A stretch of 35,152 nucleotides of DNA from Dehalococcoidia bacterium (GTDB lineage Bacteria > Chloroflexota > Dehalococcoidia > Dehalococcoidales > RBG-16-60-22). The position numbers and the translations under genes are program-made. Shown piece by piece: positions 1 through 35,152 of the stretch; the first letter of the stretch is position 1; every line of letters begins with the position of its first letter. The notes below the pieces were generated by a model that was not told where the DNA came from, did not search any database, and saw only the letters and a list, made by a program, of their open reading frames with translations. The stretch spans positions 1 through 35,152 of the forward strand of contig DUFB01000086.1 of assembly GCA_011192005.1 (NCBI GenBank), written 5' to 3'.

Positions 1-1
1 T

Positions 2-190
2 CAGTCAGAAAACGGGGTTGTTCACAGTATCCAGTTCGAGAAATTTACACTCATCGAGGAATCAATAACAAGAGCAATCAGCTGGGGATCCCTCGGAATC
101 ATTATCGGCGGAACCTTGATTGTATTGTTAACGGTGTTAGCGGTAGTGATTTATCGCCGACGCGATATGCTTCGAGGATATGTCGAATAA
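2..190 (+). CDS. C-terminal fragment of a membrane protein
   Basis: The window opens inside this gene, in the frame starting at base 2. The visible 62 residues end with one strongly hydrophobic helix (GIIIGGTLIVLLTVLAVVIY), a basic RRRD turn and a short tail. This looks like the last transmembrane segment of a polytopic protein with a cytoplasmic C-terminus. An ABC-2 type permease would end this way, but no diagnostic motif is left to prove it. The next small membrane gene starts 10 nt after the stop, so the two are probably cotranscribed. Confidence 0.7.
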   Translation, partial: QSENGVVHSIQFEKFTLIEESITRAISWGSLGIIIGGTLIVLLTVLAVVIYRRRDMLRGYVE

Positions 191-200
191 CAGGTAGTTA

Positions 201-497
201 ATGCTAAAGTGGTTCCGGACAACTGAAAACAGACAATTATCAATGCGGCGGCGGCTGAAGTTCACCACTGTTGTACTTATCAGCCAGATGCTGCTCATAG
301 CACTGGCTATTGCCTGGCTTGTCCACATGATTGTCATCGCTGCGTACGGAGCAGTCTACTTCATACAAAGAGACCCGCTTGTACTCTGGATAGAAATCAG
401 CGCTTCATTGATTATAACCCTGTTTGCCGTCTTCGTACTCATTTTACAGATAAAAAGGCTGGGTGAAAGGCGAAGAAACGACAGGGATATGACCTAA
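201..497 (+). CDS. Small two-helix membrane protein, unknown function
   Basis: This 98-residue protein has a basic N-terminus (RRRLK), a first transmembrane helix at about residues 22-53, a short linker, and a second helix at about residues 62-83. It ends in a charged tail (KRLGERRRNDRD). The layout suggests an N-in/C-in hairpin in the cytoplasmic membrane. It follows the previous membrane-protein gene by 10 nt, so it may be a subunit or accessory of that protein. I do not recognise a family. The shadow ORF on the other strand (137-337) is not credible. Confidence 0.6.
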   Translation: MLKWFRTTENRQLSMRRRLKFTTVVLISQMLLIALAIAWLVHMIVIAAYGAVYFIQRDPLVLWIEISASLIITLFAVFVLILQIKRLGERRRNDRDMT

Positions 498-563
498 ACT
501 AGCCTCTTGATATGCCCCTTCAGTCTCATCACGAGTTCTGTCCGCCAATAGCCGCATCTCTTT

Positions 564-1367
564 TTACAGGAAGGCGATCGCCAGAATACCTATCAGCACA
601 CAATATATTGCAAAGGGGTATAAACGTCTTTTACGCAGGTAAGCCAGGAGGAACCTGATGGCAGCATATCCGGAAATGGCAGCGGTGAAAAATCCCATGA
701 CCAGGGCGGGGGCTTCGGCGGATACGTTACCAGATTCAAATAATTCTACCAGATTGGCCAATCCAGCTCCGAGAATAATGGGTATTGCCAGGATAAAAGA
801 GAAACGCGCCGCCGCCTCTCGGGAAAGTCCGCAAAAAACCCCGACGGATATGGTGGTACCGCTACGGGATAAGCCCGGCGAAATCGATGCTGCCTGCCCT
901 ATGCCGATGATAAGCCCGTCCCACCAGGTGATATCCGTAAAACCTCGCCGGTACCTGCCCAGAATATCGGCCAGAACCAGCAACAGAGCCGTGGCCAGAA
1001 GAAAGCCGCCGACGGCTCTAGGCTCGGAGAAAAAGGATTCAAAGGTGCTTTCCAGAAACACTCCCGCCAGAACACCGGGTATCGTGCCTACTACTATCCA
1101 CCAGGCTATTCGGGACTCAACCGTTTTCATGGGTTGCCAGCCCCACAGACCCTTCCACCAGGCGACGATAAGAGTGCCCACGTCACGCCAGAAAACCGCT
1201 ATGACGGCTATCAATGTGGCGAGGTGGACGGTAGCATCGAATACAAGAGTCGGGGAGTCCCAACCAAGAGCTGCCGGTAATAACACGAGGTGACCGGAAC
1301 TACTTATCGGCAGGAATTCGGTCAGACCCTGTACTATACCCAGGATGAAAGCCCTGATTAGTGTCAC
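564..1367 (-). CDS. uppP: Undecaprenyl-diphosphatase UppP (BacA family)
   Basis: The 267-residue integral membrane enzyme dephosphorylates undecaprenyl diphosphate to recycle the lipid carrier used for peptidoglycan and surface polysaccharides. The two family signatures are present: EFLPISSSGHL near residue 18 and SPGLSRSGTT near residue 163. About eight hydrophobic segments are seen and the length is normal. The start is a GTG preceded by AAGAGG at 5 nt spacing. It is transcribed away from the operator-controlled operon at 1600. Lipid-carrier recycling fits the neighbouring exopolysaccharide genes, but this is also a housekeeping function. Confidence 0.95.
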   Translation of the reverse strand: MTLIRAFILGIVQGLTEFLPISSSGHLVLLPAALGWDSPTLVFDATVHLATLIAVIAVFWRDVGTLIVAWWKGLWGWQPMKTVESRIAWWIVVGTIPGVLAGVFLESTFESFFSEPRAVGGFLLATALLLVLADILGRYRRGFTDITWWDGLIIGIGQAASISPGLSRSGTTISVGVFCGLSREAAARFSFILAIPIILGAGLANLVELFESGNVSAEAPALVMGFFTAAISGYAAIRFLLAYLRKRRLYPFAIYCVLIGILAIAFL

Positions 1368-1499
1368 GAAAGCCTCTTGAAACCAGCGGTGTGCCTAACC
1401 ATTAATGTGAATTGTATCATTTCATCAGGCCAGTAACAAGGTTATCCTCGTTATTCGTGTCTACCGTCCCGGGGGATTTTCAACCTAGTAATATATAAT

Positions 1500-1557
1500 T
1501 TTTACCAAATTCTTACATAATTGTGACTTGCATCTTACGTAAATTGCCTAGTATATT
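1500..1557 (+). promoter_or_regulatory. PhoB/OmpR-type operator array and promoter of the S26/ABC operon
   Basis: Four hexamers sit exactly 11 bp apart: TTTTAC (1500), TCTTAC (1511), TGTGAC (1522) and TCTTAC (1533). A -10 candidate follows, TAGTAT (1549) or TATATT (1552). No good -35 is present, as expected where an activator replaces it. The same arrangement precedes other genes in this window. The regulator is inferred to be the OmpR-family protein encoded at 10974-11696. Confidence 0.65.
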
Positions 1558-1599
1558 AATAATATTCCCAGTACACATGTGAGCGGAGTAGTGCACACT

Positions 1600-2103
1600 A
1601 TGTCAACAAACGCATATTGCGACAGGGATAAGATAATTGAAAAAATCTCCGTCTCACCGATTAACGGTTCCCGCGAAGTTGTGTCCGAAGGGCCTTCCTG
1701 GCGGGCGAAAAGCCGCGGTGAGAGCATGTATCCCCTGATAAAAAACGGAGATACCCTGCTTATCGAGCCAAGGAAAGCCGATGAGCTTCATCCCGGTGAT
1801 ATCGTAATATATCGTGTTCCGTCAGGCAGCTTCATAGCCCACAGATTTATAAAGAGAAACGTCTCCGGCTCATTGTTAACCAATGGTGATAGCATGCGGC
1901 AATACGATAAACTGGTGGCTGAAGAGCAGGTATTCGGAAAGGTTATCCAGATAGAACGCAATAGTAGAATCCTGAAGCTGGAAGGCAGACTGAACGGGCT
2001 TAACACACTACTCATCACATGGCTGGCCCAATACCGTGTGCCGCTGCAGATAACCATAAAAAAAATGCTGGGCAGGATTCAATGGCTTACTGGATTCCGG
2101 TAG
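1600..2103 (+). CDS. S26 signal-peptidase-like protein (Ser/His type)
   Basis: The protein has the S26 core: SRGESMYPLIKNGDTLLIEP carries the nucleophile Ser42, and GDIVIYRV followed by SFIAHRFI places His81 where the bacterial enzymes have Lys. The Ser/His arrangement is that of SipW, archaeal and ER signal peptidases. No clear transmembrane anchor is visible, unlike most of those. I chose ATG 1600 (167 aa), with GGAG 11 nt upstream, over the GTG at 1579, which has no ribosome site. Similar short S26 proteins occur next to NTP_transf_5, HprK-like and PqqD genes in polysaccharide and RiPP loci. It heads an operon, and the ABC ATPase gene begins 5 nt after its stop. Its substrate is unknown; leader removal from the peptide at 26806 is a hypothesis. 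Confidence 0.75.
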   Translation: MSTNAYCDRDKIIEKISVSPINGSREVVSEGPSWRAKSRGESMYPLIKNGDTLLIEPRKADELHPGDIVIYRVPSGSFIAHRFIKRNVSGSLLTNGDSMRQYDKLVAEEQVFGKVIQIERNSRILKLEGRLNGLNTLLITWLAQYRVPLQITIKKMLGRIQWLTGFR

Positions 2104-2108
2104 GTGCT

Positions 2109-3122
2109 ATGAACGCAGCGATAAATATCGAAAATTTAACCAAGAGATTTCCCCGGACATCCGGCTACCGCGATCTACTGCCTTTCAGACTCAGGGAGTG
2201 GGTCGAGGCGGTGAAAAACGTCAGCCTGGAGATTAGGGATGGCGAATTTTTCGGTATGCTCGGACCCAACGGTGCGGGAAAGACCACCCTGATAAAAATG
2301 CTGTGCTGCTTGGTACTGCCCAATTCGGGTACAGCCCGGGTGTTCGGACATGATGTCGCCAGAGACGCACAATCCGTAAAAGAAACGGTAGGACTAATCA
2401 GCGCCGAAGAAAGGAGTTTCTACTGGCGTCTTACCGGACGTGAGAACCTCCGGTTTTACGCCTCCCTGTACCATCTCCCCCAAAAACAGGCCAGCGCTCG
2501 CATCAACAAACTGCTGGAGCTCGTTGGTCTTGCCGACGATGGTGACACCAGATTTCAGAACTACTCCACCGGGATGCGTCAGAAACTCGCCATAGCCAGA
2601 GGCCTGCTCAGCGAACCCCGTCTCCTCTTCGTCGATGAACCAACCCGCAGCCTCGACCCCGTCAGTGCCCAGACGGTACGGATTTTCCTCAAGGACAAGA
2701 TAGCCGCCGAGGGGAAAACGGTCGTTCTGGCAACGCATAACCTGAACGAAGCCGAACAGCTCTGCGACCGCCTGGCAATTATGGACCGTGGCCATCTCAA
2801 GGCGGTGGGAACGGTCAGCGAATTACGGACCATATTTCAGACTCAGGAAGAGTGCGTGCTGGAGGTCGGTAATTACTCTGAGTCCATCCTGAACCAGCTG
2901 AGGGCTATAGATGGCGTACTCGACTGCAACCTGACGGAAACGCATGACGGTTTGGTAAAACTGAAGATGGTAATTTCAAATCGTGCGGCGGTATTACCCC
3001 ATATCATGAAGGTGACAGTGAACAGCGGTGCTGATATTATGGACTGCCAGCTGGACCCGCTGCCGCTTGAAGAGATATTCCTGCACGCCCTGCATACTGA
3101 TACGGGCAAGGAGAATGGCTAA
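2109..3122 (+). CDS. ABC-2 exporter ATP-binding subunit
   Basis: The ATPase has Walker A GPNGAGKTT, signature YSTGMRQ, Walker B LLFVDEP with a following D-loop SLDP, and the switch histidine in LATHN. It belongs to the DrrA/NatA (CcmA) group, not the KpsT/Wzm group used for capsule chains. The ORF track starts at 2019, which would overlap the S26 gene by 85 nt. I prefer ATG 2109 (MNAAINIENLTKRF, 337 aa), where homology to the ATPase fold begins, just after the S26 stop. About 100 C-terminal residues form an extra domain common in this group. It pairs with the permease that follows without a gap. The cargo could be a peptide, lipid or drug and cannot be told from sequence. Confidence 0.9.
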   Translation: MNAAINIENLTKRFPRTSGYRDLLPFRLREWVEAVKNVSLEIRDGEFFGMLGPNGAGKTTLIKMLCCLVLPNSGTARVFGHDVARDAQSVKETVGLISAEERSFYWRLTGRENLRFYASLYHLPQKQASARINKLLELVGLADDGDTRFQNYSTGMRQKLAIARGLLSEPRLLFVDEPTRSLDPVSAQTVRIFLKDKIAAEGKTVVLATHNLNEAEQLCDRLAIMDRGHLKAVGTVSELRTIFQTQEECVLEVGNYSESILNQLRAIDGVLDCNLTETHDGLVKLKMVISNRAAVLPHIMKVTVNSGADIMDCQLDPLPLEEIFLHALHTDTGKENG

Positions 3123-3926
3123 ATGTCTGTTGCGGGCGCTTTTATCAAGCGCGATTTTTCCCAGGCAATAAGTTACCGCTTCTCCTTTATGCTGCAAATC
3201 GGCGGTGTCTTCTTCAGCGTGGCCATCTTCTATTTCCTGTCAGAGCTTTTCGGAGGGGCTATCGCGCCGCAGCTTGAGGCCTACGGTGGCAATTACTTCT
3301 CTTTCGTCCTTATCGGGCTGGCCTTTACCGGGTTTTTGGGACTCTCACTTTCCAGCTTTGCTACAAGCATCCGTGAGGGACAGGTAATGGGTACTCTGGA
3401 AATAATGCTCCTCAGCCCCACCCGTCTCAGCACCATCCTTATTTGCTCATCATTGTGGGGATATGTGATGATGATATTCCGGGTGGTGCTGTACCTGGTA
3501 GTCGGAGCATTTATTTTCGGGGCTGACCTGGGTGGTGCCAACATCGGTGGAGCATTACTGATAATGCTTCTTTCTATAGCCAGCTTTACCGGATTCGGGG
3601 TCCTTTCTGCAGCACTGGTGCTTATCGTGAAAAAAGGCGACCCGGTGGCGATAATGCTCAACGGTGCATCCAGTCTGCTGGCAGGAGTGTTCTATCCGGT
3701 AGCCGTACTCCCCGACTGGCTGGAGCCAGTCTCCAAGGTCTTGCCCCTGACCTACGCTCTGGATTCCATGAGACTGGCCATGTTGCAGGGAAAATCTATA
3801 TACGAGCTCCGGTATGACATCCTGGTGCTTTTGGCTTTTACCCTTGTCCTGACACCCCTGTCTTTCCTTGTATTCAGGAGAGCTCTGAAGAAAGCCAAGA
3901 TGGAAGGAAGCCTGATACAATACTAA
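3123..3926 (+). CDS. ABC-2 type transporter permease
   Basis: The 267-residue permease has six hydrophobic segments and the ABC-2 layout, with an amphipathic N-terminus (FIKRDFSQAISYRFSF) and the conserved region FYPVAVLPDWLEPVSKVLPLTYALDSMR near the fifth helix. The ATG follows the ATPase stop directly, and AAGGAG lies 9 nt upstream inside the ATPase gene, so translation is coupled. The two proteins would form a homodimeric-type exporter in the cytoplasmic membrane. Being in one operon with an S26 peptidase and a nucleotidyltransferase suggests export of a processed product, but the substrate is unknown. Confidence 0.9.
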   Translation: MSVAGAFIKRDFSQAISYRFSFMLQIGGVFFSVAIFYFLSELFGGAIAPQLEAYGGNYFSFVLIGLAFTGFLGLSLSSFATSIREGQVMGTLEIMLLSPTRLSTILICSSLWGYVMMIFRVVLYLVVGAFIFGADLGGANIGGALLIMLLSIASFTGFGVLSAALVLIVKKGDPVAIMLNGASSLLAGVFYPVAVLPDWLEPVSKVLPLTYALDSMRLAMLQGKSIYELRYDILVLLAFTLVLTPLSFLVFRRALKKAKMEGSLIQY

Positions 3927-3952
3927 ACCAGCTAGAATAATTCAAGAGTGAA

Positions 3953-5170
3953 ATGCTACAACAAACAATGATACATAGCCAGATAGAGAATAAAGAAGAG
4001 TTTAAAAACAGGCGTTTTGTAACCGGTAAACGAGCCGCCAGGGAAATATTGCTCCTCGGTACTACTACTAGCTTATCGCCTGATAATTTAAAACGGCTGT
4101 CAAAGATTCTGGCGGGGAATGTAAACTGGGAATACCTGCTTGATCTGGCCAAATACCATGGGGTTGCTCCCCTGCTGGCACACAATCTTACCAGGTTTAA
4201 CCTCACTGACAAAGTGCCTGAAATATACGCAGAACGACTTAACCGTATCTATTCCGATAACATACATAGAAGTATTTTCCTTTCCGATGAACTTACTAGA
4301 ATCCTCTCAATATTCAATCAGAACGATATAGATGTTATCACCCTGAAGGGTACCGTTCTCGGCGAGCAACTTTATGTCAATCCAGGATTACGCACTACCA
4401 ATGACATAGATGTTCTGGTACAACCGGATAAAGTAATTCAAGCCAGCTCTCTTCTGGAAGGAATGGACTATACAAGGTACATAATGCCGAAAAAACCACT
4501 GCATCCTTTTCACCGGATATATATCAAGAAGGCAAGATTTCCGTTTATCGTGGAACTTCACTGGGATTTGCACGACCCCAAATTAGAAGTGGTCAAGCGG
4601 GAGGAAATCTGGCGTCGGGCCAGGCAATACCAGTACCAGGGAGGCAACACGATGGTACCTTCACCCGAAGATACCCTGTTATACATAGCCACAAAACTGC
4701 TGGTACACGACGAAAAGCATTTCAAACACCTTGTAGACATTAATGAGATAATCAGGAAGTACCGGAACAACCTTGACTGGGATTACATCGTCAGGACGGA
4801 GAAGTCTCTGGGAATCACCGCCATAATCTACTACGCCCTAAAATGGGCTCAAGAGCTACTGGAAGCACCGGTACCCGAATCAGTCATGAAGGCGCTGAAA
4901 CCGTCATTAACACGACGTTGTCTGATCAGCTGGCTGACCTATCACAGAATTCTGATATCACCGGAGGGCTGGACTAAAATAAACAACGAGATAAAGACTC
5001 TGGCGTACAGCCTGATGATGGGCAAGCGACGACAGGCCTTTGTCGTAATGGCGCAGTACCGGGGGTATGATAAAAGAGCAATATGGCTGAGGACACTAGC
5101 CTGGATACCGCTTGTACTTGGGGCAACCATATGGATAAATTTTCTGAATTTGTACGCTGGAAAATCATGA
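3953..5170 (+). CDS. NTP_transf_5 family nucleotidyltransferase
   Basis: The 405-residue protein matches the uncharacterised nucleotidyltransferase family PF14907. After a helical N-terminus (about residues 25-100) comes ITLKGTVLGEQLYVNPGLRTTNDIDVLV, the family core, with the metal-binding DxD as DID. A later HWDLHDP provides the third acidic region. The family has the polymerase-beta fold; its substrates are poorly known. Members recur in lasso-peptide clusters of Bacillales and in exopolysaccharide loci with HprK-like kinases and PqqD proteins, exactly the partners found at 25512-26764. It sits 26 nt after the permease. Nucleotidylation of a peptide or sugar is possible, but not shown. Confidence 0.8.
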   Translation: MLQQTMIHSQIENKEEFKNRRFVTGKRAAREILLLGTTTSLSPDNLKRLSKILAGNVNWEYLLDLAKYHGVAPLLAHNLTRFNLTDKVPEIYAERLNRIYSDNIHRSIFLSDELTRILSIFNQNDIDVITLKGTVLGEQLYVNPGLRTTNDIDVLVQPDKVIQASSLLEGMDYTRYIMPKKPLHPFHRIYIKKARFPFIVELHWDLHDPKLEVVKREEIWRRARQYQYQGGNTMVPSPEDTLLYIATKLLVHDEKHFKHLVDINEIIRKYRNNLDWDYIVRTEKSLGITAIIYYALKWAQELLEAPVPESVMKALKPSLTRRCLISWLTYHRILISPEGWTKINNEIKTLAYSLMMGKRRQAFVVMAQYRGYDKRAIWLRTLAWIPLVLGATIWINFLNLYAGKS

Positions 5171-5271
5171 GATAAAGTAGTATTGTACCCTCATAATCGA
5201 CTGGCTAATTTAATATAAGTAGTTCAAAATAAAGCTTAATCAAAAATGGTGTAATATTTCTGAAGGATAGC

Positions 5272-6303
5272 ATGAATATACGGATTTTCTTTTTATGGCT
5301 GCTAGACATCCTGGGAATAAATGCTTTGTTGAGCAGACTGAATCGCAGAAAAGTACTCATTCTCTGGTACCATGGTATTTGCGATGACAGCTTTACTCAA
5401 TTAAAGGGTTATGACGACAGGTTCATTACCAGATCATCCTTTATGAAACAAATGGAATATCTTAAAAATAAAAGTTATAACCTCATAACCATGACTGAAT
5501 TAATAAATACCATCAAGAATAACGGAGAGTTTAATAAAAATGTTGTCCTTACCTTTGACGACGGCCTGAAGAATGTTATAAAAAATGCCTACCCCATCAT
5601 GCAGGAATACAACGCCAAGGGTTGTCTTTACGTGGTCTCCGATAATACAGGAATGGATACGCTAATCTGGTCAGACCATGTGGAAACGTTAATAAATAGT
5701 CAAAAGCCGGGAGAGTTCCTGTTCTTCTTCAAAGGTAAGAAATATACTTATATTTTATCTGACATGAAATCCTACGAATATGCGATAAAAGACATTAAAA
5801 AGAAACTCCGCAGTATTACAAACAAAGAAATGCAGGAACACCTCAAACAATTTACTCAAGTCGAGAAAGAAAATCTTCCCGAAGAGTATACTCTTGCCAG
5901 CTGGGACGAACTAAAAGAACTCGACGCCGAAATACTTGAAATCGGAAGTCATACCCGAACTCATCCCAACTGTGCCAATCTAACTGATGATGTTGAGCTT
6001 GAAAATGAAATACTTCATTCAAAAGAGGAGATTGAGAATATAATCGGCCGAAAAGTCGAGCATTTTTGCTATCCCGCAGGTTCCTATAACCGGCGCGTCC
6101 TCGATGAAGTAAAAGCCTCAGGCTATCAATCAGCAGTAACTATTGAATATGGTTTTATTGATAAGCATGCAGATTTATACCGACTAAAACGGGTTGAAGC
6201 GCTTGCGTCACTGCCGATCTTTAAATCACGAGTTTCGGGAGCTTACGGAATTCTCAGGGCTTTCAGTCAAATTTTTCGCAGGCGTTCATTCCGGATAGAA
6301 TAA
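5272..6303 (+). CDS. NodB-type polysaccharide deacetylase
   Basis: The 343-residue protein has the NodB motifs in the usual order: TFDDG (motif 1, base Asp and metal Asp) near residue 98, SHTRTHP (motif 2, metal His pair) near residue 225 and YPAGSYN (motif 3). A hydrophobic stretch at residues 3-20 could anchor it or serve as an uncleaved signal. Such enzymes remove N-acetyl groups from amino-sugar polymers, usually outside the membrane. The start has GAAGGA at 6 nt spacing. The 101 nt before it lack the 11-bp operator, so it is probably read from the promoter at 1550. The gene is AT-richer than its neighbours, with many AAA/ATA codons, which may hint at transfer. Confidence 0.88.
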   Translation: MNIRIFFLWLLDILGINALLSRLNRRKVLILWYHGICDDSFTQLKGYDDRFITRSSFMKQMEYLKNKSYNLITMTELINTIKNNGEFNKNVVLTFDDGLKNVIKNAYPIMQEYNAKGCLYVVSDNTGMDTLIWSDHVETLINSQKPGEFLFFFKGKKYTYILSDMKSYEYAIKDIKKKLRSITNKEMQEHLKQFTQVEKENLPEEYTLASWDELKELDAEILEIGSHTRTHPNCANLTDDVELENEILHSKEEIENIIGRKVEHFCYPAGSYNRRVLDEVKASGYQSAVTIEYGFIDKHADLYRLKRVEALASLPIFKSRVSGAYGILRAFSQIFRRRSFRIE

Positions 6304-6371
6304 ATAGATGACCTATCATGGTCACGTGTTTTTAGAAGTAATAAATTAATGAGAAACGAGGGGCTATCAAT

Positions 6372-7646
6372 ATGAAAACAAACCTGGAAAAATCAGTGGT
6401 CTGCATCATCGGGTTGGGGTACGTGGGCCTGCCCCTAGCCGAAGCTTTTGCCAAAAGACTGCAAGTAATCGGCTACGATATTAACAGTAAAAGAATAGCC
6501 GGGTTAAGTAAGAGCCATGCCATCAATAACCTCACATTTACCGATAAACCTGCAATGATAGCCCAGGCTGACTTTATCATTATCTGCGTACCGACACCGG
6601 TGACACAGTCCAAAGAGCCTGACCTCAGCCTCGTTGAGAGTGCGGCTACTACCACCGGTAAGAACCTGAAAAGAGGCAGCATTGTTATCCTGGAATCGAC
6701 GGTATATCCCGGCGTGACCGAGGAGATCGTCAGACCGATTCTGGAAAAAGAATCTGGGCTCACATGCGGTGAGGATTTCAAGATTGCCTATGCCCCCGAA
6801 AGAGTCAATCCCGGCGACAAAGAGCATACCATCGATAAGATAGTTAAAGTTGTCTCAGGAATGGACGAGGAAACAGCCGAAATAGTGGAAAAACTTTACA
6901 GCGTCATATTCCCCAACGTATATAAAGCCAGGGATATTAAGACAGCCGAAGCCGCCAAGGTTATAGAAAATATCCAGCGCGATTTGAACATAGCGTTGAT
7001 GAACGAACTATCAGTCATCTTTGATAAGCTTAACATCGATACTAAAGACGTACTGGATGCAGCATCTACCAAATGGAATTTCCACCGCTACTCCCCCGGT
7101 CTCGTTGGCGGGCACTGCATCCCGGTTGACCCCTATTACCTGGTCCATAGAGCCAAGCAATACGGCTATAACGCGCAGGTGATTCTGGCAGGCAGAGCTA
7201 TCAACGATTCCATGGGCAAGCACGTTGCCGAGATAACCATAAAAGCCCTTAATGAAGTCGGTAAAGTTATCAAGGGCTCCAGGATTCTCATCATGGGCCT
7301 TACTTATAAAGAGAATGTACCTGATACCCGGGAAACACCCGTCAAGCAGGTAATTAAGGAACTCAGGGGATACGGTATTACGGTCTTCGGCTATGACCCC
7401 ATGCTGGATATGGCCGAAGCCGAAGAGGAATATGGTATAAAAATCCTTGATAACATGGACCAGGAAACCGGTTTCGATGGGATCATCGTGGCAGTGGCGC
7501 ATGACATTTTCATGGAATCCGGGCTAACGATAAACATCGACAAACTGGTCAAGGTAACTGGCGAAAGACCGGTATTGGTGGACGTGAAAAGATGTGTCGA
7601 CGCCACCGAAGCGCGTAAAAAAGGCTTTTACTACCGTACACTGTAA
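6372..7646 (+). CDS. UDP-N-acetylhexosamine 6-dehydrogenase (TviB/WbpO/WbpA-like)
   Basis: This 424-residue NAD-dependent enzyme oxidises C6 of a UDP-sugar in two steps to a uronic acid. It shows the Rossmann motif GLGYVGLPLA, the substrate region APERVNPGD, and the catalytic cysteine in GLVGGHCIPVDPYY. The HCIPVDPYYL form is typical of the TviB/WbpO/WecC branch acting on N-acetylhexosamines, not of UDP-glucose dehydrogenase. It could supply UDP-GlcNAcA, the substrate for the WbpB/E/D-like enzymes at 17050-19931. GAGGGG precedes the ATG. The stop overlaps the next start as TAATG. The exact sugar cannot be fixed by eye. Confidence 0.88.
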   Translation: MKTNLEKSVVCIIGLGYVGLPLAEAFAKRLQVIGYDINSKRIAGLSKSHAINNLTFTDKPAMIAQADFIIICVPTPVTQSKEPDLSLVESAATTTGKNLKRGSIVILESTVYPGVTEEIVRPILEKESGLTCGEDFKIAYAPERVNPGDKEHTIDKIVKVVSGMDEETAEIVEKLYSVIFPNVYKARDIKTAEAAKVIENIQRDLNIALMNELSVIFDKLNIDTKDVLDAASTKWNFHRYSPGLVGGHCIPVDPYYLVHRAKQYGYNAQVILAGRAINDSMGKHVAEITIKALNEVGKVIKGSRILIMGLTYKENVPDTRETPVKQVIKELRGYGITVFGYDPMLDMAEAEEEYGIKILDNMDQETGFDGIIVAVAHDIFMESGLTINIDKLVKVTGERPVLVDVKRCVDATEARKKGFYYRTL

Positions 7647-8464
7647 TGATTAAGCGATTCGCCGTAAAACGTATAGCCCTGTGCCTGACTTTTTTCCTTA
7701 TTATACTCGGGGTTATTTTCATCCTTCTCGATATACTTGATATCGCCGAGGACTTCCGGCTGCACTGGTCCACAGCGGTTATCAACACCATATTCATCAG
7801 TGTCGTTGCCGTGTTCATCATTTATTTCGCCACCAAGAATTACCTCCGTTCCAGTTCTCCGGAGACACTGGCCCTCGGGGGAGGCGCGCTGGCTTTCGGA
7901 TTCGCTATTATCCTTTACGGGTGGCTGCCGAATTCCGACCTGAATACACGCTACACCGAATACGATAGCGGTGTGTTTATAGCCTCGGCGATATACCTGA
8001 CAGGGGCTATTTTAAGTATAAATAGCCAAAACACTCCTATCCAGAAAATAGGGTTGAATATACTGAGTATCACTGCAATCTACATCGGTATTGTATTGAT
8101 TATCAGCATCCTTACCTGGCTGGCTTACAAGGACATTATAACGTTCCTCACGCATACATTTTCAGTACATTTCTCTGCCAGGGACATCGTGCAGGGAATA
8201 GCGGCTGTTTTCTGCGTGAGCGCGGCGTTGATTTACCTTAAGAAATACCGCGAGTTACGGCATGATATATATTTCTGGTATTCTCTGGGTTTGATACTCT
8301 TCGCGGCGGGAGTCATCTTCATATCCCGAGGACCGCTGGAGGGTCGGATTGCCTGGCTGGGAAGAGCAGCGGAGTATGTCAGCTATTTCTACTTTCTCAT
8401 AGCCTCACTGAGCGCCTGTAAGCAGTCGGGTGAAAAGAGAATAGCGAATAACAAGGATATCTAA
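7646..8464 (+). CDS. Multi-pass membrane protein, possible stand-alone MASE/7TM-like sensor module
   Basis: The 272-residue protein has roughly seven to eight hydrophobic helices separated by short loops, and nothing after the last helix except a charged tail (KQSGEKRIANNKDI). The pattern resembles membrane sensor regions (MASE3 or 7TM type) normally fused to a kinase or GGDEF domain, but no output domain is present. The ATG overlaps the preceding TAA by one base, so it is translationally coupled to the UDP-sugar dehydrogenase. That coupling also allows a role in envelope polysaccharide handling. I cannot name the family with certainty. Confidence 0.7.
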   Translation: MIKRFAVKRIALCLTFFLIILGVIFILLDILDIAEDFRLHWSTAVINTIFISVVAVFIIYFATKNYLRSSSPETLALGGGALAFGFAIILYGWLPNSDLNTRYTEYDSGVFIASAIYLTGAILSINSQNTPIQKIGLNILSITAIYIGIVLIISILTWLAYKDIITFLTHTFSVHFSARDIVQGIAAVFCVSAALIYLKKYRELRHDIYFWYSLGLILFAAGVIFISRGPLEGRIAWLGRAAEYVSYFYFLIASLSACKQSGEKRIANNKDI

Positions 8465-8486
8465 ATAGTCCTGCTATGGTATTCCG

Positions 8487-9725
8487 TCAATTCACCAGGT
8501 CCGAAGCCAGATACAGATAGTCCCTGAGCAGGCGGGGCATGAGGTATTTCCCCCTCACGGACTCTTTTCCAGCCCTGCCCATGCTTTCGGCAACGTCAGG
8601 GTTCCTCAGCAAGGTCACAATCCGCTCGGCGCAGTCAGAAGGATTATCTACCAGAAAACCGGTTTCGCCATCGCGAATCTGGTGTCTGATACCACCGCAG
8701 TTACCACCGATTAGAGGCCTCTCTTTCCACATGGCCTCCGCCACCGTCAGACCGAAGCCCTCACGAATGGACTTCTGAAGGACAACATCCGAGCCGGACT
8801 GAAAAGCGTTCACTTCCCTGTCGCCGATAAGCTGCGGGTCGGAAAAGATATGGATATCGGAATCGTCTCTGCAATAACCCTGAAGATTTTTTAGAATTTC
8901 ACAAGCATCAAAATCGTCTTTGGCTGTCATGGCACCGACAAAGGCAAGCTGAAGACCGGGTACCTCTTTTTTCGCCAGCCTGTAGGCGTCAGCCACGCCC
9001 CACGGGTCTTTCCACTTATCGAAGCGTGATACCTGCGATATAATCGGGCGATCGTGATCCATACCCAGCCCGGCCATTATCTGCCTTGCCTGTGAATACG
9101 TCATCTGACGGTGCTTGGGCTGCAAGGGGTCGATTGCCGGCGGAATAACGACCACTTCGGTGGGATTGTTGCCGTTGGGGAAATACTCGGGCATACTGGC
9201 TATTATCCTCTTATATTTGGTCATATAAGGGAAAAGCATCTGTCGGACTTCTTCATTGGGCCGGGTGGTATCAACATGGCAAATCCAGACGCCGATATCC
9301 GAATTCATATACGCCAACATGGGTAGAACCTGGGCATCGTGGATAAACCACAGGTCGGCAGTAACTCCCATTGATTTCAAAGAATTGACCGCTTTCTCGT
9401 TTTGCGCCTGGTAACAGGTAAAATCCGCAGCACTGGGTACGGAACTGCCTCCCTGGAGACTGTGATGTAGAGTTTTACTGATGCTGAAGAAGGAATCATC
9501 AGGCAACATGGCATACCACTCGGTTTGAAGGCCGACGTCCCGCATGAGTGGCACCAGCGATTTCAGTATCTCCGCTACTCCGCCACCCTGTGCCGTAGCA
9601 TTAATGTGGATTACGCGCAGTCCCCGCAGCTTTTCGGCAACCTCAGTTACATCTGAAAGTATACCCTCAGGTACAATACCGTGATATCCATTGAGTCTGG
9701 CTGCCCTGGTAGAGACTAACTGCAT
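8487..9725 (-). CDS. treT: TreT-like trehalose synthase / GT4 glycosyltransferase
   Basis: The 412-residue GT4 protein starts with the TreT-like block VIHINATAQGGGVAEIL and carries ISQVSRFDKWKDPWG, VLQKSIREGFGLTVAEAMWKERPLIGGNCGGI and a GT-B C-terminal half. TreT joins NDP-glucose and glucose to give trehalose. The track start (9740, MEENY...) places the ribosome site inside the gene. ATG 9725 (MQLVSTR) has GGAGGAG 8 nt upstream and is the better start. It converges with the membrane protein at 8464. Trehalose could serve stress protection; a role in polysaccharide synthesis is less likely but possible. Confidence 0.8.
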   Translation of the reverse strand: MQLVSTRAARLNGYHGIVPEGILSDVTEVAEKLRGLRVIHINATAQGGGVAEILKSLVPLMRDVGLQTEWYAMLPDDSFFSISKTLHHSLQGGSSVPSAADFTCYQAQNEKAVNSLKSMGVTADLWFIHDAQVLPMLAYMNSDIGVWICHVDTTRPNEEVRQMLFPYMTKYKRIIASMPEYFPNGNNPTEVVVIPPAIDPLQPKHRQMTYSQARQIMAGLGMDHDRPIISQVSRFDKWKDPWGVADAYRLAKKEVPGLQLAFVGAMTAKDDFDACEILKNLQGYCRDDSDIHIFSDPQLIGDREVNAFQSGSDVVLQKSIREGFGLTVAEAMWKERPLIGGNCGGIRHQIRDGETGFLVDNPSDCAERIVTLLRNPDVAESMGRAGKESVRGKYLMPRLLRDYLYLASDLVN

Positions 9726-10001
9726 GTAATTCTCCTCCATACCGGTAATGATAGCCTAGCCACGGGTATACCTAAGTACAATCTAGATAATCTAACTTAC
9801 AACGGCATAACACAAAGGTGATTAATTCTCACAAAAACAGCACAATGGCAACCCGGATAATATCCATGCTGGTTTTGTGTTTTACCAACAGCTCTACTTT
9901 AACGGCTGCAGGTAAGAAGACGGTAGGACAAAGGTAGAATTTGATTAGATTTGAAGGTTAGCGATAAATATTTGAATGCGCTGTGATACGTGAGGGGAGG
10001 T

Positions 10002-10964
10002 TTATTTATGATAGTCTTTGTATGTTCTGGCTGTCCGCTGCTCCAGCGGTAAGGAAAAGCTAAAAACGCTGCCTCCCTGGAGCCTGTTCCTGGCCCATAT
10101 CCGTCCACCATGACCTTCTACTATCATCTGACAGATATACAGACCTAGGCCAGCACCAGGGGTGCTTTTTATTATCTGGTTATCCACCCGGTAAAATCGT
10201 TGGAATATTTTTTCCAGGTCGTCTTCAGGTACCCCTATTCCGTCATCGGTGATATTCACAACGAGAGAAGGAAAGCTAATCACAGGGGGATCCTTAGAAA
10301 ACTCACTCAGCTCCTCTTCATTGCGGACCAAGCGAGTATCTACGGTAATTTCGCCACCCTGTGGCGAGTATTTAATTGCATTGGTAAGAAGATTAGTTAA
10401 AACCTGTTCAATCTTTTCCGGTTCCAATCTTACCAAGGGCAGGCGCTCCACAGGGTTAATTTTAATAACGTGTTTGTTGGTCTGGCTCTGCATTTCCGGC
10501 ACTACCCGCCGCAGTACATCGTTAAAATAAACGGAATGGGTTATCCAGGTATCAGAGCTCTCAAGATGAGATATATCCCTCAGGTTCTCCAACAGATGAA
10601 GCATACGGTTACTGGCTAATTCTATACCCCGGAGATACTGCTTTTTCTGCTCTTCCGTAATAGAATCGCTGAGTTCCAGTAAAGTCCCGGTGTATCCTTT
10701 GATAACGGTAAGAGGCGATAGTATCTCGTGCCATAACACCGAGAGATCATCTATAGTGGTATATTTATTCTTTTCACGTGTAGATGCAGCATAGGTTACC
10801 GGGAGACCATCTTTGTCTTTAAACACCATCAATTCCGTACCGCTTTTCTCATTACTCTCGTGATACATATTACCCTTCGCTATTCTCTCCCGTAAGATAC
10901 TATCTTTATTAAAATCAGTAAGGAAAACCCTATTCTTCTGGTGAGCGGGATAATCGCGCTTCAT
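10002..10964 (-). CDS. PhoR-like sensor histidine kinase without an obvious sensor domain
   Basis: HisKA motif LWHEILSPLTVIKGY (His79) is followed by the N box NLLTNAIKYSPQGG, the G1 box DDGIGVPEDDLEKIF, an F box (RFYRV) and the G2 box GAGLGLYICQMIVEGHGG, so the kinase looks active. The form of the H box and HATPase is PhoR/WalK-like. Only about 70 residues precede HisKA, with no transmembrane helix and no complete PAS domain, so input must come through a partner protein. It lies 9 nt after the response regulator in the same operon, and its ribosome site falls in the end of that gene. The natural output is the 11-bp-repeat regulon, by inference. Confidence 0.92.
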   Translation of the reverse strand: MKRDYPAHQKNRVFLTDFNKDSILRERIAKGNMYHESNEKSGTELMVFKDKDGLPVTYAASTREKNKYTTIDDLSVLWHEILSPLTVIKGYTGTLLELSDSITEEQKKQYLRGIELASNRMLHLLENLRDISHLESSDTWITHSVYFNDVLRRVVPEMQSQTNKHVIKINPVERLPLVRLEPEKIEQVLTNLLTNAIKYSPQGGEITVDTRLVRNEEELSEFSKDPPVISFPSLVVNITDDGIGVPEDDLEKIFQRFYRVDNQIIKSTPGAGLGLYICQMIVEGHGGRIWARNRLQGGSVFSFSLPLEQRTARTYKDYHK

Positions 10965-10973
10965 TATGTTATG

Positions 10974-11696
10974 TTAACTCCCTAGCGTACCAGCCTCTTC
11001 TGTCTCACTAGCCTGGGCGAAGTAATATCCAACACCCCTTTCGGTTAATATAAGCTTCGGTGTATGAGGATTCTCTTCTATCTTCTGGCGAAGGTACCTG
11101 ATATAGAGTTTAACGAAAGATTTATCGCCGATATAGTTGGGGCCCCAGGCTTTCTCCAGAAGTTGCTCGTGAGTTACTATCCAGCCCCGGTTTTTAATCA
11201 AACAGGATAGAATCCTGAATTCCGTAGGTGATAATTTCACCCGTTTCCCCCTGACATATACCTGGCGACTTCTCCACTCTATCTCGATCTCGCCGTTATG
11301 GAAATTACTTGGTTCGTTCTCGATATTAGTTGAACCGGTCCGTCTCAGGACGGCCTGCACTCTGGCTATCAATTCACGAAAATCAACCGGTTTGGTAATA
11401 TAATCATCAGCACCGAGGTCAAAACCTCGTAGTTTATCGGCTTTCTTACCATTTACGGTTACCATCATCACGGGGATATCACTCATATCCCTGATTCGGC
11501 GACATACTTCCCAGCCATCCATCTTGGGAATATTAGCATCGAGAAGTACCAGATTGGGTCGGTTGCTGTAAACACGGCGCATACCCTCGGCGCCATCCTG
11601 AGCGGTAAATACATCATACCCTGCGTTCTTGAGCCACATGCGTGTCAGATTGGAAAATTCAATATCATCTTCGATTAATAATATCTTGCCTCTCAT
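10974..11696 (-). CDS. OmpR/PhoB-family response regulator
   Basis: The 240-residue regulator has a complete receiver (acidic triad E9/D10/D11, phosphoacceptor Asp53 in LVLLDANIPKMDG, Lys in YITKPVD) and a winged-helix DNA-binding domain (LSPTEFRILSCLIKNRGWIVTHEQLLEKAWG, ending in ERGVGYYF). Proteins of this family bind tandem direct repeats spaced 11 bp apart. Just such repeats lie upstream on the other side of the intergenic region and at several promoters in this window. TAGGAGGA lies upstream of the ATG. Its partner kinase follows directly. It is the best candidate to bind those operators. Confidence 0.95.
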   Translation of the reverse strand: MRGKILLIEDDIEFSNLTRMWLKNAGYDVFTAQDGAEGMRRVYSNRPNLVLLDANIPKMDGWEVCRRIRDMSDIPVMMVTVNGKKADKLRGFDLGADDYITKPVDFRELIARVQAVLRRTGSTNIENEPSNFHNGEIEIEWRSRQVYVRGKRVKLSPTEFRILSCLIKNRGWIVTHEQLLEKAWGPNYIGDKSFVKLYIRYLRQKIEENPHTPKLILTERGVGYYFAQASETEEAGTLGS

Positions 11697-11787
11697 TTAT
11701 TTATCCTCCTACCTTGCCACTGACACCTTTCCCCCTTTTTTGGCTTGATTATTTTATTTGGTTAGAAAATTCAAACCGCAGGAAACT

Positions 11788-11799
11788 TGCCATATGGCA
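11788..11799. repeat. Perfect palindrome TGCCATATGGCA
   Basis: The 12-mer TGCCATATGGCA is identical to its reverse complement and lies 92 bp upstream of the response-regulator ATG. It could bind a dimeric repressor or activator of that operon. No second copy was found close by, so a chance origin is possible. Confidence 0.35.
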
Positions 11800-12000
11800 T
11801 ATTCAGGGTACAATTAGCCTAAAATAAAATTTCCGGGGGAGCTAATATAAGGATAATATGGAAGCTGCACGATGTCAACATCACTTTTTATACCTTTTCC
11901 CACCAATTTCCAACCTTTGTCGTTTTCTTTATGTACCAAATCAAACAAGCGTCATAATTGTAAACACTTTTAGTGGAGTAGTCAACCTGAAAATCTGTTT

Positions 12001-12039
12001 TTTTACCTAATTTATACCGAAGTCTAACATATTTCTAAC
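12001..12039 (+). promoter_or_regulatory. Upstream array of 11-bp-spaced hexamers
   Basis: TTTTAC (12001), TTATAC (12012), TCTAAC (12023) and TCTAAC (12034) stand exactly 11 bp apart. The last two match the motif of the other operators fully. No good -10 follows at the usual distance, so this may be an auxiliary site for the promoter at 12221 or a site acting on the divergent regulator operon. Confidence 0.5.
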
Positions 12040-12170
12040 TTATACTAAAAGTCAATACTAGTTCAAGTTAGTCTAAACTCAAAAAAACACACGATTCTCA
12101 TCATACTAAAAAAATAACTAGACGAAAGCATATAGATTTGATAATTACGGGTATGAAAAAAGCTGTAGAT

Positions 12171-12226
12171 TCTAACCATTTTCTAACTTCACTCTGACAT
12201 CAATCTAACGCCCCCCGGAGTATCAT
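12171..12226 (+). promoter_or_regulatory. PhoB/OmpR-type operator array and promoter of the 853-aa gene
   Basis: This is the clearest array: TCTAAC (12171), TCTAAC (12182), TCTGAC (12193) and TCTAAC (12204), all spaced 11 bp. A -10 element TATCAT (12221-12226) starts 11 nt after the last hexamer, so the last repeat covers the -35 position as in PhoB-activated promoters. The start codon lies 43 nt further down. Confidence 0.75.
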
Positions 12227-12268
12227 AGTCTTGTTTGCATTTACTATGGTTCAGTACTGAGAAATACT

Positions 12269-14830
12269 ATGGCATCTAGCGATAGCTACATCGTTGCACA
12301 AAAAGCGGGTAAAATCCTGGCGGTTAATTCCGACCCCGAAGTAATTCGCATACTCGGCGTGAATCTAATACACGCGAATCTGGAATTCGTTTCAGCGCAA
12401 AGTGGCGTTGAGGCAATCGATAAAACCTTCTCGGAGAGACCGGATATTATATTACTGGGCCCACCGCTTCCTGACATAGACCTCAATAATATTTTCCAGC
12501 GGCTACAGAGGTCTCCAGAAACCAGCCAGATACCCATCATCGTTATCAGTGCCACGAAATCCGATCATATTGATACCCGCCAATCAGAAAATGGGACTAT
12601 CCACTATATTACCAAGCCGTTTGACCCGAATGAGATAGTGAACCTGGTACAGACACATTTAAGACAAAAAAGACGGGTAGAAAATATTCATCCGCTAACC
12701 GGATTACCGAACCAGGCCCAGGTCATAGCGGAAATGACAGAGATAATAGACCAGAAAAAGGCATTTGCCGTTATCTACATTGTCTTAGAAAACCTTACAG
12801 CCTTTAATAAAAATTACGGTTACTTACAGGGCGATCGCGCCATCAGGCTAGCAGCTGACATTATCACGGAAAAAGTCCGGATTTTCGGTAATCAGGATGA
12901 CCTGGTGGGGCATGTAAACGGTAATAAATTCGTCATTATCAGTACACCCTCCAAAGCCAAGGTTTTATGCCACCGGATAACCACCAAATTCAACCGTCGC
13001 ATCAGGGACCTTTATACAGATGAAGAGATTCAAAAAGACGATTTATCGAATGAAAATCCGGATGGTAATAAAGTCCAAAACACCATAATGAGCCTCTGCA
13101 TGGTTCTGGTTACCAACGAGAAACGTACTTTTCGGCATTATCTTGAAGTATACGAGGCTATTACCACACAAATGGACCACTCCCGGCATTCCCCCGATGA
13201 TAATACGCATCAGGGTATCCAAACCAGCGATACCGAGTCAGAAATGGCGGCGGCCCCCGGTTGTGTGTCCGGCACACAAAGAGAGGAGCTCAGGGTATTA
13301 TCCGGCGTTTTGGACTGGCTGGATTTCACTATCAGAGAGCTTGAAGTACCACTCGCCATTACCCGGGACAGCATAAGTTCTTTAGTTAACCTTGATGTTG
13401 AAAGCCTGGGGCCAGAGCAAAAGAATACCCTGAAAACGGTCAGCGATAAAGTTAACCAGCTTGAGCGCATAATAGAAGGACTAAATTGTTTAACAAGAGT
13501 TAAACGACATACCGCCGACGTCATCTTCGAAGAAGTTGAAATGGGCAACACTCTTGAGTGGGTTGTCAACCAGGTACGTGATATGCTGGAACAACGTGAT
13601 ATTCACATCAATGTCTCCGTGGTGGACAAATTGAGTCCAATTTCGATAGACAGGCGGACTCTCACCGAATGTCTTCTTTATCTGATAAAGAATGAAATCC
13701 AGTTCCTGCCACCTGAGAGTCGCCTGGACATACGTGCTGCCGATGTGAATGAAAAATTCCTTACCGTACTGATAACCAATCCTCGTCATCAGATTCCACA
13801 AAAAGCACCGGGGGAAACAAATCCCGACGCATTGAAGCAAAGGATTTATCCCGCCAAGCTGATGCTCCAGGGATTGGGCGGTAAGTTGAACGTTACCAGT
13901 GAAAAAGAGGAAGGGACGATATACACCCTCATCATCCCTAAAAAATGGCACAGCTGGATGCAGGAAACGAGCTCGTTACAGCAGGCAACCGAAACAGTAA
14001 GAAAAGAAGCACAATCAGAACTGACAAATATCCGTCACTTATTGTCATCAATCTCGGAGCAAGTGCCGCCACCGGTGAAATACAGCCTGGAAAAAATAAA
14101 AAACAGAATCCAGGAATTAGGAGTGCTCTGCAACCGTACGTTATTTTTGACAGAAGACCTGAACAGTCGATTGGAAATACAGCAGGAATCGCTGCTACAA
14201 CAGGAGATAGAACAGCTGGCCAGCCTGGAAGCAATACTGGCGGTAGGCAGAGAAATAGCCAGGTCAATGAACCTCGAATGGGTCTTTAGACCAGAAAGAG
14301 CCGAGTTTGTATCCAAATGGGTATTAAGCATTGCCAGGGAGTACAAGCTGTCAGAAAGCGACTGCCAATCACTGCGATATGCCGCGATGATAGATGACCT
14401 GGGGCTGGTTTTATCTCCTCAGATTTTAACCGAACTGGCGCTGGTATCCGGTGAAGAAGCAACCAGAATACGGGAACGCTTTTACCCGATGTGGAAAGCC
14501 CTCTCGGGTATTCCGTTTCTCAAGACAGCCATCATTTATGTCCGTCATATATATAATATGTACGGTATAAACGGCAGTCATTCTGAGGTAAAAGGGGCGG
14601 ATGTACCGCTGGGAGCAAAAATTCTCTACCTGGTAAGTACTTTTGAACGTCTTATATCTGGTCTACCATCACGGGAGAAACTTAGTCCGAACCAGGCACT
14701 AAACAGAATCACCAATAAATCTGGCTGGTGTTTTGAATCATATATATTGAATACGTTTTTACAGTTATGGCGTCGGCAAACGCCTTCTGGAGATAATGCA
14801 TCGGTTAAGAAGCTGAATGATGGTTTCTAA
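12269..14830 (+). CDS. Multi-domain pseudo-signalling protein (receiver, GGDEF, histidine kinase and HD-GYP-like, all degenerate)
   Basis: Four signalling modules can be traced in 853 residues, each without its key residues. Residues 14-135 are a receiver in which the phosphoacceptor Asp is Gly64 (IILLGPPLPD), although the Lys of ITKPFD is kept. Residues 140-300 resemble GGDEF (starting HPLTGLPN), but the signature reads NGNKF (217-221). Residues 340-560 resemble HisKA/HATPase: the H box reads RELEVPLA, with Arg356 for His, the N box keeps N475, and the G1 DxGxG is absent. Residues 675-825 resemble HD-GYP, but the HD site reads AAMIDDLGL and the GYP loop is lost. A helical, coiled-coil-like linker spans about 560-670. 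The frame is intact and conserved in shape, so it is not a decayed gene. It probably acts as a scaffold or ligand-binding regulator. Its promoter carries the regulon operator. Confidence 0.8.
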   Translation: MASSDSYIVAQKAGKILAVNSDPEVIRILGVNLIHANLEFVSAQSGVEAIDKTFSERPDIILLGPPLPDIDLNNIFQRLQRSPETSQIPIIVISATKSDHIDTRQSENGTIHYITKPFDPNEIVNLVQTHLRQKRRVENIHPLTGLPNQAQVIAEMTEIIDQKKAFAVIYIVLENLTAFNKNYGYLQGDRAIRLAADIITEKVRIFGNQDDLVGHVNGNKFVIISTPSKAKVLCHRITTKFNRRIRDLYTDEEIQKDDLSNENPDGNKVQNTIMSLCMVLVTNEKRTFRHYLEVYEAITTQMDHSRHSPDDNTHQGIQTSDTESEMAAAPGCVSGTQREELRVLSGVLDWLDFTIRELEVPLAITRDSISSLVNLDVESLGPEQKNTLKTVSDKVNQLERIIEGLNCLTRVKRHTADVIFEEVEMGNTLEWVVNQVRDMLEQRDIHINVSVVDKLSPISIDRRTLTECLLYLIKNEIQFLPPESRLDIRAADVNEKFLTVLITNPRHQIPQKAPGETNPDALKQRIYPAKLMLQGLGGKLNVTSEKEEGTIYTLIIPKKWHSWMQETSSLQQATETVRKEAQSELTNIRHLLSSISEQVPPPVKYSLEKIKNRIQELGVLCNRTLFLTEDLNSRLEIQQESLLQQEIEQLASLEAILAVGREIARSMNLEWVFRPERAEFVSKWVLSIAREYKLSESDCQSLRYAAMIDDLGLVLSPQILTELALVSGEEATRIRERFYPMWKALSGIPFLKTAIIYVRHIYNMYGINGSHSEVKGADVPLGAKILYLVSTFERLISGLPSREKLSPNQALNRITNKSGWCFESYILNTFLQLWRRQTPSGDNASVKKLNDGF

Positions 14831-14864
14831 CCTAATCCTAACGTTATCTTACTTTTAATTTAAC
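14826..14864 (+). promoter_or_regulatory. Operator array before the exopolysaccharide operon
   Basis: TCTAAC (14826), CCTAAC (14837), TCTTAC (14847, one base early) and TTTAAC (14859) repeat the 11-bp pattern seen at 1500, 12171 and 25392. The first hexamer overlaps the stop codon of the preceding gene. Possible -10 elements are TATATT (14869) or GAAAAT (14875); neither is as well placed as at the other promoters. The start codon of the UDP-glucose dehydrogenase is at 14912. Confidence 0.6.
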
Positions 14865-14911
14865 TTGATATATTGAAAATAGAAATAACGAAAACAGGAG
14901 TCGTTATTCGT

Positions 14912-16252
14912 ATGAGTAACATCAGTGTTATCGGAGCTGGATACGTTGGTTTATCAACAGCCGCATGTTTCGCAGAACTGGGACACAATATAACTCTTAT
15001 AGAAATCGATCCCGAGAAGCTGACCGCTTTAAAAAACGGATTAATGCCCATCAGCGAACCGGGACTTAATGAGATGTGGCAGCGTAATAAGCAGGAAGAC
15101 AGGATAAATGTTACCAATAATCATATGGATGGATTATTGGGTGCCGAGTTCGCATTCATAGCCGTGGGCACACCAGCAGCCTCTAACGGGAAACCTGATC
15201 TGAAATGGGTAAGGCTCGCCGCCAAGAACATTGCCGAAGCTGCCAGTGGCCCCATGGTTATAGTCATTAAGAGTACCGTACCGATAGGCACAGCTGAAAT
15301 CATCGACAGGATAGTCAGCTATAATGACCGGAACGGTCACAGCCTTCCCGTGGTATCTAACCCGGAATTTCTGAGAGAAGGTGCTGCTATCTATGATTTC
15401 ATGCATCCCAGCCGTGTTGTCATCGGTTCGTCAAGTCAAGAAGCCATCGATGTTGTAAGCAAGCTGTACAAACCGCTTGATTCGCCAATAATTACCTGTG
15501 ATAACCGTACCGCCGAGATGTCAAAGTACGCCTGCAATGCTTTCTTGGCCACCAGGATCAGCTTCATGAACGAAATTGCCCTTCTCTGTGATGAATACAG
15601 CGTGGATATTGTAAAGGTAGCCAAAATAATGGGATTAGACCCGCGTTTCGGCAGTGGCTATCTCAATGCCGGACTGGGATGGGGAGGTAGTTGTTTACCC
15701 AAAGACCTCAAAGGTCTCATACACATGGCAAAAAGCCGCGGATTCCCGGCCCGCCTGCTCCGTGCCGTCCAGCAGATAAACCAGCAGCAGGTATATATAG
15801 TAATAAGGAAGCTTCACTGGCTTCTGGGTAATCTTGAAGGTAAGACTATTGGTATTCTGGGACTTGCGTTCAAGCCGAATTCAGACGACGTACGAGAGGC
15901 ACGTTCACTGCTGATAATTTCGCTTTTAGAAAACGAAGGCTGCCGTATTAAAGCTTACGACCCGGACCCGACCGCCATGCAAAACGCCGGGAAACTAAAG
16001 ATTGACGTTACTTATTGTGCCAACGCATATGAAGTCGCCAAAGACAGTGACGCTATAGTACTCGTTACCGAATGGGAGGAATTCAAAGAGCTCGACATGC
16101 CGGCGATGGCTTCAATGATGAATCAACCTATCATTGTGGACGGTCGAAATCTTTATGACCCGGATGAGATGATTCAAGCTGGATTCCTGTATGAAGGAAT
16201 CGGCCGTTGCAGCCAGCGTACCCAGGAAACCAGAATAGGTATCGTTCAATAA
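14912..16252 (+). CDS. ugd: UDP-glucose 6-dehydrogenase
   Basis: The enzyme makes UDP-glucuronic acid from UDP-glucose with two NAD. It shows GAGYVGLSTAACFAELGH (Rossmann fold), NPEFLREGAA, and the catalytic cysteine in GWGGSCLPKDLKGL, all typical of the Ugd/TuaD group. The C-terminal domain has LGLAFKPNSDDVREARS. I place the start at ATG 14912 (446 aa), which has CAGGAG upstream; the track start is a TTG at 14873 without support and lies in the promoter. The stop overlaps the next ATG (TAATG). With the second dehydrogenase at 6372, the cell can make both a hexuronic and a hexosaminuronic acid. Confidence 0.92.
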   Translation: MSNISVIGAGYVGLSTAACFAELGHNITLIEIDPEKLTALKNGLMPISEPGLNEMWQRNKQEDRINVTNNHMDGLLGAEFAFIAVGTPAASNGKPDLKWVRLAAKNIAEAASGPMVIVIKSTVPIGTAEIIDRIVSYNDRNGHSLPVVSNPEFLREGAAIYDFMHPSRVVIGSSSQEAIDVVSKLYKPLDSPIITCDNRTAEMSKYACNAFLATRISFMNEIALLCDEYSVDIVKVAKIMGLDPRFGSGYLNAGLGWGGSCLPKDLKGLIHMAKSRGFPARLLRAVQQINQQQVYIVIRKLHWLLGNLEGKTIGILGLAFKPNSDDVREARSLLIISLLENEGCRIKAYDPDPTAMQNAGKLKIDVTYCANAYEVAKDSDAIVLVTEWEEFKELDMPAMASMMNQPIIVDGRNLYDPDEMIQAGFLYEGIGRCSQRTQETRIGIVQ

Positions 16253-17022
16253 TGGAAGAGATAGAACTGAGCCAGATTATGACCAGTAAACACAAGACAG
16301 ACAACAAAATAAAAACTGCAAATACACCCGAAGACGAAAGAGTTCAAGCTAAAACTGTTGTTACAGGACACAATAACAGGTCTCGTTTCCTCAAGTACCA
16401 ATGGTGGAAAGGATGGCTTGATTTCCTGATTTCCTTTATTGTCCTGGTAATTCTGTCGCCTTTAATGCTCCTGATTGCCATAGCGATTAAGCTCGACTCG
16501 CGCGGTGAAATTATATACCGCCGGGAGCAGGTGGGTAAGGACGGACACATGTTCACCGGTTATAAATTCCGCACCATGAAGACTGATAATGATGACAGCG
16601 AATATAAAGAGTATCTCGTTAAATACATAAAGGAAAACGCGCCTTATAAAGTAGACTATAATGGACAGCTGGTATATAAAATTACCGGTGATCCGAGGGT
16701 TACCAGACTGGGAACCCTGCTACGCAAGACTAATCTGGACGAACTCCCTCAGTTCTTTAATGTACTTAAAGGTGAAATGTCAATTGTCGGTCCACGCCCG
16801 GATATTCCATTTGCGGTAAACATGTACAACAAATGGCACCGACAGAGACTGCTTGTTAAACCGGGTATTACAGGGTTGTGGCAGGTAGGTGGTCGTAAAG
16901 GTCTCTCGTTTGATCAAATGGTACGTCTTGATATTAAATATATAAATAGAGAATCACTACTTTGGGATACCAAGATCATAATATTAACTGTCGGCACCGT
17001 TCTGAGAGGCGACGGTAGTTAA
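16252..17022 (+). CDS. Priming sugar-1-phosphate transferase (bacterial sugar transferase family)
   Basis: The protein starts exopolysaccharide repeat units by moving a sugar-1-phosphate from a UDP-sugar to undecaprenyl phosphate in the membrane. After a poorly conserved hydrophilic N-terminus, one membrane helix (LDFLISFIVLVILSPLMLLIAIAIKL) precedes the PF02397 core: YRREQVGKDGHMFTGYKFRTMK, LGTLLRKTNLDELPQFFNVLKGEMSIVGPRPD and PGITGLWQV. It lacks the extra N-terminal helices of WcaJ/WbaP, so it is the short (PglC-like) form with some insertion. I chose ATG 16252 (256 aa), overlapping the previous stop as TAATG, in place of the track start 16207 inside ugd. Confidence 0.93.
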   Translation: MEEIELSQIMTSKHKTDNKIKTANTPEDERVQAKTVVTGHNNRSRFLKYQWWKGWLDFLISFIVLVILSPLMLLIAIAIKLDSRGEIIYRREQVGKDGHMFTGYKFRTMKTDNDDSEYKEYLVKYIKENAPYKVDYNGQLVYKITGDPRVTRLGTLLRKTNLDELPQFFNVLKGEMSIVGPRPDIPFAVNMYNKWHRQRLLVKPGITGLWQVGGRKGLSFDQMVRLDIKYINRESLLWDTKIIILTVGTVLRGDGS

Positions 17023-17049
17023 TTATTGATACATAAAGGGGGATAATTC

Positions 17050-18105
17050 ATGATAAATATCGGTGTTGTAGGTTGTGGCTACTGGGGGCCGAAGCATATA
17101 AGAGTCTGCCACGAATTAAGAGATGTAACTCTCACCTCAGTGTGCGATATTGACGAACAAAGGCTCCAACCGGTACAAAACCAGTACCCGGCTGTTCAGG
17201 CTACTACAGACTACAAGGAATTCCTTAACAGTAACCTGGATGCAATAATAATAGCTACCCCGGTTAACACGCACCACGATCTAGCTAAGCGAGCGCTTTT
17301 AAACAACAAACACGTCCTGATAGAGAAACCAATGACCGCTACCAGCCAGGAGGCCCTGGAGCTTATTGAACTGGCCGATAAAAAAAATCTGGTGCTTATG
17401 GCGGGACATACTTACGAATATCATCCTGCCGTGGACTTCCTGAGAGAACTGGTTAATAATGGCGACCTAGGAGACATTTACAGTATCGATGCCGCCCGTC
17501 TCAACCTCGGCTTGTTCAGGACGGATGTCAATGTCCTCTGGGACCTGGCACCGCACGATATCAGCATTATTCTATCCATACTCAAGGAAAATCCCATTGC
17601 GGTGAGTGCCCGAGGTACACATCATATAGATCCCAACACGTATGATATAGCCTACCTCGAAATCATGTTTCCCAGCGGGGCAATGGGGCATGTTCACGTA
17701 AGCTGGCTTCACCCCAGGAAAATCAGGCAGACCACCATCGTTGGCAGCAAGAAGATGGCAGTTTACGATGATGTTTCAGAAACAGAAAAAATACATATCT
17801 ATGATAAAGGAGTAGCTACTCCCAAACCCTATAATGGCACCAACAACGGGGGTGCTAACGGCAAATTCTCCGCCTGGCCGCCCAATTATCGATATGGCGA
17901 TGTTGTAATACCTTTTGTTTCTAATGCCGAACCACTTAAACTGGAATGCAATCATTTTATAAACTGTATTTCCGAAGGTAAAAAGCCAAGGAGTGACGGA
18001 TGGGTAGGACTTAAGGTTACCAGCATTCTTGAAGCATCCGAGAAGTCTCTGGCGAACGGAGGACAGCGGGAAAAACTGGATCTGGGAGCTATAGCGATTT
18101 TATAG
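17050..18105 (+). CDS. Gfo/Idh/MocA-family sugar dehydrogenase, WbpB/WlbA-like
   Basis: A Rossmann motif (GVVGCGYWGPKHIR), the EKP motif (VLIEKPMTAT), GHTYEYHPAV and the helix DLAPHDISIIL place this 351-residue protein in the Gfo/Idh/MocA family. Followed by an acyltransferase and a DegT aminotransferase, it matches WbpB/WlbA, which oxidises C3 of UDP-GlcNAcA to the 3-keto sugar. The ribosome site AGGGGGAT is strong. The order dehydrogenase, acyltransferase, aminotransferase is the usual one for UDP-2,3-diacetamido-2,3-dideoxyuronic acid synthesis. The substrate is inferred from context. Confidence 0.88.
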   Translation: MINIGVVGCGYWGPKHIRVCHELRDVTLTSVCDIDEQRLQPVQNQYPAVQATTDYKEFLNSNLDAIIIATPVNTHHDLAKRALLNNKHVLIEKPMTATSQEALELIELADKKNLVLMAGHTYEYHPAVDFLRELVNNGDLGDIYSIDAARLNLGLFRTDVNVLWDLAPHDISIILSILKENPIAVSARGTHHIDPNTYDIAYLEIMFPSGAMGHVHVSWLHPRKIRQTTIVGSKKMAVYDDVSETEKIHIYDKGVATPKPYNGTNNGGANGKFSAWPPNYRYGDVVIPFVSNAEPLKLECNHFINCISEGKKPRSDGWVGLKVTSILEASEKSLANGGQREKLDLGAIAIL

Positions 18106-18138
18106 ATGCTATACGCCCAATTCAATAAGGAGTAACTG

Positions 18139-18807
18139 ATGAGAGACGAGATGCAGCCTACAAGTGGATTAGAAGTAAATAACCAGATGGTGCGACTCGG
18201 GGAGAAAGCCGTCATTGATGATGGCGTGGTGTTAGGCTATCTGCCGGTCAGAGGTGGGCATATCGTTTTAACCATAGGTTCCGGGGCTCACGTACGTCGA
18301 GGTACCATTATTTACGGTGGCAGCCGTATAGGATATAACCTGGAGACCGGTCACAACGTTATTATACGAGAGGAAAATGATATAGGAGATAACTTCCGCA
18401 TCTGGAATAATTCCGTCATAGATTACGGCTGTCATATAGCTAATGACGTAAAAATTCATAACAAAGTATACGTGGCCCAATTTTCCACTATTGAAGACGA
18501 TGTTTTCCTGGCTCCCGGGGTTACTCTGGCGAATGATTTACATCCGGGGTGCCCACATTCTCACGAATGCATGCGGGGTCCCTATATCAAGAAAGGCGCC
18601 CAGATAGGCATCAATTGCACGATTCTACCCCGGGTAGTAATCGGAGAATACGCCGTCATCGGTGCCGGAAGCGTAGTTACCAGAGATATCCCCGATGGTG
18701 CCGTTGCTTACGGCAATCCCGCCGAGGTGAAATGCGATATTGAAAGTCTTACCTGCAACACGGGCCTCGGAGATAAACCATACAGTCATCTTGCACGGAG
18801 GGTTTAA
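18139..18807 (+). CDS. Left-handed beta-helix N-acyltransferase, WbpD/WlbB-like
   Basis: Hexapeptide repeats run through most of the 222 residues, for example VIIREENDIGDNFRIWNNSVIDYGCHIANDVKIHNKVYVAQFSTIEDDVFLAP in short turns, ending with ERGSVV-type turns and the common AYGNPAEV close. WbpD/WlbB acetylate the 3-amino group made by the partner aminotransferase, using acetyl-CoA. AAGGAG lies 7 nt before the ATG. The stop overlaps the start of the aminotransferase (TAATG), so the pair is coupled. The acyl group could differ from acetyl. Confidence 0.87.
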   Translation: MRDEMQPTSGLEVNNQMVRLGEKAVIDDGVVLGYLPVRGGHIVLTIGSGAHVRRGTIIYGGSRIGYNLETGHNVIIREENDIGDNFRIWNNSVIDYGCHIANDVKIHNKVYVAQFSTIEDDVFLAPGVTLANDLHPGCPHSHECMRGPYIKKGAQIGINCTILPRVVIGEYAVIGAGSVVTRDIPDGAVAYGNPAEVKCDIESLTCNTGLGDKPYSHLARRV

Positions 18808-19931
18808 TGCGAATACCACTAGTAGACCTAAAAACTCAATACCAGGATATTAAAGAAGAGGTACTATCTGAAATAAGTCAGGCTCTGGATAGTATGCAGC
18901 TCTTTCTGGGTAAGAACGTCCAGGCGCTGGAGTCTGATTTTGCCGGTTATTGTGGCACCGAATTCGCTATAGGGGTGAGTTCCGGGACCGATGCCCTGCA
19001 TATAGCCCTTCGCGCCTGCGGTATCGGCCCGGGGGATGAAGTAATCACCGTTTCACATACCTTTATAGCCACCGTTGAAGCTATCATCCTAGCAGGAGCC
19101 AGGCCGGTACTGGTAGATATTGATCCCGATACCTATAACATAGACACTTCGCAACTTGAAAAGGCTATTACGGGTAAAACCAAGGCTATAATCCCGGTTT
19201 TCATGTACGGGCATCCCGCTGACATGGACCCGGTAATTGATATAGCCAGGGCTTATAACCTGAAGATAATAGAAGACGCCTGTCAGGCGCACGGAGCCGA
19301 ATACAAAGGGCGTCGGTCCGGTTCAATAGGTGATGCGGGCTGTTTCAGTTTCTATTTCACCAAGAATCTGGGGGCTTACGGTGAGGGAGGCATGATTACC
19401 ACCTCTGATCCTGCTATAGCTCAGCGGTGCCGCATGCTACGGGACCACGGGCAGAATGAAAAATACCGCCACGCATTAATCGGCATAAACGGCAGGCTTG
19501 ACGAGTTACAGGCTGCCATACTCAAAGTAAAAATGCCTCACCTGGCAAACTGGATCCAAAAGAGGCGGAGCCTGGCTCAAGCATATAACGAGGGATTGCC
19601 AGATTCGGTAATAAAGCCACAGGAGATGCCCTGGGGAAAGCATGTATATCATCTCTACGTGGTGCGAGTACCGGAACGGGAGCAGCTTCGCGAATGGCTG
19701 GAAAACAAGGGCATAAGTACCGGTATGCATTACCCCATCCCTGTTCACTTACAGGAAGCCTGGCGCAACTCCGGCGGCGATGAGTTGTCGTTACCGGTAA
19801 CAGAAAAGATAACCAAAGAAATCCTATCGTTGCCCATTTATCCGGAATTAACTATTGAAGAAGTCGATATTATATGTAAACATGTTCAGGAGTTTGTGGA
19901 TACTAGACTGGAAATAGGCATAGAACGATAA
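18807..19931 (+). CDS. DegT/DnrJ/EryC1/StrS aminotransferase, WbpE-like
   Basis: The 374-residue PLP enzyme transfers an amino group from glutamate to a keto-sugar nucleotide. It starts MRIPLVDLKTQYQDIKEEV, has the cofactor region SSGTDALHIALRA, the Asp in IEDACQAHGA, and the Schiff-base Lys in FTKNLGAYGEGG. Length and motifs are normal for the family. In the company of WbpB- and WbpD-like neighbours, its product is likely a 3-amino-3-deoxy derivative of UDP-GlcNAcA. The epimerase WbpI, needed for the manno form, is not in the window, so the gluco form may be the end product. Confidence 0.93.
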   Translation: MRIPLVDLKTQYQDIKEEVLSEISQALDSMQLFLGKNVQALESDFAGYCGTEFAIGVSSGTDALHIALRACGIGPGDEVITVSHTFIATVEAIILAGARPVLVDIDPDTYNIDTSQLEKAITGKTKAIIPVFMYGHPADMDPVIDIARAYNLKIIEDACQAHGAEYKGRRSGSIGDAGCFSFYFTKNLGAYGEGGMITTSDPAIAQRCRMLRDHGQNEKYRHALIGINGRLDELQAAILKVKMPHLANWIQKRRSLAQAYNEGLPDSVIKPQEMPWGKHVYHLYVVRVPEREQLREWLENKGISTGMHYPIPVHLQEAWRNSGGDELSLPVTEKITKEILSLPIYPELTIEEVDIICKHVQEFVDTRLEIGIER

Positions 19932-20029
19932 AATATTTAGATATTGATTGGCTAATATAAATACAAGATATGATATGATAAGATATAAAGATCAGCTAAA
20001 CACCCAGAAGGCATCAGGAGGAAACTGAA

Positions 20030-21727
20030 ATTACTAGTGAAAGCAAATCCAAGAAGAAAAGCACTGTAGTCGAGAAGGAAGAGGAATCTACCAAAAAGAA
20101 ACTCGCTATGGTACCCATTCTGAGCCGACGCTCACTGGTAATACTGGGTATAGGCTTAATTGTTGGGATATTATTGGCGTTTGGTTACTGGCTTATCAGC
20201 CCTGCATTTATTACGCCTGAAGGTGAAACCGGGGGAGACGCCGAGGGTATGGGCCTGCTGGGATTTCTGGGGATAGATACCGGGGGACCGTACATGAGTA
20301 TAGTCAGCATTCAGCTGGTGAATCCTGGGTATGAATATCAACCCCTATATATTATGCAACAGATGGCCGAATATTATGCCGCCAAACATAATAGTTTGCC
20401 GTTCTTCGAGTTTCTCGCCGAAGAACTGGATAAACGACCTATTGAATATTCCTATACTGTAGATGAACTCGACGATATGATATCGACGGATTACGATTAC
20501 AACAGTGAGATCCCCGCTATCAGGTTAACAATCACTGCCGATACCGAAGAAGAGGCCGCTAACCTCGCTGTACTGGTACCCCAGATTTTCGTGGACTACC
20601 TGATAGACGAAGAGAAAGACAGGCAAGAGCAGTTGTATCAATTTACCTCAGAAGAGATAGAAAATGTCAAGAATAATCTCTACGAAGCCCAACTGGAGCT
20701 GGATACCCTTTTATCAGATGAGATATTTAGTAATCCCAGTTACATTGCTCTCAACGCCAGAGTGGAAGCTTTACAGCAAGAACTTAACTCTCATATTAGT
20801 GAACTTACCATACAGTACCTCGAAGGATCAGAACTCCAGGAAGAATATGACAATATACTTGACAGAATGGGAGAAGTTACTGCTGAACTGACAGAGGCTG
20901 AGTCGGAGCTACAGAATATGATCGACCAGTCTTCAGGTTTAAGTATCGAAGATACAGCGTATAGTATGATACTGGAAGCCAAAATCAGAGGATTACAGGA
21001 CGAGCTCGATACGTTAATAATCGGCACCGAGACAACCATGGGGCTAACCGAAATGATTGCGACCGGAATAACGTCCGGTACTGCATACGATAACCTGATG
21101 CTTAAAATCGAGACTGTTGCTGAAGCTCTCGCTGAAGCTCAACAAGAATATGACGACTTAATGAAACGAGCGAGTCAGCAGGATCCAACGGCAACTCTGG
21201 AGTACCAGATAGCTAAAATTAAAGTAGATTCGCTTACTGCCAAACTCCAGACTCTGCAGGAAAAACTGATACCATTATACGATCAGATAATGAGTCTCGA
21301 TGGAGGAAACAGTCAATCAGATAGTGAACTAGCTTTTGATAGAATATCCGTCGCGCTGGCAAAAGCCATGAAAGACCTTGAAGAACTAGAAAAACAATTA
21401 GGATATGACCAGGTTTCCGCAAACACAGAAATACTAGCAGCTCAGGATAGAGTTAATACGCTAACCGCCAGGCTTGAGGAACTTAACATCGAGCTAACAG
21501 CTCTCTCGGGATATAATATCGAGTCGTTAGAAAACGAGTACCTGGTTGCAGGTAATCCCTCTATCCCTTTTCCAGTTCTTCCGGAACGAAGCAGGGCGCG
21601 TAACACCCTATTAACAGGCGCCATAGCCGGAATAATCATAGCCTGGATCATTTTGAACTTCAGGTGGCTGATCAACCTGGTATCCCCATCCGGTGAACGG
21701 GCTAAACCGGAAGAAGAGGAGGAGTAA
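20030..21727 (+). CDS. Wzz-like polysaccharide co-polymerase with probable ATT start
   Basis: The protein has a transmembrane helix near the N-terminus (SLVILGIGLIVGILLAFGYWLI), a Wzz-type extracytoplasmic head, two long coiled-coil stretches (about residues 185-330 and 350-490) and a final helix (LLTGAIAGIIIAWIILNF). Such proteins set chain length or assist export. It lacks the fused tyrosine kinase of many Gram-positive forms. The track starts at ATG 20108, which has no ribosome site. The same frame is open up to a perfect CAGGAGG followed 8 nt later by ATT (20030), adding a charged cytoplasmic N-tail (TSESKSKKKSTVVEKEEE) that fits this family. An ATT start is rare, and sequencing error or another start remains possible. 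Confidence 0.82.
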   Translation: MTSESKSKKKSTVVEKEEESTKKKLAMVPILSRRSLVILGIGLIVGILLAFGYWLISPAFITPEGETGGDAEGMGLLGFLGIDTGGPYMSIVSIQLVNPGYEYQPLYIMQQMAEYYAAKHNSLPFFEFLAEELDKRPIEYSYTVDELDDMISTDYDYNSEIPAIRLTITADTEEEAANLAVLVPQIFVDYLIDEEKDRQEQLYQFTSEEIENVKNNLYEAQLELDTLLSDEIFSNPSYIALNARVEALQQELNSHISELTIQYLEGSELQEEYDNILDRMGEVTAELTEAESELQNMIDQSSGLSIEDTAYSMILEAKIRGLQDELDTLIIGTETTMGLTEMIATGITSGTAYDNLMLKIETVAEALAEAQQEYDDLMKRASQQDPTATLEYQIAKIKVDSLTAKLQTLQEKLIPLYDQIMSLDGGNSQSDSELAFDRISVALAKAMKDLEELEKQLGYDQVSANTEILAAQDRVNTLTARLEELNIELTALSGYNIESLENEYLVAGNPSIPFPVLPERSRARNTLLTGAIAGIIIAWIILNFRWLINLVSPSGERAKPEEEEE

Positions 21728-21799
21728 GCGCTGTCTCATTTATAAACTTAAGCTATGAGATAAATCGCAATTCTTCCGTTTTGCACTGAATAGGTTTTT

Positions 21800-22987
21800 A
21801 TGAGCAAGGAAAATAATAAGAAAAAGAGAGTCTGTATCGTCAGACAGAAACCTTACCCCTGGCAAAGAAACATGAGGAGAAATGCCGAAACACTATCTAA
21901 AGAAGGGTATGAGGTTGATGTCGTTTGCATCGGACTAAAAGGCCAGAAGAAGTTTGAGATAATGAACGGTGTAAATGTCCACCGTGTATATTATTCATAC
22001 CACCGCAATAAAGTCTTCTGGTACTTAATTGATTACTCTGTTTTTTTCCTTATGGTATCACTTAAATTGGCCTGGCTTTCGCTGAGGAAGCGTTTAGACG
22101 TTATCGAGGTATGTAATGTGCCAGATTTTCTGGTATTCACCACAATATTCCCCAAACTCCTGGGAACCAAAGTAATATATTATATGTTTGAAAAAACAGA
22201 GGCTTTGTTTACAGCCAGCTTCGGCGTAAGCAGTAATCACCTGCTTACCAGAATGGTAAGATGCCTGATTAAACTCTGCGCTACTTTCGCGAATTCTGTC
22301 ATCGTAACGGATGTTCTTGTAGAAAAACAACTGCTGGAATCATACCACGTTCGCAGTGATAAAATTACGCTGGTGCTAAACGTTGTTGATGAATCTGTTT
22401 TTAAGCTGGAACCATCTGATTGTACCGAAAAGGATGACTACTTTACCCTGACAATCGTCAGCGGCACTCTAAAAAGGTACGGGATCCAGACAATGATCAA
22501 GGCATTCCCGATTCTATTGAAAGACGTACCCAAGTTAAAGCTAAATATCGTTGGCGACGGAGAATACCTCCCGAATCTTAAAAAGATGGTGAATGCTCTT
22601 AATATAAAGGACCATGTAAACTTCACGGGTTATATACCTTATGAGGAAGTCCCACAGTATATAGCCTGCGCTGATGTCTGTATAGCACCAATGCTCGATG
22701 ATGTCGGGACGCCGAATAAAGTACTGGAATATTTTGCCATGGGTAAAGCTACGGTATCTAGCAAAATACCCGGGCTGGTAGCTCTTATAAATTGCGAATG
22801 CCTGGTATATTTCCAGCCTGGCGATGAGGTAGAACTGGCCGAGCGGATTCTGGAACTATATCATAACCCGGAAAAGAGAGCCGCTTTAGGAGCACTGGCC
22901 AAGGAGTTTTACGGTCAATATCGCTGGTCAACAATGGGGCAAAAATACCTTGGTGTATACAGGAAACTGATGGGCATTAATGCGTAA
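21800..22987 (+). CDS. GT4-family glycosyltransferase
   Basis: The 395-residue GT-B protein begins RVCIVRQKPYPWQRNMRRNAETLSKEGYEVDVVC, has a membrane-associating stretch near residues 80-100, and ends with the GT4 block NIVGDGEYLPNL, then APMLDDVGTPNKVLEYFAMGKATVSSKIPGL, which contains the E-x7-E-like nucleotide-sugar site. It would add a sugar to the lipid-linked repeat unit on the inner face of the membrane. It is the only dedicated polymer glycosyltransferase in the window, so others, plus a flippase and polymerase, must be elsewhere. Donor and acceptor are unknown. Confidence 0.9.
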   Translation: MSKENNKKKRVCIVRQKPYPWQRNMRRNAETLSKEGYEVDVVCIGLKGQKKFEIMNGVNVHRVYYSYHRNKVFWYLIDYSVFFLMVSLKLAWLSLRKRLDVIEVCNVPDFLVFTTIFPKLLGTKVIYYMFEKTEALFTASFGVSSNHLLTRMVRCLIKLCATFANSVIVTDVLVEKQLLESYHVRSDKITLVLNVVDESVFKLEPSDCTEKDDYFTLTIVSGTLKRYGIQTMIKAFPILLKDVPKLKLNIVGDGEYLPNLKKMVNALNIKDHVNFTGYIPYEEVPQYIACADVCIAPMLDDVGTPNKVLEYFAMGKATVSSKIPGLVALINCECLVYFQPGDEVELAERILELYHNPEKRAALGALAKEFYGQYRWSTMGQKYLGVYRKLMGINA

Positions 22988-23346
22988 TTACAGCGGGTAG
23001 ATACTCCGGTAAGAACCAGCCGACCAATATTCACACCAGCATCCATCAGATACTATCACTTCAGCATTAAGTCCGACCTCATTTTACCGCAAGCTGCCTC
23101 CTGAAAAGGTCCCTAAAGGACCATCCTGAGACTAATAATCCCCGAAGTCAACTGGCAAAACATGTCATATCGCAGGAGAATAACAACATCACGAAATATG
23201 AAGGGTGAATAAAGATTTCAGGGCAGTAAAATACGTCTGCAAGACCGGTGTATTATGATAATTAACGGAATTCCGACTCGTCTGGTAAGTACAAGGGCCA
23301 GTGAGTGATAAAAAATAAAAGGATATTTACGAATAGATCCTTCTAA
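22988..23346. other. Gene-free stretch between glycosyltransferase and deacetylase-like gene
   Basis: No ORF with a ribosome site was found in these 359 bp. The notable items are a small perfect hairpin GGTCC-CTAAA-GGACC near 23108 and the minus-strand terminator at 23308-23342. The base composition is less AT-rich than that of the promoter regions, so this may be a decayed coding remnant. Confidence 0.5.
23308..23342 (-). terminator. Probable rho-independent terminator of the minus-strand deacetylase-like gene
   Basis: Read on the minus strand, AAGGAT and ATCCTT pair (extendable by a G-U and an A-U pair) around a 12-nt loop and are followed by TTTTATTTTTT. It lies directly after the stop codon of the gene at 23347-24693. 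The stem is short, so strength is uncertain. Confidence 0.45.
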
Positions 23347-24693
23347 TTATTTAAGTGAAGTCTTTCTCTCTTTTTCAATCGGTGTAAAGAGCGTTTCCAG
23401 AATCCTTAATATGAAATCGTTAATGGTAATTGCATCTATATCGCCGGTAACAGAGACAGCGCTTCTGGCCTGATTCGGCCACCGCCAGTATCTGACCAGC
23501 GGAGCATCGGTTTGTTCAATTTTTTGGGAAAGTGCCTTTTCTTCAGTCTTATCAAACTCCGCCAGACCTTCCAGGTACACTGAATAATTATCAGGTTGTT
23601 CACCAGATTCAACAATATAGCCTTCATTCCGCAGTAATTGAATGGCACGCGGAGATGAGTCAGGTTTAACACCGATAACAGGCTTCTTTGTGCTCTCTAT
23701 TACAAAATCCCTGGATTCAACGCTCTGATAACCATCAAACCACTCTTTTACAGGAACATTAACTCCGGCATTTTTCACCAATATGGTAGCCCTTTCGGAG
23801 CAATCCGCCTTTACTCTATATTTGCCATGACCTTCGTCCTCTATCCGGAACTGAAAATTATTCCTCTCCTTCCACCACTCGGTTACTTCCCTTAAAGTAG
23901 CCAGCCATATTGGCGGATTGTATTGCTTCAAATCCCTGATTATACCGATGAGAGTTTTTTCGTAATGAGAAATCCTTTCCGGGTGAAGTTGAATGGTAAA
24001 AATCTCACCTGATTGGTAAGATTTCTTAACAATATCATTCCAGATACTGCTCATTTTATCTTCATCGGTAACACCGAGTCTTTCCATGATGATTTCGTCA
24101 TCTGGCATTGAAACCGGAATTTCAACGAAATTATCGATTATCCGGGGCAGAACGAGGTAGCTTCGAGCCTGATGTGTGTTATAATAATCCAAAACCCTCT
24201 GGTATTCACGACGTGCCTCTCTGGTAAATCCATCATTATCATCAATGACATCCCAGTGCACGGTAATGCTGCTGTCATACTTAAATCCCAGGTCATTAAT
24301 TACCCGAAATGTGTTGTCATTAGTACGTAAGAACGGAGCTCTGAAACCGGTAAAAGGGATTTCACATTTATTAAAGGTTTCTATTGCTTTATTGAAGTGC
24401 TTTTTTTGTTCTTGATAGCTCAACATACCATAGTCGGTGTGGATATAGCCATGAATCGCGAATTCAACTCCATACTGGCAGAGTTTCTTAATTAACTTTG
24501 GATGTCTTTTCAGAGTTACCGCGGTAAGAAAAAAGGTAGGTACGCATTCTAGTTCCCGGGTTAACGAACAATACTGGGTCAGCAAGCGTCTGAATTTTCT
24601 TGGAGAAAGACCAAAACGAGACAATACCGTACGTATTCTCGTTAGAATATTTTTAAGCCCTCGTGATTTCGATAATATGTGTAAAATATTCAC
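23347..24693 (-). CDS. Polysaccharide-deacetylase-fold protein with extra C-terminal region
   Basis: The 448-residue protein carries NodB-like elements: TFFLTAVTLKRHP, the His pair in HGYIHTDY (motif 2), GFRAPFLRTND (motif 3, Arg/Pro), and a late IQLHPERI. The expected motif 1 (TFDDG-like) is not in the N-terminal part. A similar acidic motif, SVTGDIDAIT, occurs at the far C-terminus after a linker domain, so the order appears permuted. The start is a GTG. It has no ribosome site and lies about 6 nt from the predicted transcription start, so it may be read as a nearly leaderless mRNA. The promoter carries the 11-bp-spaced hexamers. It probably acts on an N-acetylated sugar, but the substrate is unknown and activity is uncertain. 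Confidence 0.75.
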   Translation of the reverse strand: MNILHILSKSRGLKNILTRIRTVLSRFGLSPRKFRRLLTQYCSLTRELECVPTFFLTAVTLKRHPKLIKKLCQYGVEFAIHGYIHTDYGMLSYQEQKKHFNKAIETFNKCEIPFTGFRAPFLRTNDNTFRVINDLGFKYDSSITVHWDVIDDNDGFTREARREYQRVLDYYNTHQARSYLVLPRIIDNFVEIPVSMPDDEIIMERLGVTDEDKMSSIWNDIVKKSYQSGEIFTIQLHPERISHYEKTLIGIIRDLKQYNPPIWLATLREVTEWWKERNNFQFRIEDEGHGKYRVKADCSERATILVKNAGVNVPVKEWFDGYQSVESRDFVIESTKKPVIGVKPDSSPRAIQLLRNEGYIVESGEQPDNYSVYLEGLAEFDKTEEKALSQKIEQTDAPLVRYWRWPNQARSAVSVTGDIDAITINDFILRILETLFTPIEKERKTSLK

Positions 24694-24716
24694 TATCGTA
24701 ATGATGCTATATTCAA

Positions 24717-24755
24717 GTTAGAATGAGGTAAGAAAAATGGACTCTTCCGGTTAGA
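24717..24755 (-). promoter_or_regulatory. Minus-strand copy of the 11-bp operator array
   Basis: On the minus strand TCTAAC (24755-24750), a poor match GAGTCC (24744), TCTTAC (24733) and TCTAAC (24722-24717) are spaced 11 bp. A possible -10, TATAGC (24711-24706), follows at 5 nt, closer than at the other promoters. The gene start is GTG 24693. The inverted orientation matches the minus-strand gene it would control. Confidence 0.55.
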
Positions 24756-24947
24756 ACGTTTTTTATAAGATTAGCACAGTGGAGGATATTTTTAAAATCG
24801 GCATCAATCATTTTTATAAAGGTGATATATTTTTAAACAATTACACAGTTATTACCGGTGATATACTGTTTCTAATAAACGCAGATGGAAAGCCGTATGA
24901 AAAAGACAAGGCTTATCTTTAAACATTCATTAGCAAAACAAGTTATA

Positions 24948-25211
24948 TCACCTTTTACTCATGTCAACCGGGAATTTATAGGCTGACTTGCGTTCTCGGG
25001 GGGTATCTTCCTCGAAGCTGGATTCATTAAACTCGGCGAGATATCGCATAATATCCTCGCGGCGGAACCTGCGGTCACCCCGACGAGTGATGCGATAGGA
25101 CTTGATGATACCCTGATCACTCCACCGCCTTGCCGTGTTGACATGGATGTGCAGGAGATGAGCCACGTCCTTTACGGTCAACATTGGTTTTATCTCATCG
25201 GAAGATAACAT
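24948..25211 (-). CDS. Small MerR/excisionase-type helix-turn-helix protein
   Basis: The 87-residue protein starts with a winged-HTH of the excisionase/BldC type: MLTVKDVAHLLHIHVNTARRWSDQGIIKSYRITRRGDRRFRREDIMRYL. A short hydrophilic tail (ESSFEEDTPRERKSAYKF) follows, and no effector domain. GGGAG lies 6 nt before the ATG. Such single-domain proteins are either recombination factors of mobile elements or BldC-like developmental regulators. No integrase or attachment site is seen nearby, so a transcriptional role is more likely. It is divergent from the kinase/PqqD/peptide operon and could regulate it. Confidence 0.8.
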   Translation of the reverse strand: MLSSDEIKPMLTVKDVAHLLHIHVNTARRWSDQGIIKSYRITRRGDRRFRREDIMRYLAEFNESSFEEDTPRERKSAYKFPVDMSKR

Positions 25212-25320
25212 ATCCTACTCCCAATATTATTTAATTACCTTTTCATACTTCAATATCCATATTACCCAGCCTGAAGTGAAAATCTCCTAAAAAAAACCTA
25301 TATTAATATAAATATTCCAT

Positions 25321-25505
25321 AAATACCCCGATATTTAACGAATGGACATCAGCAGGATTTAAAATACCCCGCTTTTTTAGATCACGAATATTCCTACTGG
25401 TTTCTAACCCATTGATAACTACTTATTAACAGTAATTCCATATATTTAAGGTGTGGTTGGCTGATATCAGGTCATCACTTAAATAGGACAGGGTATAAAT
25501 ACCCC
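25321..25505 (+). repeat. Three direct copies of AAATACCCC upstream of the kinase operon
   Basis: The 9-mer AAATACCCC occurs at 25321-25329, 25362-25370 and 25497-25505, that is, on both sides of the 11-bp operator and just before the start codon at 25512. The third copy also forms the arm of a short inverted repeat (GGGTA-TAAA-TACCC). Three copies of a 9-mer in 185 bp suggest a second operator, perhaps for the adjacent HTH protein. Confidence 0.4.
25392..25446 (+). promoter_or_regulatory. PhoB/OmpR-type operator array and promoter of the kinase/PqqD/peptide operon
   Basis: TCCTAC (25392), TCTAAC (25403), GATAAC (25414) and ATTAAC (25425) are exactly 11 bp apart. A -10 element TATATT (25441-25446) begins 10 nt after the last hexamer, nearly the same geometry as at 12171-12226. 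The start codon follows at 25512. This ties the peptide operon to the same regulator as the exopolysaccharide genes. Confidence 0.65.
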
Positions 25506-25511
25506 ATTTAA

Positions 25512-26471
25512 ATGGAGAAGCGGCCTAAAGAAATGAAAGCTTTACTACCGAAACGGGTAAATACCACTGAATTAGAAAGTACCCTAGGATTACAGATAGG
25601 GAGTATCTGTTGTGAATTGAGATGTAACGATCCCGAAATCCTCCGAAAGCTCCAGGATGTATACCGTAACTATCTGGTTGATGCCGAACCCGATGTTTTC
25701 GTAGAGTTAGAATTAACATCCCGCTTGAGTACCAGTAAAATCAGTTCAATTTTAACAAGAAGCAGATATATACGCCACGGGAATCGTTTCCGCAGTTCCG
25801 GGAGACTGCTCCAAGGGCAGTATGACCTGGACAGCCGCACCGTAAAGATCACAGGAGAGAAAGCACTGATAGATCCAGATAACAGTACCAATCTTCTGAA
25901 TCAGCTGATTTCCGTGTCATACTATTCTGCCTGTAAGATGAAATACGGGACCAATCCACCAGCCATGCTGGTGCACGCCTGCGGCATCCTGCGTAACGGA
26001 AAAATCCTCATTTTCGCCGGGCCCAGTAATATCGGGAAGACAACTATAGCCCGACTTTGCAGCGATAGACAAGGCGAGGTTTTCAACGATGAAATATTAC
26101 TGATGTCCCGCCCCGGTGTAAACGGGAAAGGTGTAATCATCCAGAACACGCCTATAATTGGTGATCTCCTGCCCGGACGGAACACCACGGCACCACTAAG
26201 ATGTATTTTTTTGCTCAAGCAGAATAACAGAACAGCCTGGCGTTATCTTGATAAAGCTGAGGCGTATTTACGCTTTATGCGTCAGATAATCGGCCCGTCA
26301 TGCGTGGGGAATTATGATAAAAAAACCGCCTACTCCATAATGGCGGATTTCAGTTCTGAAGTGGTTAAGTCCATCCCCATATACGAGCTTGAATTTAACA
26401 GGGACAGCGATACCCTCTGGCGAGTCACCGACGAACTTGAGGGAATAACAGGAGCGGAGTATCTGAATTGA
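25512..26471 (+). CDS. HprK-like kinase of a PqqD/peptide system
   Basis: The 319-residue protein has about 150 poorly conserved N-terminal residues, then a P-loop kinase core: LVHACGILRNGKILIFAGPSNIGKTTIA, with the Walker A at residues 170-177, and an HprK-like acidic motif VFNDE at 190-194. It lacks the hexamer-forming N-domain of true HPr kinases, and no HPr is encoded nearby. Related kinases occur in exopolysaccharide loci (HPr-rel systems) and in lasso clusters such as paeninodin, where the kinase phosphorylates the precursor C-terminus. The stop overlaps the next start by 4 nt. The start could also be ATG 25533. Its target is likely the peptide at 26806 or a carrier protein, by inference. 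Confidence 0.82.
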   Translation: MEKRPKEMKALLPKRVNTTELESTLGLQIGSICCELRCNDPEILRKLQDVYRNYLVDAEPDVFVELELTSRLSTSKISSILTRSRYIRHGNRFRSSGRLLQGQYDLDSRTVKITGEKALIDPDNSTNLLNQLISVSYYSACKMKYGTNPPAMLVHACGILRNGKILIFAGPSNIGKTTIARLCSDRQGEVFNDEILLMSRPGVNGKGVIIQNTPIIGDLLPGRNTTAPLRCIFLLKQNNRTAWRYLDKAEAYLRFMRQIIGPSCVGNYDKKTAYSIMADFSSEVVKSIPIYELEFNRDSDTLWRVTDELEGITGAEYLN

Positions 26472-26764
26472 AAACTATATATCCAGTGCAGAAAGACGAA
26501 GTAATCTGGCGGCGCATCGGCGACGCTATAGTAGTAATAAAGGAGGACGGGTTATCATCACACACGTTGAACAAGACCGCGTCTTTCATATGGGAATTAT
26601 GTGATGGAAATCTGGAAATAAACGAAATAGCTAAAAGACTAAACGAACGGTTTGATGTTTCTCTTGAGGATGCTCAAGCTGATGTGCATAATCTGATTGA
26701 GGAACTGACAACAGCCGATATTATAAAAAAATCAAAGGGTAAAAAGGATAAAATCAGGTATTAG
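26468..26764 (+). CDS. PqqD-family peptide-binding protein (RRE)
   Basis: The 98-residue protein shows the PqqD fold pattern: a beta-rich N-terminus (VIWRRIGDAIVVIKEDG), then LNKTASFIWELCDGNLEINEIAKRLNERFDVSLEDAQADVHNLIEELTTADII. PqqD proteins hold the leader of a ribosomally made peptide and present it to the modifying enzyme. It starts with TTG inside the kinase stop (TTGA overlap), so the two are coupled. The small peptide gene follows 41 nt later. No radical SAM enzyme is in the window, so the partner enzyme may be the kinase, the NTP_transf_5 protein or something elsewhere. Confidence 0.88.
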   Translation: MKTIYPVQKDEVIWRRIGDAIVVIKEDGLSSHTLNKTASFIWELCDGNLEINEIAKRLNERFDVSLEDAQADVHNLIEELTTADIIKKSKGKKDKIRY

Positions 26765-26805
26765 CCGGTATTTTATAATATTGCCCATTTAGAAGAGGTT
26801 AGATT

Positions 26806-26973
26806 ATGAAAGAACCCTATATTAAACCCGCGGTAAAATCAGAAATCCTGGAGCCGGAAGCTCTTACCGGAGGCGGAAGTGGTATAGGTAATAACAGCGG
26901 AGGCACATGCTCGCCCGATAATAATGGAAGCTTTACATGTCAGGACGGTTGCTCAGTGGGTATTTGTCGATAA
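26806..26973 (+). CDS. RiPP-like precursor peptide, 55 aa, Gly- and Cys-rich
   Basis: This ORF is too short for the track. It starts ATG 26806 with AGAGG upstream and is closed by TAA and a strong terminator. The first 20 residues, MKEPYIKPAVKSEILEPEAL, look like a leader: the YIKPAV segment resembles the YxxPxL motif read by RRE/PqqD-like proteins in lasso systems. After TGGGSG comes a small-residue-rich core with four cysteines (C35, C45, C49, C54) plus Ser and Thr, ending GICR. A GG-type cleavage site is at residues 22-24. The core lacks Asp or Glu at ring positions 7-9 after T-x-G, so a lasso fold is unlikely. Its place after HprK-like and PqqD genes supports a peptide substrate. The modification is unknown. 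Confidence 0.75.
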   Translation: MKEPYIKPAVKSEILEPEALTGGGSGIGNNSGGTCSPDNNGSFTCQDGCSVGICR

Positions 26974-26999
26974 TATCTATCAAAGAAACACAAAAAATG

Positions 27000-27040
27000 A
27001 AGAGGATTCCAGACTAATATATCTGGAATCCTCTTTTCTT
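27000..27040 (+). terminator. Strong rho-independent terminator after the peptide gene
   Basis: A perfect 14-bp stem, AAGAGGATTCCAGA with TCTGGAATCCTCTT, encloses an 8-nt loop and ends in a T-rich run (TTTTCTT). It closes the kinase/PqqD/peptide operon 27 nt after the peptide stop, which confirms the small gene lies inside the transcript. Confidence 0.92.
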
Positions 27041-27092
27041 AGTGTTGAATCGCCCCGTATATTAAAATGAAGGTGCTCTTCGCCACTAATTC

Positions 27093-27101
27093 TGATACAA
27101 T
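27093..27101 (+). promoter_or_regulatory. Extended -10 promoter of the Cse60-like gene
   Basis: TGATACAAT is an extended -10 (TGn plus TACAAT). The -35 region is poor. Transcription would start near 27108, just before the ribosome site GGGAGG at 27109. The gene follows a terminator, so it needs its own promoter. Confidence 0.4.
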
Positions 27102-27122
27102 AGTGTCCGGGAGGATACCCTT

Positions 27123-27326
27123 ATGTCCTATCCAATAAGGGCTAAAGACCTCAGGATAAAGTTGTTCAGAAGCAACACGAATAAAGACCTGGAAAGTAAA
27201 GTAAACACATGGCTTTCGAACTGCGAGGAAGAGTTTGAGGTCATCGATGTTACTTTTGAGCGCTACTTTAATCCGGTAACGGAGAATGTAGTGACAACAG
27301 CAATTGTGGTGTTCCGCATAGTATAA
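27123..27326 (+). CDS. Cse60-like small protein
   Basis: The 67-residue protein (IKLFRSNTNKDLESKVNTWLSNCEEEFEVIDVTFERY, then VVTTAIVVFRIV) resembles the Cse60 family, a small alpha/beta protein first noted in Bacillus sporulation but also found in non-sporulating bacteria as a short stand-alone protein. The ribosome site GGGAGG is ideal. There is no transmembrane segment. A terminator just upstream and a convergent gene downstream make it monocistronic. Sporulation is not implied here. The family match is by pattern memory and should be taken as moderate. Confidence 0.65.
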   Translation: MSYPIRAKDLRIKLFRSNTNKDLESKVNTWLSNCEEEFEVIDVTFERYFNPVTENVVTTAIVVFRIV

Positions 27327-27353
27327 CTGAAATACAGATACTAATGATCAGAT

Positions 27354-28595
27354 TTATTTAATACTCTCCGCCAGTTCCTGACGGGTAGTCATTCCAGCTA
27401 CGGTCTCCAAAAACTCCTTTAGAGAATCGCTTTGCTCTCGAAGCTTCTTCATTTCAGTGCCGATGGGATTTATGGAAGTAGGACTATCAGCATAGGCGCC
27501 GTGAAACGCAAAATACGCCTGGTTAAGCTTTCTTATGTAGTATCCGTTTTCCGCCAGATACAACCGTTTCTGTTCCATATATTCCTCAGCCTGCTCAATT
27601 TCACCACGGGCGAGATATTCATCGACAGTCCGCCTGATTTCTCTCATCTCTTTCCCAAAATCGAAAACCGGTTCATCCTCCGGCGGCGGGGTATATTCCG
27701 GCTCTCCTGGGGAGTAATACTTTTCATAGATAATCGCCCCGATTTCTTCGCTTACCATCCCGGCCAGCGTCTCGTTCATCGTAACAATATCAAAGTTACG
27801 CCTTATGCCAGCCAAATCAAGAATATACAGGAATCCCAGCGGTTTAAAGGCGAGGTACTGGTGCAACCATTCTTCGGTGATAGTGTCGATAACATACTCC
27901 AGACTTGCCCTATCGGTAACGTAATAGGGATAGGTAGCCATCCCGCCCACCTCCACTACCAGTGCCGAATATCCCAACCCGGTAATTTGCGTTTCAATAT
28001 CCTCCATATCTTCCTCGCCGATGCCCGGGAAGAGTGTTGTCTCTCTCATGCGCTCTATTCTGTCCCGGGGTGATATCACCAACACACACGGCGGTTTATC
28101 CAGTATGAAGTTCACCGGCGGGAAACTGCCCCGATAATCCGTATGGTCCTGCCAGGGATTTAAAATACCTTGGTCAACAAGAGCCTCTCTTATCTGTTTT
28201 TCCAGCACCAGTTCAACAGCACCGACTATTGTCTCATTTTGCTGCAGTAATTCATCCAGTTCTTCTTCCAGTTCGTCAGGGTCACCCTCCCAGGTACCCG
28301 AATTGATGGCCGAAATTGCATATTCCAGCCATCTTATTATCTCAAGGTTGGCAAAGTAGGCTTTAACCATACTCGTATCCTCGTCAGAAATATCTGTTTC
28401 ATCGCTCAGGAGACTATCGATTTCAGTGCTGAGGGTCAGTACTTCCCACTTGCCAATATCAAATACGTACGGCCTAACGATTTGATTAAATTCACGATTA
28501 AAACTATCAGCGATGGCGTAATGATATATCAGATAAGATACCAGTAGAGGTATTAAAATCAATAACGGGAATATTATGAACTTTGATTTGCCCAA
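27354..28595 (-). CDS. Membrane-anchored or exported protein of unknown function
   Basis: The 413-residue protein starts, at a TTG, with basic residues and a strong hydrophobic segment (FIIFPLLILIPLLVSYLIYHYAIA), an uncleaved anchor or signal peptide. The remainder is acidic and extracytoplasmic: a helical region with DELEEELDELLQQNE, a central alpha/beta part (CVLVISPRDRIERMRETTLFPGIGEEDMEDIE, then GYSALVVEVGGMATYPYYV), and a Pro/Glu-rich linker (YTPPPEDEPVF) before a C-terminal helical stretch. I do not recognise the family. It is last in the minus-strand run beginning at 31474, 83 nt after the Sir2 gene, so it may have its own promoter. Confidence 0.75.
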   Translation of the reverse strand: MGKSKFIIFPLLILIPLLVSYLIYHYAIADSFNREFNQIVRPYVFDIGKWEVLTLSTEIDSLLSDETDISDEDTSMVKAYFANLEIIRWLEYAISAINSGTWEGDPDELEEELDELLQQNETIVGAVELVLEKQIREALVDQGILNPWQDHTDYRGSFPPVNFILDKPPCVLVISPRDRIERMRETTLFPGIGEEDMEDIETQITGLGYSALVVEVGGMATYPYYVTDRASLEYVIDTITEEWLHQYLAFKPLGFLYILDLAGIRRNFDIVTMNETLAGMVSEEIGAIIYEKYYSPGEPEYTPPPEDEPVFDFGKEMREIRRTVDEYLARGEIEQAEEYMEQKRLYLAENGYYIRKLNQAYFAFHGAYADSPTSINPIGTEMKKLREQSDSLKEFLETVAGMTTRQELAESIK

Positions 28596-28678
28596 CCTGA
28601 CACCCCGACTATTTCCCCGAGATTTTTTAAGGCTATCCGGCTAATAGGATGGAATACGCCCAAATATCTAGCGTGTGA

Positions 28679-29452
28679 TCATGCTTGTAATATTTCCTTT
28701 ACTCTCGTCATTATACGGGAGAGCACGACGCCGGCCATGTCATTAATGACAACATCGGCGTGGTGATCATGAGGGGTAGAAGTAAGATTGAGTATGACGA
28801 GTTTCGCCCCGGCGCGTTTGGCAATCAGGGGCATCTGTGCCGCCGGATAGACAACCATCGAGGAACCGGCGGCAAGGAGCATATCACATCTGGCCGACCG
28901 TAATTCAGACTCACGGGTTTCCCTCTCCGGCATCGACTGGCCATAGGCCACCGTAGCCGGTTTTAGAATACCGTTGCATTTATCACACCGGGGTACCTTA
29001 TCGCCGGCCAGCATCTTCTCGTGGGCGCGTTCGCGGGGATACCTCTCCCCGCAATCGAGGCAATCCACCCAGTGCATGGTGCCATGCAGCTCGAAAACTT
29101 TCTCATCGGGCGTGCCGGATTTTTGCTGTAATCCATCGGTATTCTGGGTAATCACGCAATCGAGTTTTCCCATGTTATGCAGTTCGGTAACGGCGTAGTG
29201 ACCGGCATTCGGCTCAGCCACCCTGACGGTTTCCCAGAATAACCTGTGTACCTGCCAGTATTTCTCCCTGATTTCTTCGCTGCGGAGGAAATTTTGCAGG
29301 TTCAATTCGTTGGGGTCAAACATCTGCCAGACTCCCTGTGGACCGCGAAAGTCGGGTACGTCAGACTCCGTACTGAAGCCGGCCCCGGTGAAAACCACGA
29401 TTCTATTCGAATTTACAATCATATCAGCAACGATATCAATCTGCTCCATCAT
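28679..29452 (-). CDS. cobB: Sir2-family NAD-dependent protein deacylase
   Basis: The 257-residue sirtuin removes acyl groups from protein lysines using NAD. It shows GAGFSTESDVPDFRG, QNTDGLQQKSG, the catalytic His in FELHGTMHW, a zinc ribbon with two CxxC pairs (CLDCG and CDKCN), and MLLAAGSSMVVYPA. Length is normal. GGAGG precedes the two ATG codons; either could start. It follows the thymidylate synthase gene by 36 nt in the same direction. Confidence 0.95.
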   Translation of the reverse strand: MMEQIDIVADMIVNSNRIVVFTGAGFSTESDVPDFRGPQGVWQMFDPNELNLQNFLRSEEIREKYWQVHRLFWETVRVAEPNAGHYAVTELHNMGKLDCVITQNTDGLQQKSGTPDEKVFELHGTMHWVDCLDCGERYPRERAHEKMLAGDKVPRCDKCNGILKPATVAYGQSMPERETRESELRSARCDMLLAAGSSMVVYPAAQMPLIAKRAGAKLVILNLTSTPHDHHADVVINDMAGVVLSRIMTRVKEILQA

Positions 29453-29488
29453 TTAGCCTCCATATTATTAAAAACAATCCTGATGCGG

Positions 29489-30136
29489 CTAGCTTACCCG
29501 TAATACCGCCCTGGACAGTTCCCAGGAGTATTCATAGAGATGCAGTCCCTTGCTCATCGCTACGAGCTCGCCATCTTCGACACCGATTTCGCTGGACATA
29601 TATTCCTTTAAAAGCTGTATCGACGCCAGATTCGAAGGAAACCCGGCCCAAAGGTCCCACGAGCGGAAATATACGTAAAAATCCAGCTTGTTTTCCCTGA
29701 TTCTGGTATCTATCACCCGCAGGCACGGAGGGGCATCCAGATAAATAGATTTGTCATCACCAACCGCCATGAAAGCGTGGTTGGTATAGTGACCGTCTTC
29801 CTTATACATCCGGATAACCTCGGCGATCTGTCTCTCCAAGTACTGCCCGTAAGTATACTGCTCACCTTCCTTGCGGTGGGCCGCCATGAGGTAGGGTAAA
29901 TAACTCTCCACATATTCCATAGTGCTGGGTGGGGGAACGCCCTGAGGTACATCCGGTATCAGCGGTCTGGATGCCGGATAATTCACATGGACTACCGCCA
30001 GGTCAAGTTGTTTGCGTGTCTGCCCTTCATAACTGCCGCGGTCTATTTTGTATTCATAGCCTTCACTCATCACTTTACCAAGACAAAGAAACCAGGCTTC
30101 CGAAAGATCCCTGGCTTCCACTATAGTGATCTTCAT
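29489..30136 (-). CDS. thyA: Thymidylate synthase, short archaeal-type ThyA
   Basis: The 215-residue protein lines up with the short archaeal-type ThyA. The nucleophile is Cys138 in DAPPCLR, followed by YFRSWDLWAGFPSNLASIQLLKEYMSSEIGVEDGEL and the terminal SKGLHLYEYSWE, equal to the RSxD...GxPxN and HxY regions. It makes dTMP from dUMP with methylene-tetrahydrofolate. It lacks the long insert of E. coli ThyA. AAGGAG lies upstream. The gene lies between an unknown protein and Sir2 in a minus-strand operon. A dCMP hydroxymethylase-like activity is a less likely alternative. Confidence 0.85.
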   Translation of the reverse strand: MKITIVEARDLSEAWFLCLGKVMSEGYEYKIDRGSYEGQTRKQLDLAVVHVNYPASRPLIPDVPQGVPPPSTMEYVESYLPYLMAAHRKEGEQYTYGQYLERQIAEVIRMYKEDGHYTNHAFMAVGDDKSIYLDAPPCLRVIDTRIRENKLDFYVYFRSWDLWAGFPSNLASIQLLKEYMSSEIGVEDGELVAMSKGLHLYEYSWELSRAVLRVS

Positions 30137-30167
30137 GTGGATTACTCCTTAAGCGAAATATACGGTA

Positions 30168-30881
30168 TTACTTCTTTCCCCTCTTCACCACGTCGAAAAA
30201 CCTGTCCTGGTATTCGTGAAATGCCCCCCAGCGGTTGAGTTCCTCCTCCAGTTCATGAGCCGGCACCTCACCCTGAGCCACCTTGTCGAATAATTCCTCA
30301 ATTCTCTGCCTGGCTTCGACGGGAATACCCCCGTGACTCATGCCGAGTAGTCCCCTGGATCCAAGCTGGGCGATGTTACTCTGCAGCGAGCGACTCGTAA
30401 TCTCATAAATAAACTTCAGTAAAGAAACATCCCAGAGGTCATCCTGCCCTTTGATGATGGATGTCATCGGGTCGCCTTTTTCATCGATTTGCTTATTCAG
30501 TTTTTCTATTACGAGTTGCCAACTGTCCGAGACTATATTAAGCTCTTTAGGCTCGTTCTTATAGGTGTAAAAAAGTCCGGGGGTATCCGGCCCGTGCATT
30601 CGCAGCAGCATATCGAAATACCTCCGGGCATCATAGCTGAAGCCTTCGAGATGCGTGAGGTAGTAAGGCGTTACAATCTTGGGTCTTTCAGCGATAACCC
30701 TGCCTTCCCTGATGACCGTCTCGTTAGCGCTGTCAACCAGATCCGAGTATACCGGCTCGGTAATAAGATAATAATATATATTGGTAATACCGAAAGTGGA
30801 AAGATGCTGCCGGGGATGTCTCAATATCTCCGTATGACGGGCAGCCTGTTCAACTCTCTCGTCATAATCATCTATCGTCAT
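30168..30881 (-). CDS. Conserved-looking cytoplasmic protein, unknown function
   Basis: The 237-residue soluble protein has a helical middle and C-terminus (SLLKFIYEITSRSLQSNIAQLGSRGLLG, then EARQRIEELFDKVAQGEVPAHELEEELNRW) and an alpha/beta N-terminus. No motif is recognised and there is no membrane segment. Its start lies 2 nt after the stop of the DUF6657-like gene and has no ribosome site of its own, so it is translated by coupling. A joint function with that neighbour is likely. Thymidylate synthase follows 31 nt later. Confidence 0.75.
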   Translation of the reverse strand: MTIDDYDERVEQAARHTEILRHPRQHLSTFGITNIYYYLITEPVYSDLVDSANETVIREGRVIAERPKIVTPYYLTHLEGFSYDARRYFDMLLRMHGPDTPGLFYTYKNEPKELNIVSDSWQLVIEKLNKQIDEKGDPMTSIIKGQDDLWDVSLLKFIYEITSRSLQSNIAQLGSRGLLGMSHGGIPVEARQRIEELFDKVAQGEVPAHELEEELNRWGAFHEYQDRFFDVVKRGKK

Positions 30882-30883
30882 AT

Positions 30884-31474
30884 CTAGTTAATGGCAGCAA
30901 GCTCCTGTTTGTATTCGTCCAGGAGAGTAAGGTACTGTCCTTCCAGTCTCGATTGTAATCTCTGCCATTCCTCCACGAACTGCGGCTGTTTCTCTACATC
31001 TATCTTCATTCGGGCGTTGACCCCTGTCTGCTGTTTCAAAGCCTGTTGAATCTTCTCCTCGAATTCTTTTTTCAGCGCTTCGTAAGCCTGCTTTTTCTGC
31101 TGCTCTCCCTGCTGAGTATAATGGTCGAGGATGTGCCGGATTTTACTGAAGACATTCTCCACAGCAACCTTATCGTTTTTTATCGCCTTAATCCCGTCCA
31201 TAGCTTTCTTTGTACTTGTCCGGGCGGCTTGGTTACGGGGCAGACCGATATTTCTCAGGAGGATATCATTTATACCTTTAATAATAATTGGCTTGGCTTT
31301 ATTATCAAATTTGGCAATCTCGCTGGTAAGATTGCAGTTCTCCTTGAGATAGCGAGCTGCCAGTTTTTCCCCCTCCGGGGCAAATTTCCATTGAAGACGC
31401 TCTTCTTCGGTAATTTCCCCGAGCTTCTCTATCTTTTCCCTGGCTATTTCAGCGGCACTTTTAATCTCACCCAT
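30884..31474 (-). CDS. DUF6657-like helical protein
   Basis: The protein is almost wholly helical, beginning MGEIKSAAEIAREKIEKLGEITEEERLQWKFAPEGEKLAARYL and ending in a long Gln/Glu/Lys-rich coiled coil (YTQQGEQQKKQAYEALKKEFEEKIQQALKQQTG). I recall this pattern from proteins of unknown function (DUF6657) in Dehalococcoidia-like bacteria. The track start at 31519 is a TTG without support. ATG 31474 (196 aa) has GGAGG at 6 nt spacing and the family-like MGEIKSA start. It heads the minus-strand operon. Confidence 0.75.
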   Translation of the reverse strand: MGEIKSAAEIAREKIEKLGEITEEERLQWKFAPEGEKLAARYLKENCNLTSEIAKFDNKAKPIIIKGINDILLRNIGLPRNQAARTSTKKAMDGIKAIKNDKVAVENVFSKIRHILDHYTQQGEQQKKQAYEALKKEFEEKIQQALKQQTGVNARMKIDVEKQPQFVEEWQRLQSRLEGQYLTLLDEYKQELAAIN

Positions 31475-31846
31475 ATCAGTCCTCCAAACAGGTAATGTCG
31501 GCGACAATCTTAGCTTCAATAATCATTATACTACATGTGGGATACCATCAAAAGACGTAAATTTTCCGCAGTATACAATTCGCATGGTGGATGGATTTTG
31601 ATTAGTTCCGGGCTGTTCACAGTTTGCAGCAATAAGTAGAGAAGTTATCCTGCCCAATATGACAAAATATCCCTGCTGAGCATGCAGGTATTCGTGTGTT
31701 TATGATTTGTTTATAACAACTACGAAAATATTTACCGATTTGTTGTTGGAATAACGTTAAAATAAAGAGCCCTGAATATTACTTGCAGAGAAGCGGGGCG
31801 CGGAAGATGAGTGCTGTTCGGGTAGGCTTCTATCGGAGGGAAAAAC
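31475..31846. other. Divergent intergenic region before the PAS protein
   Basis: The 372 bp separate two divergent genes. They are AT-rich in the middle and hold one weak hairpin (CCTGC-TGAGCAT-GCAGG, 31672-31688). A GC-rich leader (about 31793-31840) with GAAGC/GCTTC ends able to pair precedes the ribosome site. I found no 11-bp hexamer array and no riboswitch I can name. Confidence 0.45.
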
Positions 31847-34222
31847 ATGGCCAATCTCCTGGAAATCAAGAACAAGATTATAGGTATCAAGAAAGCCCAC
31901 CACAGGCATACAGAAAATCTCAGCAAACCGGCAAATAACAGCGATGTTCCGGAAACGCCTGGCAAAATGGATATATCCACACACCAGAAAGCCGAGACGG
32001 CACTGCATGAATCGGTGGAGAAACTAGCCAAAGCCTTCCTTTGCTGTCCTGATGCCATCGCCATCACCACGATAAAAGATGGCAGATTCATCGCCATCAA
32101 CGATGGTTTCACGCGGATTACCGGAGGTAAACGGGAGGAAACACTAGGACGTACCGCTAAAGAAATCAGTTGCTGGGAGAGCATGAAGGAGCGCGAGAGA
32201 ATAGTAAAAATATTGGAGGAGCAGGGCCGGGTTTACAACGAGGAAGTTCACCTGCGTATGAAATCGGGGAAAATAGTTACAGCCCTCTTCTCAGGTGATC
32301 CAATCGAGATCGATGGTGAACCATGCATGGTATCCATAGCAAGGGATATCACAGAAACGAAACAAGCACTAGAGGCGATTAAAGAAAGTGAAGAATTCAG
32401 CACCAGCCTTCTGGAAAACGCTCCTAATCCCATAACAGTAATCCATCCGGATACATCCATAAAATATGTTAATCCAGCTTTTGAAAAATTGACTGGTTTC
32501 TCCCTGGCTGAGATCATCGGGAAGAAAGCGCCTTTTCCATGGTGGCCCCAAAATAGATGGTCAGCAAGAGCCGAAGGCTTGAAGGAATTTATGGAGGGCG
32601 GAGGTAAAATTACCGAGCAGACTATAAAGAACAGGAACGGCGAGTTGATTAAAATAGAAATGAATATGGTACGGATAATGCATAATGGTGAGTTCAAGTA
32701 TTATCTGGCCCACTGGAATGATATCACCGAACGCAAGCAAAACGAAGAGAAACTTAAAGAAAGCGAAGTAAAATTCAGAATACTTGCCGAACGCTCACCA
32801 AACATGATTTTTATTAATAAAAACGGGGCGATAGTGTATGCTAACAAGAAATGCGAAGAGGTGATGGGTTATACAAGAGAAGAATTCTATGACCCCGGTT
32901 TTAACTTTTTAAACTTAATAGCACCGGAGTCTAAAGAGTTAGTTAAAAAATATTTTAATAAACATATTCAAGGCGAAGACGTAGTACCATACGAATATAC
33001 GCTGGTTACCAAGGACGGTACCAAAATTGAGGCAATAGTTACCACGGCGTTGATAAAATACGAGGGAGAGAACGCCATTCTGGGAACGATAACCGATATT
33101 ACCGAACAAAAAAAGGTACAGGATATTCTAACCAATGAAGCTACCTGGCGGCGCATTATGGTCGAGCAATCAAGAGACGGGATTGTCATCCTCGACCAGA
33201 ACGGTAAGGTGTACGAAGCAAACCGGCAATTCGGAGAGATTCTCGGATACTCTCCTGTGGAGTTACTTCAACTCTATGTCTGGGACTGGGATTCTCAACA
33301 TACACAGGAACAAATAAAGGAAATGATAAATAGTGTTAACGAAGACGGTGACCACTTTGAAACAGGCTGGAAACGCAAGGATGGTACGATTGTTGATGTT
33401 GAGATAAGTACCAATGGAGCAACATTCGGGGAACGGAAGCTCATTTTCTGCGTGTGCCGCGACATAACAAGTCGAAAACGGGCAGAGGAGGCACTAAAAG
33501 AAGCGGAATACAAATACCGGGACCTGCTTGATAATACCAACGAGCTGATACAGTCGGTAACACCGGACGGGCGCTTCAGGTATGTGAATAACGGCTGGAA
33601 ACAGGCCCTGAGCTACAGCGAAGAAGAGATCGCCAAGATGAGCGTATTCGACATCGTGCACCCCGATTACCTGGAAAATTACCGGATAATGTTCAGAAAG
33701 ATAACAGCCGGCGAGAAAGTCGGGCAAATACACACGGCTTTTGTAAGTAAAAACGGCAGCAAAGTAGTGGTTGAGGGAAACGTAAACTGCAAATACGAAA
33801 ACGGTGAAGTGGTATATACGCGCAGTATTTTACGGGATATTACCGAAAATAAATATCTCGAGGACCAGATGTTCCGCCTGTCCAGCGCGGTATCAATGTC
33901 CACGGACTATATCGTGATAACAGATTTCGATGCGAATATTATAGATATAAACCAGAAGACCCTGGATATGTACGGCGCCGACAGCAAGGACGAACTGCTG
34001 GGAAGGCACTTCCTGGAGCTGATTTACCCGCCACAACGGGGAATGGTGAACGAAGACGTCGCCCAAGTCATGGAGAAGGGATATCTGGAACGTCGAGAGT
34101 ATACTATGGTATCCAAACACGGCCAGCAGTATCCAGTACAGGTAAGCACGTCGCTGGTCAGGGACGCGGACGGCAAGCCGATGGGAATGGTGCGCGTGGG
34201 CAGGGAACTCAGTAATCCCTGA
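31847..34222 (+). CDS. Six-PAS-domain protein without an output domain
   Basis: The 791-residue soluble protein is a chain of about six PAS/PAC modules, at roughly residues 55-175, 178-300, 304-425, 428-550, 553-672 and 672-790. Each ends in the PAC-like phrase DIT(E/S)xK or an equivalent (for example ARDITETK, WNDITERK, ITDITEQK, CRDITSRK, LRDITENK), and the last closes at VRVGRELSNP. No histidine kinase, GGDEF, EAL or HTH domain follows, and a terminator comes 26 nt later, so the protein really stops there. It has no membrane helix. GGAGG precedes the ATG. It may sense redox or ligands and pass the signal by binding a partner, such as the sensor-less kinase at 10002, though that link is speculative. 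Confidence 0.9.
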   Translation: MANLLEIKNKIIGIKKAHHRHTENLSKPANNSDVPETPGKMDISTHQKAETALHESVEKLAKAFLCCPDAIAITTIKDGRFIAINDGFTRITGGKREETLGRTAKEISCWESMKERERIVKILEEQGRVYNEEVHLRMKSGKIVTALFSGDPIEIDGEPCMVSIARDITETKQALEAIKESEEFSTSLLENAPNPITVIHPDTSIKYVNPAFEKLTGFSLAEIIGKKAPFPWWPQNRWSARAEGLKEFMEGGGKITEQTIKNRNGELIKIEMNMVRIMHNGEFKYYLAHWNDITERKQNEEKLKESEVKFRILAERSPNMIFINKNGAIVYANKKCEEVMGYTREEFYDPGFNFLNLIAPESKELVKKYFNKHIQGEDVVPYEYTLVTKDGTKIEAIVTTALIKYEGENAILGTITDITEQKKVQDILTNEATWRRIMVEQSRDGIVILDQNGKVYEANRQFGEILGYSPVELLQLYVWDWDSQHTQEQIKEMINSVNEDGDHFETGWKRKDGTIVDVEISTNGATFGERKLIFCVCRDITSRKRAEEALKEAEYKYRDLLDNTNELIQSVTPDGRFRYVNNGWKQALSYSEEEIAKMSVFDIVHPDYLENYRIMFRKITAGEKVGQIHTAFVSKNGSKVVVEGNVNCKYENGEVVYTRSILRDITENKYLEDQMFRLSSAVSMSTDYIVITDFDANIIDINQKTLDMYGADSKDELLGRHFLELIYPPQRGMVNEDVAQVMEKGYLERREYTMVSKHGQQYPVQVSTSLVRDADGKPMGMVRVGRELSNP

Positions 34223-34248
34223 TGCCTTTTAGCGGAGATATAATCAGG

Positions 34249-34275
34249 GGCGGTACTGAATGGTACCGCCTTTTT
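34249..34275 (+). terminator. Rho-independent terminator after the PAS protein
   Basis: GGCGGTAC and GTACCGCC form a perfect 8-bp stem around TGAATG, followed by TTTTT. It ends the transcript of the PAS gene 26 nt after the stop. Confidence 0.9.
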
Positions 34276-34355
34276 GTTTTTAGTGGTGAAATGCTCATCA
34301 GTAAAAATCATAACAGAAACAGCTAAACGAGACTCTTATTTCCACTACCGAAACA

Positions 34356-35066
34356 TCAACTGAAAACCTTCGTTCCAATCATCCCAATCATGAAGCCGAT
34401 GGTAGCACTAAAAGCCGGAGCTTTGTGACTTTTATATTTAATCATAGGGGCGATATCCTGAAATACCAGATATAGTATTCCACCCGCCGAAAATAGCATG
34501 AGAGAACTGATCAAATTGCCATTTTCATTTAAAAATAAATAACCTAAAACAGCGGCGATTATACCAACAAAACTGAAGGGAACCAGGATTAATAATGATT
34601 TATTGGGTGAAAAACCGCTTTTAGTCAAATCACCAAATGCATTATATGATTCGGGCAGGTTCTGCAAACCTATAAATATAGCCAGTAATAAACCCGTTTT
34701 ACGGTCATATGAGAATATGGAGCCCAGTGCAACAGCCTCCGGAATATAATCCATGGACATAGCCATAAGTTGTGCCAATCTTCCACCATATCGGCCAATT
34801 AATCTATCCAATAATGAAAACAGAATAACACCTGAGAGAAAGATAGAAACGATGACCGGCAAGGATAATAGACTGATCGCACGGGGAGTCAATACAAAGG
34901 CGACTGCGGCAACAAGAACACCAGTACCAAAAGCAACAATGCTATGGGATATTTCTCCACCAAGCTCACCTCCAGGAAGTATCTTGTTCCTGGCGAGCAG
35001 GCTGCCAATTAATACAGTAACACCTGAGGCAAAGGAATACAGGATAACTTCTATAATCGTATCCAC
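34356..35066 (-). CDS. ZIP-family-like metal transporter
   Basis: The 236-residue membrane protein has about eight hydrophobic helices. Two helices carry ZIP-like metal-site phrases: MSMDYIPEAVALGS and FIGLQNLPESYNAFG, corresponding to the HxxPEG and NxPEG sites of helices 4 and 5. The histidine of the first is replaced (DYIPE), so metal preference may differ. It would import a divalent cation such as zinc, iron or manganese. The start is a GTG with no ribosome site and a -10 just 7 nt upstream, so it may be leaderless. It converges with the PAS gene. Confidence 0.8.
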   Translation of the reverse strand: MDTIIEVILYSFASGVTVLIGSLLARNKILPGGELGGEISHSIVAFGTGVLVAAVAFVLTPRAISLLSLPVIVSIFLSGVILFSLLDRLIGRYGGRLAQLMAMSMDYIPEAVALGSIFSYDRKTGLLLAIFIGLQNLPESYNAFGDLTKSGFSPNKSLLILVPFSFVGIIAAVLGYLFLNENGNLISSLMLFSAGGILYLVFQDIAPMIKYKSHKAPAFSATIGFMIGMIGTKVFS

Positions 35067-35073
35067 GATTCAA

Positions 35074-35100
35074 AGTATAGCATACACTGATTTCCGTCAA
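35074..35100 (-). promoter_or_regulatory. Promoter for the ZIP-like gene, probably leaderless
   Basis: On the minus strand TTGACG (35100-35095) and TATACT (35079-35074) stand 15 nt apart. The predicted transcription start is at or next to the GTG start codon at 35066, and no ribosome site is present. The spacer is shorter than ideal. Confidence 0.45.
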
Positions 35101-35152
35101 TAATCAGAATAAAAGATTTAAGTACGGATTTGTCTTAACGGGAGTCTGCCTA

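Follow-up and report, generated by a model that had tools for sequence, protein, structure and literature searches.

Single signalling domains that have lost their catalytic function are well known. The pseudo-histidine kinase DivL of Caulobacter, in which the phospho-histidine is replaced, is described as signalling without kinase activity (PMC4211667). The protein of our study, encoded in the window (the whole 35,152-nucleotide stretch of Dehalococcoidia DNA that was analysed), likewise has a DHp/CA fold with the phospho-histidine replaced. DivL, as described there, keeps the other kinase boxes and PAS domains, whereas the window protein lacks the D and G boxes and its pseudo-kinase sits between GGDEF and HD-GYP domains, behind a receiver. 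RetS, acting on GacS, and the pseudokinase ChrS are described as modulating another kinase through hetero-oligomers, their own catalysis not being needed (PMC5992135, PMC9491836). The window protein is also kinase-like, but its link to the neighbouring kinase is genetic only, and its pseudo-DHp is poorly conserved while RetS is described as a hybrid sensor kinase. The REC–HD-GYP regulators (RpfG type, NosR NF053512) share the receiver and the HD-GYP output; in the window protein, however, the active site is lost and GGDEF and kinase-like domains are inserted between the two. The REC–GGDEF proteins of Chloroflexota (GGDDF) are homologous over aa 10-325, the segment that follows the A-site included, but their receiver Asp and GGDDF are intact and, in the alignments examined, they have no kinase-like/HD-GYP half. 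Bd1817, an inactive HD-GYP protein, is described as having no phosphodiesterase activity, lacking the GYP tyrosine and binding metal (PMC4159591); the window protein resembles it in having the fold without the phosphodiesterase signature and differs in that almost all metal ligands are gone. The kinds represented by DivL, RetS, ChrS and the inactive HD-GYP are thus known, and what is new is four dead domains in one chain with ordered losses. In the open-licence literature, no title or abstract was found to describe a REC–GGDEF–DHp/CA–HD-GYP architecture of dead domains.

The ORF at 12269-14830 opens with ATG at 12269, ends with its stop at 14830 and has no internal stop. An earlier sequence-only reading had given this frame correctly as intact over 853 codons, although its label "giant" is an overstatement for 853 aa. 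Its central proposal, that four folds have been kept and their activities lost, is borne out for the window copy by Pfam, the residue table and profile-profile comparison (Table 1). Three Pfam matches were above cut-offs (Response_reg 1e-13, GGDEF 1.4e-10, HD_5 3.8e-15) and that to HisKA was weak (0.0037, below its own cut-off), while HATPase_c was matched in six of the eight family members, the window copy not being among them. Profile-profile alignment, for which reference sets were domains taken from the same genomes and mismatched controls stayed below 1% probability, has confirmed all four folds: 99.9% for the receiver (E 5e-34, a match to the receiver of the neighbouring regulator), 99.4% for GGDEF (E 3e-21), 99.1% for the kinase region (E 2e-18 across DHp and CA, 217 columns, against seven kinases) and 100% for the HD part (E 7.5e-53). 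Single-sequence AlphaFold2 models were of low confidence (pLDDT 42.8 for the kinase-like part, 50.3 for the linker–HD part), so the fold assignments rest on the profile comparison; the linker was the sole part modelled as a confident helix (block pLDDT 66-80). Foldseek searches with the low-confidence kinase model matched histidine kinases weakly, RetS first (E about 1e-6, TM-scores just 0.23-0.34), and those with the low-confidence HD model returned no matches. The best NCBIfam match of the whole protein was the NosR family NF053512, with a score of 89 against a cut-off of 400.

Table 1. Features of the locus, with positions in the window.
Position	Strand	Feature	Basis
10002..10964	-	Histidine kinase; H, N, D and G boxes intact, no recognisable sensor domain	Pfam, domain analysis
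10974..11696	-	Divergent OmpR/PhoB-type response regulator; phospho-Asp intact, probable operator binder	Pfam, orthologue identity
12012..12039	+	Second, weaker operator; two perfect repeats and one degenerate	Repeat scan
12171..12209	+	Operator TCTAAC/TCTAAC/TCTGAC/TCTAAC; four direct repeats, 11-bp period	23/24, shuffles, orthologous loci
12221..12226	+	TATCAT, putative -10 element, 11 bp past the last repeat	Read from sequence, promoter function inferred
12269..14830	+	REC–GGDEF–DHp/CA–linker–HD-GYP protein, 853 aa; catalytic signatures all lost	ORF, Pfam, profile-profile
12308..12658	+	Receiver fold, aa 14-130; Gly64 at phospho-Asp, N20/S21 replace acidic pair, Ser94 and Lys116 kept	Pfam, residue table, profile
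12680..13243	+	GGDEF fold, aa 138-325; NGNKF, metal Asp substituted, I-site arginine missing	Pfam, residue table, profile
13286..13948	+	Histidine-kinase-like DHp/CA, aa 340-560; Arg356 in place of His, DxGxG and GLGL box missing	HK853 alignment, profile, Pfam
13949..14263	+	Long helical linker, aa 561-665; among the best-conserved parts of the window copy	Region identities, AlphaFold2 helix
14264..14788	+	HD-GYP fold, aa 666-840; DDLGL, HHE and GYP absent, D710 the sole one left of eight metal ligands	Pfam, residue table, profile
14873..16252	+	UDP-glucose dehydrogenase family enzyme; first gene of downstream polysaccharide cluster	Pfam
24706..24733	-	Operator copy 13 bp before polysaccharide-deacetylase gene 23347-24693(-)	Operator scan

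All the substitutions that the sequence-only reading had listed are correct in the window copy: Gly64 (codon GGC, 12458-12460) at the phospho-Asp position of the receiver, NGNKF (residues 217-221) at the GGDEF site, Arg356 for the H-box histidine together with the absence of DxGxG, and DDLGL (residues 709-713) at HDxGK. Arg356 aligns with the phospho-His of HK853 and His79 of the neighbouring kinase, and the DxGxG position reads N-P-R-H-Q. The losses extend beyond that list to the receiver acidic pair, the GGDEF metal Asp (V in Y-I-V-L-E), the ATP-binding G boxes and seven of the eight HD-GYP metal ligands, D710 (D222 in PmGH numbering) alone remaining. The receiver has the fold without the phosphorylatable Asp and the acidic pair, and neither the GG[DE]EF site nor the metal Asp of a diguanylate cyclase is present. 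Likewise, the DHp and CA folds of a histidine kinase are found with the phospho-His and the D and G boxes lost and only the N-box Asn N474 left, and of the eight metal ligands plus K225 (PmGH numbering) of an HD-GYP phosphodiesterase only the D222 equivalent is left. Codon 474 (13688-13690) encodes Asn in the window copy, and A, G or S is found there in the other seven members. The I-site RxxD before the A-site reads N..D in the window, and its arginine is missing in all eight members; RxxD is carried by other GGDEF proteins of the genomes examined.

The family consists of eight full-length genes, the window copy and seven orthologues found among roughly 1000 Chloroflexota genomes searched. 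One full-length orthologue (G001, 39% identity) was found among 61 genomes, and searches of the order, class and phylum added G104, G105, G103, G252, G305 and G607, the last being the most distant (23% identity, different class of the phylum). The G186 orthologue is split into two adjacent ORFs of 338 and 485 aa (L127:7466-9978), behind a two-repeat operator. No relatives of the ORF were found among the viral sequences scanned, the scan of genome contigs gave domain-level matches only, and among the plasmid matches listed there were only REC-GGDEF proteins, covering at most 28% of the query.

Comparison of these relatives has shown a stepwise decay of the catalytic sites. The kinase histidine is present in none of the eight, its position being occupied by R in the window, G252 and G305, N in G001 and G607, and E in G104, G105 and G103. 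The HD motif reads DD in the window, KD in six members and HD in G607, where the HD-GYP site is nearly intact (HHERYDGTGYP for HHExxDGxGYP, seven of eight metal ligands, K225 absent); the remaining seven members have lost the site. Both acidic residues of the receiver are present (DD) in G252, G305 and G607; G104 and G105 read D-H, and G103, G001 and the window no longer have the pair. The GGDEF metal Asp is kept in the orthologues, with GGDNF, GSDNF, DGDDF, DGDNF or GEDDF at the site, and replaced in the window copy, and the receiver Asp is kept in 7/7 orthologues and lost only in the window. This series places the window copy at its end rather than as a typical member. Retention of catalytic residues by orthologues, which had been named as counting against four dead domains, was found in part, for the receiver Asp in all seven and for the HD-GYP of G607, the kinase His being kept in none; hence "all four dead" describes the window copy and not the family. 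The decay is confined to this family, as other readable GGDEF and HD-GYP proteins in the nine genomes have canonical motifs; on this ground both bad assemblies and a genome-wide loss of c-di-GMP signalling were rejected as its cause. In Chloroflexota REC-GGDEF proteins the receiver Asp was present in 30/30 examined and GGDDF in 29/30 (motif unreadable in the other), and such proteins are the likely source of the N-terminal half.

The divergent regulator (Response_reg 1.5e-28, Trans_reg_C 4.4e-24; 47-73% identity to orthologues) is kept in all eight readable loci. Direct repeats with an 11-bp period are the geometry of OmpR/PhoB-type activators, and predicted sites of this kind were found upstream of the family gene, beside the OmpR-type regulator. 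In the window the repeats (TCTAAC-N5-TCTAAC-N5-TCTGAC-N5-TCTAAC) match at 23/24 positions, a score reached in none of 2000 first-order Markov shuffles, which agrees with the strong operator claimed earlier. An operator also faces the family gene in G001, G104, G105, G103, G252, G607 and G186 (18-23/24, 0/2000 shuffles each), and the loci keeping regulator and operator range from members of the window's own family to a genome of a different class in the phylum. A -10-like element follows the last repeat by 10-11 bp in G001, G104, G105 and G103. The genome-wide scan gave 5-16 three-repeat operators per genome versus 0-2 for a reversed-pattern control, although many of the three-mismatch matches may be due to chance.

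The neighbouring kinase was found to have no recognisable sensor domain, as had been stated, and the linked kinase varies among genomes. It has 311-320 aa and no sensor in the window genome (G000), G001 and G104, and 545-586 aa with GAF or GAF+PAS in G103 and G252 (L064:5079-6713, L124:11970-13727); in G607 the regulator has no kinase next to it. The pseudo-kinase region and the neighbouring kinase share their matches to PhoR/PnpS-type models. In the sequence comparison, the SPLTLIKGY segment of that kinase was not found copied in the pseudo-DHp, and on the same comparison a recent duplication of the kinase was rejected as the source.

In six of the eight full-length loci the next gene downstream of the family gene is that of UDP-glucose dehydrogenase. 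A series of sugar transferase, oxidoreductase, acyltransferase and aminotransferase genes is common to the window, G104, G105 and G252. An operator is present 12-37 bp before a polysaccharide deacetylase gene in five genomes (window, G001, G104, G105, G252), and also before SDR epimerase (G000), Gfo/Idh oxidoreductase (G001) and DegT aminotransferase (G186) genes. Divergent from the deacetylase lies a 319-aa ORF (25392-26471, +) with a GPSNIGKTT P-loop and no Pfam match; in G001 the same place is taken by a remote counterpart, 25% identical over 161 aa, and degenerate operator repeats occur at 25392-25419. A two-mismatch operator-like pair (9933-9949, -) lies about 190 bp before the glycosyltransferase gene 8487-9740, and a 791-aa protein with about six PAS domains, in which no output domain was found, is encoded at 31847-34222 (+).

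The reading that we favour, at a probability of about 0.5, is that the window protein would be a non-enzymatic, regulator-induced adaptor or scaffold of a two-component system for surface polysaccharide. The regulator would bind the 11-bp repeats, the last of which lies at the position of a -35 box, and would switch on the ORF together with the polysaccharide genes carrying the same operator. The product may then work as a binding protein, with the conserved helical linker and the surfaces of the receiver and GGDEF domains as contact sites; candidate partners are the kinase without a sensor, the regulator and the polysaccharide machinery. The ancestral protein probably had a receiver serving as a phosphorylation switch, and possibly a phosphodiesterase at its HD-GYP end; the kinase histidine, the HD-GYP metal site and the receiver acidic pair would have been lost in steps, and the window lineage would have given up its receiver Asp too. 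Owing to this last loss, the window protein should act without phosphorylation and be controlled by its amount.

A more specific form of adaptor, in which the inactive DHp/CA region forms a pair with the kinase that has no sensor, or else contacts the regulator, and so supplies the missing input in the manner of RetS or DivL, is a tentative possibility; the likelihoods of the readings overlap for this reason and do not sum to one. The lack of a sensor in the kinases of the window genome, G001 and G104 makes such a role attractive, and the fixed divergent linkage to the regulator, the operator feedback, the shared PhoR/PnpS-type models, the RetS-first match of the low-confidence AlphaFold2 model and the precedents described for DivL (PMC4211667) and RetS-GacS (PMC5992135) are consistent with it. 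However, the kinases of G103 and G252 own GAF/PAS sensors and yet the protein is kept, and the pseudo-DHp differs from the specificity segment of the kinase's own DHp. As this DHp is also the fastest-evolving part (19% identity to the sister G001) and G607 has no adjacent kinase, the broader scaffold or adaptor is favoured over the kinase modulator.

Incipient decay, with the window copy on its way to becoming a pseudogene while its frame is still open, is unlikely. The family is rare, one member is split in G186, and residue losses are most numerous in the window copy, which has a somewhat longer branch (0.90 versus 0.67 for the sister, 1.3 times). Selection was estimated from the pairs G104-G105 and G252-G305, the window copy being without a close relative for such comparison. 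The G252-G305 pair (dN/dS 0.44 overall) has DHp, CA and HD relaxed (0.62-0.68) and only the receiver tight (0.14), so that constraint differs by lineage. Against decay, every domain is under purifying selection in G104/G105, whose kinase and HD sites are dead too: at 75% identity, dN/dS is 0.10 overall, 0.06 for HD and 0.15 each for DHp and receiver (range 0.04–0.15 across domains), figures that are approximate since dS of around 1-2.7 is near saturation. Moreover, 853 codons are open, the window operator equals those of the best orthologues, and the linker is 44-49% identical to class-level orthologues; compared with the sister it is 49% identical, the receiver 45%, GGDEF 40%, and CA and HD 36-37%. 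A non-catalytic function rather than decay, as proposed earlier, is thus rated the more likely from the open frame, the selection in the orthologue pair and the operator.

A role as nucleotide receptor, with GTP or c-di-GMP still bound by the degenerate GGDEF or HD-GYP domain and an allosteric signal as output, is quite unlikely, although the orthologues keep the metal Asp with a GDNF/GSDNF/GDDF-type site and the canonical GGDEF/HD-GYP enzymes of the same genomes indicate that c-di-GMP is probably present. In the window copy the GGDEF metal Asp is gone, as are all but one of the eight HD-GYP metal ligands, and the earlier idea of a ligand receptor is unsupported for c-di-GMP at the GGDEF I-site, since the arginine is missing from all eight members. 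The companion idea of a decoy, taken as a decoy or sink for phosphate, is excluded for the window copy by the absence of the receiver Asp. An assembly or sequencing error as the origin of Gly64, with a truly active receiver, is highly improbable, for even though Asp is found in seven orthologues and one base change could explain GGC, the acidic pair is also lost, adjacent residues differ (GPPLPD) and other domains carry independent losses.

It may further be proposed, though doubtfully, that a c-di-GMP-type response regulator has been turned in ordered steps into a wholly non-catalytic hub, which in the window would provide a phosphorylation-independent missing input for the sensor-less kinase. 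Four dead domains, relatives that order the losses and a conserved operator form a natural series for what pseudo-enzymes keep. The locus also ties the surface-polysaccharide genes of a poorly studied Chloroflexota lineage to one regulator with a readable operator.
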